Below are positions 1 through 64,000 of a stretch of 64,000 bases of DNA, piece after piece. This DNA comes from Gammaproteobacteria bacterium (lineage in GTDB: Bacteria > Pseudomonadota > Gammaproteobacteria > JAJPIJ01): NCBI GenBank assembly GCA_022071965.1, contig JAJVIQ010000009.1:1-64000 (forward strand), in the 5' to 3' direction. The notes below the pieces were generated by a model. The model was not told where the DNA came from. It worked only from the letters and a program-made list of their open reading frames with translations, and ran no database searches. Numbering within the stretch: the first letter of the stretch is position 1; each line of letters opens with the position of its first letter. A program made the position numbers and the translations under genes.

Positions 1-429
1 CGCCTCGTCCTGCGGCGCAATCGCGCCGGTCTCCTCCTCTGCCCGCGCGCGGGTCTGCGCGGGGACGCCCGGCGCCGGCATGTCGGCCGTGCCGCCTTCG
101 ACGGCAGTCGGCGCCGCCGGTGCAGCCCTCTCCTGCGTCGCGGCCGCCCGTTTCGCTTCCTTCGCCGCCCGCGGCCCGAGCATGCCCTCCTCGCGCATGA
201 GCAGGATGAGCGTCGCACTCGCCAATATCACGGCCGCGGTCGCGAGCGGCGCATCGATCCAGCGGAACCAGCGGTGCGTGCCGCCGCCCGGGCGGCTGCC
301 GACGGCGCGATGGGCCGCGGCCAGGATGCGCGCGTCGAGCTCGGCCGGCGGCGTCTCGGTGGAGCGCGCGCGGTAGCCCGCGGAGATCTCACCGTCGCGA
401 CGCGGGTCGTCGTTCCGCGTTTCGCTCAT
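1..429 (-). CDS. Single-pass membrane protein downstream of an ECF sigma factor (3' end outside window)
   Basis: The start codon at 429 overlaps the stop of the sigma-factor gene (ATGA), so the two are translationally coupled. The visible 143 residues comprise a charged soluble N-terminus of about 60 residues, one hydrophobic segment at about 62-78 (LATAAVILASATLILLMR), then an Ala/Glu-rich stretch running off the window edge. A small membrane protein encoded right after an ECF sigma factor is often its anti-sigma factor; that is an inference from position. No zinc-finger anti-sigma motif (HxxxCxxC) is visible in the part present, so the family is not identified. Confidence 0.7.
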   Translation of the reverse strand, partial: MSETRNDDPRRDGEISAGYRARSTETPPAELDARILAAAHRAVGSRPGGGTHRWFRWIDAPLATAAVILASATLILLMREEGMLGPRAAKEAKRAAATQERAAPAAPTAVEGGTADMPAPGVPAQTRARAEEETGAIAPQDEA

Positions 430-998
430 AGATAATCTCCCAGCCCCTTGCGCAGCTTTTCGAAGGCGTAACGCAACCGGCTCTTGGCGGTCTCCCGGTT
501 CACCCCGGTAGCCTCCGCGATCGCGTCGACGCCGAGATCGCCCTCATGGTGCAGGAGAAACGCCTCACGCTGCGCCGCCGGCAGGGTCTCGACCAGTTGG
601 ACGACGCGTGCGAGCTGCTGTTCGGCCCATTGCCGCGCCTCCGGCGTACGCGCGGGATCGTCGGCGAGCTGGATCGGCGGGTCTTCCCCGGCGTCGTTGC
701 AGTCCAGCGACACAATCTCGTGATTACCCTGGCGGCGCACGTGATCGATGAGACGGTTGTGCGCGATACGGTACAGCCAGGTCGAGAACTTCGCCTGCAC
801 GGTGTAGCGATTGCGGGCATTGATGAGTTTGAGCCAGACGTCCTGCAGCAGCTCCTCGGCGAGCGCGGGTTCGCGCAGCTGGCGCAACAGGTAGCGGTAG
901 ACGCCACCCTTGTGCCGGCCGTAGAGAATGTCGAAGGCCGCGGCGTCCCCGGCACCGTAGCGCAGCATCAGCTCTTCGTCGGAGACCGATTCGTCCAT
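426..998 (-). CDS. RNA polymerase ECF-type sigma factor
   Basis: The 190-residue protein has sigma-70 region 2 at about 10-90 (ARNRY...FSTWLYRIAHNRLIDHVRR) and region 4 at about 130-185, with a helix-turn-helix around GVDAIAEATGVNRETAKSRL. This is the two-domain layout of extracytoplasmic-function sigma factors, which redirect RNA polymerase to a small regulon. The start is set at the Met giving MDESVSDEE; an alternative ATG at 1028 has a somewhat better ribosome-binding site. Longer readings would run through the hairpin at 1090-1118 and are unlikely. The gene overlaps the downstream membrane-protein gene by ATGA, suggesting co-translation with a regulator. The regulon cannot be told from sequence. 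Confidence 0.9.
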   Translation of the reverse strand: MDESVSDEELMLRYGAGDAAAFDILYGRHKGGVYRYLLRQLREPALAEELLQDVWLKLINARNRYTVQAKFSTWLYRIAHNRLIDHVRRQGNHEIVSLDCNDAGEDPPIQLADDPARTPEARQWAEQQLARVVQLVETLPAAQREAFLLHHEGDLGVDAIAEATGVNRETAKSRLRYAFEKLRKGLGDYL

Positions 999-1089
999 GC
1001 CCGCGTGCAGTGTAGCCGATGCCGGCATGACCACAACCTGCCGCGGCGTCCCGGTGCCGGCGGCGATCGCCGCGCGCGTGCCCGGCGCG

Positions 1090-1118
1090 ATTCCCCTCCC
1101 CGTGGCGGGGAGGGGAAT
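1090..1118. repeat. Perfect 13-bp inverted repeat with 3-nt loop upstream of the sigma factor
   Basis: Arms 1090-1102 (ATTCCCCTCCCCG) and 1106-1118 are exact reverse complements around a TGG loop. It lies between the sigma-factor gene and the secreted-protein gene at 1193-1984, both on the minus strand. It may stop transcription leaving the secreted-protein gene, although no T-tract follows, or it may be one copy of a dispersed intergenic repeat. It also argues that the sigma-factor CDS starts downstream of it. Confidence 0.6.
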
Positions 1119-1192
1119 GCCGCGGCGTGGCCCGGGTCTGTCGTCCGCGCCGGGCGCGGGGGCACGCGCCTCCACGAGCCTGCGCGGCGGTC

Positions 1193-1984
1193 TCAGGGAT
1201 CGGGCACGAAGCCGCCCGGGAAGGGATGCACCGCCAGCGGCCGCACGACCTCGGCGGGAATGACGCCCTGCGCAACGAGGTTGCGGCGGCTGTCGTAGCG
1301 GATGGCGATGATCTCCGCGGGCGACTCGGTGGCGCGTTCGAACGTCGTGTAGCGTGCGTAGGAGGTCTCGCTGCGGCCATGTCCGGTGCCCAGGCGCGCG
1401 GCCTCGGCATCGCGGCGCTCACGCTTCGAGAGCTCTCCGGACCTTGCCTCCTGACGGGATTCGCCGGCGGCCCCCGCCGCCGGGGCCGCCTCGTCCGCCT
1501 GCGTCAAGGGCGCGGGATTAGGCATCGGCGTGGGCGCAGGCCGGCGCTGGAACACCGCCACGCCGATGACGCCGACGTTGTCGGGACGGCCGGTGCGCGC
1601 GGCGTAGGAATCCGGCAGGCGCGTGAAATAGAACGCGGCGGTGCGCTCGAGGCTCTTGCGCCAGCCCTTGATCTCCAGGCTGTCCCAGTCGTCGAGCACA
1701 TAACCGCTCTGCCGCCAGTGCGCGGTCTCGCCGCTGACGACGTTCACGCCGTCGACGGAGACGACGGTCAGCACGTCGCCGCCGCTCTGGTTGCGGATCT
1801 GGATCTGGTACTCGTGACCGGGCTCGCCGGCGACGAAATACTGGCCGTCCTTGTAATAGACGGGCAGCGTCTGACCGGCGGTGCGGTCATGGATGTTGAT
1901 GTCGGTCAGTGAGCCGACGGCGTGCGCGGCCGGGGCAAGCCCCAGCAGGGCGGTGCAGGCAAGGAGGAGGGCGGGGCGTGACAT
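1193..1984 (-). CDS. Secreted protein of unknown function
   Basis: The 263-residue product starts with a clear Sec signal peptide (positively charged MSR, hydrophobic core to about residue 22, cleavage after AHA). The mature part begins with a predicted beta-rich region of about 130 residues (KDGQYFVAGEPGHEYQIQIR) suggesting an Ig-like or beta-sandwich domain. A low-complexity Pro/Ala/Glu linker follows, then a conserved-looking C-terminus ending FPGGFVPDP. No enzyme motif was recognised. It lies upstream of the sigma-factor gene on the same strand, separated by about 195 bp holding a strong hairpin, so co-transcription is uncertain. It presumably acts in the periplasm or at the cell surface. 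Confidence 0.8.
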   Translation of the reverse strand: MSRPALLLACTALLGLAPAAHAVGSLTDINIHDRTAGQTLPVYYKDGQYFVAGEPGHEYQIQIRNQSGGDVLTVVSVDGVNVVSGETAHWRQSGYVLDDWDSLEIKGWRKSLERTAAFYFTRLPDSYAARTGRPDNVGVIGVAVFQRRPAPTPMPNPAPLTQADEAAPAAGAAGESRQEARSGELSKRERRDAEAARLGTGHGRSETSYARYTTFERATESPAEIIAIRYDSRRNLVAQGVIPAEVVRPLAVHPFPGGFVPDP

Positions 1985-2119
1985 GCAGGGTTCCTTTCGT
2001 TTGGATGCCGTGCAGTCTTAAACGCGGGCGCGGGCCCGCCGGGGTCAAGCGCGACCCGGCCGTCGATCCCAGGCGCCGGGCGGCGTCGCAACCTGACGGG
2101 CGCGCCCTCGAGTCGCCCC

Positions 2120-2332
2120 TCAACTCATCATGCAGGAGCCCGGGGCATTGCCGCACTGGCCGCAGGTCTCCACGGCCGCGCTGTCGTGTCCCCCGGGGTT
2201 GACCGCGAAGGCCGACATCATCTTCTCGAGCCGGCGGCCGTGGCAGGCGGGGCACTCCGGGCGGCTGTCGGCGCGCACCAGTTGCTCGAACTGCCTGCCG
2301 CAGTCCTTGCAGGCGTACTCGTAGAGGGGCAT
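2120..2332 (-). CDS. FmdB family zinc-ribbon protein
   Basis: This 70-residue protein opens with the family hallmark MPLYEYACKDCGRQFEQL and carries two CxxC knuckles (CKDC at about 8-11, CPAC at about 27-30), so it should bind one zinc. The C-terminus adds a further Cys cluster (CGQCGNAPGSC) typical of these putative regulatory proteins. The start has a GGAG ribosome-binding site 8 nt upstream. FmdB-type proteins are widespread and poorly characterised; the name comes from a gene linked to formamidase regulation. The gene is divergent from the b-type cytochrome operon beginning at 2518. Confidence 0.88.
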   Translation of the reverse strand: MPLYEYACKDCGRQFEQLVRADSRPECPACHGRRLEKMMSAFAVNPGGHDSAAVETCGQCGNAPGSCMMS

Positions 2333-2517
2333 GTGTCTCACTCCAGTGGTTTCGCTCCGGCCTGTGGCCGATCTTACCGGTTCGCGGGCAGGTTCGACAT
2401 ACATACCGCGGCGCGCCCGCCTGGCGCGCGGCCGGATCCGCACCCGGCCGCTCAGCGTGGTTTAAGGATCCTCGCCTACGCTGCACACATGCAGATCGAG
2501 CGCGGGGTGAAGCATTC

Positions 2518-3084
2518 ATGAACAACGCTGACAAGGTAATGGTGTGGGATCCGTTCGTGCGCATCTTCCACTGGTCGCTGGTGGCCGCCTTCACGGTGGC
2601 CTATCTGAGCGCCGAGGAATGGGAGGGCGTCCACGTGATCGCCGGCTACGTGGTGCTGGGGCTGATAGCGGCGCGCATCGGCTGGGGGTTCCTCGGGACC
2701 TCCAACGCACGCTTCTCGAGTTTCGTGCGCTCGCCGATGGAGGCCGGCCGCTACGCGCTGGACGTGCTGACGGGCAGGGCCGCCCGGCACCTCGGCCACA
2801 ACCCCGCCGGCGGCCTGATGATCGTGCTGATGATCCTGACCCTGGCGGCGACGACGTTGAGCGGTCTGGCGCTCTACGGTGCTGACGAGGGTGCCGGTCC
2901 GCTGGCCTTCTGGCTGGCGGGCAGCGGCGAGCACATCGAGCACACCCTCAAAGAGGTGCACGAGTTCCTCGCCAACCTCATGGTGGCATTCGTGGCCATA
3001 CACGTGCTGGGCGTGATCGTGGAGAGCTTCCTGCACCGTGATGACCTCGTCGGCGCGATGTTCCATGGACGCAAGCGGGTGTAG
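2518..3084 (+). CDS. Cytochrome b561-family (HydC-like) diheme b-type cytochrome
   Basis: The 188-residue protein has four membrane-spanning segments at about 15-33, 38-58, 97-118 and 150-172, with His residues in the first, second and last helices (IFHWSL, VHVIAGY, FVAIHVLGV) positioned to hold two b hemes. This matches the Ni/Fe-hydrogenase-type b cytochromes, which move electrons between quinones and partner redox proteins in the inner membrane. It is the first gene of an operon with a PepSY protein and a PhoP/PhoQ-like pair, a neighbourhood seen in many gammaproteobacteria. The electron donor and acceptor are not evident. Confidence 0.9.
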   Translation: MNNADKVMVWDPFVRIFHWSLVAAFTVAYLSAEEWEGVHVIAGYVVLGLIAARIGWGFLGTSNARFSSFVRSPMEAGRYALDVLTGRAARHLGHNPAGGLMIVLMILTLAATTLSGLALYGADEGAGPLAFWLAGSGEHIEHTLKEVHEFLANLMVAFVAIHVLGVIVESFLHRDDLVGAMFHGRKRV

Positions 3085-3132
3085 GCTGATGCGGCGCACG
3101 GGCAGCATGCCGCGCGAAGATCGGAGGACGAG

Positions 3133-3453
3133 ATGAGGCTTGTGATTGCCATCGCGGCGACGACGATGCTGGCGGCCCTCGCCGTCGGCATGCCTGCCGC
3201 GGAGGATCGCCCGGAGCGGGAGCACGATCGGGCCATGCGCCTGGTAAGGCAGGGCCGCGTGCTGCCCCTGGAGGAGATCGTCGCGCGCGCGAGCAAGGAT
3301 GCGCCGGGTCAACTCATCGAGGCGGAGCTGGACGAGGAGAACGGACGCTACGTCTACGAGCTGGAGGTCGCGGATCGTGCGACCGGGCGGGTGACGGAGC
3401 TGCGCTATGATGCCCGCAGTGGCGAGTTGCTGGCCACGGAGATCGACGACTGA
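3133..3453 (+). CDS. Periplasmic PepSY-domain protein
   Basis: The 106-residue product has a signal peptide (residues 1-23, ending PAA) followed by a single PepSY-like domain at about 35-105. The typical signatures are visible: a helix with EIVARASKDAPG, strands with IEAELDEENGRYVYELEV, and a final segment ELRYDARSGELLATE. PepSY domains are thought to act as small inhibitory or sensory modules near the membrane. The gene sits 48 bp after the cytochrome and 15 bp before the response regulator, so it is probably co-transcribed and may feed a signal to the downstream kinase. That role is inference from position. Confidence 0.88.
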   Translation: MRLVIAIAATTMLAALAVGMPAAEDRPEREHDRAMRLVRQGRVLPLEEIVARASKDAPGQLIEAELDEENGRYVYELEVADRATGRVTELRYDARSGELLATEIDD

Positions 3454-3468
3454 GAGGACGGAGGAGGC

Positions 3469-4134
3469 GTGCGACTGCTGCTGGTCGAGGATGACGACGC
3501 CCTGCGCGCGGAATTGCGCGAGGAGCTGGCCGCGGCCGGCTTCGCCGTCGACGAGACCGGCAACGGCGCGGATGCGGAGGCGCTCGGCGATACCGAGCCG
3601 TACGACGGTGTGGTGTTGGACCTGGGCCTGCCGGGCCGGGACGGCCTGAGCGTGCTGCGCAACTGGCGCGAGCGGGGCAACATGGTGCCGGTCATCGTGC
3701 TGACGGCACGCGATGCCTGGCACGAGAAGGTGGCCGGCTTTCGCGCCGGTGCCGATGACTACCTCGCCAAGCCGTTTCATGCCGCCGAGCTCCTGGCGCG
3801 GATCAACGCCGTGCTGCGGCGGGCGCAGGGGCAATCCCCGGCGCAGATCCGCAACGGCGGGCTGACGCTCGACGAAGAGCGCCAGTCGGTGACGACCGCC
3901 GACGGGACCACGATACCGCTGACCGGCTTGGAGTTCCGTCTGCTGCGCTACTTCATGATCCATCGCGGCCGCGTACTCTCCAAGGACCGGCTGGCCGAGC
4001 ACGTCTACGACCGCGACTACGATCAGGAGAGCAACGTCATCGAGGTCTACGTCAACCGGCTGCGGCGCAAGCTCGGCGAAGGCAGCATACGCACGCAACG
4101 CGGACAGGGCTATGTGTTCGAGGGTGATGCGTGA
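3469..4134 (+). CDS. OmpR/PhoP-family response regulator
   Basis: The 221-residue protein has a receiver domain (about 1-115) with the acidic pocket EDDD at 7-10, the phospho-acceptor Asp in VVLDLGLPGRDGL and the conserved Lys in LAKPFH. An OmpR-type winged helix follows at about 125-220 (ENVIEVYVNRLRRKL-like motif, RGQGYVF). The start is GTG with a strong GGAGGAG site. It overlaps the kinase gene by GTGA. The kinase has a PhoQ-like H-box, so this is most like PhoP, but Mg2+ or peptide sensing cannot be claimed. It probably controls its own operon. Confidence 0.93.
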   Translation: MRLLLVEDDDALRAELREELAAAGFAVDETGNGADAEALGDTEPYDGVVLDLGLPGRDGLSVLRNWRERGNMVPVIVLTARDAWHEKVAGFRAGADDYLAKPFHAAELLARINAVLRRAQGQSPAQIRNGGLTLDEERQSVTTADGTTIPLTGLEFRLLRYFMIHRGRVLSKDRLAEHVYDRDYDQESNVIEVYVNRLRRKLGEGSIRTQRGQGYVFEGDA

Positions 4135-5459
4135 GGTCGCTGCGCGGACGGCTCACGCTGGGGATGGCCGTCATCGTCACCGCGGTCTTCGCGCTGCAGT
4201 GGCTGCTGGTGACCTCCGCCATCAGCGCCGTCATCGAACGCTACGTGCAGACCCGACTGCAGCATGACAGCGACGGTCTGCTCGCGGCTCTGAGCCTTCC
4301 CTCCCCGGGTCGCATCGATCTGCCGCCGGATCGGGTGCCGCTCATCTACACGCAGCCGTTCTCGGGTCACTATTTCCGCATCGCCTCCGCCGCGGAGGTG
4401 CTGCGATCCCGTTCGCTCTGGGACGAGGACATGGAGGTGCCGGCCGCCGCGCCCGGCAGCCGCCGCACGCTCGCGCTGACGGGCCCCAACGCGCAGCCGC
4501 TGCTGGTGCTCGTGGGCGGATACGAGAAGCAGGGCGTGGCGCTGACCATTGCCATGGCCGAGGATCTCGGACCTTTGCAGGAGGACCTGCGGCGCTTCAA
4601 GGCCCGCTATCTGCTGGTCTCGGCGGCGGCCCTGCTGCTGCTGCTCCTGCTGCAGCGCGCAGGCGTTCGCTGGGGACTCAGGCCGGTCAACGCAATCAGG
4701 TTGTCACTGCAGGATCTCCGACTGGGGCGGATCCAGCGCCTGGACACAGACGCTGCCGAGGAGATCGATCCGCTGGCCAGGGAGATCAACCGCCTGCTCG
4801 AATCCCTGGGACGGCGCGTCTCGCTGTCGCGGCACGCGGTGAGCAACCTCGCTCACCGGCTGAAGACGCCGCTCAGCCTGCTGGTGAAGATCGCCGAGCA
4901 GTCCGGGCAGGCGCTGGCGCCGTCGGCGCGGGAGCAGCTGCTCGGCAGCACGGCGGAGATCCGCACGCTCATCGAGCGGGAGATGCGGCGCGCGCAGATC
5001 GCCGGCGGCGCCGTCGGCCACCGCTTTCGCCCGGCCGAGGACATCGCCGAGCTGGTGTCCGTCCTCGGGAAGATCCATGCCGAGAAGTCGCTCGGATTTC
5101 GGGTCGATGTCGGGGACGCCGGCCCCGTGCCGCTGGATCAGCAGGACATGCAGGAGTTGCTGGGCAACGTGCTGGACAATGCCTGCAAGTGGGCGAAGGC
5201 CGTCGTCGCGGTGCGCGCGTCATGCGACGAGGCGATGAGGGTGACGGTGGAGGACGATGGTCCCGGCTGCAGCGCCGGTGATCGCGATCGTCTCGCGCAG
5301 CGCGGCGTGCGGCTCGACGAATCCACCTCCGGGCACGGTCTCGGCCTTGCGATCGCCCGCGACATCGTCGAGCTCTACGGAGGGAGCATCGATTTCGACG
5401 ACGGCACCACCCTCGGCGGACTGCGCGTCACCATCGTCATTCCCCTGGCCGGCGGGTAG
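4131..5459 (+). CDS. PhoQ-like sensor histidine kinase
   Basis: The 442-residue kinase has an N-terminal transmembrane segment (about 8-27), a periplasmic sensor region of about 130 residues, and a second transmembrane segment near 160-180 followed by a HAMP-like linker. The phospho-acceptor His lies in SNLAHRLKTPLSLLV, closely resembling the PhoQ motif THSLKTPL. The N-box (LLGNVLDNACKWA) and G-box (HGLGLAIARDIVELYGG) of the catalytic domain are intact. The GTG start overlaps the stop of the response regulator, giving coupled synthesis. With the upstream cytochrome and PepSY genes, it may sense an envelope or redox signal; that is inference. Confidence 0.93.
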   Translation: MRSLRGRLTLGMAVIVTAVFALQWLLVTSAISAVIERYVQTRLQHDSDGLLAALSLPSPGRIDLPPDRVPLIYTQPFSGHYFRIASAAEVLRSRSLWDEDMEVPAAAPGSRRTLALTGPNAQPLLVLVGGYEKQGVALTIAMAEDLGPLQEDLRRFKARYLLVSAAALLLLLLLQRAGVRWGLRPVNAIRLSLQDLRLGRIQRLDTDAAEEIDPLAREINRLLESLGRRVSLSRHAVSNLAHRLKTPLSLLVKIAEQSGQALAPSAREQLLGSTAEIRTLIEREMRRAQIAGGAVGHRFRPAEDIAELVSVLGKIHAEKSLGFRVDVGDAGPVPLDQQDMQELLGNVLDNACKWAKAVVAVRASCDEAMRVTVEDDGPGCSAGDRDRLAQRGVRLDESTSGHGLGLAIARDIVELYGGSIDFDDGTTLGGLRVTIVIPLAGG

Positions 5460-5667
5460 TCGTCGCAGTTCGAAAAACACGAACTCCCGCCGCGACATCC
5501 CAGAGATCGGGGCGGGAACTCGGTGCGCCGCACCGACTCTACTCATACAAGCGTCGCGGAGGTGCGCCGGTGATCAGGCGTGCACGAAAGCGAACGCGAT
5601 GGCAACGGATCCGTGTCGAAGTTCGGGACGGAACGCTGGAGTCCATGAACCGATGAGGAGAGCAAAG

Positions 5668-5907
5668 ATGAAGAAAATGACGATGATGGGTATCGCCGCG
5701 GCGCTGGCCCTGGGTTCGGGCATGGCGATGGCGGCGCAGGGCCATGTCACCAATCCGTACGCGGTGCAGCCGGACGAGGCCCTCAATCTCAACAAGTCCC
5801 CGAGTGCCGATGACATCATGAAGATCTGCGAGCACAAGGCCAAGTACCGGAATCTGAGCGGCGCGGAGCGGGACAGCTTCCTGTCGAGCTGCAAGCGGAA
5901 TGTCTGA
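5668..5907 (+). CDS. Small exported protein with a PsiF-like C-terminus
   Basis: The 79-residue product starts MKKMTMMGIAAALALG and has a signal peptide cleaved after about residue 23 (AMAA). The mature protein of about 56 residues ends with a segment containing C-x(4)-K-x(3)-LSGAERDSFLSSC, which resembles the PsiF phosphate-starvation repeat (Cys...L.G.ER..F...C). The two Cys could form a disulphide in the periplasm. The start is preceded by GAGGAGAG. The function of PsiF-type proteins is unknown and the resemblance is by eye only. Confidence 0.75.
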   Translation: MKKMTMMGIAAALALGSGMAMAAQGHVTNPYAVQPDEALNLNKSPSADDIMKICEHKAKYRNLSGAERDSFLSSCKRNV

Positions 5908-5934
5908 GTCGCGGTGACCCGGGAGCCAAGGGAC

Positions 5935-5952
5935 GGCGGTCGTCGGACCGCC
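5935..5952. terminator. Hairpin between convergent genes
   Basis: GGCGGTC (5935-5941) pairs with GACCGCC (5946-5952) around a GTCG loop, in the 62-bp gap between the small exported protein and the convergent homocysteine methyltransferase gene. Position suggests a shared terminator; a T-run is lacking on both sides. Confidence 0.4.
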
Positions 5953-5969
5953 GCCCCTCCGCTTGCCAC

Positions 5970-6911
5970 TCAACTCGCAAGCGCGAGGCAGACGTTTTCG
6001 AGGTGGCGGTGATCGGTACCGCAGCAGCCACCCACGACCGACAGCCTGGGAAGGCGCTGCCTGATCGAGAGATGTTGCCGGCCGAACTCCGCCGGATTGC
6101 CCTCATCCAGTGCGGTGGCGACGTCGAGCTCCGCATGGCTTCTGCGTGAGGCGTTGGCGCGCACGCCGCGTACGCGATCGATCCAGTCCGCGCCGTCTGC
6201 CAGCACGTGCTCGAAGTGCGTGGGATGGGCGCAGTTGATCATGAAATACTCCGCATGCCCATCCGTCGCGGCATCGACGCGCCTGATGGCCGTCTCCAGC
6301 GCATCCCCCGAGGGCAGGCGGCCGTCGGTCTCCAGCGTGAAGGAGATCGCAACCGGCATGCGCATGGCGCGCGCCGCCCGTACGATGCCTACGGCCTCTT
6401 CGATGTAGTTCAGGGTGAACGCGCTCACCATGTCGGCATCGGTATCGGCAAAGGTGCGGATCTGCGCGAGGTGATAGCGCTCGGCCTCCGCCGCGGTCAT
6501 GCGCGATTCGGGCCGGTAGCCGTCGCCGCGCGGTCCCAGGTTGCCGCTGATGACGACAGGCGTCTTCGCGGTCTCGAATTCGCGGCGCACCTCCACCAGC
6601 AGATCGATGGCCCTGCGGTTGATCCGCGCGAGCGATGCGGCGTCGTAGCCGAGCTGCGCTCCCCAATCGGCGCTGGCGCGCCAAGTGGCGCTCTCCAGCA
6701 CGACGCCCAACTGGCGGCGGCGCGCGATGTCGGCGTAGACTCCGAAGTAGCGGCGTAACCGCTCGGTTCCCTGCTCGCTGGCGAGCAGGGTGAAGGAGGC
6801 GAAGGCGGGCAGCGCGATGCCCTCGTGATAGATGAGCGTGGTCTCGAGTCCCCCGTCGCTCAGGAACAGGGTGTCGCCGAGCTGGGGCAGTCGGCGGCGA
6901 TAGCGTGTCAT
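5970..6911 (-). CDS. Homocysteine S-methyltransferase family protein
   Basis: The 313-residue protein is a complete Pfam S-methyl_trans domain. It begins with the substrate-site motif LSDGGLETTL, and the three zinc-binding Cys are present in MINCAHP and VVGGCCGTD near the C-terminus. Members transfer a methyl group from S-methylmethionine, betaine or another donor to homocysteine to form methionine; the donor cannot be predicted. The start has an AGGAGA site 7 nt upstream. The gene is divergent from a GlxA-type AraC regulator at 7023, which may control it. Confidence 0.9.
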   Translation of the reverse strand: MTRYRRRLPQLGDTLFLSDGGLETTLIYHEGIALPAFASFTLLASEQGTERLRRYFGVYADIARRRQLGVVLESATWRASADWGAQLGYDAASLARINRRAIDLLVEVRREFETAKTPVVISGNLGPRGDGYRPESRMTAAEAERYHLAQIRTFADTDADMVSAFTLNYIEEAVGIVRAARAMRMPVAISFTLETDGRLPSGDALETAIRRVDAATDGHAEYFMINCAHPTHFEHVLADGADWIDRVRGVRANASRRSHAELDVATALDEGNPAEFGRQHLSIRQRLPRLSVVGGCCGTDHRHLENVCLALAS

Positions 6912-7022
6912 GGTCTGTCTCCTGTGGTGGTCGCCCGGAAGCGCTTTTCGCGGAGCGCAAAGGTAGTGCGGGAATGACCCCCGTACCAAAGCCGATTCGG
7001 CGCAAAACCGGACGAATCTGCC

Positions 7023-8081
7023 ATGGCACCAGCGGAAGAGCCGATCAACGTCGCCATCCTCGCCTTCCCCGAGGCCACCGCCTCCACGGTCTACGGCATG
7101 TACGACCTGTTCAAGTCGGCCGGCCGCGACTGGGGGTACATCGTTGAAGGCCGGGCCGGTCGCGAGCGCATGCGCCCTCTCGTGGCGGCATCGGGCATGG
7201 AGCCGTTCGCGGCGGCCAACGGCGTCAGGATGCAGCCGGATTGCACGCTGGCCCATTGCCCCGCACCGGACGTGGTGTGCGTTCCGGAGATTCTCCTGCC
7301 GCCGGGCGAGCCGCTCGCCGGGCGCTTCGGCCCCGAGACTGAATGGCTGCGGCGAAGCTACGCGGACGGCGCGACGATCACCACGGCCTGCTCCGGGGCC
7401 ATGTTGCTGGCGGAGGCGGGCCTGCTCGACGGGCACGAGGCGACCACGCACTGGGCCTACTGCGACACGATGAAGCGGCGATATCCGCAGATCAGGGTCG
7501 TCGGTCAGCGCGCGCTGGTCGCCTCCGGCGCCGGTCAACGCCTGATCATGGCGGGCGGCGGCACCTCATGGCTGGACGTCGCCCTGTTCGTCGTCGCGCG
7601 CTTCGTCGGCGTCGAGGAGGCCATGCAGCTGGCGCGTCTCTCGCTCATCGACTGGCACGACATCGGCCAGCAGCCGTTCGCGAGCCTGGCCTACGGCCGG
7701 CAGAACGAGGATGCGCTCATCGCGCGCTGCCAGGTGTGGATCGCGGAGCACTACGCGCGGCCCTCGCCGGTGGCGGGCATGACCGGGTTCAGCGGATTGC
7801 CGGAGAGATCGTTCAAACGCCGCTTTCAGCACGCCACCGGCATGTCGCCGCTCGACTACGTGCATACGCTGCGGATCGAGGAATCCAAGCACATGCTGGA
7901 AAGCACCGACATGGCCGTGGAGGCCATCGCGCAGGAGATCGGTTACGAGGATGCCGGATTTTTTGGTCGGCTGTTTCGCCGCAAGGTCGGCCTGACGCCG
8001 GCGCAATACCGCCGGCGCTTCGGCGCAATGCGACGTGCCCTGAGCGCGGCCGAACGGGCGTGGGAGCGGGGCGAGGGCTGA
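7023..8081 (+). CDS. GlxA-type transcriptional regulator (DJ-1/PfpI domain plus AraC DNA-binding domain)
   Basis: The 352-residue protein has an N-terminal DJ-1/PfpI-like domain (about 10-195) with the nucleophile-elbow Cys in TTACSGAMLLAEAG, and a C-terminal AraC-type domain with two helix-turn-helix motifs at about 235-335 (FSGLPERSFKRRF; AQEIGYEDAGFFGRLFRRKVG). This is the GlxA/FtrA architecture, in which the degenerate amidotransferase-like domain probably binds a small ligand. It is divergent from the homocysteine methyltransferase gene with a 111-bp intergenic region, the likely site of regulation. Confidence 0.93.
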   Translation: MAPAEEPINVAILAFPEATASTVYGMYDLFKSAGRDWGYIVEGRAGRERMRPLVAASGMEPFAAANGVRMQPDCTLAHCPAPDVVCVPEILLPPGEPLAGRFGPETEWLRRSYADGATITTACSGAMLLAEAGLLDGHEATTHWAYCDTMKRRYPQIRVVGQRALVASGAGQRLIMAGGGTSWLDVALFVVARFVGVEEAMQLARLSLIDWHDIGQQPFASLAYGRQNEDALIARCQVWIAEHYARPSPVAGMTGFSGLPERSFKRRFQHATGMSPLDYVHTLRIEESKHMLESTDMAVEAIAQEIGYEDAGFFGRLFRRKVGLTPAQYRRRFGAMRRALSAAERAWERGEG

Positions 8082-8127
8082 GCCGGAATTCGCGCGTGGT
8101 CGCCGCGGTTCGCTCGCTGCCGTGCGC

Positions 8128-8730
8128 TCAGCGGCGCATCTCGAGCGAGCCGCCGCCCCGGGCATCGTGGCTGCCGGAGCCGAGGCTCTGATGCGGCCGG
8201 TGGCCATGGTGGCCGGGGCGCCCGTCGTGTCCGGGCGGCGACCCGTGGCCGGGGCGGGGGTCGAAGGGCGGCGACCAGCCTCGACCCGGATGCCAGCCGG
8301 GGCGGATCGGGAACGTCGGGGCCCCGTAGTATGGCGGAAAGTACACGCCGGCCCGCCAGACTCCCAGCTCGTCCGGGTAGACCACCGCGGGCGCCGGGGT
8401 GGAGGCGGCGTAGCGCGCCTGCTCGTCGGCCTCGCGCTGCAGGCGCGCCAGGCGTTCCCGCTCCAGGCGGTCGGCCAGCTCGCGATCCCGCTGTCGCAGG
8501 TCCTCGCGCGCCTTCTCCATCGCCGCGGCATCCTCGGGCGACACCGGGAGCGGCTCGGGCACGTCCACGACCGACTCGCTGCTGCCGGCGCGGCAGGGGG
8601 CGTCCTGGTAGGTGACCGAGCCGTCGCCCGCCTTGCATTTGTATGCCTGCCCATGGGCCGCGGGGGCCACGCCGAGGATCGCGAGGACGGCAACCAGGCA
8701 TTTTCGCGGCGTACCTTGCATCGGGTTCAT
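8128..8730 (-). CDS. Exported DUF4124-domain protein
   Basis: The 200-residue product has a signal peptide (to about residue 28, PAAHGQ) followed by the DUF4124 signature (AYKCKAGDGSVTYQDAPC) at about 29-50. A charged helical region at about 70-110 (EKAREDLRQRDRELADRLE) is a likely short coiled coil. The C-terminus is a Gly/Pro/His-rich low-complexity tail. DUF4124 is a short beta module common in proteobacterial secreted proteins of unknown role. The start could also be the second Met (MQGTPRK), 3 codons downstream. It is convergent with the GlxA-type regulator. Confidence 0.85.
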   Translation of the reverse strand: MNPMQGTPRKCLVAVLAILGVAPAAHGQAYKCKAGDGSVTYQDAPCRAGSSESVVDVPEPLPVSPEDAAAMEKAREDLRQRDRELADRLERERLARLQREADEQARYAASTPAPAVVYPDELGVWRAGVYFPPYYGAPTFPIRPGWHPGRGWSPPFDPRPGHGSPPGHDGRPGHHGHRPHQSLGSGSHDARGGGSLEMRR

Positions 8731-9167
8731 ACATTGAGCCTATTCGCTATTGACGTGATTCTCCAGTGCCAGGATCAACCTCCGCGCATCCCGCGCCACC
8801 ACATGACCGGTGCCGCGAACGGCGGCGCCGTTCTTCGCGCCCTGTTCGGTGCGGGACGATCCGTGACGCCGGGTGCGCGTGTCGCGTCGATGTCATCCAA
8901 GCGGGACAATCAACCGTGACGCGCCGGGAATCCGGCGCTTGCGATATCGGCGCAAGAGGCATTTGCGCCCGGGTTTGGGCAGGAGTAGTGTTGCGCTGTC
9001 ACGCCTGCCCGCCGTCCATTCCCGACGAGGCAGTGCTGTCTGGGACCGCAGAAAGACCAAAAAACTGCAAGGACGCTGGCCAGACCCGGAAGGCCCGTGA
9101 CAACCGCAATCCAATCGTAGTTTGGCCAGATTCAACGATGTGGGATGTTTTCAAGGAGGGTGCATTC
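8731..9167. other. 437-bp intergenic region with one 7-bp hairpin
   Basis: No convincing gene was found. The divergent promoters for the DUF4124 gene (minus) and the HbpS-like gene (plus) must lie here. A hairpin is visible at 8949-8969 (GGCGCAA / TTGCGCC, 7-nt loop). The last 60 bp before 9168 are less GC-rich than the surroundings and carry the AAGGAGGG ribosome-binding site of the next gene. Confidence 0.5.
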
Positions 9168-9965
9168 ATGAAATCAAAATCATACGCACTGAAGTTCGCG
9201 CTGGCCGGTGGCGTCGCCTTCAGTCTGATGGCGAACGTCGCTTTCGCCGACAGCAAGGGCAAGGGCCCGCAATCGAGTGCCGCGTGCAAGGGGTTGCCAA
9301 ACCATTACCAGCTCAAGAGGGCGCTGATCAACGCGCGCATCACGCCGAACGGCGGCTTCAACCTCGACATGTGGGGAACGATCGTCAATCGCGACGGTGT
9401 CGTCTGCGCGGTGGCCTTCACCGGCGCGAATCGCGGATCGCAGTGGCCGGGCAGCCGAGTCATCTCGGCCCAGAAGGCCAACACCGCCAATGCCTTCAGC
9501 CTGCCGGGCCTGGCGTTGTCGACCGCGAACCTGTTCACCGCGGTTCAGCCCGGGGGTACGCTCTACGGTCTGCAACACAGCAACCCGGTCGACACCGGCG
9601 TGGCGTACAAGGGACCGGCACAGCACTTCGGGAAGCCGCAGGATCCCATGGTGGGCAACCGGATTGGCGGCGTGAACGTATTCGGTGGCGGCGTCGGACT
9701 TTACGACGCCAACGGGACGTTGGTCGGAGGATTGGGCGTCAGCGGCGACTCTTCGTGCGCCGACCATAATATTGCGTGGAAGACGCGTTACGGCCTGAAC
9801 CTGGACAATGTTCCCGCGGGCGTCGCCGCCGGCGGTACTGACAACATCATTTACGATATCGCGCCCCCGTCGGCATCCGGATTCGGACATCCGGAGTGCA
9901 GCGCCGACGCCACGAGCATCGGGAATGGTTTGCCGGCCACGCATCCGATCGGTCCCAATCCGTAG
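9168..9965 (+). CDS. Secreted HbpS/GlcG-like (DUF336) heme-binding family protein
   Basis: The 265-residue protein has a signal peptide (MKSKSYALKFALAGG..., cleaved after about residue 25, AFAD). The body resembles the DUF336 fold: an early helix (LKRALINARI), the segment GVVCAVAFTGANRG, SRVISAQKANTANAFS and the Gly-rich strand GGVGLYDANGTLVGGLGVSGDSSCADH. Family members bind heme or act as exported sensors of redox stress. The start is chosen for its AAGGAGGG site 7 nt upstream; the open frame extends further 5' but without coding character. A Rho-independent terminator follows at 10007, so the gene is probably monocistronic. Confidence 0.85.
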   Translation: MKSKSYALKFALAGGVAFSLMANVAFADSKGKGPQSSAACKGLPNHYQLKRALINARITPNGGFNLDMWGTIVNRDGVVCAVAFTGANRGSQWPGSRVISAQKANTANAFSLPGLALSTANLFTAVQPGGTLYGLQHSNPVDTGVAYKGPAQHFGKPQDPMVGNRIGGVNVFGGGVGLYDANGTLVGGLGVSGDSSCADHNIAWKTRYGLNLDNVPAGVAAGGTDNIIYDIAPPSASGFGHPECSADATSIGNGLPATHPIGPNP

Positions 9966-10006
9966 CGTGATGTATTTCTCCGTGTAATCTCCGATGTGTT
10001 ATCGAG

Positions 10007-10034
10007 AGCCGCCGCAAGGCGGCTTTCGTTTGTT
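10007..10034 (+). terminator. Rho-independent terminator of the HbpS-like gene
   Basis: AGCCGCC (10007-10013), loop GCAA, GGCGGCT (10018-10024), then TTCGTTTGTT. The GNRA-type tetraloop stem with a T-rich tail lies 42 bp after the stop codon. Confidence 0.8.
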
Positions 10035-10211
10035 CCGCCCATGGATATCACCAGTCGGGATCGACGCGCCGGATGTTCAGAAGGTTATGCCTGTGACCAA
10101 GGTGGTTCAGGCAGTCATGGATCGACACGCACGGCATCCCAGGTCATCTGGCGCCGCTCGGGCCGCCGTGACCGGTGGTTGCGTGTGCCTGGGCCGCGGA
10201 TGTATTTCGGT

Positions 10212-10217
10212 TACAAT
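10212..10217 (+). promoter_or_regulatory. Candidate -10 element (TACAAT)
   Basis: TACAAT lies 31 bp before the start codon at 10248. No good -35 box is visible at standard spacing, so the assignment is weak. Confidence 0.3.
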
Positions 10218-10247
10218 CGCGCCGCTGTACACACCTTGCAAGCCCAC

Positions 10248-10544
10248 ATGAAACTGATCCTGCAGATAGCGCTCGGCGTGTTCATCGGCATTTCCGCGTC
10301 ACAGCTCCTGATCGATGCCTGGCGAACGCACCGGCAGGAGCAGGTCGCTCAGGCGGAGAACGCCGAGCGCGAGCAAATCGCGCGCGAACGGCGGGAGCAG
10401 TCCCAAAAGATCCGGGAGCTCGTCAGCGAGAAACTGCAGCGACAGGCGGCCGAACAAACCGCCGAGTCAATGGCCCCGGACATCATGCCGCAGGAGCCCG
10501 AAGGTGAAGAGGCACCGGCGGATGCCGAGCCCGAGCAACCGTAG
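10248..10544 (+). CDS. Small membrane-anchored protein of unknown function
   Basis: The 98-residue product has one N-terminal hydrophobic helix (MKLILQIALGVFIGISASQLLI), a highly charged helical region at about 30-70 rich in Glu, Arg and Gln (likely coiled coil), and an acidic Pro/Glu tail. The lack of a cleavage-like motif suggests it stays anchored with the coil in the cytoplasm or periplasm. No family was recognised. It stands alone, preceded by a possible -10 box and followed by a 321-bp non-coding region. Confidence 0.65.
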   Translation: MKLILQIALGVFIGISASQLLIDAWRTHRQEQVAQAENAEREQIARERREQSQKIRELVSEKLQRQAAEQTAESMAPDIMPQEPEGEEAPADAEPEQP

Positions 10545-10866
10545 AACGGCGATCCCGGGTTCGCGTCCGCACCCTGGCCCCCGTCGACCTCAACGCAACC
10601 GCCAAGTGCGGTAAAGCGCTCGCCGGCCCATGCCGGCGCCACTTGCCCACCTTGCTCGCGCGATCCTCGGTAGGCGGGACCCCGGGGTTCTGTGATTCGC
10701 TGCAGGCAAGTCCCTGGTAAATAATCCGCATCGCATTTAGTCAAGGAATCGGGTCCGGCTGCCGATGTTACTGGGGTCAGGTCCCGATTCTGCGCCGCGG
10801 ACGGCCGGGCCAATCCGGCCCCGCATAGCCGACCGTCAGGGACGAAGCAACTTGGGGGAATTGTCC
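10545..10866. other. 322-bp non-coding region containing a spaced inverted repeat
   Basis: No coding sequence is supported. The 3' part contains an inverted repeat (10746-10790) and a less GC-rich stretch around 10718-10745, a plausible place for the promoter of the cyclic-nucleotide-binding protein gene. Confidence 0.5.
10746..10790. repeat. Spaced inverted repeat GAATCGGG...CCCGATTC containing GGGGTCAGGTCCC
   Basis: Arms are at 10746-10753 and 10783-10790 with a 29-bp spacer. The inner sequence ACTGGGGTCAGGTCCC resembles short dispersed intergenic repeats of the GGGGTCAG type seen in many proteobacterial genomes. No other copy was noticed in this window. Confidence 0.45.
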
Positions 10867-11958
10867 ATGACTACGGAAGCCGTGCGTCTGTCAGCCACCG
10901 ACGTGCTGATGGAGCAGATCATGAAATCCAAATCGATGTCGCGCGTCTCCAAGAGCGCGCTGCGATCGTTCATCGCGCGCGTCGAGATGCTGCAGGTCAG
11001 CGCCGGGGAGACCATCTACAGGCAGGGTGAGGGCGGTGAGACGTTCTACATCATCGGCGCCGGCAAATGCCGGCTGTTCAACTATCCATCCGGGGGCGGC
11101 GCCGTCGTGGAGCTCGGTTCCCTGGGCCCGGGCGACACCTTCGGCGAGGATTCGCTCATCCGCGGCACGGCCCGCGGTTTCTCCGTCGAGATGGTCACCG
11201 ACGGCACGCTCGCATGCCTGAACAGGGAGGAATTCGACAAGCTCTTCAGGGAGCCGATGTTGAAGGCCGTGGACATCAACGAGGCGAAGAATCTCGAGGC
11301 TTACGGCGCCAGCATCATCGACGTGCGTGCGCCCACGGAGTTCAAGCGCTACGCGGTGGGCGGCAGCCGGAACGTACCGGTCAACGAGGTGCGTCGCGAA
11401 CGCCGCGGGTTCGACAAGCAGCTCACCTACATCACGGTCAGCGACAACGAATCCGACAGCGCGCTCGCGGCCTTTCTGCTGACGCAGAAGGGCCTGGAGG
11501 CACGCTATCTCACCGCCACCGTCGCCGACTATATGCGGGCCTGCGCCTCGGATGATCTCGACAAGCTGCACCTCCCGGGCGCCGCCACCGAGACGGTGAT
11601 CGAGATCCCGGAGGAGTATCTGAGCGCCACGGCCAGCATCGCGACGAACGTGAATCCCAGCACCCCGCCCCCCGCTGCCCACGCGGGTCCTCCGGAAGGT
11701 ACGCAGGCCGCCGCCGGCGCGCCGCAACCCGAGCCGACCGGCGCGGCGGATGGGCTCAGCGCGCCGATGCGCGAGGAGTTCGCACGCATGCTCAGGGAGC
11801 ATGACGACGGGCTGCAGCACGAGATGCACGTCATGCGGGTCAAGATCCGCGGGTTGCTGACCCAGTACCAGAACCGGATCCTCGAGCTCGAACGCAAGGT
11901 CGCGGAACTGCAGCAGGCCGGGCCCCTTCCCGCGGCGCGCGCGGCGGCCAACGGCTGA
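10867..11958 (+). CDS. Cyclic-nucleotide-binding domain protein fused to a rhodanese-like domain
   Basis: The 363-residue protein has a cNMP-binding fold at about 20-130 (GETIYRQGEGGETFYIIGAGKC; phosphate-cassette-like PGDTFGEDSLIRGTAR), then a rhodanese-like domain at about 140-230 (GASIIDVRAPTEFKRYAVGG). The tail is a Pro/Ala linker followed by a coiled coil at about 320-350 (QNRILELERKVAELQ). The rhodanese active-site loop reads YITVSDNESDSALAA, with no Cys where the catalytic cysteine should be, so sulphur transfer is unlikely and the domain may be a binding module. The start follows a weak site; the upstream in-frame sequence looks non-coding. Confidence 0.88.
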   Translation: MTTEAVRLSATDVLMEQIMKSKSMSRVSKSALRSFIARVEMLQVSAGETIYRQGEGGETFYIIGAGKCRLFNYPSGGGAVVELGSLGPGDTFGEDSLIRGTARGFSVEMVTDGTLACLNREEFDKLFREPMLKAVDINEAKNLEAYGASIIDVRAPTEFKRYAVGGSRNVPVNEVRRERRGFDKQLTYITVSDNESDSALAAFLLTQKGLEARYLTATVADYMRACASDDLDKLHLPGAATETVIEIPEEYLSATASIATNVNPSTPPPAAHAGPPEGTQAAAGAPQPEPTGAADGLSAPMREEFARMLREHDDGLQHEMHVMRVKIRGLLTQYQNRILELERKVAELQQAGPLPAARAAANG

Positions 11959-12077
11959 CGGGCGGCGCCGACGATATCCTCGCGAGCGCCATGGCGAGGC
12001 ACGAACGCCACGGTCGTGATGCGCACGCGCATCGCGACGAGCGGCCGCCAGGCGGCCGGCAGGGCCTGCCGCCGCTC

Positions 12078-12086
12078 GCTATACTT
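12078..12086 (+). promoter_or_regulatory. Sigma-S-like extended -10 element (GCTATACTT)
   Basis: GCTATACTT matches the sigma-S-preferred extended -10 (KCTATACTT). It lies 46 bp upstream of the GTG start of the HAD hydrolase, giving a predicted leader of about 40 nt. No -35 box is obvious, as is common for sigma-S promoters. Confidence 0.45.
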
Positions 12087-12131
12087 GTTGCACTCGTGAA
12101 CAATGCTCCTGGAGTGGCGGGAGAGGACGAC

Positions 12132-12992
12132 GTGAACGTGGTGCCTCGGTATCTGCCGACGGCTGCAACCGCGGCCGGACTGCTCGCGCCGCGCGTGCTG
12201 ATCTTCGACTGGCATGGCACGCTGGTCGACACCCGCAAGGCGATGTACAACGCCATGGACGACATGCTCGCGCGCTTCGAGGAGCTCGGTCTGCCGCCGC
12301 AGCTCGTCAGCCGCAGCCTCTCGAAGACGGCGGAGGACGAACGCCTGGTCGAGTACGTGCGACAGCATCGCCGGCTGCCGGAGAAGATCCGCAGCGCCGG
12401 CCGCCTGTCGCGCACCGATATCTTCGAGATCCTGTTCGGGGCGAATGCGCATGCCAAGCAGGTCGCGCATGCCGCCTACAACGCGGCCTATCGCTATCAT
12501 TACGGCGAGGTGCGCCACCTGCACGGCGACGAGCGGGCGGTGCTGACCGCGCTGCGCGCGCGGGGCATCCGGCTTGCCATTGTCAGCAACCGCGATCGTG
12601 AGTTCCTCGAGCACGAGCTGGCCGTACTCGACGGAGGCAGCTGGCGCGGACTTTTCGACGTCATCGTCTGCGGCGGCGACACACCGAATCGCAAGCCCGC
12701 GCCGGATCCGATCCTCCATGCCGTCCGGAGGCTGGGATGCGTTCCGGGTCGCGACGGCTGGTACGTCGGCGATGCGGCCAGCGACGTCGGGGCCGCGCGG
12801 CGTGCCGGCCTGGCAAGCGTCTTTTTCAACAGCGCCGGCTGGACCCCGGAGTGGCTCGCGTATTATTTCCCCGGCTCCGCGGAGCATCCCGACGTCCCCG
12901 ATGTCGTCCTCGACGATTGCCGCGAGCTGGAGCGGCTGATCGCGCGCCTCGCGCATCGAGGTCGGGCGCATCGGCTGCCTGCGGGCGGCTGA
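12132..12992 (+). CDS. HAD-superfamily hydrolase with atypical DWH motif
   Basis: The 286-residue protein has the HAD core: motif I IFDWHGTLVDT at about 24-34, a helical cap (about 40-130), motif II around LAIVSNRD, motif III Lys in GDTPNRKPAPDPI and motif IV WYVGDAASDVGAARRAG. Motif I has His at the position of the second catalytic Asp (usual DxDGT), which in phosphatases is the general acid/base, so activity may differ. The GTG at 12132 is preferred because it has GGGAGAGGA just upstream; longer reading frames lack this. Substrate unknown; the motif set resembles phosphoglycolate-phosphatase-like enzymes. Confidence 0.85.
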   Translation: MNVVPRYLPTAATAAGLLAPRVLIFDWHGTLVDTRKAMYNAMDDMLARFEELGLPPQLVSRSLSKTAEDERLVEYVRQHRRLPEKIRSAGRLSRTDIFEILFGANAHAKQVAHAAYNAAYRYHYGEVRHLHGDERAVLTALRARGIRLAIVSNRDREFLEHELAVLDGGSWRGLFDVIVCGGDTPNRKPAPDPILHAVRRLGCVPGRDGWYVGDAASDVGAARRAGLASVFFNSAGWTPEWLAYYFPGSAEHPDVPDVVLDDCRELERLIARLAHRGRAHRLPAGG

Positions 12993-12993
12993 C

Positions 12994-12999
12994 TATAAT
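12994..12999 (+). promoter_or_regulatory. Candidate -10 element (TATAAT) for the DUF2339-DUF3999 operon
   Basis: A consensus TATAAT sits right at the end of the HAD gene and 70 bp upstream of the DUF2339 start. The -35 region at 17-bp spacing is poor. Confidence 0.4.
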
Positions 13000-13069
13000 G
13001 TGCGGGCTGCGCGAAGCCTGCGCATGCGATGCATTGCAGCACAAATAACATCATCACGAGGGAACGCGC

Positions 13070-15802
13070 ATGCCCTGGCTGCTGGCGTTGGTCGGAGGGT
13101 TACTCGGGGCCGCATGGTTCGAGGGGGCGGGGCTGGTGCTCGGACTCCTGGGCGGCCTGCTCCTGGGCGGCTACCTGCGCCTCGCCGATCGGGTGCGCAG
13201 GCTCGAGCGCAAGGTCGCGGCGCTCACCAGCGGAGCCGCGATGGCGGCCGCAGACACCGAAACGGCGCCCGTCACGGCAGGCGTTGCGCCGGCCGTGGCC
13301 GCGGGGCCGGCGGAGCCATCCGGGGGACTGACGCCGCCGGCTGTCAGCGGGCAGGCACAGGCAGCGGCGCGCGAGCGCGCGCCGCCGGCGGCCGCCGCTC
13401 ACACCGCTGCCGCCGGCACACCGTCGCAACCGCACGCGGTGCCGGCGACGCGGCCGCCGGATCGTCTCGACCGGCTGCTCATCCGTCTGCGCGAGTACTT
13501 CACCACCGGCAATGTGGTGGCGAAGATCGGTGCCATCGTCCTGTTCTTCGGCGTGGCCTTCCTGCTCAAGTATGCCGTGGAGCGCAATGCCGTGCCGGTG
13601 GAGCTGCGGCTGGCGGCGGTGGCGGCGGGCGGACTTGCCCTGCTGATCACCGGCTGGCGCAAACGATCCGCGCGTGCGGCGATCGGCCTCATCCTGCAGG
13701 GTGCCGGCGTGGGCGTCCTGTATCTCACGATGTTCGCGGCCGCCCGTCTCTACGACGCGCTGCCGCATCCGGCGGCGTTCGGGCTCATGCTGGCGGTGGT
13801 CGCTCTGTCCGGCATGCTGGCGGTCTTGCAGAATGCCCCGGCGCTCGCGGTGGCGGGCAGTATCGGCGGCTTTCTCGCACCGGTGCTGCTGTCGCGAGGC
13901 GGTGGCAGTCATGTTGCACTGTTCTCCTACTATGCGCTGCTCAATGCCGGCATCTTCGGCATCGCCTGGTTCAGGTCGTGGCGCATACTGAACTGGACCG
14001 GATTCATCTTCACCTTCCTCATCGCCACGCTGTGGGGCGCGATCCACTACCGCAGCGAGCACTTCGCGACGACCGAGCCGTTTCTCCTCCTGTTCTTCCT
14101 CTTCTATCTGGCGACCTCGATCCTGTTCGCCTACCGGCAACCGCCGCGGCTGAAGGGCTACATCGACGCATCGCTGGTTTTCGGCCTGCCCGTCATCGCG
14201 TTCGTGTTGCAATGCGTGCTGGTGGAGGACTACGAGTACGGCAGGGCCATCAGTGCACTCGTGCTCGGTGGTCTGTACCTCGGGCTGGCGTGGACGCTGT
14301 GGGGCAGACTCGGCGCCGAGATGCGGCCGCTGGCGGAGGCGTTCCTGGCGCTCGGCATCGCGTTCCTCACGCTGACGATCCCGTTCGCGCTCGATGCGCG
14401 GCTCACCGCCGCGGCCTGGGCGCTGGAGGGCGCCGGGATGGTCTGGGTCGGATTCCGTCAGCATCGCGTCCTGCCGCGCACCTTCGGATTGCTGCTGCAA
14501 TTGCTGGCGGGATGCGCCTTCGCGGTGAAGTCGACGAATCTCGCCGGGGCGACGCCGGTATTCAACTCCGCGTACCTCGGCGGGGTCTTCGTCGCGCTGG
14601 CGGCGCTGTTCTCGGCGTACTGGTACGAGCGCCGATACGAGGATCTGCGGCCTGGCGAACGTGGGCTGCACGGCCTGCTGCTCATCTGGGGTCTCGTCTG
14701 GTGGTTCGCCGCCGGCGGCCAGGAGATCCAACGGCAGGTCTCCGCGGAGTATCGGCTGCACGCGATGGTGCTCTGCTCGGCGCTGAGCTTCCATGCCGCC
14801 GGCCTGCTCGCCGCGCGCTGGCACTGGCGGTCATTGGCTCAGGCCTCGATGCTGAACATGCTCGCGACGGTGGTGCTGCTGGCGCTCGCATACCTGCTCG
14901 ATCACCATGCGCAGCCGTTCCGCAACCTCGGCTGGATCGCATGGCCGCTGGCATTCCATGCCTGGTACGACCTGCTCTGGGGCTATCAGCGCGCCTGGCC
15001 TCGCGGCGTGCTGCGATACGGGCATGCCGCGGCGGTCTGGAGCGCCGTGTTCCTGGGCGCCTGGGCGCTGGCGCGCGGGCTGACCGCATGGGTGGGCGAT
15101 GGCAACACCTGGCCGCTCATCGCATGGGGCCTCGTGCCGGCCTTCGCAATCGCGGCGACGCTCCGCTGGGGGGAGCGGCTGCGGTGGCCGATCCGCGCTC
15201 ACCCAGGTGTGTATCTCGGCGGCGCCCCGGCCGGGCTTGCCGCCTTCCTGTTGTGCTGGCTGCTCGCGTCGTGTTTCGAGGCCGGCAGTCCCGCGCCGTT
15301 GCGCTATCTGCCCGTCGTCAATCCGCTCGAGCTCACGCAGGGCCTGGCGTTGGTCAGCATCGTTCTCTGGGCGCTGCAGGCCAAACGCCATGACATTCCC
15401 GTCATCCGTGGCTGGGAGCCTTCGTGGATACCCGCGCTGCTCGGGGTGTCGGTCTTCATGCTCGCCAACGCCGTGGTGGCGCGTGCCGTGCATCATCTCG
15501 CCGGCGTGCCTTACACACTCCCGGCGCTGGTGGGATCGGCGTTGTTCGAGGCGGCGATCGCCATACTCTGGGGCGTGACGGCGCTGGCGGTCATGAGCCA
15601 CGCGTCCCGCCGCGGCGTGCGGCGGCTGTGGTTCGCGGGCGCCGGTCTGCTCGGAGTGCTGATCGTGAAGCTCTTTCTCGTCGATCTGTCGGGCACCGGA
15701 ACGGTCGGGCGCATCGTCTCGTTCCTGGCCACTGGCGGCCTGATGCTGTTGATCGGCTATGTCTCGCCCATGCCGCCGCGCAGCGAGGCGGTGCGCTCGT
15801 GA
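13070..15802 (+). CDS. DUF2339 family polytopic membrane protein
   Basis: The 910-residue protein starts with one hydrophobic segment (about 1-38), a short coiled coil (RVRRLERKVAAL) and an Ala/Pro-rich linker to about residue 135. A long region of more than 20 hydrophobic segments follows, from about 150 to 905. This is the architecture of DUF2339, predicted inner-membrane proteins of unknown function. It overlaps the downstream DUF3999 gene by GTGA, the conserved pairing of these two families, so the proteins probably form a complex. The start has GAGGGAAC upstream. Confidence 0.92.
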   Translation: MPWLLALVGGLLGAAWFEGAGLVLGLLGGLLLGGYLRLADRVRRLERKVAALTSGAAMAAADTETAPVTAGVAPAVAAGPAEPSGGLTPPAVSGQAQAAARERAPPAAAAHTAAAGTPSQPHAVPATRPPDRLDRLLIRLREYFTTGNVVAKIGAIVLFFGVAFLLKYAVERNAVPVELRLAAVAAGGLALLITGWRKRSARAAIGLILQGAGVGVLYLTMFAAARLYDALPHPAAFGLMLAVVALSGMLAVLQNAPALAVAGSIGGFLAPVLLSRGGGSHVALFSYYALLNAGIFGIAWFRSWRILNWTGFIFTFLIATLWGAIHYRSEHFATTEPFLLLFFLFYLATSILFAYRQPPRLKGYIDASLVFGLPVIAFVLQCVLVEDYEYGRAISALVLGGLYLGLAWTLWGRLGAEMRPLAEAFLALGIAFLTLTIPFALDARLTAAAWALEGAGMVWVGFRQHRVLPRTFGLLLQLLAGCAFAVKSTNLAGATPVFNSAYLGGVFVALAALFSAYWYERRYEDLRPGERGLHGLLLIWGLVWWFAAGGQEIQRQVSAEYRLHAMVLCSALSFHAAGLLAARWHWRSLAQASMLNMLATVVLLALAYLLDHHAQPFRNLGWIAWPLAFHAWYDLLWGYQRAWPRGVLRYGHAAAVWSAVFLGAWALARGLTAWVGDGNTWPLIAWGLVPAFAIAATLRWGERLRWPIRAHPGVYLGGAPAGLAAFLLCWLLASCFEAGSPAPLRYLPVVNPLELTQGLALVSIVLWALQAKRHDIPVIRGWEPSWIPALLGVSVFMLANAVVARAVHHLAGVPYTLPALVGSALFEAAIAILWGVTALAVMSHASRRGVRRLWFAGAGLLGVLIVKLFLVDLSGTGTVGRIVSFLATGGLMLLIGYVSPMPPRSEAVRS

Positions 15803-17160
15803 AAAGAGTCGCCACGTTCGCGGTACTCGCAGCCCTGTCGACGTCGGCCCAGACGGAGTCCGACCGCGCACGGCTGGAGGATTTTGCCTACGCCATGCCG
15901 ATCGAGACCGGCCCCGGGAAGGCCCCTTTCTACACACTGACGCTGCCGGAGATCGTCTACCACACGGTCACGCGGCCGGACCGCGGCGACATACGCGTGT
16001 TCGACGCCGATGGCCGAGTCGTCCCGCACATGCTGCAGTCGCTTCCGGCCCCGAAGCGCCCGGCCTCCTGGTCGCGTTTGCCGGTGTTTCCGCTGCCGGC
16101 GGGGAAAACCGGGGCGACGCCGGCAAACGACGTGCATGTGCGCGTCGACGAGCGCGGCGCCGTCATCGATGTGATCGCGGCGGATGCCGCGCCGGTCGGC
16201 TCCCATTACCTGCTCGATGCCAGCGCCGTGGCGGCGCCTATCGAGGCGCTGCGGCTGGATTGGGGCGAGGGCCACCGCAGAATGCTCGCGCGCGCGCGCG
16301 TGGAGTGCAGCGAGGATCTCGACCGCTGGCGCGAGGTGGCGATCGGCAGCCTCGCGGAATTGCGGGAAGGAGATGCCCGCCTGTATCAGAACGTCATCGC
16401 CCTGCCCGGGACCCGGTGCCGCTACCTGCGGCTGGCATGGCCGTCCAGCGAGGCGCGCATCGCCGGGGTCGAGGCGCGTCTGGCGCCGCCCGAGGCCGAG
16501 GCGGCGCCATCGCCGCCCGTGCAGTGGCGTGATCTCGAGCCCGTGCGCCAATCCGACGGTGGTTACGAGTTCGACGCCGGCGGCTTTTTCCCGGTCACGC
16601 GCGTCAATGTGAACTGGCCGGGCGAGAGCACCGTCGCGCGCTTGCGCGTGGAGGCGCGAACGGATGCCGCGGCGGCGTGGCGCCCCGTCCATACGGGGCT
16701 ATTCTTCGCGCTCGAGATCGACGGCGGGCCGCTGAGCGGCGAGGCCGCCGCCGTGCGGGTCACGCTGGCACGCCATTGGCGCATCCGTGTGGCGGAGCAT
16801 GGCGACCCCTCGATCCCGGCCGCGCCGCGCCTCCTGCTCGGCTGGCAGCCGGATCGCCTGCTGTTCGTGGCTTCCGGGGCTCCGCCATACCGGCTCGCCT
16901 ATGGCAATGCGGCGGCGCCGCCGGGCTCGAACATCGCCGCCTCGCTGTACGAGCGCCTTCAGCGCCCCGGCGGCAGCGACGAAGCCGGTCAGGCGGTGGC
17001 GGGCGTGCCGCGCGCCGTGGCCGGTGACGCCGCGCTCGTACCGCGCTCGCCGCCGCTGCCGTGGCAGAGGATCCTGCTCTGGGCCGTGCTGGTGCTCGGT
17101 GTACTGCTGCTCGGGCGCATGGCCCTCGGTCTGTACCGCGAGATGATGCGCCACGGTTGA
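15799..17160 (+). CDS. DUF3999 family exported, membrane-anchored protein
   Basis: The 453-residue product (GTG start overlapping the DUF2339 stop) has a signal peptide (about 1-18) and a large beta-rich periplasmic region (about 20-415). A C-terminal transmembrane helix at about 425-447 (WAVLVLGVLLLGRMALGLY) is followed by a short cytoplasmic tail. Family members are found next to DUF2339 proteins and have no assigned function. The beta-rich part, with repeated WPSSEARIAGVEARL-like strands, suggests carbohydrate- or ligand-binding sandwich domains; that is inference. Confidence 0.9.
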   Translation: MKRVATFAVLAALSTSAQTESDRARLEDFAYAMPIETGPGKAPFYTLTLPEIVYHTVTRPDRGDIRVFDADGRVVPHMLQSLPAPKRPASWSRLPVFPLPAGKTGATPANDVHVRVDERGAVIDVIAADAAPVGSHYLLDASAVAAPIEALRLDWGEGHRRMLARARVECSEDLDRWREVAIGSLAELREGDARLYQNVIALPGTRCRYLRLAWPSSEARIAGVEARLAPPEAEAAPSPPVQWRDLEPVRQSDGGYEFDAGGFFPVTRVNVNWPGESTVARLRVEARTDAAAAWRPVHTGLFFALEIDGGPLSGEAAAVRVTLARHWRIRVAEHGDPSIPAAPRLLLGWQPDRLLFVASGAPPYRLAYGNAAAPPGSNIAASLYERLQRPGGSDEAGQAVAGVPRAVAGDAALVPRSPPLPWQRILLWAVLVLGVLLLGRMALGLYREMMRHG

Positions 17161-17192
17161 GCAGACGGCGCGCGCCGAGCGATGAGGCCGTG

Positions 17193-17210
17193 ACCGCGCG
17201 AGGGCGCGGT
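17193..17210. terminator. Hairpin between convergent genes
   Basis: ACCGCGC (17193-17199) pairs with GCGCGGT (17204-17210) around GAGG in the 68-bp gap between DUF3999 (+) and the rRNA methyltransferase (-). No T-tract; assignment rests on position. Confidence 0.35.
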
Positions 17211-17228
17211 TACGCGCCGGACCCGGTT

Positions 17229-18527
17229 TCAGGAAGTGCCCGCGCGCTCGAGGACCGCGACGAAGAACCCGTCGGTGCCGTGGTCGGCCGGGCTCAGCAG
17301 CAGCGTCTCTTCACTGCCGTCGGCCGACGCGGGTGGATCCGTGCCGATGAGGCTCCGCCATTGCCGCCGCCATGGAACGACGGCGAATTCCGGATGTGCC
17401 GCGAGGAAGGCCCCTACCTGATCGCCGTTCTCCTCCGGCAGCAGTGAACAGGTGACGTACACCAGCCGTCCGCCGAGTCTGACGTGGGGCGCGCCGAGCT
17501 CCAGCACGGCCTGCTGGGCCCGCAACCGCTGCGCGAGCGCCTCCGGTCTCAGGCGCCATTTCGCATCGGGCCGCCGCCGCCAGGCGCCCGAGCCCGTGCA
17601 GGGCGCGTCGAGCAGCACGATGTCGAACCGGTCGCCGAGCGCCGCCAGCGCCGCGCGGTCGCCGCCGTCGAGCACTTGCACGTTGCGCACCCCCGCGCGC
17701 CGAAGCCGCTCGAAGATGGGCCGCAGCCGCGCCCGATCCTCGTCGTAGGCGTACAGTTGTCCGGTATTCCGCGCGGCCGCGGCCATGGCCAGCGTCTTGC
17801 CGCCGGCGCCGGCGCAGATGTCGAGGATCTGCATGCGCGGCCCGGCGCCCGTCAGCATGGAGGCGACCTGGGAGCCTTCGTCCTGCACCTCGTACCAGCC
17901 CTTGCCGTGCGCGGCCTCCGCCTCGACGTTGGGCTGGCGGCGGTCGCCCCCGGGCGCGGGCAATCGCACGCCCAGCGGCGACCAGCGCGTGGGCACCGCA
18001 CCGAGATGCGCGAGCGCCTTGAGCACGCGCGGCCGCTCGGCCTTGAGCGTGTTGGTGCGCAGGTCCACCGGCGCGCGCTCCGCGAGCGCGGCGCATTGCA
18101 CGGCCGCCTGATCGCCGAAGACCCGCGCGAGCGACGGTGTCATCCATTCCGGAAAGTCGCCGGTGACGTGCGGCGGTGCGCCGGCCATGCTGACATGCTG
18201 CAATCGCCCGAGCTCCTCCGCGCTCAACGGTTCCAGCTCGTGGTGCACGCCGGTGCACAGCCGTTGCAGATCGTCGATCGACACGCCGTGCCGGCGCACC
18301 GCGCACAGCACCAGCGCACGCACCGTCTCGCTGCCCATGACGTAGGCGGAGGATGCCTTGTGGCGGAGGGTGTCGAAGACGATATTGCCGATGGCCGCGC
18401 GGTCGCCGGAACCCGCGAAGCGATGGCTCCGGCCCCAGTCGGCCAACGCATTGCTCGCGGGGCGGTGGCGTAGGAGGATCTCCTCGAGGACTTCAACGGC
18501 TGCCTGGATGCGTGCGCCGGGGCGCAT
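17229..18527 (-). CDS. RsmB/NOP-family RNA (cytosine-C5) methyltransferase
   Basis: The 432-residue protein has an N-terminal helical RNA-binding region (about 1-130) and a SAM-dependent methyltransferase domain (about 210-430). The NOL1/NOP2/Sun signatures are present: SAM site LDICAGAGGKTLAMA, DAPCTGSGAWRRRPDAKWR with the release Cys, and VYVTCSLLPEEN with the catalytic TCS Cys. Such enzymes make 5-methylcytosine in rRNA or tRNA; RsmB acts on 16S C967, but the exact target here is not certain because the sequence also resembles uncharacterised alphaproteobacterial-type relatives. The start is chosen for AAGGG upstream. Confidence 0.9.
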   Translation of the reverse strand: MRPGARIQAAVEVLEEILLRHRPASNALADWGRSHRFAGSGDRAAIGNIVFDTLRHKASSAYVMGSETVRALVLCAVRRHGVSIDDLQRLCTGVHHELEPLSAEELGRLQHVSMAGAPPHVTGDFPEWMTPSLARVFGDQAAVQCAALAERAPVDLRTNTLKAERPRVLKALAHLGAVPTRWSPLGVRLPAPGGDRRQPNVEAEAAHGKGWYEVQDEGSQVASMLTGAGPRMQILDICAGAGGKTLAMAAAARNTGQLYAYDEDRARLRPIFERLRRAGVRNVQVLDGGDRAALAALGDRFDIVLLDAPCTGSGAWRRRPDAKWRLRPEALAQRLRAQQAVLELGAPHVRLGGRLVYVTCSLLPEENGDQVGAFLAAHPEFAVVPWRRQWRSLIGTDPPASADGSEETLLLSPADHGTDGFFVAVLERAGTS

Positions 18528-18670
18528 AGCGAAGCCCTTTTCGTCAGAGTGTCGATGCGATGCTGGCCCCCTGCATGAATGCACGACGGGGCCAAGTCAG
18601 CCGTCCTGGCGCCGCCGGCGCGCCGGTCATCCCGGCGATGAGCGTGGCGCGTGGATGCCGGCGGCCGCGC

Positions 18671-19282
18671 TCAGTCGAGGTCTACGGGGGCCACAAGGCC
18701 GCTGGCGAGATCATAGACGCCGGCGGCGACCACCAGCAGCCCGGCGCGCACGCGCTTGGCGAGCACTGGCGAAGTCTCGGCGAGAAGCTGCGCCTGGATG
18801 CGGGCGTTCTCGACGATGGATCGCTGCGGGTCCCCGCCTGCCGCGCGCACGGCGGGCTTGATGTGGTAGAAAAGCGAGCTGATGAGGCCGGGGACTTCCT
18901 CACCCTTGACGGTCGCGCTCACCGCGCCGCAGGCGGTGTGGCCGAGCACGTAGATGACCTTCACGTCGAGCACCTCGCTGGCGAACTCCAGCGACCCCAC
19001 CACCTCGGCGCTGGCGATGTTGCCGGCCACCCTCGCCACGAAGATGTCGCCGAATCCCTGGTCGAAGACGATCTCCACGGGCACGCGTGAATCCGCGCAG
19101 CCGAGGAAGGCGGCGAAAGGGCGCTGCCCGCTGGCGACCCGCTGGAGCTGCTCGATGTTGCGGCGTGGCGCGAGTATGTGGCCCGCGGCGAAGCGGCGGT
19201 TGCCGGCGTAGAGCCGGGCCAGGGCGCGCTCGGGTGTGTCGGCTTCTTCCCAGTAGGACTCGATGTCGCTGTCGGTAATCAT
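18671..19282 (-). CDS. Beta-class carbonic anhydrase
   Basis: This 203-residue protein has the complete beta-carbonic-anhydrase zinc site: Cys and Asp/Arg in LGCADSRVPVE and the His-x2-Cys pair in YVLGHTACGAV. It should interconvert CO2 and bicarbonate in the cytoplasm. The length fits the short bacterial class. It stands between the rRNA methyltransferase and the patatin gene on the same strand, with gaps of 140-220 bp, so it is probably transcribed on its own. Confidence 0.94.
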   Translation of the reverse strand: MITDSDIESYWEEADTPERALARLYAGNRRFAAGHILAPRRNIEQLQRVASGQRPFAAFLGCADSRVPVEIVFDQGFGDIFVARVAGNIASAEVVGSLEFASEVLDVKVIYVLGHTACGAVSATVKGEEVPGLISSLFYHIKPAVRAAGGDPQRSIVENARIQAQLLAETSPVLAKRVRAGLLVVAAGVYDLASGLVAPVDLD

Positions 19283-19502
19283 CGGATGGCTTCCGCTTTT
19301 TGGTCGGCGGCCAGGCGTGCGAGCATCCGCCGCCGGCCGTTCGCTGGATCAGACGGAAAAGTAGCAGCGGCGCAGGCCGTGGCGAATTCACTTTTTCCGA
19401 TGGATTGGCGGGGCCCGTCCGGAAAGAGGAGATACGGAGAACCGGGGGGACCGTGCCTGCGCTCCTCGCCGACCACGCCGCGGCGGGCTCCGTAGCCCTG
19501 GG

Positions 19503-20369
19503 TCAGCTCCGGGTCTGCGGGATCGCATCCAGGACGGCGGCGGCCCTGCGCGATCCCAGCTCGATCATCTCCCGGGCGCGATGGAATTCCAGCAAGCCGC
19601 AGGCATCGCGCGGGATTTCTATCAGCACGTCGGGCGCGTGGGCGGCGAGCTTCAGTCTCGCCACGGTGCCCTGCATGATGTCCAGCGATCGGGCGACCAC
19701 GTCGAGCAGACCCAGCGCCGGCGGCTCGCTCTCGCCGTCGCCGGGATGGATCTCGTTCAGGAATTTCGCCACGGCACGGCTGTACTGATCGAGCACGCCG
19801 CCGGGCGGCGGGTCGGGCTGGTCTGCGCGCGGCAGGTGCTCGGCCTTGCCGCCGAGGTTGACCGCGATGATCAGGTCGGTGAGATCCCGGAGCGTCGGCG
19901 CGATCGGCACCGGATTGGTGAGGCTGCCGTCGACGAGGACGCGGCCCTCGTACCCGTGGGGCGTGAACACCGTCGGTATCGCTATCGACGCGCGTATGGC
20001 GTCGAACAGTCGGCCGCGCGTGAACCAGACTTCCTTGCCGGTATCGAGATCGGTCGCCACGGCGGTGAAGGGGATCGGCAGATCCTCGATGTTGCAATCG
20101 CCGATGAGTTGCCGCAGCAGATCGATGATGCGTTCGCCTTTGAACAGCCCGCTCCAGACGAAGGCGAGGTCGAGCAGACGAAACACGTCGCGACGGGTCA
20201 GGGCGCAGACCCATTTTCGGTAGGCGTCCAGCTTGCCCGCCGCATAGATGCCGCCGATCAGCGCGCCCATCGAGGCTCCGGCGACCGAGCGGATCTCGTA
20301 GCTATGCTGGAGGACGCAGTCGATCACCCCGATATGCGCGAGGCCGCGCGCGCCGCCGCTGCCCAACAC
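19503..20369 (-). CDS. Patatin-like phospholipase (RssA type)
   Basis: The sequence starts at the oxyanion-hole motif LGSGGARGLAHIGVID, has the nucleophile serine in VAGASMGALIGG and the catalytic Asp in VLVDGSLTNPVP, so the Ser-Asp dyad is intact. Members hydrolyse acyl lipids. The annotated GTG at 20369 leaves no residues before the glycine motif; relatives usually have 6-10 more. In-frame upstream sequence reads LRHKTVSLVLGSGG from a CTG at 20393 that follows GGGAAGG, so a non-AUG start there is plausible. It lies 16-40 bp after the giant FecR/TPR/barrel gene, probably in one operon. Confidence 0.88.
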   Translation of the reverse strand: MLGSGGARGLAHIGVIDCVLQHSYEIRSVAGASMGALIGGIYAAGKLDAYRKWVCALTRRDVFRLLDLAFVWSGLFKGERIIDLLRQLIGDCNIEDLPIPFTAVATDLDTGKEVWFTRGRLFDAIRASIAIPTVFTPHGYEGRVLVDGSLTNPVPIAPTLRDLTDLIIAVNLGGKAEHLPRADQPDPPPGGVLDQYSRAVAKFLNEIHPGDGESEPPALGLLDVVARSLDIMQGTVARLKLAAHAPDVLIEIPRDACGLLEFHRAREMIELGSRRAAAVLDAIPQTRS

Positions 20370-20408
20370 CAGCGATACGGTTTTGTGTCTCAGGATGCCT
20401 TCCCGCGT

Positions 20409-23400
20409 TCAGAAACGCAAGCCGATGCCCAGCGTCGCCGACCAGCTGCTCCAGTTCGCCTCGTTCAGGCGGGTCGTCGCGTTCGTGCCGTCGGAGAAGT
20501 ACACGTCATCGGTCCCGGCGTCGGTGGACCAGTCCTGCCAGGTTCCACGCGCCTGCAGATACCAGCGTCCACCCTCGCGCGTCGTGCCGCGGCGGTTGAG
20601 CAGATCGGGAAACCAGTCGGCGCCGACGGAAACGACCCAGCCGTTGGCATCGGCGTCCTGCTCGAAGCTCCTGGGGTGTACGAACGCCTCGCGCAGATTC
20701 CAGTTTGCCTCCCCGTGGAAATCCGCCCAGTGGTATTCGCCGGTCGCGAAGAACTGCAGGTTGCTCGGGAGCTCGATGCTGGCGCGCATGCCGACCCACG
20801 GGCCGTTCCACTCCGCCTCATAGGTGCTGTCCACGCCCGGGATCGGCCCGCTGCCGCCAACGACCTGGACCGTGTCGGTGTCGCGCAGGCTCTGCACGTG
20901 ATGCGAGTAGCCGGCCAGCGGGATCAGGTAGCCGCGACCCGCCGCGGGCGTGTCGTAGACGCGCAGGCGCCAGCCGACGCCGCCGCTCGCGTCGCGCACC
21001 TCGTCGTCTTCGGTCTGCGACAGCGAACGGGAGAACTCCGCGGTGCGATTGTCGCCGGCGTAGTCCGAGTCGCGATTCTCGCCGTCGAAGATCCCGCCAT
21101 AGGCGAACATGCCGGTCAGGTAGAGCCCCGGGCGGAAGGCGGCGTAGGCATCGGCGCGGAACATCGCGATCTGCAGATCCTCCCAGGTCAGCTCGGAGAG
21201 GATGTTGGGCGTGGCGGTGCCGCTGGGATCGCTGGCGATGTTCCAGTCGAGGCTGTCCTCGCGGTAGCCGGCGGAGAGGCCGATCCCGAAATCCGTGCGC
21301 GCCGTGCGTCCGGACAGCGACCAGCGCCCGTCGTCGCGACTTGAACCGGTTCCGCCGCCTGCCGTCGCCGCGCCGTCGCCCGCGGGCGTGGTCAGTGTCG
21401 GCGTCTCCGTGAACGCCGGCGCGCCGGTGGTCTCGCGATCGACGGCATCCTTGCCGAATTGGTATTCGGCGGTGAGAAAGACACTGCGCCCGGGCGTCGG
21501 GAAGCCGCCGGTGAATTCCGGCTGCTCGTCGAGGAGATCGTTGACCGTGACATTGACGTACCAGTGCTTGCGCATCGGTTCCCAGGTCGCGCCGATGCCG
21601 GTGAGCCAGTATCCGTCCAGCCGCACGGTGTTGAGCGGGTCGTCCCAGCGCTCGCCGACGTATCGCGCGAACACGCTGGCACGCACGTGGCGCGGGTGCA
21701 CCCAGGTGAGGCTGAGATCGGCCTGACTCTCCTGGATGAGCGGCAGATCGAGTCCGTCGGCCGGGTCCTCGCTCCACAGGCGCAGATACTGGCCGCGCAA
21801 TCCCCAGCGCTCGCCCAGCCAGATGTTGGTGCCGACGCGCGCGATGTCGATGTGCCCCTCGTCATAGTCGAACCCGGAGCGGGAGAAGTCCTTCAGTTCA
21901 CTGTGTCCGTAGCCGGCGAAGGTGAAGAACCGCGACGTCCACTCCGCCTCCCAGCGGACCTGGTAGTCGTCCACGCTCGGTCCGCCCTCGAAGAAGGTGA
22001 AGAACTGATCCTCGACCACGAAGCCCGCGGTGTCCACGGGGGCGAGCGTCTCGGAGGCCCGCTGCGGGAAGAGCAGCTTGCGCTGGGCCGCGGCCCGCAG
22101 CCAGTGATTGTCCGTCATCCGCCACGCGAGCCCCAGGCGCGGGTCCACCTGCTCCCGACTGGTGGTGCCGGTGAAGCGGGTGCCGAAGATATCGGGGTTC
22201 ACGTCCTTGACCTCGAGACGTCGTCCGAACGCGCCCGCGTCCAGCCACAGGTCGGGATTGATCTTCCACCGTCCCCGCGCATAGAGCGTCTGGGCGCTCA
22301 CGTCGCGGCTCGACAGCTCGGTGAAGATCGCCGGAGAGAACCCGGTGAAGGCCGCGGTGTCGATGTTCGTCTTGCCGTTGGCGTCGTACCACTCCGCGCC
22401 CCAGGTGAACTCCACCGGGCCGATGTCGAGCAGGTGGCGCAGCTGGAACTGGAAGTAGGTGTTGCTCGTGTCGATCTCCGAGTTGCACGGCAGGGTGCAG
22501 ACGAAATTCGGATCGATGGGGAAGTCGAGATCGTTGTAGGTCCGCCCCTCGTTGTGCTCGGTGCCGCCGAACACGCGCACCATCAGCCGGTTGTTGAAGC
22601 TGAAGCGATGCTGGTAGCCGAGCGAGGCGAAGATGAACTCGTCGAGCGCGCGATCGTCGCGATCGTTGTCGGTGTCGCGCGTGCCGTTGTCGAACCGGTG
22701 CGCATCGAGGATGAACAGCAGGTTGTGCTTGCGCTCGTCCAGCGTCGAGCCCAGGCCGATGAACACGGACTCGTTGGTGAAATCGGCATTGTCGCGGTAG
22801 CCGTCGTCGTCGGTGTGCGCGCCGCTGACGTAGTAGGCGAGCGGATTCGGCGTGCGCAGGTAGCCCTGCGAGGTGGCGTAGGCGGTGTAGTTGGCCGCCC
22901 CGCCGTTTGAGCCGATCGTCGCGCCGGCGCTCAGATCGTTGCGCGGCTGGCGGAACGGCTCGTAGTAGCGCGTCGGGAAGGAGATCGCCGTGGGGTCCAG
23001 CAGCAGGCCCTGGCGGTTGGATCCGAGGCGCGCATCCTCCGAGGCGAACTGGTTGTCCTGCGAGAGATAGAAGTAGCCGTTGGCCAGGTAGGGGTCGAAG
23101 GCGAGCAGGGTGTAGTAGCCGCCCCATTCGTAGAGGCCGAGGTTGGTGTAGGCATTGCCGAGCGTGGCGCTGCCGCTGCGCGCGTTGGCCAGCGTCTCCA
23201 CCGCGAACGATTCGCTGCGCAGCGTCTTCTGGAAGCCTTCGCGGGCATAGCGTATGGCCTCGCCCGCCTCGTACTGGTCGACCGCCATGATCGATCCCAT
23301 CACGTCGGGGATGGGATCGTCGGGATCGAACTGGCGGGCGGTGTCGAGCTCCTTCTTGGCATCCTCGAAGCGCCCCGTCTGGTAGTAAGCGGCGGCGAGA

Positions 23401-25097
23401 TTGCGGTTGACACCCGGCAGCTCCGGATCGATGGCGCCGGCGGCGAGAAACGCCCCGGCCGCGGAGTCCGGATCGCCCCGGAACAGATCGAGGAACCCCA
23501 GGCCCACCTGGCTGTAGGGCTGCGACGGGTCCAGGCGCGATGCCTCGCGGAACTGGGCCTCGGCATCGTCGAGGCGGTCGAGGAAGGCGAGGATGAAGCC
23601 GTAGTTGGACTTCGTTATCGGGCTGCGCGGGTCCGAGCGCAGGGCCTCCTGCATCGCGCGCTGCGTGGCCTTGTAGTCGCCGCGGTCGAGCTCGACCAGC
23701 GCGAGATTGTTCCAGCTCGCCGTTTGGTTTGGATTCACGCGCACCGCGTGCGCGTAGGCCTCGCGCGCGGCGTTCGCGTCGGGCTCGGCGTAATGGTGAT
23801 ACAGCCCCTTCACATACCACGCGAACGGCATCTCGGGATCGATGGCCAGGGCGCGATCGATGCCTGCCTTCATCTCGTCGGGCTGCCCGAGGAGAAAGGC
23901 GACATAGGCGTAAAGCGCGGGGAAGCGCGGGTCGTGGGTGTAGACCGCCTCGCCGTCGCGGGCGATCCTCATCGCCTCTTCATGCCGGCCAGCGAACGAC
24001 GCCAGCCACGACTGGAAAAGCATCACCTCGGGGTAGCGCGCCGACTCGCCGGCGTGCCTCCGGACCTTCGCCTCCGCATCCGCGTATCGTCGCTGCTCGA
24101 CATCCACGCCGGCGCTGCCCAGTTCCGCGATGACCCTGGCGCGACCGGTGAGACTTGCCGCAGCCCCGTCGAGATCGCTGCGGGCGACGTCGAGGTCGCG
24201 GCGGCGAACATCGAGCAGGCCTGTTACGAGCTGGGCGCGCGCCTGATCGGCCGTGCCTGGATTGGCGGCCGCCGCGCGCTGCAGCGCTGTGGCCGCCGCC
24301 GAATAGTCGCCCTGATCGTAGGCGACCGCCGCGAGGTCCACGAGCGATGTGGCCGTCGCCCCGGCCACGGCGCTCTGCTCCAGCTGCTCGCGGGCCCACT
24401 CGAGTTCGACGGTGCGCTGGCCGCCGACGGTCAGCATGTCGAACCATTCCAGTTCCGTCTCCATGACGATGAGCGGGCGGTTGCGCAGATCGACCACGGT
24501 GCGCTTGGTCGGCGGCTTGCCGCGTACCACCGTGCCCTGCTCGCCGCTCCCGACCTGGATGGCGCCGAGCTCGTTGGCGAGATCGACCTCGCCGGCGAGC
24601 ACGATGACGTCAGTGCGGCCGTCCTCGCCCACGCTCACGTACCAGTCCGTGCCGCGGATGCCGATGGTGGCGGTGGGCGTGGACATCTCCACGGCCTGGC
24701 GGCCGATGCCCATCTCGCCGGTGACGGCGCGCAGCAGCGCCTTGGCGCGCGACCATGCCGAGCCGGTAAGCAGCCGGAACTTGCTGAGCTCGCCGCCGGC
24801 GCCACGGACCTGCCCGATCTCGAAGGTGCTCTGGCGATGGATGCGGATCTGCGTGTCGTCCCGCAGCAGGATGGCGGCCGAACCGTAGGGTCCGGTCTTT
24901 AGGACGTCGCCGGCCGCGACGCTCTGCCCGACCTGCAGCGGCCGCGCACCGGGCGCGCCGGCAGGTTGCAGCGTCTCGTCGCCCCTGGCGGCGACCACGC
25001 GCCCGACGGCCGTGCCCGGCCCTTCGGCGCCAATGGCGATAGCGGATGTAAGGCCGAGCACCGCAGCCAGCACAGCCGCCCAAGTCGTGTGCCGCAT
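20409..25097 (-). CDS. Giant exported FecR-TPR protein with two outer-membrane barrel domains
   Basis: The 1562-residue protein has a signal peptide (about 1-24) and a FecR-like domain (about 37-180: GPYGSAAILLRDDTQIRIH, STPTATIGIRGTDWYV). About ten TPR-type repeats follow (about 245-600; e.g. NPNQTASWNNLALVELDRGDY). A long region of alternating beta strands (about 730-1210) resembles a TonB-dependent-receptor barrel and ends in FLTAEYQFG; no plug domain or TonB box was seen. After a Thr/Ala/Gly linker, a second beta domain (about 1255-1562) looks like an omptin barrel (ILSELTWEDLQIAMFRADAY) and ends with the terminal Phe typical of outer-membrane proteins (LGIGLRF). The omptin Asp-His pair is not evident. 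Probably an outer-membrane assembly or export protein; function unknown. Confidence 0.82.
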   Translation of the reverse strand: MRHTTWAAVLAAVLGLTSAIAIGAEGPGTAVGRVVAARGDETLQPAGAPGARPLQVGQSVAAGDVLKTGPYGSAAILLRDDTQIRIHRQSTFEIGQVRGAGGELSKFRLLTGSAWSRAKALLRAVTGEMGIGRQAVEMSTPTATIGIRGTDWYVSVGEDGRTDVIVLAGEVDLANELGAIQVGSGEQGTVVRGKPPTKRTVVDLRNRPLIVMETELEWFDMLTVGGQRTVELEWAREQLEQSAVAGATATSLVDLAAVAYDQGDYSAAATALQRAAAANPGTADQARAQLVTGLLDVRRRDLDVARSDLDGAAASLTGRARVIAELGSAGVDVEQRRYADAEAKVRRHAGESARYPEVMLFQSWLASFAGRHEEAMRIARDGEAVYTHDPRFPALYAYVAFLLGQPDEMKAGIDRALAIDPEMPFAWYVKGLYHHYAEPDANAAREAYAHAVRVNPNQTASWNNLALVELDRGDYKATQRAMQEALRSDPRSPITKSNYGFILAFLDRLDDAEAQFREASRLDPSQPYSQVGLGFLDLFRGDPDSAAGAFLAAGAIDPELPGVNRNLAAAYYQTGRFEDAKKELDTARQFDPDDPIPDVMGSIMAVDQYEAGEAIRYAREGFQKTLRSESFAVETLANARSGSATLGNAYTNLGLYEWGGYYTLLAFDPYLANGYFYLSQDNQFASEDARLGSNRQGLLLDPTAISFPTRYYEPFRQPRNDLSAGATIGSNGGAANYTAYATSQGYLRTPNPLAYYVSGAHTDDDGYRDNADFTNESVFIGLGSTLDERKHNLLFILDAHRFDNGTRDTDNDRDDRALDEFIFASLGYQHRFSFNNRLMVRVFGGTEHNEGRTYNDLDFPIDPNFVCTLPCNSEIDTSNTYFQFQLRHLLDIGPVEFTWGAEWYDANGKTNIDTAAFTGFSPAIFTELSSRDVSAQTLYARGRWKINPDLWLDAGAFGRRLEVKDVNPDIFGTRFTGTTSREQVDPRLGLAWRMTDNHWLRAAAQRKLLFPQRASETLAPVDTAGFVVEDQFFTFFEGGPSVDDYQVRWEAEWTSRFFTFAGYGHSELKDFSRSGFDYDEGHIDIARVGTNIWLGERWGLRGQYLRLWSEDPADGLDLPLIQESQADLSLTWVHPRHVRASVFARYVGERWDDPLNTVRLDGYWLTGIGATWEPMRKHWYVNVTVNDLLDEQPEFTGGFPTPGRSVFLTAEYQFGKDAVDRETTGAPAFTETPTLTTPAGDGAATAGGGTGSSRDDGRWSLSGRTARTDFGIGLSAGYREDSLDWNIASDPSGTATPNILSELTWEDLQIAMFRADAYAAFRPGLYLTGMFAYGGIFDGENRDSDYAGDNRTAEFSRSLSQTEDDEVRDASGGVGWRLRVYDTPAAGRGYLIPLAGYSHHVQSLRDTDTVQVVGGSGPIPGVDSTYEAEWNGPWVGMRASIELPSNLQFFATGEYHWADFHGEANWNLREAFVHPRSFEQDADANGWVVSVGADWFPDLLNRRGTTREGGRWYLQARGTWQDWSTDAGTDDVYFSDGTNATTRLNEANWSSWSATLGIGLRF

Positions 25098-25410
25098 AGG
25101 ATTTCCCCCCGGAAACCGTTCCCCCATCAGGGCCGATTATAGGGATTGCGACGACGGAAACAATTGACCGCCGGCGATGACCTGCGGAGGTGGCGCGCAG
25201 CCGGCGTCGACGGCCGGGACGGCCTCGGGCAGAGGCTGTCCATGCGGCGGCTGCGGGCGAATTCACCCTCGCTTCCGATGCGCGCCGCCTCCGGTTTGCG
25301 CAGGCGCTCTCCGCCCGCATGGACACGCCCGTGGCTTGTTCCCGATCAACACGGGGTTCCCCCGATCGCCCCAGCCTTGCCCCTGGGCGGCACGTGCAGG
25401 AGTGAGGTGC

Positions 25411-26829
25411 TTGGGCCAGGAGATCAATCGCATCGTGTTCTCGGAGGCGCACTTTCGCGATTACGAGTCGCGCCTGCGTCGCGAGACCGAGCAACTCGAC
25501 GAGTGGCTGGCGTCGGATCGCATCGAACATGGTGGTCACGTGTTCGGATTCGAGGCCGAGGCCTGGCTCATCGATCACAATCACTTCCCTGCTGCGCACA
25601 ACGAGGCGTTACTCGATCGCCTCGCCAATCCGCTCGTGAGGGCCGAGCTGTCGAGGTTCAACGTGGAGTTGAACGGCACGCCGCGCACGCTCGGCGGCGG
25701 GGCCTTGCGCGGCTCGGAGGATGAGCTGCAGGCGACCTGGCGTGAATGCCAGCGCGTGGCCCACGCGATGGGCGATGCCCTGATCCTGATCGGCATACTG
25801 CCCACCATACGCAACGCCGATCTGAGCCTGGCGAACATGTCGCCGCTGAATCGCTACCGCGCCCTCAATGACCAGGTGCTGCGCCGCCGCCACGGCAGAT
25901 CGGTGAAGGTGGACATCGCCGGCCGGGAGAGGCTCACGGTCACCCACACCGACGTGATGCTGGAGGCCGCGACCACGTCGTTCCAGGCGCACCTGAAGGT
26001 GCCCGTGGAGGATGCCGTCCGCCACTACAATGCCGCGCTGATCGGTTCCGGACCGATACTCGCCGCCTGCGCGAATTCGCCGTTCCTGTTCGGGCGGTCG
26101 CTGTGGGAGGAGACCCGCGTGCCGCTGTTCGAGCAGTCCGTGGGGGTGGGCGGCGAGGGCGCCGGGTGTGCCCGTGTGACCTTCGGATCCGGCTACCTGA
26201 GGAACTCCGTCGGCGAGTATTTCCACGAGAACCTGGAGCGCTTTCCAATCCTCCTGCCGGTGCTCTTCGAGAGCACCGGTCGGCTCGATCACCTGCGTCT
26301 GCACAACGGCACGATCTGGCGCTGGAACCGTCTGTTGCCCGGTTTCGACGATGCCGGGCATGCGCACGTGCGCATCGAGCATCGTCCGCTGCCGGCGGGT
26401 CCGAGCATCGTCGACATGATTGCCAATGCCGCGCTCTATGTCGGGCTCACCCACTTCCTGGCGATGCTTGGCGAGCCGCCGGAGTCGGAGCTGCCCTTCG
26501 AGGACGCGCGCTCGAATTTTTACGCCGCCGCGCGACTGGGCGCCGACGCGCGGCTGCGTTGGCTGGGCGGCACCGTGACCGACGCGCGCAGCCTGCTGCT
26601 CGGCGAGATGCTGCCCATGGCTCGCCATGGGCTGAAGGCCCTGGATGTCGATGCCGCCGAGGTCGCACACTACCTGGAGGTTGTGCGCATGCGGGTGCAG
26701 ACCGGCCAGACCGGCGCCGCCTGGCAGCGCGGCTTCGTTGATCGTCACGGCCGCGACCCCCTGCGCCTCACGGCCGCTTACCTGGAGAACCAGCGCAGTG
26801 GCGCGCCGGTGCACGAATGGGAGTTCTAG
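25411..26829 (+). CDS. GCS2-type carboxylate-amine ligase, probable glutamate-cysteine ligase
   Basis: The 472-residue protein reads through with the GCS2-like pattern: an ATP/substrate-binding start (VFGFEAEAWLIDHN), NVELNGTPRTLGGG, SRFN, and a metal/ATP region with RIEHRPLPAGPSIVDMIANAA. Members couple ATP hydrolysis to joining an amine to the gamma-carboxyl of glutamate; several are annotated as glutamate-cysteine ligases but substrate is not proven. The start is taken as TTG at 25411 (MGQEINR) because homologues start MGQEI and AGGAG is 8 nt upstream; GTG at 25402 is an alternative. It is divergent from the giant FecR/TPR gene. Confidence 0.85.
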   Translation: MGQEINRIVFSEAHFRDYESRLRRETEQLDEWLASDRIEHGGHVFGFEAEAWLIDHNHFPAAHNEALLDRLANPLVRAELSRFNVELNGTPRTLGGGALRGSEDELQATWRECQRVAHAMGDALILIGILPTIRNADLSLANMSPLNRYRALNDQVLRRRHGRSVKVDIAGRERLTVTHTDVMLEAATTSFQAHLKVPVEDAVRHYNAALIGSGPILAACANSPFLFGRSLWEETRVPLFEQSVGVGGEGAGCARVTFGSGYLRNSVGEYFHENLERFPILLPVLFESTGRLDHLRLHNGTIWRWNRLLPGFDDAGHAHVRIEHRPLPAGPSIVDMIANAALYVGLTHFLAMLGEPPESELPFEDARSNFYAAARLGADARLRWLGGTVTDARSLLLGEMLPMARHGLKALDVDAAEVAHYLEVVRMRVQTGQTGAAWQRGFVDRHGRDPLRLTAAYLENQRSGAPVHEWEF

Positions 26830-27032
26830 ATATCGTGGCCGCGATGCGCGCGCGGCGTTCACCGCGGCGCCGGGCCTGCGCCGGACGCACCTCCGGGTGC
26901 CGGTGATCGCGCGTGTGCGCCAGCACCGTATCGCAGACCTCCGCGCCGGGGCCGGCGGGGCGGGGATCCGCGTCTTTCGCAGGGTGCGCGGTTCGCCCAT
27001 AATCGGCCGAGGCGTGACCCTCGGGGCGGCAA

Positions 27033-27410
27033 ATGGCGGACGGCAAGGCGGAGCCCGGCACACTTGATCGGATAGTGGCCGCAGCGCGGCGCGTCAGCGA
27101 GGAACGGGAGCAGGGGTATCGCGAACAGGCGCTCAAGCTCTATCCGTGGATCTGCGGGCGGTGCGGGCGCGAGTTCACGCGGACGAATCTGCGCGAGCTC
27201 ACCGTACACCATCGCGATCACGACCACGACAACAATCCGCCGGACGGCAGCAACTGGGAGCTGCTGTGCGTGTACTGTCACGACAACGAGCACACGCGCC
27301 ACGCCGACAGGGTCCGGGGCCACGGGGCGACGCTCGAAGCACCGGGTTCGTCCAATGCGACCCACCGACCGTTTGCCGACCTCGCGAGGCGTCTGAAAAG
27401 CGATCGGTGA
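27033..27410 (+). CDS. YajD-type HNH nuclease family protein
   Basis: The 125-residue protein has a short helical lead (about 1-35) and a compact HNH domain at about 38-95. Two CxxC zinc knuckles (CGRC, CVYC), the catalytic-type ELTVHHRDHDHDNNPPDG and the Asn-x8-Cys spacing are intact. YajD proteins are widespread small HNH proteins of unknown role. The product should be cytoplasmic. It is followed by an AT-richer intergenic region and the NDK gene. Confidence 0.88.
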   Translation: MADGKAEPGTLDRIVAAARRVSEEREQGYREQALKLYPWICGRCGREFTRTNLRELTVHHRDHDHDNNPPDGSNWELLCVYCHDNEHTRHADRVRGHGATLEAPGSSNATHRPFADLARRLKSDR

Positions 27411-27523
27411 GCCGGCGGGTGTGGCCATTGCGCCTCTGCGGGACGGTCATTTCAGGAGGCAGTCCCCGGCTCCTGCCGTTAAGCCCACATTAATCTAGCG
27501 TTTCCCCGCGGTTCCGGAGTGTT

Positions 27524-27542
27524 GCAGATCGACACAATCTGC
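27524..27542. promoter_or_regulatory. Short inverted repeat (GCAGAT...ATCTGC) upstream of ndk
   Basis: A 6-bp dyad with a 7-bp spacer lies 32 bp upstream of the likely ndk -35 box, so it could be an operator. It could instead terminate the HNH gene, since CAATTTTTTCC follows at 27554. Confidence 0.3.
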
Positions 27543-27573
27543 GCGGCTAAGTCAATTTTTTCCGGCATAACGG

Positions 27574-27602
27574 TTGCTAACATCACGTAATTCCCGTACA
27601 AA
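27574..27602 (+). promoter_or_regulatory. Candidate sigma-70 promoter of ndk
   Basis: TTGCTA (27574-27579), 17-bp spacer, TACAAA (27597-27602). The predicted start near 27609 leaves a leader of about 47 nt to the ATG at 27656. Confidence 0.5.
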
Positions 27603-27655
27603 GACGCCAACTTTTTGCCGTCCGACGCCAATCCTATTGCCGTGGGGTGAGTTTT

Positions 27656-28096
27656 ATGCAACGCACGTTTTCGATCATCAAACCGGATGCCGTCCGCAAG
27701 AATGTCATCGGCGACATCCTCGGTCGCGTCGAGCGCATCGGCCTGCGCATCGTCGCCATGCGCAAGATGCGCCTGACCCGCGCCGAGGCCGAGGCCATCT
27801 ACGCCGTTCACAAGGGACGACCGTTTTTCGGCGATCTGATCGACTTCATGACCTCCGGCCCGGTGGTGGTCTCCGTGTTCGAGGGCAAGAACGCGGTCGC
27901 GGCGTATCGTGAATTGATGGGCGCGACCGATCCCGCCAAGGCGGCCCCGGGCAGCATCCGCGCCGACCACGCCGAGAGCACGTCCCGGAACGCCGTGCAC
28001 GGTTCGGACTCGGTCGAATCGGCCCGTTATGAAATGGGCTGCGTGTTCACGCCGGAGGATCTGGGACTCGTGGTCCCCGATCAGCACGCCGCCTGA
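27656..28096 (+). CDS. ndk: Nucleoside-diphosphate kinase
   Basis: The 146-residue protein begins [16 protein letters not shown] and contains the phospho-acceptor His in [13 protein letters not shown], with the Lys, Arg and Tyr of the NDK fold in place ([29 protein letters not shown]). It transfers gamma-phosphates between nucleoside triphosphates and diphosphates. Length is standard. The ATG at 27656 is preferred over GTG three codons upstream because GGGGTGAG sits at good spacing. It stands alone between HNH and the convergent acetyltransferase gene. Confidence 0.96.
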
Positions 28097-28178
28097 CGGC
28101 ATCGGCACGCTCTGCAGTGACGAAGGGGCCCGCGCGGCTCCTCCGCCATTACCACGGCGACGGCAAACGGGGTCGCAC

Positions 28179-29372
28179 TCAAATGCGGCGCCGTATGCGG
28201 CGATGGATCGGGCCGAAGCTGGTCAGTCTCGCGGCCAGCTCCCCGAGCGGTCCGGGAGGCCAGACGACGACCACCCGGCTCATGGTCTCTTCCGCCCCTC
28301 CCCAGCGCGACTTGTACCGAAGGTTGCCGTTGCCCATGTCCATGGCGCGCACGCCGTGCCGAGCGCAGTCCTCGAGGTCGCGCAGGTAGAGGATCCAGCC
28401 GAGCCGAAAACGCTCGTAGCGCTGATCGTACTGGTTGGCGATCATGTACCGGATGCTTCCGGTCGTGATCGTGAACCGGAATGCCACCGGCTCGCCGTCG
28501 AAGTATGCGAGCCACACGTTGAGCTGGCCCTGCGGGCCCAGCTGCCGGGAGCACACCTGCCCCCAGAAGCGACGGCTTTGCTGCGACACGAACCGTGGGC
28601 GGCCTTCCTCGGTGCTGGTCAGCCATGACCTGCTTTCGATCGTGGCGCAGTCCTCGATCATCTTTCTCAATTCATCGCCGGATGGATTGCAATGGTGACG
28701 GATCGACGCCTCACCCTCGCGCAGCAGCCGCCGTTCGTAGGAGAGCACACGCTTCATCGAGGCGCGGCCTTGAATCATCCTTTGATATTCTTCCGGCGAG
28801 GACGGGATGTTGCGGGCAACGATCGTGCGCTCCTGATCGAAGCGCACCACGCGGTGGCAATGCAGCGCCAGTTCCCTGACGAGCAGCAGTCGTTCGGTGG
28901 ACGCCGTGTCATAGGGGCCGAAACGCAGGACCTCGTTCCAGCCCTGCATCTCCAGCAGGGTCTGTGCGAGCGCCGCGCATGCCGCCTCCTGCCGCTCGGG
29001 CAGGCAGACGATGCCACGATGGGGCTGGTAGTAGCCGGCCAGGGCCCAGAAGTCGATACCGTGAAATTGCCGCTTCGCCAGCGGCACGATCCCCACCACC
29101 CGGCGTTCGGCGTCCCGTGCGAGCAGGATCCTGATGTCACCCGCCCACGCGCCACCGTGACCGAGATGCTGCAGCCAACTGGCGATCCAGTAGTAGCCGA
29201 ACAATTGCTCGTGTTCCGGCGCCTTTTTCAGACACTCGGTCCACTCCTGCTCGATGTCCGGCATGATGCCGCCGTGCCCTTCGAGGATCTCGACGCGGAT
29301 TCCTCGACTCGGTGTTCCGTCAATTTCGCGGGCAGGCGGTCGTGGCGTTTCGTGGTGCGCTGCGAGGGCCAT
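28179..29372 (-). CDS. CelD/BcsL-type GNAT acetyltransferase
   Basis: The 397-residue protein contains an Acetyltransf_6-like (CelD/BcsL) core at about 190-350 (MKRVLSYERRLLREGEASIRHH, NVWLAYFDGEPVAFRFTI, YDQRYERFRLGWILYLRDLEDC). Relatives act in polysaccharide or cellulose synthesis and in peptidoglycan-like FemAB reactions. The acceptor is unknown, and no polysaccharide genes lie nearby. The start at 29372 has a near-ideal GGAGGAA site 3-5 nt upstream; longer upstream frames are not needed. It is divergent from the dienelactone hydrolase gene. Confidence 0.82.
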   Translation of the reverse strand: MALAAHHETPRPPAREIDGTPSRGIRVEILEGHGGIMPDIEQEWTECLKKAPEHEQLFGYYWIASWLQHLGHGGAWAGDIRILLARDAERRVVGIVPLAKRQFHGIDFWALAGYYQPHRGIVCLPERQEAACAALAQTLLEMQGWNEVLRFGPYDTASTERLLLVRELALHCHRVVRFDQERTIVARNIPSSPEEYQRMIQGRASMKRVLSYERRLLREGEASIRHHCNPSGDELRKMIEDCATIESRSWLTSTEEGRPRFVSQQSRRFWGQVCSRQLGPQGQLNVWLAYFDGEPVAFRFTITTGSIRYMIANQYDQRYERFRLGWILYLRDLEDCARHGVRAMDMGNGNLRYKSRWGGAEETMSRVVVVWPPGPLGELAARLTSFGPIHRRIRRRI

Positions 29373-29644
29373 CGATTCCTCCGTGCATCCATGGATCCAT
29401 CTTACGATGAGGGGCGGGTGCCGCCGACGGGAAATTAGCGGCGCGCCGCGCAAAACAGGAAGTTCCGCCTTGGCGGGGGGTGGGGCCTCCGAGCGGCGAT
29501 CGATTGCCTTTGGGCAGATGTTAAGATTCCCGCTGCCGGACGGAGGTGGCTGATCGAACTCGACCGTCGACTCGTGCCACAGGATGATGTCACGCACGGA
29601 CCACCGTTGGGCATCGCCTGCGCGTATCACGAGAGGGACAGGAG

Positions 29645-30526
29645 ATGAAGGACTTCACGCCGCCCCCTGACATCGCGAGCCTGCTGCCGCGATCCGATTT
29701 CACCCGCCGCGACTTCATCGGCGCGACGCTTGCCGTGGGCTTTGCGCTGGCGGTGCGCCCGGTCGGGGCCGAGACCATCACCACCGACAGCGACGGTCTG
29801 GAGGCCGGCGAGGTCCGCATTCCCGTCACCGGCGGTGAGATCCCTGGCTACCGGGCCATGCCCGCGCACGGCGGTCCGTTTGCCACCGTGCTGGTCGTGC
29901 AGGAGATCTTCGGTGTGCACGAGCACATACGCGACGTCTGTCGCCGCCTGGCCAAGCGGGGGTATCTCGCCATCGCCCCGGAGCTGTTCGTGCGGCAGGG
30001 CGATGTCTCGGAACTTGGCGATGTACAGGCCATCATCTCGACCGTCGTGTCCATGGTTCCGGACTCGCAGGTGCTGTCGGATCTCGATGCCACCGCCGCC
30101 TGGGCAGGTGCGACCGGTTCAGCGGACCTCGAGCGGCTCGGTATCACCGGGTTCTGCTGGGGCGGCCGCATCGTGTGGCTGTACGCCGCGCACAACCCGG
30201 CGCTCAGGGCCGGCGTTGCCTGGTACGGTCGCCTGACGGGCGCGGCGACGGCCTTGCAGCCGCGACACCCCGTCGACGTTGCCGCGCGGATCACCGCCCC
30301 GGTGCTGGGCCTGTACGGCGCCGCGGATCAGGGCATCCCGCTGCAGACTGTCGAGCAGATGCGCAGTGCGCTGAAGGCGGCGAAGGTGGGCTGCGAGATC
30401 GTCGTTTACCCGGACACCCCGCACGGCTTCCACGCCGATTACCGGCCGAGCTACCGCCCGCAACAGGCCGCTGACGCGTGGGCGCGCCTGCTGGAATGGT
30501 TCGCGGCGCACGGAGTGGCCGCGTAG
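29645..30526 (+). CDS. Tat-exported dienelactone hydrolase family protein
   Basis: The 293-residue enzyme begins with a twin-arginine signal ([19 protein letters not shown], about 19-37) and so is probably folded and exported to the periplasm. The mature alpha/beta hydrolase has the dienelactone-hydrolase triad: Cys in [14 protein letters not shown], Asp in [12 protein letters not shown] and His in [14 protein letters not shown]. The substrate is probably a lactone or ester, not necessarily dienelactone. Start is ATG after ACAGGAG. The Tat signal is unusual compared with classical cytosolic members. Confidence 0.93.
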
Positions 30527-30643
30527 CCCCTGTCGCGATCCGGGCGGCGGTACCCGGGCCTGCGGTCGGGCGCCCCTGCATGGGTGCGACGCCGCGTACG
30601 GGGGCGCGCGATTTCACCACCGCCTTCAAGGGAGTACCGCCAT

Positions 30644-30964
30644 ATGGCCGCCGACCTCGTCGTTACCGCCGCAAATCTCTGCCAGATATCCATCCCGTTC
30701 ATATCCCTGACGGGATATCTGCCGCAATGGGTCCGCATCCTGCGGACCCGGTCCTCGGAGGCGATCTCGCTGCGTGCGTGGGGACTGTGGACCGTGTCCG
30801 CCGCATTTGCCGTGTTCTATGCCGTCGTCCAGCTGCAGATCACCGGCAGGGGCTGGCCATTGATCATCTCCTCCACGCTGGCGCTCACGTCGGTGCTGGT
30901 GACGGTGGCGCTGGTGATGATCTACCGCACGAAGCCGCGACGGACCGCTCCACCCGCGCAATGA
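30644..30964 (+). CDS. SemiSWEET-type (PQ-loop) small membrane transporter
   Basis: The 106-residue protein has three predicted transmembrane helices (about 12-30, 44-66, 74-95) and the PQ-loop motif GYLPQWVRILRTRSSEAISL, so it is a single triple-helix bundle that would dimerise. SemiSWEETs move sugars or similar small solutes along a gradient. The start is Met20-equivalent MAADLVV with AAGGGAG upstream; the longer frame from 30584 looks non-coding. It lies 118 bp after the dienelactone hydrolase gene. Confidence 0.88.
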   Translation: MAADLVVTAANLCQISIPFISLTGYLPQWVRILRTRSSEAISLRAWGLWTVSAAFAVFYAVVQLQITGRGWPLIISSTLALTSVLVTVALVMIYRTKPRRTAPPAQ

Positions 30965-31182
30965 GCGGCGCGCGAACCGCCCCTGCGGATCGTCCTCCCG
31001 CGATGCTGCGGCGCACTGCGACCAGGCCCTGCCCGGGTGTCGAGGCATGGCACCACCCGAGTCCGTTTCAAGGTCTCGACGCGACCGCGCAGATGGCGTA
31101 TCGTCCGCTCGCTGCCGACGGTGAAGTGGCACTGGCGGAAGGAATTCGAGGGGGTGGGAGTCGTCCTACCGAGTCGACTGGC

Positions 31183-31572
31183 ATGAAGGCCCAAGCGAAC
31201 GTACACGACGCCGAGGGAGTCTTTGATGTGACGACCGGAATGGGCGTCGCCGCCGCGCGTCAACTCGATCGCGAGCACATTCTGTGGATCGGCGAGCGGC
31301 TGGCCGACACCATGGACTTCTATGCGGACGAGGGCCAGCACAACGAGGAGTTGCGCGAGCTCGCCCGGGACTTGCGGGCCGCGATCACCGCCTTACGCCT
31401 GGCCGACAGGGTCTTCAATTCCGATCGACCCGCCGCCGAGCGGGCCGAATTCCATCCGGCGCGACAGCGGCACTGGTGGAGGCTCATCGTCGAGGGTTCC
31501 CGCACCATCGAGCGCAAGCTCGCCTGCCGCGAGGTCGGCCGCCCGGCGGAGCCGTCCGGCGCGAAGCGCTGA
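31183..31572 (+). CDS. Small helical protein of unknown function
   Basis: The 129-residue product is rich in Ala, Arg and Glu and predicted mostly helical (REHILWIGERLADTMDFYAD; LRELARDLRAAITALRLADRVF). It ends RHWWRLIVEGSRTIERKLACRE. There is no signal peptide or membrane segment. It was not matched to a family by eye. The start at MKAQANVHD is tentative; an internal Met (MGVAAAR) 19 codons later is possible. The downstream neighbour on the opposite strand is a decayed aldo/keto reductase. Confidence 0.55.
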   Translation: MKAQANVHDAEGVFDVTTGMGVAAARQLDREHILWIGERLADTMDFYADEGQHNEELRELARDLRAAITALRLADRVFNSDRPAAERAEFHPARQRHWWRLIVEGSRTIERKLACREVGRPAEPSGAKR

Positions 31573-31584
31573 GCCCTCGCGCCG

Positions 31585-32199
31585 TCAGGCGCGCAGCGCG
31601 GAGGCGATCGTCGCGCGCTCCTCGTCCCCGAGCTCGAAGTCGAAGATCCCGAGGTCCTCGCGCATGTGTGCGGCCGAGGTGGTGCCGGTCAGCGGCATGA
31701 TGCCTGCCTGCGTCAGGTAGCGGAGGAACACCTGCGCGGCACTCACACCGCGCACGGATGCGATGCCGGCCACTGCGGCGTGCCCGAGGACGTGGGCGTT
31801 GGCGGTCAATGTCCGGAAGCCCTGATAGACGATACCGTTGCGCTGACAGAACTCGCGGAGACCGAGGTCGTACCCGGTCGTGGCGGAGAAGCGGTTCTGT
31901 ACCACGGCCGGCCTCATCCGCGCGGAACGACAAAGCCCCGCGAGGACGTCCGGGTCGTGACAATGGCTGATCCCGAGCTGTCTCGTCGTCCCGCCGCTGT
32001 ACAGCGCCTCCATCGCGCCCCAGACCTCCATCAGTCTCGACATCGGGCGCAGGGGCGAGGGCAGAACCAGGCAACCGAGGTAGTCGGTTCTCGGATTGCG
32101 CAGCGACTCGGCGCAGGACTGCTGCACCTGCCCGGCGGGATCCGCTTGCGGAGTCGTTGGGAGTGCTGGCCGGGAGGATGGCGGGTTTTCGCACGCCAC
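31585..32199 (-). pseudogene. Aldo/keto reductase remnant lacking the N-terminal part
   Basis: The reading frame (204 codons) aligns in order with the middle and C-terminal part of aldo/keto reductases: QVQQSCAESLRNPRTDYLG, EVWGAMEALYSGGTTRQLGIS, VVQNRFSATTGYD, GIVYQGFRTLTANAHVLG and MPLTGTTSAAHMREDLGIFDF, the last being the NADP-binding end. About 80-90 residues that should hold beta strands 1-3 and the catalytic Asp/Tyr are absent; upstream sequence reads into non-homologous MACENPPSSRPALP. It probably cannot form a full barrel. A short expressed fragment cannot be ruled out. Confidence 0.7.
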
Positions 32200-32297
32200 A
32201 GGCGGAGATCGCCGATGGTACCGGAGTCATGGTCCGGCCGTCGTTCCCATGCGGCGGGGGACTCGCGCGGCTTGCCTGTACGTGCCCAAGCCTCGTT

Positions 32298-33101
32298 TCA
32301 CGGGAACTCGAACTCGTGCACGCAGTAGCCGTAGTTCAGGTCTCGCAGCAGGGTGCGCCGGATCAGCCGCGGCATCCAGAATGCCCCGAGCTCCACGGCA
32401 CGGTCCACCAGCGGGATCTCGTCGACTTCGCGGTAGCCCTCGGACAGCACGATCTCCGCAGGTCTCGCGCACTCGAGGCGCCAGACCGCGCCGAAACGCG
32501 CGAGCGTCTCGCGCAGGGGCCTGGCGTAGCGCAGAAAGCGCTGCTGCAGCAGGTCGCAGATCAGGGTGTGCCGCGGGAAGGCCCGACGGTAGGTCCTCAA
32601 GTTGCTGCGCAGCTGGTTTTCCTCGAGGTACATCGTCACGCCCTCCATGACCACGCTCACGGGACCGCCCAGTCGGAGATCCAGAAGCCTGCCCTCCAGC
32701 GACTCGTTCGCGAAATCGACGGATATGCGGGCGAGCCGATTGCCGCACTCGGATGCAGGCAGTCTCGATTCCTTGTATTCGATGATCCCGGGCTCGTCGA
32801 ACTCGAACCATCGCCCGCCGCTCAGCCGGTACGGCCGGCTGTCGAAGCCGGTGCCGATGACGACCACGGCGAGATCGGGGTTTCCCTCGAGCATGGCGCG
32901 CAGCCTGTCGTCGATCACCCTGGCGCGCGTGACGTTGGTGACGCTGCGCCGTCTCATCGATCGGCACAACTCCAGCATGTCGTGCTGATCGCCTTCCATG
33001 AATCGATGGGCGTAACGATCCCCGCAGATGGGGTTCGCGCTCTGCGCGTCCAGCATGCGGACACCACAGCAGTAGAAGGCGGTCCTCGAGACTGGCTTCA
33101 T
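32298..33101 (-). CDS. Leucine carboxyl methyltransferase-family (PPM1/TcmP-like) SAM methyltransferase
   Basis: The 267-residue protein has the family SAM site VVVIGTGFDSRPYRL (G-x-G-x-D-x-R), the acidic FEFDEPGIIEYK and the motif VVMEGVTMYLEENQ, the standard signatures of this family. Members methylate a carboxylate or hydroxyl on a small molecule or protein C-terminus; the substrate is not predictable. Length is typical. It is on the minus strand between the reductase remnant and the DUF1269 gene. Confidence 0.85.
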   Translation of the reverse strand: MKPVSRTAFYCCGVRMLDAQSANPICGDRYAHRFMEGDQHDMLELCRSMRRRSVTNVTRARVIDDRLRAMLEGNPDLAVVVIGTGFDSRPYRLSGGRWFEFDEPGIIEYKESRLPASECGNRLARISVDFANESLEGRLLDLRLGGPVSVVMEGVTMYLEENQLRSNLRTYRRAFPRHTLICDLLQQRFLRYARPLRETLARFGAVWRLECARPAEIVLSEGYREVDEIPLVDRAVELGAFWMPRLIRRTLLRDLNYGYCVHEFEFP

Positions 33102-33271
33102 GATCGCGCTCGCGCGACGACGGAGAGGGCACCGCGGTTTGTTCTCTCGGTCGCGCCCGAACTTGTCGCCTCACGGGGCGACCGGCGCGGAAAGGCCGCT
33201 GACGGACCTGCATCGATCATCGTGGGCCCGGCGGGATCGGCTGCCCGCCGATGTCGGCGGGCATTGTCTGT

Positions 33272-33784
33272 TCAGGGGAAGGCAGGCACGGTCGGCTCGA
33301 GGCCGTGATCCTCGACCTGCGGGTGGCGCGAGAGAACCATGTGGCGAACGGCCTCGATCCGCTCGCGCGGCACGTCGACCATCAGCAGGATATGGCCCTC
33401 GGCCATTGTCCGCTCGAAGCGCCGCAGCACGCTGTTCGGCGTGCTGATGCCGACCATGCCGGCCACCCAGATCCCGAACAGGGCTCCGCCGAGCGCGCCG
33501 GCGAGCACCTTGGCGGGACCGGGCCCGGTGCCGAGCACCGGATCGACGAACAGGTAGAGGCCGACGAGCGCGCCGGCGATCGCTCCCGCGACCAGCCCTG
33601 TCGCCATGCCGTGGATCAGATCGGATTTCTGCGCAAGACCGGCCTCGGGCAGATCCTTCAGATCAGTGCCGCGCTTGCCCAGGAAATGCATGCGGCGGCT
33701 TTCGATGCGCGCGAGCAGCAGGTCATCTTCCACCTGCCGCGCCACGTTCACATCGGGAAGAACGAAGTAAAGACGGCGTCGCAT
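33272..33784 (-). CDS. DUF1269-type membrane protein
   Basis: The 170-residue product begins MRRRLYFVLPDVNVARQVEDD, a soluble alpha/beta module of about 70 residues (ferredoxin-like). Two Gly/Ala-rich transmembrane helices follow at about 80-103 and 110-130 (ATGLVAGAIAGALVGLYLF; VLAGALGGALFGIWVAGMVG). The C-terminus repeats the soluble motif (HILLMVDVPRERIEAVRHMV). Function is unknown; similar proteins are often stress-induced. The start has GGAGGTGC just upstream. A sigma-S-like -10 box lies about 130 bp upstream. Confidence 0.8.
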   Translation of the reverse strand: MRRRLYFVLPDVNVARQVEDDLLLARIESRRMHFLGKRGTDLKDLPEAGLAQKSDLIHGMATGLVAGAIAGALVGLYLFVDPVLGTGPGPAKVLAGALGGALFGIWVAGMVGISTPNSVLRRFERTMAEGHILLMVDVPRERIEAVRHMVLSRHPQVEDHGLEPTVPAFP

Positions 33785-34131
33785 GCGCACCTCCGATGCC
33801 GAAACAGAGGCTCGCGCCTGCGCCTTGCAGGCGTCCGGCGGAACCGGGAGCCGGCCGACTGCGCGGTCGGTTCCCGCCGTGGCCTCCGGAACCGAGGAGC
33901 CCGGAGGCTCAGACAAAGTATAGACGAAGGGCGCGCACCGATTGCGACTGCCCACCGCAGTTCGTGGTCTGCGGCCGGGCGGCAACTGCCGCGGATTGGC
34001 CAGCTGCCGTCAACCCTCTGTATCGACGAAGAATTCCTGAGGCGGACGCGGTGGCACGGCCGTTGCCATCCCCCCTGACAGCGGGGCGGCACACCGCCGC
34101 CCCGAGCAACCCGGTAAGTATGGAGGCGGCA
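33785..34131. other. 347-bp divergent intergenic region
   Basis: Only a sigma-S-like -10 element (33916-33924, minus) is recognised. The rest holds no credible gene; the longer open frames on both strands lack start sites with ribosome-binding sites and look like GC-rich shadows. Confidence 0.5.
33916..33924 (-). promoter_or_regulatory. Sigma-S-like extended -10 element (TCTATACTT)
   Basis: On the minus strand the sequence reads TCTATACTT, an exact match to the sigma-S-preferred KCTATACTT, 132 bp upstream of the DUF1269 start codon. The predicted leader is about 124 nt. Confidence 0.5.
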
Positions 34132-34299
34132 ATGGACGATTATCTCTGCGCCCTTGGTGATGTGATCGACGACGGTTCGAATTTCCGCGTTGCGGAGGTG
34201 CTGGCGCGCCTGGAGAGCCAGGACTTCGAGGCGGCATGTGCGCTGCTGGGCGGCGGGGGCGATGCGTGGGGCGGTGTCGAGGAGGACATCACGGAGTAA
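34132..34299 (+). CDS. Small acidic protein of unknown function
   Basis: The 55-residue product MDDYLCALGDVIDDGSNF... is strongly acidic and contains LARLESQDFEAACALLGGGGDAWGG, with predicted helices. The start follows GGAGG at 6 nt, which supports translation. There is no homology recognised. It lies divergent from the DUF1269 gene and convergent with the 86-residue helical protein gene. Confidence 0.5.
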   Translation: MDDYLCALGDVIDDGSNFRVAEVLARLESQDFEAACALLGGGGDAWGGVEEDITE

Positions 34300-34433
34300 G
34301 ACGCACGCCGCGGGCGGCGCGGCGCATGGCGGTGATGCGGCCTGCGGCAGGTGGTGGCGCGCCCAGGGCGCTCGCCGGCAGAGGTCCCCGGCGCCGGATG
34401 CGGAGTGGAGCCGCGGCTCGGGTCTGCCTCAGG

Positions 34434-34694
34434 TCATCTGCCCCATGAGGAGCCTGGCGGCTCGAGCATGTCGATCGTCGCGTCCATGGCCTCGGCGCCG
34501 GCCGCCTTCAGCTCATCGTAGATCGCGCGCAGCGTATTTTTCTTGTTCATGAGGATGTTCAGCGCCGTCTCGCCGACCCGGTTGGCGCGGCCCTGCTGGA
34601 GCTGGGTCTCGAGACTGTTCAATTCCGCCTTCAGGAGGTCGGCAATCTTGACCGCCATGCCGCGGCTGATTTCGATCGTGTCTGTTTCCGCCAT
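34434..34694 (-). CDS. Small helical cytoplasmic protein
   Basis: The 86-residue product (MAETDTIEISRGMAVKIADLL...) is almost entirely helical and charged, with LLKAELNSLETQLQQGRANRVGETALNILMNKKNTLRAIYDELKAAG forming probable coiled-coil hairpins. No signal or membrane segment. Start codon at 34694 has GGAGG 8 nt upstream, so it is well supported although the family is unknown. It probably belongs with the neighbouring stress-type genes, having a similar -10 box. Confidence 0.65.
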   Translation of the reverse strand: MAETDTIEISRGMAVKIADLLKAELNSLETQLQQGRANRVGETALNILMNKKNTLRAIYDELKAAGAEAMDATIDMLEPPGSSWGR

Positions 34695-34755
34695 ACGACG
34701 CACCTCCCCAGAGCGCACCTGGCTTGCCCCGCGACCCCGCCGGCCCCCGGTGACC

Positions 34756-34764
34756 AAGTATATC
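34756..34764 (-). promoter_or_regulatory. Sigma-S-like -10 element (GATATACTT)
   Basis: Minus-strand GATATACTT differs at one position from KCTATACTT and shares TATACTT-K-G-TC with the DUF1269 promoter candidate. It lies 62 bp upstream of the start of the 86-residue protein. Confidence 0.4.
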
Positions 34765-34893
34765 CAACTATGCGGGCCCGAGGCATGCCCGTCGGACCAG
34801 GGCCGGGGAGTCGAGCCCGTTGCCTTTTCCCGCGGATGATGCCTAAATCCGCTGTTTGTCATCACCCCGCCGGGGACAACGGAGGAGCGACTT

Positions 34894-35844
34894 GTGGCCG
34901 GAGCGAGCCTGCTGACACTGATCGACGACATCGCCAGCGTCCTCGACGATGTCTCGGCCATGACCAAGGTGGCCGCGAAGAAGACCGCCGGCGTGCTCGG
35001 CGACGATCTCGCCCTGAATGCCCAGCAGGTCGCGGGCGTCAAGGCCGACCGGGAACTGCCGGTCGTCCTGGCGGTCGCCCTGGGCTCGATCACGAACAAG
35101 GTCATTCTCGTGCCGGCCGCGCTCGCCATCAGTGCATTCGCGCCGTCGGCGGTTCTGCCGCTGCTCATGACCGGCGGCGCGTATCTCTGCTACGAGGGCT
35201 TCGAGAAACTGGCGCACAGGCTCATGCACAGCCGGTCCGAGGACGAGGCGCATCACAGCGAGCGCGTGAAGGCGCTCGCCGACGCCTCGGTCGACATGGT
35301 CGATCTCGAAAGAAGAAAGATAAAGGGCGCGGTGAGAACCGACTTCATCCTCTCCGCGGAGATCATCACCATCACGCTGGGGACCGTGGCCGACGCGGCG
35401 TTCGGCACGCAAGTCGCGGTCCTGGCGGGCATCGCGGCCATCATGACGGTCGGCGTATACGGACTCGTGGCCGGCATCGTCAAGCTCGACGACGCCGGGT
35501 TGTACCTGAGCGGCGTGGGCGGCGCAGCCGTCTGGTCCGGCCTGCTACGGGCGCTCGGACGGGGTTTGCTGCGCGTGGCGCCGAAGATGATGAAAGGCCT
35601 TTCCATCATCGGCACGGCGGCCATGTTTCTCGTCGGCGGCGGGATCCTGACGCATGGGTTGTCGGGCGCGCACGATTTCATTCATCATCTCGCCCAGGGG
35701 ACAGGCACCATCCCGGGGATCGGCGTCGTGGTCGCGGCCTTGACGCCAACCCTCGTCAACGCCCTGACCGGCATCGCCGCGGGGGGCGTGACCCTGCTTC
35801 TCGTCACCATGGCGACCCGCCTCGCGCGTGCAGTCAGGCGCTGA
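34894..35844 (+). CDS. DUF808 (YedI-like) membrane protein
   Basis: The 316-residue protein begins with the family signature [20 protein letters not shown] followed by [22 protein letters not shown], and has five to seven hydrophobic segments including [23 protein letters not shown]-like stretches. The function of DUF808 inner-membrane proteins is unknown. The GTG start follows GGAGGAG. It shows no gene-order link to the upstream small proteins, and the OYE gene follows 81 bp later. Confidence 0.9.
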
Positions 35845-35925
35845 GCTCCCGGCGATGGCGGTGGAGTTCGCGCCAGCCGCGTCGCCCACGATACCGCTGT
35901 CCCGACACAACCACAGGAGCATCCG

Positions 35926-36996
35926 ATGCCAACGCTGCACACGCCTTTGAAGGTCGGAGACCTCAGCCTTCCGAACCGCGTCGTCATGGCGCCGCTCACG
36001 CGTTCCCGGGCCGGCCCGACCCACGTCCCCAACGACATGATGGTCGCGTACTATTCGCAGCGCGCCACGAGCGGTCTCATGATGACGGAGTGCACGATGG
36101 TGGATGCGCATGCCTGCGCGTTCATCGGCGAGGGCGGCATCTACAGCCCGGCGCACGTGGAGGGATGGCGGCGCGTGACCGAGGCCGTACATGCCCGCGG
36201 CGGACGCATCTTCATGCAGATCTGGCATCCCGGGCGCGCGGCGCACTCGCTGCTCAACGACGGCGAACAGCCCGTCTGCAGCAGCGCGAAGCCGATCAGG
36301 AACGACACCACCTCGACGCCGCAGGGTCCCAAGCCTTACGAAGTGCCGCGCGCCCTGCGCACCGAGGAGATCCCGCGCTATGTCGGGATGTTCCGCCTCG
36401 GCGCCCGCAACGCAAAGGCCGCGGGATTCGACGGCGTGCAGCTGCACGGCGCACACGGCTATCTGATCGACACCTTCCTGCGCGACGGCGTCAACGATCG
36501 CACGGACGCCTACGGCGGCAGCATCGAGAACCGGGCGCGCTTCCTGCTGGAGGCGACCGACGCGGCGATCGACGTATGGGGCGCGGGCCGCGTCGCCGTG
36601 CGCATCTCGCCGCTGGTGGCGTTCAACGACATGGTGGACAGCCGGCCCGAGGCGCTGGTGGCGTACGTCGCCGGTGAGCTCGATCGCAGGCGCGTCGCGT
36701 TTCTCGAGGTGCGGCACGAGGATCACGCCCTGCCCGCCGAGCAGGCGCTACTGCCGGTCGCGCGCGGCAGCTTTTCCGGCGTGCTGATGAGCAACGGCAG
36801 CTACACCCGCGACAGCGGCGAGCAGGCCGTGGCGAGCGGGGCCGCGGATGCCGTCGTTTACGGGCGTCCGTACATCGCCAATCCCGACCTGGTCGAGCGC
36901 TTTGTCAGGAACGCACCGCTGAACGCGATGAACGAGGCGCGCCTCTACGGGGGCGGCAGCGACGGCTACAGCGACTACCCGGCCCTCGCGCAATAG
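35926..36996 (+). CDS. Old yellow enzyme family NADH:flavin oxidoreductase
   Basis: The 356-residue protein is an intact FMN-binding TIM barrel. It starts LHTPLKVGDLSLPNRVVMAPLTRSRA and has the substrate pair His-x2-His in FDGVQLHGAHGYLIDTFLRDG, NDRTDAYGGSIENRARF, and an FMN-binding end GAADAVVYGRPYIANPDLVERF. It resembles NemA/N-ethylmaleimide reductase enzymes, which reduce activated alkenes, nitroesters and similar electrophiles. Length is standard. It stands alone. Confidence 0.93.
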   Translation: MPTLHTPLKVGDLSLPNRVVMAPLTRSRAGPTHVPNDMMVAYYSQRATSGLMMTECTMVDAHACAFIGEGGIYSPAHVEGWRRVTEAVHARGGRIFMQIWHPGRAAHSLLNDGEQPVCSSAKPIRNDTTSTPQGPKPYEVPRALRTEEIPRYVGMFRLGARNAKAAGFDGVQLHGAHGYLIDTFLRDGVNDRTDAYGGSIENRARFLLEATDAAIDVWGAGRVAVRISPLVAFNDMVDSRPEALVAYVAGELDRRRVAFLEVRHEDHALPAEQALLPVARGSFSGVLMSNGSYTRDSGEQAVASGAADAVVYGRPYIANPDLVERFVRNAPLNAMNEARLYGGGSDGYSDYPALAQ

Positions 36997-37154
36997 CCGG
37001 GCGTTCGTCGCGCGGGGACGGACCGCTCCGCCTCGCCTTTCCGGGGCGCGGGCGGCCCGGTGCGGCCCTTGGCCGCGGCGCGCCGCGATCTCTGCATGAC
37101 ATGTCCGACTGCGGACGTGCGATCCATGCTCTCATGGACCTCGAGCCATCCGAG

Positions 37155-37330
37155 ATGCCATGGAAAGCAGGTGGCGAAGGTCTGCTTCGAGATCACGGAG
37201 ACCGCTTCGATCTCGAATCTCGGCGCGGCGGCCGCGTTCGTATCGATCCTCGAGACGCCGGGGTGCAGGTTCGCGCTCGACGGCATCGGCAGCGGGCTGT
37301 GTTCATTCGGTGATCGGAAGGACCTGCCGC
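37155..37330 (+). pseudogene. EAL-domain remnant
   Basis: The plus-strand frame reads KVCFEITETASISNLGAA and then LETPGCRFALDGIGSGLCSFG, matching the ITE-motif and the DDFGSG-type catalytic segment of EAL phosphodiesterases. Only about 55 residues are left; the start, EAL motif and C-terminal region are missing, and the DD pair reads DG. It is a decay product of a c-di-GMP phosphodiesterase gene with no credible start. The whole 36997-37541 gap otherwise holds nothing recognised. Confidence 0.65.
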
Positions 37331-37541
37331 CCGACCATGCTGATCCGGCTGCGGCTGCCCGGCGCCCGGTCGCATTCCGCCGCGATTCTGTTATGTTTTC
37401 AACAGGAACCCGCCGTGGCGTGCGCGTACCGTCGCGTGCGCTGCCGGGTGGTGACCGGCGTTCCCGCCGCAGGGTCCAAGGGCGGCGGTGAAGACCGGAA
37501 GCGTGGAGTCCGTTTGCAGTCACAGGAAAAGGGGAGCCGAC

Positions 37542-37745
37542 ATGACCATAGCGAGAGTGACCGAGGTAAGTTGCACCTCCGAGAAGAGCTTCGAGGATGC
37601 CGTCAAAAGCGGGATCGCACGTGCCTCCAAGACGCTGCGCGGCGTGAGCGGCGCCTGGGTGAAGGAGCAGAAGGTCAGGGTCGATGACGGCAAGATCGTC
37701 GAGTTCCAGGTGAACATGATGGTGACCTTCGTACTGGACGCCTGA
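37542..37745 (+). CDS. Dodecin family flavin-binding protein
   Basis: The 67-residue protein has the dodecin pattern: MTIARVTEVSCTSEKSFEDAV, ASKTLRGVSGAWVKEQKVRVDDGKIVEFQVNMMVTFVL, with the Trp that stacks on flavin in SGAWVKEQ. Dodecins assemble into hollow 12-mers that store or buffer flavins. The start follows AAAAGGGGAGCC. The product is cytoplasmic and small as usual for the family. Confidence 0.92.
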   Translation: MTIARVTEVSCTSEKSFEDAVKSGIARASKTLRGVSGAWVKEQKVRVDDGKIVEFQVNMMVTFVLDA

Positions 37746-37840
37746 AGGAGAAGGGGTGATCTGCCGCAAGGTTCACGGCCGCCGGTTCCCCGGGCGCGCG
37801 GCGGCCGCGATTTCTCGCGGGCTGCGGTGACGATATTGCC

Positions 37841-38416
37841 CTATCTGGTCATGGTCCATATCAGTAGCGTGCAGTTCACGGCAACCACGATCCAATACCC
37901 CACCCGGAAAGACCGCTTCCTGGGCTTGTGTCGAAACAGGCGTTGAGCTATCAGGGCGCCGGGCCAGCCTCCAGCCAGACTCAGGAGTTGAAGCCGAGAT
38001 TCCGCCGTGCGCCAGCGGTTGCCCATCGCGGCCGATTTGTCGAAAGCGTAGGCCAGGAAAGTAAGCAGGCTGAGAACTGCGTACCAGAGCACGACCATGG
38101 GTGGAAGTCGCTCCTGGACCGCAAATGCCGCCAGCAGCGTGAAGAAGGCGGCACAGACGACACCCGCTGTCGCGACGCCGGATGCGCTCGTCTCCGCGGC
38201 ATTTCGGCTCCGGACGTAGGATACGTTCCTGGCGCGTGGGCGTCCTTTTTCGTCGGCATCGAGATCGTAGTTGACCAGATCATTCTCGCGTGGACGGCCG
38301 ATCCCCCTGGGAAACGCGCTGATGTGCACGAATACACGGGCGCCGCCCCGGTTTGGCGTGATGAAGCCATAACCTTCATCATCCTTCCAGGTGGAAACTG
38401 TTCCAAGTTGCCGCAT
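37841..38416 (-). CDS. Cold-shock domain fused to DUF1294 membrane protein
   Basis: The 191-residue protein begins with a cold-shock-like nucleic-acid-binding fold (about 1-68: GTVSTWKDDEGYGFITP, RVFVHISAFP) where the RNP1-type KGFGFI reads EGYGFI and the RNP2-like VFVHIS is kept. The rest (about 80-190) has three transmembrane helices and the DUF1294 signature AYAFDKSAAMGNRWRTAESRLQLLSLAGGWPGALIAQ. The fusion is known in proteobacteria; the role is unknown. The DUF1294 part is at the membrane, placing the nucleic-acid-binding domain at its cytoplasmic face. Confidence 0.92.
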   Translation of the reverse strand: MRQLGTVSTWKDDEGYGFITPNRGGARVFVHISAFPRGIGRPRENDLVNYDLDADEKGRPRARNVSYVRSRNAAETSASGVATAGVVCAAFFTLLAAFAVQERLPPMVVLWYAVLSLLTFLAYAFDKSAAMGNRWRTAESRLQLLSLAGGWPGALIAQRLFRHKPRKRSFRVGYWIVVAVNCTLLIWTMTR

Positions 38417-38591
38417 GGGTGTTCCCCGGATGGAGACATGGCCGAAAACCCGTTCGCTTCGGAAACGACAGGGGCGTGCCTCGATGAATGACAGGCGAAC
38501 GCAGGGGAGATCCAGAGACCAGGGGCCTCGCGGCCCCTTGATGGCTGAGAATCGGCTTGCGCGATGTGTGCCGCAAAGTCAGGCGATGATC

Positions 38592-41252
<2,661 letters not shown>

Positions 41253-41807
41253 CGTGCTCTCCGGACTTGATCGTTGGTGTTGCCCTTGACTTCGTGTCGC
41301 TGTTGCCGAATCCCCGCGCCGTCATCCCCGCGTCGGCCGCGCCGCTGACGGCTCGCAATCCCTTTCCTGCGGGCGCAACCGGCGGGACTGAGCGCCCGGG
41401 GCGCGCGCTCGCGGCGCGTGCCAGGGCCTGCGATGTCGCGGCGCAATATGCTGTCGGCGCGGCTGCGCGCACCGAGGCCCTCATGGGGATCTGGGCCGGC
41501 TCGTCCACGTGCCGTTGCAGGGGTTACCTACAAGAAAAGAGCGCAATATTATGAGTCATTTAGCGCTGTCGTAACAGGCCTGCCCGGACGCGGTTCGGGG
41601 GCGCGATCGAGAAACGGGACCGGTGCGCGCCAGGGTCACGGGCGATCGGCCGCCGCCCCCGTACCCCGGATCGCGTGGTTCCGGAGCCTGCCCGATCAGC
41701 CAGTTGGCAGGTGACTGGCGGTGGATCCCGGCCAGCGTGGCCGGGTCCGCAGGCCTGCTCGCCGGTTCCGCGACCGGCCCCGGCAGCGGTGCCGACGGTG
41801 CGCCGCC
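41253..41807. other. 555-bp intergenic region
   Basis: No gene is supported. The acnA promoter must lie near 41270-41340, but no clear boxes were recognised. A short AT-richer island at 41520-41580 includes TGCAATATTATGAG-like sequence and TTTAGCGCT near AGCGC, giving a weak imperfect dyad. Open frames in it look like GC-biased shadows. Confidence 0.4.
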
Positions 41808-42527
41808 TCAGGCGCGCTCGTTCATCATGCGGGCGATGGCCTCCTCGCCGGCCGGGCGCGGGTCCTTCACGCGCAGACTGTCCACCCATTCGCGGGCGAA
41901 ATCGCGCTGCAGCCAGATATTGAGGAGGGCCGTCAACACCATCGCGAGCAGCGCGCCGACACTGGCGCAGAGCATGTCCTTCTGCGCGTCCCACACGTCG
42001 CCCTGGGTGCCGAGGTAGGCGATGCCGAGATCGCCGCCGAACAGCATGGCCGCACCCCATTCGATCAGCTCGTAGAGCGCCGAGGTCGACATCGTCAGAT
42101 CGAGCGGCAGGAAATAGCCCCAGAAGCCGCGTACCACGGCCACACGCAGGAGCAGCTCGCGCACCGGGTAGGCCAGCAGCAGCCCGTAGGCGAAATGCAC
42201 GAAGCGATCGTAGTGGTTGCGCTGCCAGCCCATGGCGGCGTCGAGCGAAAATCCGCCGGTCAGCTGCCGCAGCCAGCGATCGTAGGGCACTTCGGCATAC
42301 GTGTAATGCGAGCCGAGCGTGTGCAGGCAGAGAAACAGGAAGATGAGCGTGTAGGACACCCGCGAGAGCGTGAGCTTGGTGTAGGTGACGGCAAGCAGCG
42401 GCACGAACACGAAGGTGAGCACGTTTTCGAGCAGCCAATCCTTCGGATAAAGCGGATCGATGCCGAGCGCCAACCATACGGCGAGGAAGGTGGCTGCCAG
42501 CGCGAGGACGTAGCGGCGGTTGGACAT
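41808..42527 (-). CDS. DUF2238 (YjdF-like) membrane protein
   Basis: The 239-residue protein has six predicted transmembrane helices and the DUF2238 pattern: HTLGSHYTYAEVPYD, GWQRNHYDRFVHFAYGLLLAYP, YELIEWGAAMLFGGDLGIAYLGTQGDVWDAQKD. Several conserved charged and His residues lie in the membrane region. Function unknown. The start (MSNRRYV) is at 42527; the gene ends 19 bp after the second part of the inner-membrane tail and shows no operon partner. Confidence 0.92.
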   Translation of the reverse strand: MSNRRYVLALAATFLAVWLALGIDPLYPKDWLLENVLTFVFVPLLAVTYTKLTLSRVSYTLIFLFLCLHTLGSHYTYAEVPYDRWLRQLTGGFSLDAAMGWQRNHYDRFVHFAYGLLLAYPVRELLLRVAVVRGFWGYFLPLDLTMSTSALYELIEWGAAMLFGGDLGIAYLGTQGDVWDAQKDMLCASVGALLAMVLTALLNIWLQRDFAREWVDSLRVKDPRPAGEEAIARMMNERA

Positions 42528-42638
42528 GGACGGGGCATAGCATAGCCGAGTCGCATTGCCGCATCGAATGGCCGCCGCGCGTCCCGACGCTGCCGACAGG
42601 CGCGAGCGGCACGCCGCCGTTGTATCACGGCCGCGGGG

Positions 42639-43289
42639 TCATTCGATTGCGATGCCCTCGAAGCGCAGCCGCCAGCCATCCGGACGTCGCACGGCGAAAC
42701 TCACCACGCCGGAGTGGCGCGACTGCAGCATGCAGAGCGCCGGCTTGAAGTAGTACCGCCCGCCGACCTGCGGGGTGACGCGCGTCTCCCGCACCAGCCC
42801 GTCGTAGGCGATGATGTGATATCCGCCGATCTCGACGGCGCGGGCGTCGCGCGCCGCCGCCGGGCCGACGACGCACCACACGAGCGCGCCGGTCAGCGGA
42901 TCGGGCGCTTCCATCAGGCGTCCGACGTGGGTGACGGGGCAACCGACGCCCGCGGGGCGTCCGAAGGCGATGTCGCCACGCTCGAGGCCGAGCCGCTCGG
43001 CGAGTGCGGGATTGAACGGCAGGATGTTCTCGCGTGGTCCGGGATCCTCGGGGAAGGGCTCCAGCACCATCTGGTATTCGCGCCCCAGGATGTCGTGCCA
43101 CGCGGTTTCCGCAACGGCCACGGCCCGCGGCGCGGCCTGCGCGTCCGGGCCGAGGTGTACGCAGCGGCGGCGCGCGTCCGGGTCGCGCAGGATCACCTCG
43201 GCCAGCCCTGCGCAGGTCCTGAAGCCGCACTGCCCGCAATCCTTGCCCGGGAGCGTGGCGACGATCTCGGCGATGCGCGGTCCGGTCAC
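42639..43289 (-). CDS. Fe-S domain protein of an ABC-ATPase/GTPase/Fe-S trio
   Basis: The 216-residue product starts with the [4Fe-4S] ASF/FeS motif (CxxCGxxxC...C: KDCGQCGFRTCAGLAEVILR, then RRRCVHLG) also found in RnfB and the corrinoid/Fe-S protein of the Wood-Ljungdahl pathway. A beta-rich C-terminal domain of about 150 residues follows (GVGCPVTHVGRLMEAPDPLTGALVW) that was not recognised. GTG at 43289 is preferred over the GTG five codons earlier because GGAAGGA precedes it. The gene is 24 bp after the GTPase, in one operon with ABC ATPase and GTPase, suggesting it is their target or scaffold. Confidence 0.82.
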   Translation of the reverse strand: MTGPRIAEIVATLPGKDCGQCGFRTCAGLAEVILRDPDARRRCVHLGPDAQAAPRAVAVAETAWHDILGREYQMVLEPFPEDPGPRENILPFNPALAERLGLERGDIAFGRPAGVGCPVTHVGRLMEAPDPLTGALVWCVVGPAAARDARAVEIGGYHIIAYDGLVRETRVTPQVGGRYYFKPALCMLQSRHSGVVSFAVRRPDGWRLRFEGIAIE

Positions 43290-43313
43290 GGGCGATCCTT
43301 CCACGGCGCGCCG

Positions 43314-44012
43314 TCACTGGCCCCGGTAGAAGAGATCGGAGTCGAGGGTGCGCACGATCCCGAAATGGTGCTCCCATCCGATCTCCTTCTTGCCCGCGCA
43401 GATCGTGCATACCGACATCGGCGGGCTGCCGCGCAGCCGCGAGGGCTGCACGAGCTCGGGCGTCGCCTCCATGCGGCGCACCACCGGCTCCAGGTTGATC
43501 CCGTGCAGCGCGTCCGTCTCGATCACCGGGATGTCGGCGGCGTCGAGCAGGTTCGCGCGAAACACCTCCTTCTCGGCCTGCGACACGAGATCGATCTTGG
43601 TCACCACCGCGAGGTCGGCGAGCGTGAGCATCGCGCCGATCTTCCTCGGCAGGTTCATGCCGCTGGTCGCCTCGAGCACGATGAGGCCGAGGGCGCCCTC
43701 GATGTACGGCGCGCATCGCAGGCACAGCCCGGCGGTCTCGACGATCAGGAACTCCGCCGATTCGCGTCCGGCCCACGCCAGCGCGTCCCCGAGCACCAGT
43801 ACGCTGCAATGGTCCGGACAGAGGTCGCCCGAGTAGACCTTGCGGGCCGGGACGCCGAGCTCACGCGCGAACGTCTCGTCCTCGTCGCAGTACTGCACGT
43901 CGATCTTCAGGTAGGCGATCCGCCGGCCCCGCTCGGCGAGCCTGTGGGCGGCGTGCCGCAGCACCGTCGTCTTGCCGCTGGTCGGTGGCCCGGCGCAGAT
44001 GACCGCTCTCAT
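43314..44012 (-). CDS. Metal-type P-loop GTPase (HypB/UreG/CobW-like)
   Basis: The 232-residue protein has a Walker A GPPTSGKTTV at 8-17, a switch/Walker B region FLIVETAGLCLRC, and a base-recognition TKID (VVTKIDLV) like G3E GTPases. Unusual Cys pairs occur at YSGDLCPDHC, GLCLRCAPY and at the C-terminus SVCTICAGKK, so it likely binds a metal or Fe-S cluster. G3E GTPases load Ni, Co or Fe cofactors. Its ATG overlaps the stop of the ABC ATPase, and the Fe-S gene follows. The cofactor and client are unknown. Confidence 0.85.
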   Translation of the reverse strand: MRAVICAGPPTSGKTTVLRHAAHRLAERGRRIAYLKIDVQYCDEDETFARELGVPARKVYSGDLCPDHCSVLVLGDALAWAGRESAEFLIVETAGLCLRCAPYIEGALGLIVLEATSGMNLPRKIGAMLTLADLAVVTKIDLVSQAEKEVFRANLLDAADIPVIETDALHGINLEPVVRRMEATPELVQPSRLRGSPPMSVCTICAGKKEIGWEHHFGIVRTLDSDLFYRGQ

Positions 44013-44830
44013 CGCATCACCTCCGCGGAAGGCGCGTCGAGCACCTGCCGCAGATCGCCGAGGAGCTCGCGCTCGATCAGCTGCTCGCCCGCGCGCAGTC
44101 GGTCGCGCATCGCCACCATGATCTCGTCGATCCGGCCGATGCGGCTCGCCACCCGGCGCTCCTCCTCGACGCGGGGGATGATCGCCCGCATCGCGCCGCG
44201 CAGCAGCGCCACCCGGTAGTCCGACAGCAGCGTGATGCGCAGGTCATGCGTGACGAAGATGAAGATCTTCCGGTAGCGCTTCAGCAGTTTCAGCGCGCGC
44301 AGCCGATCGATGCCGGCGTTCTCGATCTCGTCGAGCAGGATGATCGGGGAGTTGCCGATCACGACCGCGTCGGCGACCAGCAGCGCGCGTGTCTGACCGC
44401 CGGAGAGCTCGGTCATCGCCGCCTGCTCGATGATCGGCTCGCCCGTGAGCTCGTTTGCGAACGCGAGCGTCTCCTCCACCGCCGATTCCTGCCGTTCGGT
44501 GCGCCGGATCCTCGCGTGGATGCGCAGGAACTCCCGCACCGGCAGGTCGGAGAGGAAGGTCGTGTGCTGCGTGATCAGCGCGATCGGATTGCGCGACGGA
44601 TCCTCCTGGAAGATCGTCGGCGCCGGTTCGCCGTTGACCAGCACCCGACGGCGCGATGGCGTGTTCGCGTCCGCGAACAGCGCGATGTCGTTGATGAGCA
44701 TGGTCTTGCCCGACCCGGTCGGGCCGACGATGCTCACCACGTCGCCCATGCGCATGTCGAGGCGCGCGACGGCTTCGGGCTCGCCGGTCTTTCCGAATCC
44801 GCCTATGACGCTGATCTCGCGGATTTCCAT
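44009..44830 (-). CDS. Stand-alone ABC-type ATPase of the trio
   Basis: The 273-residue protein has a complete ABC nucleotide-binding domain: Walker A SIVGPTGSGKTMLIND, Q-loop FQEDPSRNPIALITQ, signature LSGGQTRALLVADAV, Walker B PIILLDEIENAG and switch His VTHDLRI. No membrane permease is encoded beside it, so it is not a standard transporter; it may couple ATP hydrolysis to complex assembly. Its stop overlaps the GTPase start (ATGA). The start at 44830 (MEIREISVIG) follows GAGGA, although at 12 nt spacing; the Met six codons upstream is less supported. Confidence 0.85.
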   Translation of the reverse strand: MEIREISVIGGFGKTGEPEAVARLDMRMGDVVSIVGPTGSGKTMLINDIALFADANTPSRRRVLVNGEPAPTIFQEDPSRNPIALITQHTTFLSDLPVREFLRIHARIRRTERQESAVEETLAFANELTGEPIIEQAAMTELSGGQTRALLVADAVVIGNSPIILLDEIENAGIDRLRALKLLKRYRKIFIFVTHDLRITLLSDYRVALLRGAMRAIIPRVEEERRVASRIGRIDEIMVAMRDRLRAGEQLIERELLGDLRQVLDAPSAEVMR

Positions 44831-45428
44831 ATGGTCTCGGTTCCTCATTGCGACGGTCGGATGGCGGGCCGCGCGGAACGGGCGCGGTGCATCGGCGCGC
44901 GCGGTGCGGCCCGTCCCGCGCTCCCTGGGGGCAGGGCGGGCCAACGTCGCCGCCGCCCGGCGCTCACAACCTCGCGGTTGTCGCGACCGGACGGGCGGAG
45001 CCGGTCGCCGGTTGCGTCAGCGCCTGCACCGCGTCGCGAGGTTTTCTTGCCCATCGGTGCTCGGTTTCAACGGCTCGTACGATCCCGAGGACAGCGCATC
45101 ATGGCGCCTGCCACCGGCTCGGATTGATTCTTCACTCTTATCGGTGGACCGTCACCATGGGACGGGCAGCGCGGTTGACTGCGATCAAGTGAGGAGCGAT
45201 CTCGCTTGAAACCGGCGGGGCAATGCGCTCACTCCGGCGCGATGCCCGGGATCTGCGCGCACACTCCCGGCGAACGTCAGGCTACCGCAAGCCGACATGC
45301 CGGTCCGTTTCCGGCGGCGCGCAGACTCGCGACTCCCGTTTGAACTCTCATGCCCGTTGCGGCATCGTAAGGACTGAAGAAGGCGAGCGGCGTCGCTGCG
45401 CGCCGCGCGGCGCACCAAGGAGGCGAGG
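44831..45428. other. 598-bp divergent region upstream of the trio and of cytochrome b561
   Basis: No credible gene. The visible signals are an imperfect 9-bp dyad (45185-45209) and a plausible promoter region of moderate AT content around 45120-45145 (TTGATTC then CTTATC, spacing too short). Both neighbouring operons, ABC trio (-) and b561 (+), must be controlled from here. Confidence 0.45.
45185..45209. promoter_or_regulatory. Imperfect dyad, possible operator
   Basis: TCAAGTGAG (45185-45193) faces CTCGCTTGA (45201-45209) with one mismatch and a 7-bp spacer, in the divergent region. No matching regulator was identified. Confidence 0.3.
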
Positions 45429-45968
45429 ATGTGGACAAACAGTCGTGATCGGTACGGCATACCATCGAAGCTGCTGCACTGGGCGATCGCCCTGCTCATC
45501 TTCGGACTGATCGGCCTGGGCTGGTGGATGGTGGGCCTGGATTACTATCACCCCCGATATCACTCCTCGCTCAGCCTGCACAAGTCGCTCGGGATGATCG
45601 CGCTCGGCCTGGTGCTGGTGAAAATTCTGTGGCGCTTCCTCAGCCCGTATCCGGCGCTGGCGGAGAGTCTCGTCGGCATGCAGCGCAAGGCCGCCGCCGG
45701 CATGCATCACCTGTTGTGGGTGGCGATGCTGGTGATCCCGGTGACGGGTTATGCGATCTCCACTTCGGAGGGTGCCGGCGTGGAGGTGTTCGACTGGTTC
45801 ACCGTCCCGGCGTGGCTGCCGAAGGACGAGATGCTGCGCGACATCGTCACGGTGCTGCACGAATGGATTGCGTATGCGGCCGGCGTGCTGGCGCTGCTGC
45901 ACGCGGGCGCCGCGCTCAAGCACCAGTTCATCGACGGCGATGGTACCCTGCGCCGGATGCTCTGGTGA
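45429..45968 (+). CDS. Cytochrome b561
   Basis: The 179-residue protein has four transmembrane helices with conserved His residues in helix 1 (SKLLHWAIALLIFG), helix 2 (SLSLHKSLGMI), helix 3 (GMHHLLWVAML) and helix 4 (LHAGAALKHQF) forming two b-heme sites. Bacterial b561 proteins oxidise quinol or carry electrons across the inner membrane, with superoxide suggested as one partner. The start follows AAGGAGGCGAGG. Its stop is followed by a strong hairpin shared with the convergent yceI-type gene, a pairing that is common in proteobacteria. Confidence 0.93.
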   Translation: MWTNSRDRYGIPSKLLHWAIALLIFGLIGLGWWMVGLDYYHPRYHSSLSLHKSLGMIALGLVLVKILWRFLSPYPALAESLVGMQRKAAAGMHHLLWVAMLVIPVTGYAISTSEGAGVEVFDWFTVPAWLPKDEMLRDIVTVLHEWIAYAAGVLALLHAGAALKHQFIDGDGTLRRMLW

Positions 45969-45984
45969 GGCCCCGCACGCGCGA

Positions 45985-46015
45985 CGCCGGCAGCGGCCCG
46001 GGGCCGCTGCCGGCG
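45985..46015. terminator. Strong bidirectional hairpin between cytochrome b561 and YceI genes
   Basis: The 14-bp perfect stem CGCCGGCAGCGGCC (45985-45998) pairs with 46002-46015 around a 3-nt loop, 16 bp after the b561 stop and 8 bp before the YceI stop. No T-tract, but position between convergent genes supports a terminator. Confidence 0.6.
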
Positions 46016-46022
46016 CGTACGC

Positions 46023-46595
46023 CTACTTCTTCTGTACGCCTTCGATATGCAGATCGAACTGCATCGTCTCGGCGGTGGGTCCAAGGTCCTTGGTGATGCC
46101 GAAGTCGAGGCGGTTGATGGTGGTGGTGCCGTCGAAGCCGGCGCGATAGCCGCCCCAGGGATCCGCGCCCTCGCCGACCGCCTCGACGTCGATCGTGACG
46201 GGCTTGGTCACGCCGTGCAGGGTGAGCTCGCCTTCGAGCTTGCCGCCGGTCGCGTCACCGGTGTACCTCGTGCTCTTGAAGCTTGCCTGGGGATACTCTC
46301 TCACGGCGAGGAACTCCTCCCCGCGAAGGTGCTTGTCGCGCTCCGCCCAGTTGGTATCGACACTGGCGGTGTCGATGGTGATGTGGATGGCCGAATCCTC
46401 GGGCTTGGCCTTGTCCCAGCTGAATTCGCCCTCGAGCTTGTTGAAGCGTCCGACCATCGTGCTGAAGCCGAGATGGGAGATGCGGAACTGCACGAACGTA
46501 TGGCTCGGGTCGATCGTGTACTCGGCGGCGTTTGCCGCCATGGTCGAGAACGCCGTGCCGGCCGCGGCGGCGGCGGCGAGTAGCCCCTTCATCAT
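46023..46595 (-). CDS. YceI family periplasmic lipid-binding-like protein
   Basis: The 190-residue protein has a signal peptide (to about residue 23, ANAA) and the YceI lipocalin-like pattern AAEYTIDPSHTFVQFRISHLGFSTMVGRFNKL, with IHITIDTASVDTNWAERDKHLRG and a C-terminal IEGVQKK. Members bind isoprenoid quinones or lipids in the periplasm. It is convergent with cytochrome b561, whose substrate may be the bound quinone (inference). The start is MMKGLL with AAGGAGG upstream. Confidence 0.93.
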   Translation of the reverse strand: MMKGLLAAAAAAGTAFSTMAANAAEYTIDPSHTFVQFRISHLGFSTMVGRFNKLEGEFSWDKAKPEDSAIHITIDTASVDTNWAERDKHLRGEEFLAVREYPQASFKSTRYTGDATGGKLEGELTLHGVTKPVTIDVEAVGEGADPWGGYRAGFDGTTTINRLDFGITKDLGPTAETMQFDLHIEGVQKK

Positions 46596-46791
46596 AGCTG
46601 TTAGCCTCCTTGGAAGTGATGCGGTTCGCTGGTCGCACGGCGGACCCGGACCGTCCGGCCGATGCCGAACGCATCGTACATGCAAAAGCCGCCCGGTGGC
46701 GACAGCGTCCGGAAAGGGACGTTCGCGCGCGGACGCGCCGGGCGCGGATACGCCTCGGCCTCGCGGTACTGCGACGGCGATCGGCGCCGCG

Positions 46792-47040
46792 CTATTGCTC
46801 CTGTGCCTCGATGGCCTTGTCGAGCTCGTCCTTGCGCTGATCATTGGCGTCCAGCGCGGCATCGACCTTCCTGCCGATGGCCTGGCCGTCGACACCGATC
46901 GCCTCCGTGGCGCGGATGTTCGCGGTCTCCGGGCGGCCGGCCTCATCGGCCGCGGCGGGAGGAGTGTCGGTCGTACCATCGCTGCACGCCGCCAGCGCGG
47001 CCAGCAGCCCGGCCTGTCCCAGGATCCGTGCCTTTTTCAT
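46792..47040 (-). CDS. Small lipoprotein
   Basis: The 82-residue protein has a lipoprotein signal (MKKARILGQAGLLAALAACSDG), with lipobox LAAC at about 16-19. The mature part is charged and helical (AIGRKVDAALDANDQRKDELDKAIEAQEQ), a probable coiled coil. Start with CAGGAGG upstream. It lies 196 bp upstream of the YceI gene on the same strand; linkage is uncertain. Confidence 0.78.
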   Translation of the reverse strand: MKKARILGQAGLLAALAACSDGTTDTPPAAADEAGRPETANIRATEAIGVDGQAIGRKVDAALDANDQRKDELDKAIEAQEQ

Positions 47041-47155
47041 ATGAATTCCTCCTGCAGTTGCGCGGGCGCAACCAGCATAGCCGAATTCCCCTTCATCATG
47101 TTCCCGCAGACAGGCGTTCGGCGGCCACACCATGGGCGATAATCGGAAATCGTAG

Positions 47156-47995
47156 ATGCGGCTCACCGTCAGCGATCACAGTCGCGATTTCTCCGGAATG
47201 CGCTACGTCTACCCGGTGATCTCCCGCCGCGCGGGCGGCGTCTCCGTGGGCGTCAACCTCAATCCGAACAACGCCTGCAACTGGCGCTGTGTCTACTGCC
47301 AGGTGCCCGGCCTGCGGCGGGGCGACGCCCCGGCCGTGGACCTCGGCCTGCTGCGCGCCGAGCTCGAGGATTTCCTGCGCGAGCTGCAGGAGGGCGAGTT
47401 CATGCGGCGCCATGTGCCGGAGGACGCGCGCCGGATCGTCGATGTCGCGCTCGCCGGCAACGGCGAACCGACCAGCGCCCGGGATTTTCCCGACGTGATC
47501 GCGGTGGCCGCCGACGCGTTGCGCGCCCGCGGGCTGGAGCGGCAGCTCATGCTGCGCCTCATCACCAACGGCAGCCGGGCGGGGCGCGCAGCGGTCCAGG
47601 AGGGGATCCGCCGCATGGGTGCGGGTCGTGGCGAGGTCTGGTTCAAGGTCGATGCCGGATCGCCGGCGGCGAGGCGGCGCATCAACAGCGTCGTCATGAA
47701 GACCGAGGCCGTGGTCCGGAATCTGCGGACCGTGGCCGCCCTGTGTCCGACGTGGGTGCAGACCTGCGCCTTCGGCCGGGAGGGCCGGGTTCCCCTGGCC
47801 GAGGATCTGCCCGCCTACCTCGAACTGCTCCGGGCCGTCGGGCCGGAGCGTCTGCAGGGTCTCCACCTCTACAGTCTCGCGCGCCCGTCCCTGCAGCCGG
47901 AGGCGCCGGCCCTGCGGCGGCTGTCGAGCGAGGAGCTGCAGGCCATTGCCGGGCCGATACGCGAGCTGGGCCTGACCGTAATCGTCAATCCCTGA
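47156..47995 (+). CDS. Radical SAM protein
   Basis: The 279-residue protein has the radical SAM [4Fe-4S] motif CNWRCVYC (NNACNWRCVYCQVPG), followed by LAGNGEPTSARDFPD and the C-terminal VGPERLQGLHLYSLARP. It resembles the family of uncharacterised wybutosine-like/COG0731 radical SAM proteins, whose substrate is not known. No auxiliary cluster motif was seen. It stands alone, divergent from the small lipoprotein gene. Confidence 0.85.
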   Translation: MRLTVSDHSRDFSGMRYVYPVISRRAGGVSVGVNLNPNNACNWRCVYCQVPGLRRGDAPAVDLGLLRAELEDFLRELQEGEFMRRHVPEDARRIVDVALAGNGEPTSARDFPDVIAVAADALRARGLERQLMLRLITNGSRAGRAAVQEGIRRMGAGRGEVWFKVDAGSPAARRRINSVVMKTEAVVRNLRTVAALCPTWVQTCAFGREGRVPLAEDLPAYLELLRAVGPERLQGLHLYSLARPSLQPEAPALRRLSSEELQAIAGPIRELGLTVIVNP

Positions 47996-48097
47996 CCGCG
48001 TGATGGCGGGCGCGCCGACCACCGGGCGGAGCGTGTTCAGCCTTGACGAGGCACCGGCGTGTAACGTTCTGGCCGTTCCCGGCCCGGACGCCAGACC

Positions 48098-48676
48098 TCA
48101 AGGCTCGGCCTCGTAGTAGAGCCAGCACATCGCATCGAAGGGTGCATTGCCCTTCGATCTGGCCTGCGGAGCGTATCGCTCCGCGGGCCCGACCAGCACC
48201 TTCTCCACGCTCACGTTGCGCAATGCCCATCCGGGAAGCAGCGTCCGCAACCGTTCGTCGGCGCGCAGAAGTTCGGCGACAAACGCATTGATGCCCCCCT
48301 CGCCGCCGCGCAATCGCTGATGCCGCTCATCCCAGCGCGGCGACCTCAGCGCCGCGTCGACCAGCCCGGCGCTGAGCCAGGGATATTCCTCCACACGGCC
48401 CATGAACAGGCCGAACGCGCCGGCTGGCGGGTCGCCCAGCGCCCGCGGCAGCATGGTGCCGAGCGCCACGCGGGTGGAATCGAGACCGAGCCTGCAGGCC
48501 GGCCGCAGGCGGAGGCTCGGCTGCCGATCCGAGGGCAGGGATTCGAGCGCGACCTCGCACTCGCGGGCCGCATGACGCAGGACGACCGGCTCGGCGACGC
48601 CCGAGCGATCCGCGAGCAGGATCGCGACAGCCATCGCGCCGGAGATCAGGCGCGGCGTGCGTCGCTTGCGGGACAT
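48098..48676 (-). CDS. Exported protein of unknown function
   Basis: The 192-residue product begins with a probable signal sequence (MSRKRRTPRLISGAMAVAILLADRSGVAEP) and a region with PLRALGDPPAGAFGLFMG-like motifs. The C-terminal half has the conserved-looking LLRADERLRTLLPGWALRNVSVEKVLVGPAERY. No family recognised by eye. It begins 14 bp after the Smr gene on the same strand and is probably co-transcribed with it. Confidence 0.72.
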   Translation of the reverse strand: MSRKRRTPRLISGAMAVAILLADRSGVAEPVVLRHAARECEVALESLPSDRQPSLRLRPACRLGLDSTRVALGTMLPRALGDPPAGAFGLFMGRVEEYPWLSAGLVDAALRSPRWDERHQRLRGGEGGINAFVAELLRADERLRTLLPGWALRNVSVEKVLVGPAERYAPQARSKGNAPFDAMCWLYYEAEP

Positions 48677-48689
48677 CGAACGCGGGGGC

Positions 48690-49238
48690 CTAGTCGTTCG
48701 CGCGCTTGAGCAGCACGTAGACCGCCCCTGTGCCGCCGTGCGCCGGGCGCGTGGAGCAGAAGGCGAGCACAGCGTCGATCTGGCGCAGCCAGTGATTGAC
48801 CTTTCCCTTGAGCACGGGCTGGCGGCCGTGCGAGCCGTAACCCTTGCCGTGCACGATGCGCACGCAGCGCCGGCCGTACGCCTGCGCGTCATGGATGAAG
48901 GCGGCGAGGGCGGCGCGAGCGTCGACCACCGTGCAGCCGTGCAGGTCCAGTTCGGCCTCCACGGCGTACTGCCCGCGACGCAGCTTGCGCATGACCGTGT
49001 GCTGGAGGCCCGGGCGGAAATAGACCAGCTCGTCGCCGGTCTCGATCTCGGCGCCGTCGAACAGCCCCGAGGCCATCTCGCGCAGCACCTGTCGTTCGTC
49101 GAGCAGGCGCTGCTGGGGTATGGGCGCGGGCCGCGCACGCGGGGGGTTGGCCAGATCGTGCGCGAGCGGACGCACCTCCCCGACCGTCTGCCGGAAGAGC
49201 AGGGCATCTTTGTCGCTGCCGGAGTCCTTGCGTTCCAT
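48690..49238 (-). CDS. Smr/MutS2-domain (YdaL-like) DNA-binding or nuclease protein
   Basis: The 182-residue protein has an N-terminal linker and a complete Smr domain at about 90-180: the nicking-like motifs AELDLHGCTVVDARAALAAFI, the GxHGKG-type RIVHGKGYGS and the loop LKGKVNHWLRQID. Smr domains bind branched DNA or RNA and some cleave it. It is the first gene of a two-gene unit with the exported protein, and lies downstream of the integron integrase. A possible -10 sits upstream around 49295 (minus). Confidence 0.9.
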   Translation of the reverse strand: MERKDSGSDKDALLFRQTVGEVRPLAHDLANPPRARPAPIPQQRLLDERQVLREMASGLFDGAEIETGDELVYFRPGLQHTVMRKLRRGQYAVEAELDLHGCTVVDARAALAAFIHDAQAYGRRCVRIVHGKGYGSHGRQPVLKGKVNHWLRQIDAVLAFCSTRPAHGGTGAVYVLLKRAND

Positions 49239-49323
49239 GTGCGCGTGCCGTCGATTCGGAGGGCGCGCGCCCCCCTTTCCTGATTGGTCAACAGATTATG
49301 CGGGGAGTTCGGCATAGAGAGAA

Positions 49324-49351
49324 GCGGACCGACCGCGTGCCGCCGGTCCGC
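49324..49351 (-). terminator. Hairpin downstream of intI
   Basis: GCGGACCG (49324-49331) pairs with CGGTCCGC (49344-49351) around a 12-nt loop, 126 bp after the intI stop. It may stop intI transcription before the smr gene; T-tract is absent. Confidence 0.4.
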
Positions 49352-49477
49352 CCGCCCGGGAGCTATGCGATGGGCCAAAGCGCCACTGGTTGCCATTCTT
49401 GGGCCTGGCGCACGTGCAGCTCCCTGACGCAAAGTATCCCCGGCGCCGTGGCGGCCGATGCTGCGCGCCCTGCGACA

Positions 49478-50851
49478 TCAGGCGAAGTCCGCGGGGCTGG
49501 TGACACTGACGCCGGGCCGGTTGAGGACGTGCGTGTAGATCATCGTCGTCGAGACGTCGGCGTGGCCGAGCAGCTCCTGCACGGTACGGATGTCGTAACC
49601 GGCCTCGAGCAGGTGGGTCGCAAACGAGTGTCGCAGCGTGTGGCTCGTGACCCGCTTGCGGATGCCCGCGCGCGCCGCGGCGTCCTTGATGGCCCGCTGC
49701 AGCGCCGTCTCGTGGAGGTGATGACGCCGAACCTTGCGGGATCGCGGATCTGCGGTGACCCGCGCCGACGGGAATACGTACTGCCACTCGAGCTCGCGCG
49801 GTGCGTTCGGATACTTGCGCGCAAGCGCGTCGGGCAGGAACACCTCGCCGTGACCGGCATCGAGATCGAGCCGATGCAGCGACTCCACGGCGGCGATCTG
49901 CGCCTGCAGCGCCTCGCGATACCGGCGCGGCAGCGGCACGACGCGATCCTTGCCGCCCTTGCCATCGCGGACGACGATCTTCGCGTACTCGAAGTCGACG
50001 TCGAGGACGCGCAGGCGCACGCACTCCATCAGCCGCATGCCCGTGCCATACATCAATCCCGCCATCAGGCCGAAGAGCTGATGCCAGATGGCGGCGAGCA
50101 GCCGAGTCGTCTCCTCCCGGCTGAGGACGGTCGGCAGGTGACGCGGCTTGCGCGCCGGCACCAGCTCGGAGAACTGCCCGAGATCACGGCCCAGGACCTG
50201 CCGGTAAAAGAACACCAGGGCGCACAGCGCCTGGGACTGGGTCTTTGCGGAGACCTGGCGGTGCAGCGCGAGATGATTCAGGTAGTCCTGCGCATGTCCT
50301 GCACCGAGTTCGCGCGGATCTCGATCGCCGTGGAAGCGCACGTAGCGATGAAACCACTGCACGTAGGCATGCTCGGTCCGGATCGAATAGGCGCGACGCC
50401 GGATCTCGGCAATCAACTGGTTCGTCAGCGTCCGCTCGGGATCGGCGTCTGGTTCGACGGCCTCGGGCCGCCGCGACACGGGAACCGGCATGTTGTGACG
50501 CGCCACCGTCGCGTGGCCGGTTTCGAGTTGCCTCGCCCCGTCCATCCAACAGGCCCAGTCGAAGGGATCTGCCCAGGGCGCTCGCAGCACGCCTCGAAAC
50601 AGCAGTTGCAGGGCATGAACCAGCTGTCGAAACTGCCACGCCTGCAGGGTCGAACTGCGGCCGGCCTTCTGGAGGAAGGCCGTCACTGTTTCCGGGCCGT
50701 GCTGCCCGAGTGGAAGGTCCTCGTGCGCGGCACAGTACTGCTCGATTCGACGGACGTACCAGCGCAGGGCGCGCTCGGGGACATTGGCGTTGCGGGCAAG
50801 ATCGATGAAGCGGTCCCAGCAACGGGACTCAGGCGCCTTTTCCATGGCCAT
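49478..50851 (-). CDS. intI: Integron integrase with extended N-terminus
   Basis: The 457-residue protein is a tyrosine recombinase of the IntI class. Catalytic Arg is in [19 protein letters not shown], the conserved Lys in [10 protein letters not shown], the His-x2-Arg in [16 protein letters not shown], His in [15 protein letters not shown] and the nucleophile Tyr in the same segment. The IntI-specific additional helix patch is visible in the region [17 protein letters not shown]. It is about 120 residues longer than typical IntI (about 320-340), the extra part lying at the N-terminus (residues 1-125). The ATG at 50851 has AAGGAG 6 nt upstream. It should cut attC single-stranded hairpins and attI. 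Confidence 0.94.
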
Positions 50852-50869
50852 TTGAGATCTCCTTGATTG

Positions 50870-50899
50870 TTGACTACCCTGTCAAAATCGGCAGTTATC
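50870..50899 (+). promoter_or_regulatory. Candidate cassette promoter (Pc)
   Basis: TTGACT (50870-50875), 18-bp spacer and GTTATC (50894-50899) form a plausible -35/-10 pair pointing at the first cassette. The pair overlaps the LexA-like box, so cassette expression and intI may be coupled to the SOS response. AGTTAT with 17-bp spacing is an alternative -10. Confidence 0.35.
50879..50894. promoter_or_regulatory. LexA-like box upstream of intI
   Basis: CTGTCAAAATCGGCAG matches CTG-N10-CAG, the core of the LexA consensus (CTGT-N8-ACAG) with one mismatch (GCAG). It lies 28 bp upstream of the intI start. Many integron integrases are LexA-controlled, which is known for class 1 integrons and Vibrio. 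Confidence 0.55.
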
Positions 50900-51004
50900 G
50901 TAGTAAACGGGACCCGCCGGAGCAAGGATTATGCAGAGTCTGTCTAGCCCAATAATTCCTGTCAGCCGTCTATTTCACTGTTATGTTCTATTCGGAGTTG
51001 ATGC
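50899..51004 (+). other. Probable attI region (exact core not resolved)
   Basis: The insertion site must lie between intI and cassette 1. No strict GTTRRRY core was found; GTTATGT and GTTGATG-like sequences are closest. The region is less GC-rich than flanking DNA. Confidence 0.35.
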
Positions 51005-51703
51005 GTGAGAGGTAACGTCATCTCGTACATTGAGATGTGCCAGAAGGAAGGCACAAGCCTACAGCGTGGCATGAACTTCCGGTTGAAGGGGCGACACTCA
51101 GTCATCCTTATGTCCGTTCGCCCAAACTCCCCGTATCGTGACGAGGTGCAAGAGGAAGGAGCCGTGCTCATTTACGAAGGACATGACGAGCCGAAACGGA
51201 AGGGGATCTCTGACCCAAAATCGCTCGATCAACCAGAAAGGCAACTTGGCGGCACTCTGACGGAAAACGGGAAATTCCATCAGGCTGCGCAGCAGTTTAA
51301 GGCGGGAAAGAAAGGGCCGGATATTGTTCAGGTCTACGAAAAGATCAAAGCAGGCATTTGGACTGATAACGGGTTCTTTCACTTGGTGGATTCTTGGGTC
51401 GAGAACGACGGTATCAGAAACGTATTCAAGTTCAAACTCGTGGCAGTTGAAAGCGTGTCGGACGAATCGGCGGCAGAGGAAAATGCCGAACGTCTGATCG
51501 AGCGTAGCCGAATAATTCCCACTAGCGTCAAGCTGGAAGTGTGGGCGCGTGATGGTGGGAAGTGCGTGACATGTGGTGCGACCGATGAGCTCCACTTCGA
51601 TCACATTCTTCCATTTTCAAAGGGTGGTACATCACTGAAGGCTAAAAATGTGCAGTTGCTGTGCGCGCGTCACAATCTAAGCAAGAGTGCGAAGATTCAA
51701 TGA
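51005..51703 (+). CDS. Cassette 1: SRA-like domain plus HNH nuclease
   Basis: The 232-residue protein has an N-terminal domain (about 15-155) reading like an SRA/YDG fold: a loop with RPNSPYRDEVQEEGAVLIYEGHD, then NGKFHQAAQQFKAGKKGPDIVQVYEKI and GFFHLVDSWVENDGIRNVFKFKLVAVE. A complete C-terminal HNH domain follows at about 180-232: VWARDGGKCVTCGATDELHFDHILPFSKGG and NVQLLCARHNLSK, with two CxxC-like knuckles and His-Asn-His. SRA-HNH proteins cut DNA carrying modified cytosine, so this may defend against phage; the SRA call is by eye. Start is GTG with GGAG upstream. GC is lower than the flanks. Confidence 0.75.
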   Translation: MRGNVISYIEMCQKEGTSLQRGMNFRLKGRHSVILMSVRPNSPYRDEVQEEGAVLIYEGHDEPKRKGISDPKSLDQPERQLGGTLTENGKFHQAAQQFKAGKKGPDIVQVYEKIKAGIWTDNGFFHLVDSWVENDGIRNVFKFKLVAVESVSDESAAEENAERLIERSRIIPTSVKLEVWARDGGKCVTCGATDELHFDHILPFSKGGTSLKAKNVQLLCARHNLSKSAKIQ

Positions 51704-51710
51704 AGAACGA

Positions 51711-51770
51711 ACATAACCAGCCGCTGAACCGGACGCTCCTGACGCCGCGCCGGTTAGCGGTGCGTTAGCA
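51711..51770 (+). repeat. attC1 (about 60 bp)
   Basis: The core reads CCGCTGAACCGG...CCGGTTAGCGG, a stem with one extrahelical base, flanked by ATAAC and GTTAGCA. The right core departs from strict GTTRRRY at one base. Confidence 0.7.
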
Positions 51771-51787
51771 CTCTCTAGGACGCGCCC

Positions 51788-52279
51788 ATGGAACTTTTCT
51801 GCTTCGCCTCGCGCAATCTGAGGAATATCGAGCTCGGTGTCCGACACCAGATGTGGGCCGTGGCGACCCTCTCGAACCTCAGCTCTAGGGCGGCCCGCGC
51901 GCGAAAAGCTGAAAAGTATTTGCACCCTGGCGCGGTCGGTTTGCTCTACTGCAACCCTAGACACGCCTTCACCGTCCCGTTCATCGTCCGGTCGGAGGCC
52001 GACCAAACGAAGATCGTCACTGATATCTGGCCCGAACCGTGGTGTTTACCGTTCAAGATCGAGCCACTTGGCGGGCCTTCTCGCATGGTTTCCGCTGACG
52101 ACGCGAAAAAGAGATGGCCGGTTGTGCGCGACCGCCTTGGTCCACGAGGCGGCGTAAGTGCGGCAATGAACATCACCGGAACCACCGTATTCGTCCCCGT
52201 GGTCATCACACCTGAAGACTGGGAGATCATCTGCAGTGACCTCGCGGACCGAGGTGTGCTAACAACCGCATGCACCTGA
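51788..52279 (+). CDS. Cassette 2: PUA/EVE-like domain protein (tentative)
   Basis: The 163-residue product reads MELFCFASRNLRNIELGVRHQMWAVATLS... and contains LHPGAVGLLYCNPRHAFTVPFIVRSE, DIWPEPWCLPFKIEPLGG and DAKKRWPVVRDRLG, a strand order and spacing like EVE/PUA folds (a positioned Trp and basic residues). The family cannot be assigned with certainty. EVE domains bind modified bases and are known partners of modification-dependent restriction, which would fit beside cassette 1. The last codons overlap attC2. No signal peptide or membrane segment. Confidence 0.5.
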   Translation: MELFCFASRNLRNIELGVRHQMWAVATLSNLSSRAARARKAEKYLHPGAVGLLYCNPRHAFTVPFIVRSEADQTKIVTDIWPEPWCLPFKIEPLGGPSRMVSADDAKKRWPVVRDRLGPRGGVSAAMNITGTTVFVPVVITPEDWEIICSDLADRGVLTTACT

Positions 52280-52334
52280 CCGGCTACAGCGGGCTTCGCC
52301 CGCTTCCGCCGGCAGGTGATGCGGAGCGTTAGGT
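52257..52334 (+). repeat. attC2 (about 78 bp)
   Basis: Core GTTAGGT at 52328-52334; the body has CCGCATGCACCTG pairing with CAGGTGATGCGG plus an inner stem AGCGGGCTTCGCCCGCT. The stop codon of cassette 2 lies inside it. Confidence 0.85.
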
Positions 52335-52346
52335 TGCTCGGAGAGT

Positions 52347-52808
52347 ATGAGCGTGAAGTCGAAGATTCTATATATCGACATGGACAATGTGCTTGTCGAT
52401 TTTCCATCGGGAATCGCACAACTTCCTCAGCATGTCGTAGAACAATTTGAGGATAGGCTGGATGAGGTTCCGGGAATCTTCTCTCTTATGAGTCCAATGC
52501 CGGGTGCCGTCGAGTCGTTTAAGGAGCTTGCCAGCCTGTACGATACGTACATCCTTTCTACTGCGCCATGGGAGAACCCTAGCGCGTGGTCAGATAAGCT
52601 GTTGTGGGTGAAGCGCCACCTCGGAGAGCCGGCGTATAAGCGGTTGATTCTTTCGCACCACAAGAATCTCAATGATGGCCATTATCTGGTAGATGACCGG
52701 ACCAAGAATGGGGCAGATCGGTTCAGAGGCGAGCACATTCATTTCGGCACACACAAATTTCCAAACTGGGCCTCGGTGGTTGCTTACCTTAAGTGCGGAG
52801 CAACCTAA
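52347..52808 (+). CDS. Cassette 3: 5'(3')-deoxyribonucleotidase-like HAD protein
   Basis: The 153-residue protein starts with KSKILYIDMDNVLVDF, motif I of the NT5C-type HAD family with Asn in place of the usual Gly. It then has YDTYILSTAPWENPSAWSDKLLWVKRHLG, KRLILSHHKNL with the motif III Lys replaced, and YLVDDRTKNGADRF as motif IV. These enzymes remove phosphate from (deoxy)nucleoside monophosphates. The cap is short. It is a compact cassette; its stop (TAA) lies inside the start of attC3. The role as nucleotide-depleting defence is possible but not shown. Confidence 0.78.
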   Translation: MSVKSKILYIDMDNVLVDFPSGIAQLPQHVVEQFEDRLDEVPGIFSLMSPMPGAVESFKELASLYDTYILSTAPWENPSAWSDKLLWVKRHLGEPAYKRLILSHHKNLNDGHYLVDDRTKNGADRFRGEHIHFGTHKFPNWASVVAYLKCGAT

Positions 52809-52860
52809 CAATTCGCTGCAGCGGACGCGGTGCCCGCGCCGCTGAGCTCAAGCGTTAGAC
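52803..52860 (+). repeat. attC3 (about 58 bp)
   Basis: ACCTAAC (52803-52809) and GTTAGAC (52854-52860) are the R''- and R'-type cores; the hairpin stem pairs GCTGCAGCGGACGCGG with CCGCGCCGCTGAGC. Confidence 0.88.
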
Positions 52861-52888
52861 GGCACATGATATTGAGGACCACGGTCGC

Positions 52889-54409
52889 ATGAGGCAGCTC
52901 GCAAGCTACTCTCTCGAAGCGCCAGCTTCTGACGACCTGTCGGGGGCACGCGCTGCAGGCGTCATTGACCGAATTGAGAGCTGGCTCCGGTCGAAAGGGA
53001 GCCTCGCTGATGATGGTCAGTCGGTCGTCCTATCCGATGGTCGCGTCGCAAGAATAGACCGCGTCGTGCTGAAGAGTTCACGTGGTCAGATCACGGAACT
53101 TGTCGTGACGGAACCGAGGGCCGACGGCTGGTTTCGGACAGCCATCGCGGTTGCGGAGTCTGCGGGTACCGTCGCGATCTCGGTTGGTTTGAGCGCGGCT
53201 GCTACCGCGCTCGCACCGGTTTATGTCGATGTCCGGTGTCCCAGGCTTGTCCGCGACCTCCTCTCGCCCCCGTCGGCGTGGCACTACCAAGGAACACCGG
53301 TTGCGTCCTCTCCCATAGATTACAAGGGCGAGGCTGGGGGAGACGGATTCATCGCACTCGCGCGGGATTCAGCGCGATCGGTCCCGATCGTCGCCGTATC
53401 AGACGAGTACGGCTCCGTCCTCCACCCGGGAATTGTCGAACACCTTGCGGGCGACTTGGCAGGGCTTGCCGTTGTAGCCCGCCTCGACCCGCAGGCATCG
53501 TGGCGCGTGACACGCCGAAAGGGCAAGGAGTGGTCTTGCTACAGCGGTGCGATCCGACTGTTCTGGCCCCAAATTGCGGATGGCGATTCACCGTATCGGC
53601 ATCCACTTTGGACGCCAACTCGTCTGCTCGGCTCGATGCCCGACACGGAGACGGCGGCGGAGCGGATTCGCCGCGAGCTCCGGCGTCGCATCCTCGGTCA
53701 ATCTGCCTTCGCCGTCTCAGATCCGCCCCTCCTTCCGACGCTCCACCGTGCCGCAAGGGAAGAGGAACTCTCGGCGCTTCGTGCCAAGGCAACAGCTGAC
53801 GCCGACTACAAGGCGCTCGCGGAAGAGTACTTTGAAGCGGCAACCAAAGCCAACGAGATAATCGCGGAACGCGACGATGAGATCGAAGAGCTTCGGGCAA
53901 AGGTCAGAGGTCTACAGTACGCATTGCAATCGAAACGCGAGGAACACGAAGAGATCGAACCTGACACTGAGACACCTCCCTCGACCGTCGAGGATGCCGT
54001 GTTGATCGCGATGGAGGAACTTAGTGACGACCTCGTGTTCGGCGGTGCGGTGACTGACGGCATCAGCACTGTCGCGCAGGATGCGGGACCACCAGCAAAG
54101 GTCTTGAGCTACCTGCGAGTGCTTCGCGACTTCACTCGCGCTCGCAGGAAAGGCGCCCTCGGGGCGACCGCGGTCAAATGGCTCCAGGACCGCGGGGCCA
54201 TTGCGTCGGCGGAGTCGGAGACCGTTAGGAACTCCGCGAAAGAACAACAAGCTCGAACGTGGGACTACGGCAATGGTGAGCGGCATACGTTTGACCTTCA
54301 TCTAAAGCCGTCGGACGCTACCGCACCGGATCGATGCGTGCGCATCTACTTCGAGTACGATGAGACCCGTCAGAAGACTGTCGTCGGTTGGATTGGACGA
54401 CACCCTTGA
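52889..54409 (+). CDS. Cassette 4: large coiled-coil protein of unknown function
   Basis: The 506-residue protein is unusually large for a cassette. An N-terminal region (about 1-270) has few recognisable motifs. A clear coiled coil lies at about 280-350 (EELSALRAKATADADYKALAEEYFEAA; EIIAERDDEIEELRAKVRGLQYALQSK). A C-terminal domain of about 60 residues (about 445-506) reads RTWDYGNGERHTFDLHLKP then CVRIYFEYDETRQKTVVGWIGRHP, a strand-strand-helix-strand pattern like small toxin or nuclease modules and ending in a Gly-His tail. No ATPase motif, signal peptide or membrane helix was seen. Function not identified; a defence role is inference. Confidence 0.6.
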   Translation: MRQLASYSLEAPASDDLSGARAAGVIDRIESWLRSKGSLADDGQSVVLSDGRVARIDRVVLKSSRGQITELVVTEPRADGWFRTAIAVAESAGTVAISVGLSAAATALAPVYVDVRCPRLVRDLLSPPSAWHYQGTPVASSPIDYKGEAGGDGFIALARDSARSVPIVAVSDEYGSVLHPGIVEHLAGDLAGLAVVARLDPQASWRVTRRKGKEWSCYSGAIRLFWPQIADGDSPYRHPLWTPTRLLGSMPDTETAAERIRRELRRRILGQSAFAVSDPPLLPTLHRAAREEELSALRAKATADADYKALAEEYFEAATKANEIIAERDDEIEELRAKVRGLQYALQSKREEHEEIEPDTETPPSTVEDAVLIAMEELSDDLVFGGAVTDGISTVAQDAGPPAKVLSYLRVLRDFTRARRKGALGATAVKWLQDRGAIASAESETVRNSAKEQQARTWDYGNGERHTFDLHLKPSDATAPDRCVRIYFEYDETRQKTVVGWIGRHP

Positions 54410-54438
54410 TCGCCTTGCGAGGGAATCGTAGCCGTGCC

Positions 54439-54498
54439 GTCTAACAACAGCATGCAGCTGACGGCGCTTCGCGCCGCAGCTGATGCTGGGCGTTGGGC
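54439..54498 (+). repeat. attC4 (60 bp)
   Basis: GTCTAAC (54439-54445) to GTTGGGC (54492-54498). Inner stem CAGCATGCAGCTGACGGC pairs with GCCGCAGCTGATGCTG around CGCTTCGC. Nearly the same sequence as attC6. Confidence 0.92.
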
Positions 54499-54513
54499 AC
54501 CTGGAGCAGTGAG

Positions 54514-54975
54514 ATGGTTGATCGCCTGACAGTAGATGAGTTCTTTGACGCGATGAGGCGGCAAATGATCACGCCGCTTGTAGATACCCCGACTGCAAGG
54601 CGCGCCGTAGCAGGAAATGTGCGAGCACTCTGTTCCGGTTACAAGATTAGAGATCGCTGGCCCGTTCTAGATTTGGAATCTGCCTACGAAGGCTACTTGA
54701 ATGCGCAGGACAACTTGCTGGAGCTGCATAGCGCTGGCTATAGAGGCACTATCAACCTCCGCGGCTATGATGACCACTATGATCTTGACGAGTGGTTCGG
54801 TGACTTTACAACTCAATGGCTCCTAATAGACACGCCTTCGGTGCGGCGGCGAATGCTCTCGCTATTGGGGCCAGGATCAAGGTGGCGTTCCCCACAACTT
54901 TATGAAGATTCGTCATTTCCACGTGATCTCCGAGGCGTTCGGTCCCATACGATTTGGTTGAGGATAAACCAATGA
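54514..54975 (+). CDS. Cassette 5, first gene: protein of unknown function
   Basis: The 153-residue product (MVDRLTVDEFFDAMRRQ...) has a helical N-terminus, DLESAYEGYLNAQDNLLELHSAGYRG and YDDHYDLDEWFGDFTTQWLLID. No family recognised; it is acidic and cytoplasmic. Its stop overlaps the start of the DUF2269 gene (ATGA), so both are read from one cassette mRNA. The C-terminus may have been altered at the junction. Confidence 0.65.
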   Translation: MVDRLTVDEFFDAMRRQMITPLVDTPTARRAVAGNVRALCSGYKIRDRWPVLDLESAYEGYLNAQDNLLELHSAGYRGTINLRGYDDHYDLDEWFGDFTTQWLLIDTPSVRRRMLSLLGPGSRWRSPQLYEDSSFPRDLRGVRSHTIWLRINQ

Positions 54976-55577
54976 CGTACCAACTTCTGAAGTTCGCCCA
55001 CCTGATGGGCGCGATCCTGATGGGCGCGGGACTGATCGGTGTGTGGTTGGCCGATCTCCGCGCTCGGCAGCTTCGCGAACTCGCTCCGTTCTACGAGGCG
55101 GTCCGCAACATCGCGGTGTTCTATGATGGGCTCGTTGTGCCTGGCGCACTGCTACTGGTGGGCAGCGGCACGTGGATCATTGTCATGCTGTACGGATGGC
55201 AATTCCTTCAGGTGCCGTGGCTGATGGGGATGGTCGTTCTGTTCACGTTCGAGTTCATCGAGGGCAATACCATCACCCGCGTCTACTTTATGCGCCTGCG
55301 GCGCATCACGCGGGCTGCACTCCAGAAGGGCAGCTCATTCACGCCGGAGCTTGTGCGGGCGCGCGAGAAGCCTGTCCCCACGTGGACCCATTTTCTGGAC
55401 CTGCCGCTGTACTTCCTGATCGTGTCTCTAGGGGTGCTTCGACCCGGTACCTGGATCCACTTTAACGTGGGCCTGGTCTTGGCCGTCGCGGCCGCCACGC
55501 TTTTGACCATCTACTTGCCCCGCCTCTACCCATGGCGCCCCCACCTGGACGCAGCTGTGGAGTCTCCGGGCACCTAG
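54972..55577 (+). CDS. Cassette 5, second gene: DUF2269 membrane protein
   Basis: The 201-residue protein has four predicted transmembrane helices and a DUF2269-like pattern: LKFAHLMGAILMGAGLIGVWLADLRARQLRELAPF, FYDGLVVPGALLLVGSGTWIIV, FTFEFIEGNTITRVYF. The family is uncharacterised and placed among heme/copper or phosphonate-linked membrane proteins. ATG overlaps the upstream stop. The presence of two genes in one cassette is uncommon. Ends just before attC5. Confidence 0.82.
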   Translation: MTYQLLKFAHLMGAILMGAGLIGVWLADLRARQLRELAPFYEAVRNIAVFYDGLVVPGALLLVGSGTWIIVMLYGWQFLQVPWLMGMVVLFTFEFIEGNTITRVYFMRLRRITRAALQKGSSFTPELVRAREKPVPTWTHFLDLPLYFLIVSLGVLRPGTWIHFNVGLVLAVAAATLLTIYLPRLYPWRPHLDAAVESPGT

Positions 55578-55599
55578 CTGGCCGATCTGCCTGAATGCC

Positions 55600-55677
55600 G
55601 CATAACCTCCAGTTGCACCGGAGCGTCAACAGCCCCCTTCGGTGTCTGCCGCCGCCCGGTGAACTGGGTCGTTAGAC
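55600..55677 (+). repeat. attC5 (about 78 bp)
   Basis: Starts at GCATAAC, ends GTTAGAC (55671-55677). CCAGTTGCACCGG pairs with CCGGTGAACTGG with an extrahelical base; inner loop is longer than in attC4. Confidence 0.8.
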
Positions 55678-55700
55678 GGCGAGAAAGGAGCTACATACTT

Positions 55701-56411
55701 ATGCAAGACGTGACTTTTGTATTGGTGCCGGGTGCTGGCGGCAGTGCGTGGTACTGGCATCTAGTCGAGCGGGAGTTGAGGCAACGCGGGCATGAAGCCA
55801 TACCCGTCGCGCTCCCGGCAGCCGACGATTCGGCGGGCCTGCCCGACTATGCTGCCGCCGTTGTCCGCGCCGTCGGGAAACTGAATTCACGGCAGTTGGT
55901 CCTCGTCGCCCAATCGCTCGGCGGGTTCACTGCACCACTGGTCTGCGAGCAAGTCCCAGTCTCGCTGCTGGTGACGGTCAATGCGATGATCCCCAAACCG
56001 GGTGAGACCCCCAGCAATTGGTGGGCGGATACCGGCTACTCCGAAGCCAAGCGCGAGCAGAACCGTCGTGACGGTCGTGATGCCGACGCACCGTTTGATC
56101 CGCTGTTCGAGTTCTTTCACGACGTGCCGCAGCCGGTGATTGACGAGGCTTGGGCACAAGGCGAGCCGCGTCAATCGGATGCGTTGTTCAGCTCGAAGTG
56201 CGACTTTTTGCACTGGCCAACTATCCCCACCCGAGTCGTCGTTGGTCGGGATGATCGGTTCTTTCCGGTCGAATTCCAGAAGCGCGTGGCACGCGAGCGT
56301 CTTGGAATCTCAGCGGATGAGATGCCCGGTGGTCACCTGGTTGCGCTCAGTCAACCCGCGGAACTATCGGCACGACTAATTGCTTATGCTGAAGCGAGTC
56401 TCGCCGGCTAA
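55701..56411 (+). CDS. Cassette 6: alpha/beta hydrolase
   Basis: The 236-residue protein starts MQDVTFVLVPGAGGSAWYWH with the oxyanion GxGG, and has nucleophile serine in LVAQSLGGFTAP, acid in VVVGRDDRFFPVEFQ and His in EMPGGHLVALSQP, so the triad is intact. It resembles esterase/haloalkane-dehalogenase-like small hydrolases; substrate unknown. The start has AAAGGAG 11 nt upstream. The stop (TAA) lies in attC6. Confidence 0.88.
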   Translation: MQDVTFVLVPGAGGSAWYWHLVERELRQRGHEAIPVALPAADDSAGLPDYAAAVVRAVGKLNSRQLVLVAQSLGGFTAPLVCEQVPVSLLVTVNAMIPKPGETPSNWWADTGYSEAKREQNRRDGRDADAPFDPLFEFFHDVPQPVIDEAWAQGEPRQSDALFSSKCDFLHWPTIPTRVVVGRDDRFFPVEFQKRVARERLGISADEMPGGHLVALSQPAELSARLIAYAEASLAG

Positions 56412-56465
56412 CAACAGCATGCAGCGGACGGCGCTGCGCGCCGCCGCTGATGCTGGGCGTTGGGC
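56406..56465 (+). repeat. attC6 (60 bp)
   Basis: GGCTAAC-type left core and GTTGGGC (56459-56465). Very similar to attC4 with CAGCATGCAGCGGACGGC pairing with GCCGCCGCTGATGCTG. Confidence 0.92.
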
Positions 56466-56471
56466 AGCGCA

Positions 56472-56825
56472 GTGAGAACGACCCGCGATGCACTTGACGA
56501 GGTCGCTGCCGTGAGGGCGCGGTTATTGAAGGCGGATAAGCTGGTTTTCGGCATCCTTGCTCCATTGCTGATATATGTCCTCGGGTCTTGGGCAGTGCTC
56601 GGTACGGCTACCGGAGAAGGGCCGTCTGCAGGCTACAGGGGCATGCAGCTCACGTTTTTCGTTTTCCCGGTAGTGTTCGTGGTTGCAGGTTTGATGAACA
56701 TCTGGGTGCTCTTCGCGCCAGTGACGCGCCGCTTGAGCGCTTTTCTGCTGGGCTTGATCGTTCCCGTACTCGCGCTGATGCTTGAGTACGCGTACTTGTG
56801 GCACATCGGGCCCTTCTCGCGCTAG
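56472..56825 (+). CDS. Cassette 7: small membrane protein
   Basis: The 117-residue product has three predicted transmembrane helices (about 24-45, 60-85, 90-112): VFGILAPLLIYVLGSWAV, LTFFVFPVVFVVAGLMNIWVLF and LGLIVPVLALMLEYAYLW. GTG at 56472 is assumed; GTG at 56511 is an alternative with a better GAGG site. No family recognised. In the cassette it is preceded directly by attC6 and may depend on read-through transcription. Confidence 0.65.
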   Translation: MRTTRDALDEVAAVRARLLKADKLVFGILAPLLIYVLGSWAVLGTATGEGPSAGYRGMQLTFFVFPVVFVVAGLMNIWVLFAPVTRRLSAFLLGLIVPVLALMLEYAYLWHIGPFSR

Positions 56826-56839
56826 GCGCCATGCCACGC

Positions 56840-56940
56840 TGCCCAACAACCGCATGCACCGGACCGCCACAGGCGCATTGCTTTCAGGTGGACCTCTCAG
56901 CGTCTGCGGCCGGTGATGCGGAACGTTGGGCGTCTCAGAG
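56840..56940 (+). repeat. attC7 (about 101 bp)
   Basis: GCCCAAC (56840-56846) to GTTGGGC (56934-56940). CCGCATGCACCGG pairs with CCGGTGATGCGG; a longer inner loop lengthens it. Related to attC2. Confidence 0.88.
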
Positions 56941-56946
56941 GGAACC

Positions 56947-57750
56947 ATGAGCAGCAGCCGAATCGACTACGACAGCGTCGCAGAGATCTATGACCTGTAC
57001 GTGGCGGCGGACTACGACATCCCGTTCTTCCTGCACGAAACGGCAAACGTTGCCGGGCCGGTCCTGGAGTTGACCGCGGGCACAGGACGGGTCTCTCTTG
57101 CGTTGATCCAGGCGGGGGTGCAATTGACCTGCGTCGATGGGTCTCGAGGGATGCTTGACGTCCTGTCCCGAAAATTGAGGGATCGCGGCCTCAGGGCGGA
57201 GCTCGTGTGTGCCGATGTCTGCCAACTCGGGCTTCACACACGCTTTCAGCTTGCGCTACTGCCGTTCCAATCGTTCATGGAGATCGTAGGCGAGCCGCGC
57301 CAGCGCCAAGCACTTTCGGCTGTGTTCGCGTGTCTGGCCCCGGGCGGCCGCTTCATCTGCACGATGCACAATCCCGCCGTGCGCCGAGCCCAAGTAGATG
57401 CAACATTGCGTCTTGTCGGACGGTTTTCGACAAGGGACGGGAGCCTCGTCGTCTCCGGCTTCGAACAGGGAGGGTACCCTCTAGTTAAGCGGCTTCAGTT
57501 TTTCGAGTTCTTCGACAGTGACGGACGGCTGCGCTCAAAACAGCTGCTGCCAATGGAGTTTGAATTCGTCGAAAGAGATCAATTCGAGAGAATGGCGCGA
57601 GACACGGGATTCCATGTGCTCGATCTCTATGGAAACTACGATCGCTCTCCGTTCGACGCAGGCAGAAGTCCGGTGATGATCTGGATGCTTCAGAGGGCAG
57701 ACGCCCAACCATCCGTTGCAGCGGATGCGCCGCAAGCGGCGCGCCGCTGA
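56947..57750 (+). CDS. Cassette 8: class I SAM-dependent methyltransferase
   Basis: The 267-residue protein has a SAM site VLELTAGTGRVSLALIQAG, acidic VDGSRGMLDVL and ADVCQLGLHTRFQLALLPFQ. The last 17 residues (about QPSVAADAPQAARR) are encoded by attC8 and are probably not part of the fold. Substrate unknown. Start MSSSRIDYDS has AGAGGGAACC upstream. Confidence 0.85.
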   Translation: MSSSRIDYDSVAEIYDLYVAADYDIPFFLHETANVAGPVLELTAGTGRVSLALIQAGVQLTCVDGSRGMLDVLSRKLRDRGLRAELVCADVCQLGLHTRFQLALLPFQSFMEIVGEPRQRQALSAVFACLAPGGRFICTMHNPAVRRAQVDATLRLVGRFSTRDGSLVVSGFEQGGYPLVKRLQFFEFFDSDGRLRSKQLLPMEFEFVERDQFERMARDTGFHVLDLYGNYDRSPFDAGRSPVMIWMLQRADAQPSVAADAPQAARR

Positions 57751-57765
57751 TGCTGAGCGTTAGAC
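57703..57765 (+). repeat. attC8 (about 63 bp), last of the array
   Basis: GCCCAAC (57703-57709) to GTTAGAC (57759-57765). TGCAGCGGATGCGCCGC pairs with GCGGCGCGCCGCTGATGC. No further attC was found downstream. Confidence 0.9.
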
Positions 57766-57839
57766 GCCCCAAGTCCGCCAGGCCCCATCGGCTCCCGGTG
57801 CGGAGGAACGCGACCAGTGGGGGCGTCGAGCTCGGAAGC

Positions 57840-57869
57840 TTGACGCGTTCGAGTGCTTCCGAGTAGTCT
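57840..57869 (+). promoter_or_regulatory. Candidate promoter of the restriction operon
   Basis: TTGACG (57840-57845), 18-bp spacer, TAGTCT (57864-57869), ending about 10 bp before the ATG at 57880. That would give a very short leader or leaderless transcript; no ribosome-binding site precedes the ATG. Confidence 0.35.
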
Positions 57870-57879
57870 TCCTGGCACT

Positions 57880-59232
57880 ATGAACCTGGTCGACCTGCTC
57901 AAGCGGCCGGAAGGCAAGACGCTGGAGTTCAAGCGCGAGCTTTCCGGCCCCGAGGGGGTGCTGAAGACCATCGTCGCCTTCGCGAACACCGCCGGCGGGA
58001 CCCTTCTCCTCGGCGTGGAAGACCGGACCGGTCACGTGCGTGGCGTCGCCGAGCCCCTCGACCTGGAGGAGCGGCTCGCCAACCTGATCAGCGATCACGT
58101 GGCCCCTCGCCTGGTGCCGGAGATCGAGATCCTGCCGTGGCGGCGCACGCAGGTCGTCGCCGTCAAGGTGCACCCGAGCCCGACCCGCCCGCACTACCTG
58201 AAGCGCGAAGGACCCGAGAGCGGCGCCTACGTGCGCGTGGGCTCCACGAACCGCCGCGCCGATCGGCAGCTCGTCGAGGAGCTCCGCCGCTTCGGGCGGG
58301 GCGAGAGCTTCGACGAGCAGCCGATGCCCGGCCTCGACTCGGAAGCGCTGGACTTCCGAGCGGCTTCCGAGTCGTTCGCTGGCGTGCGCAAGCTCACCCG
58401 CCGCGATCTCGAGACCTTGCGGCTCGTGACGGTGCACCAGGGGCGCAAAGTTCCCACGGTCGGAGGGATGCTGCTCTTCGGGCGGGATCGCGCGCGGCAT
58501 TTCCCGGACGCCTGGATCCAGGCGGGGCGATTCGGCGGCGGCGACAAGAGCCGGATCGTGGATCGAACCGAGATCCGCTCGCAGCCCGTCCGCGCGATCG
58601 AGGAAGCGGTCGCCTTCGTGGCCAAACACGCCCTGCACGGGGCTGAGATCGGGGCCGTGCGCCGCCGCGAGAGCTGGAACCTGCCGCCGGCGGCCGTGCG
58701 CGAGGCGGTCATCAACGCCGTGGCGCACGCCGACTACGCGCAGCGCGGCGCCCCGATCCGCGTCTCGATCTTCGACGACCGCCTGGAAGTCGAGAACCCG
58801 GGGCTCCTGCCCTTCGGCCTCACGATCGAGGACCTCCCGCGCGGCGTGTCGAAGCTGCGCAACCGCGTCATCGGGCGGGTCTTCCACGCCCTGGGGCTCG
58901 TCGAGCAGTGGGGCAGCGGCGTGCAGCGGATGACGGGCGCCTGCCGCGAGATGGGGCTCGCGCCGCCGCGGTTCGAGGAGATCGCCGTGCGCTTCCGGGT
59001 CACCCTCTTCACCGAACGCGTCGGACGTCCCGCGCTCGACGCGAGGGATCAGGCCATCGTCGAGGCGCTGGCCGGCGGCAAGGGGCTCCTCACGAGCGAG
59101 ATCGCGAAGGTGATCGGCCTCACCCCGCGCGCGACGCGCACCCGTCTCGCGCGGCTGGTCGAGAGCGGTCTCCTGCGGGAGCTCGGGACCGGCCCCCAGG
59201 ACCCGAAGCGGCGCTACGTCCGGACCCGATGA
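57880..59232 (+). CDS. AlbA_2/Schlafen-type DNA-binding protein with RecG-like GHKL ATPase domain
   Basis: The 450-residue protein begins with the AlbA_2 signature [35 protein letters not shown] and [14 protein letters not shown] (about 1-125). A HATPase_c_4 domain follows (about 270-375), with [30 protein letters not shown] and [15 protein letters not shown]-terminal winged helix (about 390-445) contains [20 protein letters not shown]. Such proteins are thought to act as DNA-dependent regulators. It opens the operon and its stop overlaps ATG sequence near the hsdM start, so it may control the restriction genes. Confidence 0.85.
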
Positions 59233-59249
59233 AGGCAGCGAGGAGAGCC

Positions 59250-62138
<2,889 letters not shown>

Positions 62139-62139
<1 letters not shown>

Positions 62140-63131
62140 TGGCCGAGGCGCCGGGCGGTCAGGTCGTCGTGTACGAGGCGCCGGACGGGGAGGTGCGGGT
62201 CGATGTGCGGCTCGAGCACGAGACGGTCTGGCTGACCCAGCAGCAGATGGCCGAGCTGTTCGAGCGCGAGCGTTCGGTCGTCACCAAGCACATCCGGAAC
62301 GTCTTCCGGGAGGGCGAGCTCCCGGAAGAGAGCAATGTGCATTTTTTGCACATTGCCGGATCCGACAAGCCGGTCGGCTTCTACAGCCTGGACGTCATCA
62401 TCTCGGTTGGGTACCGCGTGAAATCGCGGCGCGGCACCCAGTTTCGCATCTGGGCCACGCGGACCCTGCGGGACCATCTGCTACGGGGTTACACGCTCCA
62501 CGAGCGGCGGCTGGCGGAGCGCGGGCTGGGGGAGGCGGAGCAGGCGGTCGCGCTGCTCGCGCGGACGCTGAAGGCACACGCCCTCGTCACCGACGAGGGT
62601 TCGGCCGTGCTCGACGTGGTGCAGCGCTACACCCGTTCCTGGCGGCTGCTGCTGGAGTACGACGAGCAGCGCCTCGGCGAACAGCCCGCACGACCCGTGG
62701 TTCCGGCCGCGCGCCTGACCCTGGAGGACGCACGCGCCGCCGTGGCCACGCTGCGCGCGGCGGTCGCGCGACGCGGCGAGGCCGGCGCGCTCTTCGGCCA
62801 GGAGCGCGGGGACGCGCTGGCCGGCATCCTCGGCGCCGTCGAGCAGACCTTTGGCGGCGACCCGCTCTACCCGAGCGCACAGGTGCGCGCCGCGCACCTG
62901 CTCTACTTCGTCATCAAGGACCACCCCTTCAGCGACGGCAACAAGCGCATCGGCACGCTCTTGTTCCTCGATTACCTGCGGCGCAATGGGCTGCTCTTGC
63001 GCGCCAACGGCGAGCCGCGGCTCGCCGACAACGCGATGGTGGCGCTGGCGCTCCTGATCGCCGAGAGCGAGCCGGCGCAGAAGGAACTCATGATCCGGCT
63101 CGTCCTCAACCTGCTCGAGGACGGCCAATGA
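62139..63131 (+). CDS. RhuM-like protein with C-terminal Fic/Doc domain
   Basis: The 330-residue protein has an N-terminal RhuM domain (about 1-170: [59 protein letters not shown]) and a C-terminal Fic domain (about 195-325) with [19 protein letters not shown]. This is the Doc-like motif HxFxDGNKR; the last Arg of classical Fic motifs is replaced. Fic proteins transfer AMP or phosphate to a protein target. It is embedded between hsdS and hsdR with overlapping starts (TGATG, ATGA), so it is read with the restriction genes. Confidence 0.9.
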
Positions 63132-64000
63132 GCGACCGCGGCGTCACGGAATCCGTCGTCGAAGAGGCCGCGCTCGCCTGGCTCGAAGCCATCGGGTGGC
63201 ACATCGCCCACGGCCCGGACATCGCGCCGGACATGCCCGCGGCCGAGCGGCGCGACTACGGCGAGGTCGTGCTGGCGCAGCGCCTGCGCGACGCACTCGC
63301 CCGCCTCAACCCCGGGCTGCCCGCCGAGGCGCTCGAGGACGCCTTCCGCAAGCTGACGCGGCCCGAAGGCGCGGATCTCATCCAGCGCAACCGCGCGCTC
63401 CATCGCCTGCTGGTCGACGGCGTGACGGTGGAGTATCGCGACGCCGAGGGCGCGATCCGAGGCGCGCAGGCGCGCGTGATCGACTTCGATGATCCCGCGA
63501 GCAACGACTGGCTCGCCGTCAACCAGTTCACCGTGGTCGAGAACAAGCACACCCGCCGGCCGGACGTGGTGCTGTTCGTCAACGGCTTGCCGCTCGCGGT
63601 GCTGGAGCTGAAGAACGCCGCCAACGAGGACGCCACGATCTGGAGCGCCTTCCAGCAGCTCCAGACCTACAAGACCGAGGTGCCGGCGCTGTTCGCGACC
63701 AACGCCGTGCTGGTCGTGTCCGACGGCATCGAGGCGCGCGCCGGAACGATCACGGCCGGGCGTGAGTGGTTCAAGCCCTGGCGCACGATCTCGGGCGAGG
63801 CGCTGGCCGACGCACACATGCCCGAGCTCCAGGTCGTGATCGAGGGGCTGCTGGCGCCGCGGCGCTTCCTCGATCTGGTGCGCGACTTCGTTGTGTTCGA
63901 GGACGACGGCGGCGGGCGGACGTCCAAGAAGATGGCGGGCTACCACCAGTTCCACGCCGTGCAGGTGGTGGTGGGCGAGACGCTGCGGGCCGCCGAGCTG
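63128..64000 (+). CDS. hsdR: Type I restriction endonuclease subunit HsdR (3' end outside window)
   Basis: The visible 291 residues contain the HsdR N-terminal nuclease domain: [24 protein letters not shown], the PD-(D/E)xK site [21 protein letters not shown] with Asp and Glu-x-Lys in place, and [25 protein letters not shown]. The helicase/translocase domains lie beyond the window. It cuts DNA after ATP-driven translocation. Its ATG overlaps the RhuM-Fic stop (ATGA). Confidence 0.95.

Follow-up and report, generated by a model that had tools for sequence, protein, structure and literature searches.

A probable NsrA-type signal receptor of the outer membrane with a Pom-family barrel at its C-terminus

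The window analysed here, a stretch of 64,000 nucleotides from a gammaproteobacterial contig, carries on its minus strand a reading frame that is open from 25127 to 20409. Read from the ATG at 25097, this frame encodes a fusion protein of 1562 amino acids, whose parts are as follows.

20409..25097, minus strand: coding sequence of the 1562-aa fusion protein (open reading frame, with an intact copy in one other genome of the genus)
25026..25097, minus strand: signal peptide, residues 1-24, MRHTTWAAVLAAVLGLTSAIAIGA (read from the sequence)
24462..25025, minus strand: FecR-type beta domain, residues 25-212 (Pfam and AlphaFold2)
24585-24908, minus strand: Pfam FecR match, residues 64-171, 40.8 bits
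22983..24446, minus strand: TPR solenoid, residues 218-705 (Pfam and AlphaFold2)
21456..22943, minus strand: barrel 1, predicted to be a plugless 22-stranded barrel of the TonB-receptor type, residues 719-1214, last residue F1214 (AlphaFold2, Foldseek, VIA-align and the invariant terminal Phe of relatives)
21303..21455, minus strand: linker rich in Gly, Ala and Thr, residues 1215-1265, fast evolving, dN/dS 0.61 (comparison of two genomes)
20412..21278, minus strand: barrel 2, a Pom domain by family match (PF17251), residues 1274-1562, ending in Phe (E 2.8e-53; dN/dS 0.157)
21183..21197, minus strand: SELTW motif, residues 1301-1305, common to omptins (sequence comparison)
21063..21071, minus strand: D1343-S-D1345, aligned with the catalytic Asp pair of omptins (alignment; each Asp is conserved in 25 of 26 Pom sequences)
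20676..20678, minus strand: H1474 in F-V-H-P, a possible counterpart of the omptin His, with no Asp two residues earlier (alignment)

A signal peptide, and an order of domains that runs from FecR through TPR and a barrel to a linker and another barrel, had been proposed in a sequence-only reading of this DNA. Both are borne out by the sequence, by Pfam and by AlphaFold2, and the protein does end in the expected Phe (F1562). Pfam places several TPR models between residues 240 and 600, and the repeats number about 12. The second genome of the genus holds an intact fusion of about 90-92% identity, with the gene order unchanged. An assembly chimera was therefore rejected, because two separate genomes have the same junction at about 90% identity. 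Between these two genomes, dN/dS is 0.13 for FecR, 0.21 for TPR, 0.14 for barrel 1 and 0.157 for Pom, with the linker at 0.61. All domains of the protein are under purifying selection, and the low ratios of barrel 1 and Pom imply that both barrels are maintained.

For residues 25-1214, AlphaFold2 working from a 55-sequence alignment delivered a model (pLDDT 85.4, pTM 0.77) that contains the FecR beta domain, the TPR solenoid and 22 long strands, which span residues 719-1213. Foldseek gave TonB-dependent transporters as the top matches of this barrel (PqqU at E 3.7e-19; also FhuA, BtuB and FecA), and VIA-align matched it to BauA with a Z of 22 over 474 residues at 3.3 A. A profile search for a TonB receptor added a weak resemblance of residues 1114-1214 to TonB-receptor C-termini (NCBIfam TIGR01783, E 9e-9, below cut-off). 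No Pfam family covers the middle part of the protein, where barrel 1 lies. The plug domain PF07715 was not found by Pfam at E up to 5, and phmmer searches with both barrels against PDB sequences gave no convincing relative. The structural comparisons thus agree with the sequence-only reading, which had described the first barrel as plugless and TonB-receptor-like: barrel 1 is predicted to have the TonB-receptor fold without a match to the plug family. It shares with FecA, FhuA and PqqU the fold of a 22-stranded barrel, but the fusion protein differs from those receptors in having no Pfam plug match and in placing FecR and TPR before the barrel in one chain.

The point at which barrel 1 ends is indicated by its relatives. 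A C-terminal Phe is invariant in the 55-sequence alignment, and F1214 is its counterpart; the fusion would therefore have arisen at the position of the relatives' stop codon. A single continuous barrel was considered and rejected, because each barrel occurs alone in other genomes and because barrel 1 closes at this invariant residue. The protein accordingly has two barrels, as had been supposed, the second being recognised from a family match.

Residues 1-1240 are collinear with a 1198-aa stretch of a protein encoded on pSymB of S. meliloti 2011. The core (residues 1-1214) is also collinear with proteins of Rhizobium, Methylocystis and S. sojae, and identity across this set, the pSymB protein included, is 26-28%. 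A relative from the same bacterial class, in genome G120, reaches 50% identity to the core. In S. meliloti 2011, the receptor gene ends where the next gene, for a 649-aa protein with CHASE2 and guanylate_cyc domains, begins; reportedly (Garnerone et al., in 2018), nsrA (smb20775) lies directly upstream of cyaK. From its length, the position of its barrel and the adjoining CHASE2 cyclase, the pSymB protein is almost certainly NsrA. Collinearity of sequence places the core in the NsrA-type family. The conserved barrel indicates a common fold and descent, of course, and says nothing of ligand or function.

NsrA is an outer-membrane beta-barrel receptor whose barrel lies at residues 600-1200, and sensing of a peptidic signal from the plant requires both NsrA and the adenylate cyclase CyaK, with ribosomal protein uL2 as the candidate signal (PMC7529298). 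NsrA acts through CHASE2 cyclases, and CyaK is one of these (PMC13001267). The fusion protein resembles NsrA in its signal peptide, FecR, TPR and barrel, which are collinear over the full length at 26-28%. It differs from NsrA in an extra C-terminal extension of 348 residues (linker and Pom barrel) and in the lack of a neighbouring cyclase. In S. meliloti strain ml59 (CP140948), the CHASE2-cyclase gene beside the NsrA-type gene (L072:9731-11679) is split over two frames; this cyclase gene is intact in strain 2011 (L078).

A scan for the core, with one genome per species and the best 80 matches kept, returned one locus in the sister genome and 79 from beyond the genus. The 79 are mostly Hyphomicrobiales, but Desulfobulbaceae, Nitrospirae, Arenimonas, Ramlibacter and an acidobacterial MAG are also represented. 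With profiles built here, a CHASE2-cyclase gene was found immediately downstream on the same strand in 71 of the 79, a proportion that is not a census, because only the 80 best matches were retained and rhizobia are over-represented among them; the other 8 have no adjacent CHASE2-cyclase. The cyclase is estimated to start between -58 and +70 nt from the receptor stop, with one at +292 nt. Non-rhizobia (Desulfobulbaceae, Nitrospirae, Arenimonas) are among the cyclase-linked relatives, and Pfam confirmed CHASE2 and Guanylate_cyc in both linked cyclases tested (n=2). This places the fusion protein in a broad and little-studied class of trans-envelope receptors, in which FecR, TPR and a plugless barrel of the TonB-receptor type go together with a CHASE2 cyclase, and which extends well beyond the rhizobia.

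The genus itself does not keep these genes side by side. No CHASE2-cyclase gene adjoins the fusion gene in either genome of the genus, and no cyclase adjoins the receptor gene in G120; a CHASE2 partner of the receptor in this clade is therefore putative. The missing neighbour weakens the claim of a gene pair of the NsrA/CyaK type, not the homology of the core. In the sister genome and in G120 a CHASE2-cyclase is present, but elsewhere in the genome. The genome of the window has a single CHASE2 match, an unlinked protein of 966 aa (G000:C6, L077:6649-9549, minus strand) that reads CHASE2-PAS-GGDEF-EAL, where PAS, GGDEF and EAL were identified by eye rather than by profile. This protein is a candidate partner of the fusion receptor. 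Five class III cyclase matches lie elsewhere in the same genome. In G120, a gene for a CHASE2-protein kinase lies near the CHASE2-cyclase gene on the opposite strand (L177:3356-5881 and 7492-9828, G120:C25), with a comparable pair of CHASE2 genes in the sister genome (G342, L176).

The next gene downstream of the fusion is an RssA-like patatin gene (19503-20369, minus strand). It was considered as an operon partner and dropped, because the sister genome lacks it at the corresponding place (L073); between these two close relatives, the gene has been either inserted or lost. Genes for carbonic anhydrase and RsmB, named from sequence and not by profile, lie further downstream and are kept in the sister genome.

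The second barrel is identified as a Pom domain by its match to PF17251, which covers residues 1274-1562 with 181.5 bits (gathering score 22.4) over model positions 2-285 of 285. AlphaFold2, given only 2 sequences for this part, reached a pLDDT of 28, and no convincing relative emerged when the Pom profile was run with hmmsearch on PDB sequences. The family includes PomS and PomT, porins of Protochlamydia amoebophila, of which PomS conducts anions (PMC3561449). The fusion protein resembles these in that its residues 1274-1562 match the Pom model from end to end. It differs in that its Pom barrel is fused to a receptor rather than secreted on its own behind a signal peptide. Pore formation is shown for PomS only.

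Pom is present in 30 of the 369 genomes of a class sample and in 9 of the 398 of a phylum sample. In these samples, Pom-bearing frames outside the genus are no longer than 569 aa, which indicates that Pom there is stand-alone or nearly so, and only the two genomes of the genus have Pom within a frame above 1500 aa. Among the best 80 core loci, a C-terminal extension of this size is found only in the sister genome. The order has four genomes in the collection, and the two that belong to another genus are without the fusion. Because Pom is solo in every other sampled genome, the fusion appears as a genus-specific addition at the stop codon of the receptor, seen in one genus so far. At a locus in another genome, two stand-alone Pom genes adjoin on opposite strands (L029, G036:C65:60557-62249).

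Outer-membrane proteins with more than one barrel were reportedly surveyed by Solan et al. in 2021. A two-barrel protein already known is GfcD, a multi-barrel outer-membrane protein with 12 plus 13 strands (PMC11494523). With GfcD, and with the proteins said to be in that survey, the fusion of a receptor with a Pom barrel shares two barrels per chain and the character of a lineage-specific fusion; it differs from GfcD and other multi-barrel proteins in its barrel families, and in that one barrel is that of a signal receptor. As a rare two-barrel protein, this natural fusion of a receptor to a second barrel hints at which proteins may cooperate with such receptors.

The explanation that we prefer, with a probability of about 0.6, is that a signal receptor of the outer membrane, of the NsrA type, gained a Pom-family barrel at its C-terminus and so became this protein. 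The receptor reading draws support from the collinearity of the core with the NsrA family, from the linkage of its relatives to CHASE2 cyclases, and from the fold of barrel 1. The same parts might, of course, build an uptake or export machine, with conduits formed by both barrels, the plugless one of 22 strands and the porin-like one, and with cargo recruited by TPR and FecR. PgaA, BcsC and Slam are exporters that likewise have TPR and then a barrel in one chain. The failure of Pfam to find a plug domain fits such a machine, as does the anion conductance of PomS, the characterised Pom protein (PMC3561449). However, the fold searches match barrel 1 to TonB-dependent receptors and not to exporters of 14 to 16 strands, no genes for polysaccharides or secretion were seen immediately next to the fusion gene, and CHASE2 cyclases are linked in 71 of the 79 extra-genus relatives among the best 80 matches. 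On fold and neighbourhood, export of the PgaA, BcsC or Slam kind was ranked below the receptor reading, and a transport machine is unlikely. The earlier idea of an outer-membrane conduit coupled to the FecR/TPR module is, for its part, not supported; the core's nearest relatives are genetically tied to CHASE2 adenylate cyclases, and the relative that has been characterised is a receptor for a signal.

It might also be that only the NsrA-type core matters, the Pom extension being a recent and functionally neutral read-through fusion. Such a history would suit the restriction of the fusion to one genus and the poor constraint on the linker (dN/dS 0.61). It is hard to reconcile with a Pom domain that is as constrained as the receptor barrel (0.157 against 0.14), that ends in a proper terminal Phe, and that shows no decay over about 10% protein divergence. 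A neutral extension is, on this evidence, very unlikely.

The second barrel had been called omptin-like in the sequence-only reading. By curated profile it is Pom; hmmscan, at E up to 5, found no match to omptin PF01278 in the fusion protein, and the omptin profile has no match in its own genome. The likeness nevertheless stands at a greater distance. An hhalign comparison of Pom (26 sequences) with omptin gave a probability of 94.6% and an E of 6.7e-8 over 246 columns, against 0.3% for reversed profiles, 0.7-34% for eight block-shuffled profiles and 0.6% for NsrA-type barrels. The omptin profile had three sequences only, because few genomes of the class (4 of 274) carry an omptin. Judged by this profile-profile comparison, Pom is very probably a distant relative of the omptins. 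This kinship points to a common origin of Pom porins and a protease family, perhaps with the rim of an active site in common.

The catalytic residues of OmpT are D83, D85, D210 and H212. In Pom and omptins alike, SELxW is followed about 42 residues on by DxD(Y/W), with nearly the same spacing, and D1343 and D1345 of the fusion protein we take to correspond to D83 and D85. Within the Pom family (alignment A4), D84 and D86 are each present in 25 of 26 proteins, and H215, which precedes an invariant Pro, in 20 of 26. The place of D210 is held by Phe or Leu in Pom, and a frequent Asp nearby is Ala in the fusion protein, where H1474 stands in A-F-V-H-P. The catalytic residues had been thought changed; this holds for the Asp of the Asp-His dyad, which is absent near H1474, but not for the Asp pair, which is kept. 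The fusion protein is thus like OmpT and Pla (PF01278) in its distant homology over the 246 columns, its SELxW and its Asp-x-Asp pair, and unlike them in lacking an hmmscan match and an intact dyad.

These likenesses would allow the Pom domain to be an omptin-like surface protease, or another hydrolase, that processes ligand on behalf of its tethered receptor. The hhalign match, robust to reversed and shuffled controls, the common motifs and the conserved Asp and His residues argue for it. The missing dyad Asp argues against it, and PomS is characterised as a porin, with no protease activity in the available part of its account (PMC3561449). A hydrolase of this kind is quite improbable.

For the NsrA-type receptor with a Pom barrel, the following course may be envisaged. 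Surface loops of the 22-stranded barrel would bind an external ligand. From there the signal would cross the envelope by way of the periplasmic TPR solenoid and FecR domain and reach an enzyme of the inner membrane that has a CHASE2 sensor and makes a cyclic nucleotide. The output may be c-di-GMP, because the genome's single CHASE2 match reads CHASE2-PAS-GGDEF-EAL, or another cyclase may be the partner. In the outer membrane, the Pom barrel would most likely be a neighbour of the receptor, a tethered accessory to bind, admit or process ligand. In a bolder and improbable version, the receptor has in one chain its own barrel for processing or admitting ligand: the omptin-related Pom barrel would cleave or capture an extracellular signal, and the NsrA-type receptor would report it across the envelope to an enzyme with CHASE2, which may be a c-di-GMP enzyme and not a cyclase.

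Two more FecR-domain genes lie in tandem beside a convergent purL-like gene just outside the window (L075:9728-12371, plus strand; about 73.7-76.4 kb on contig C4).
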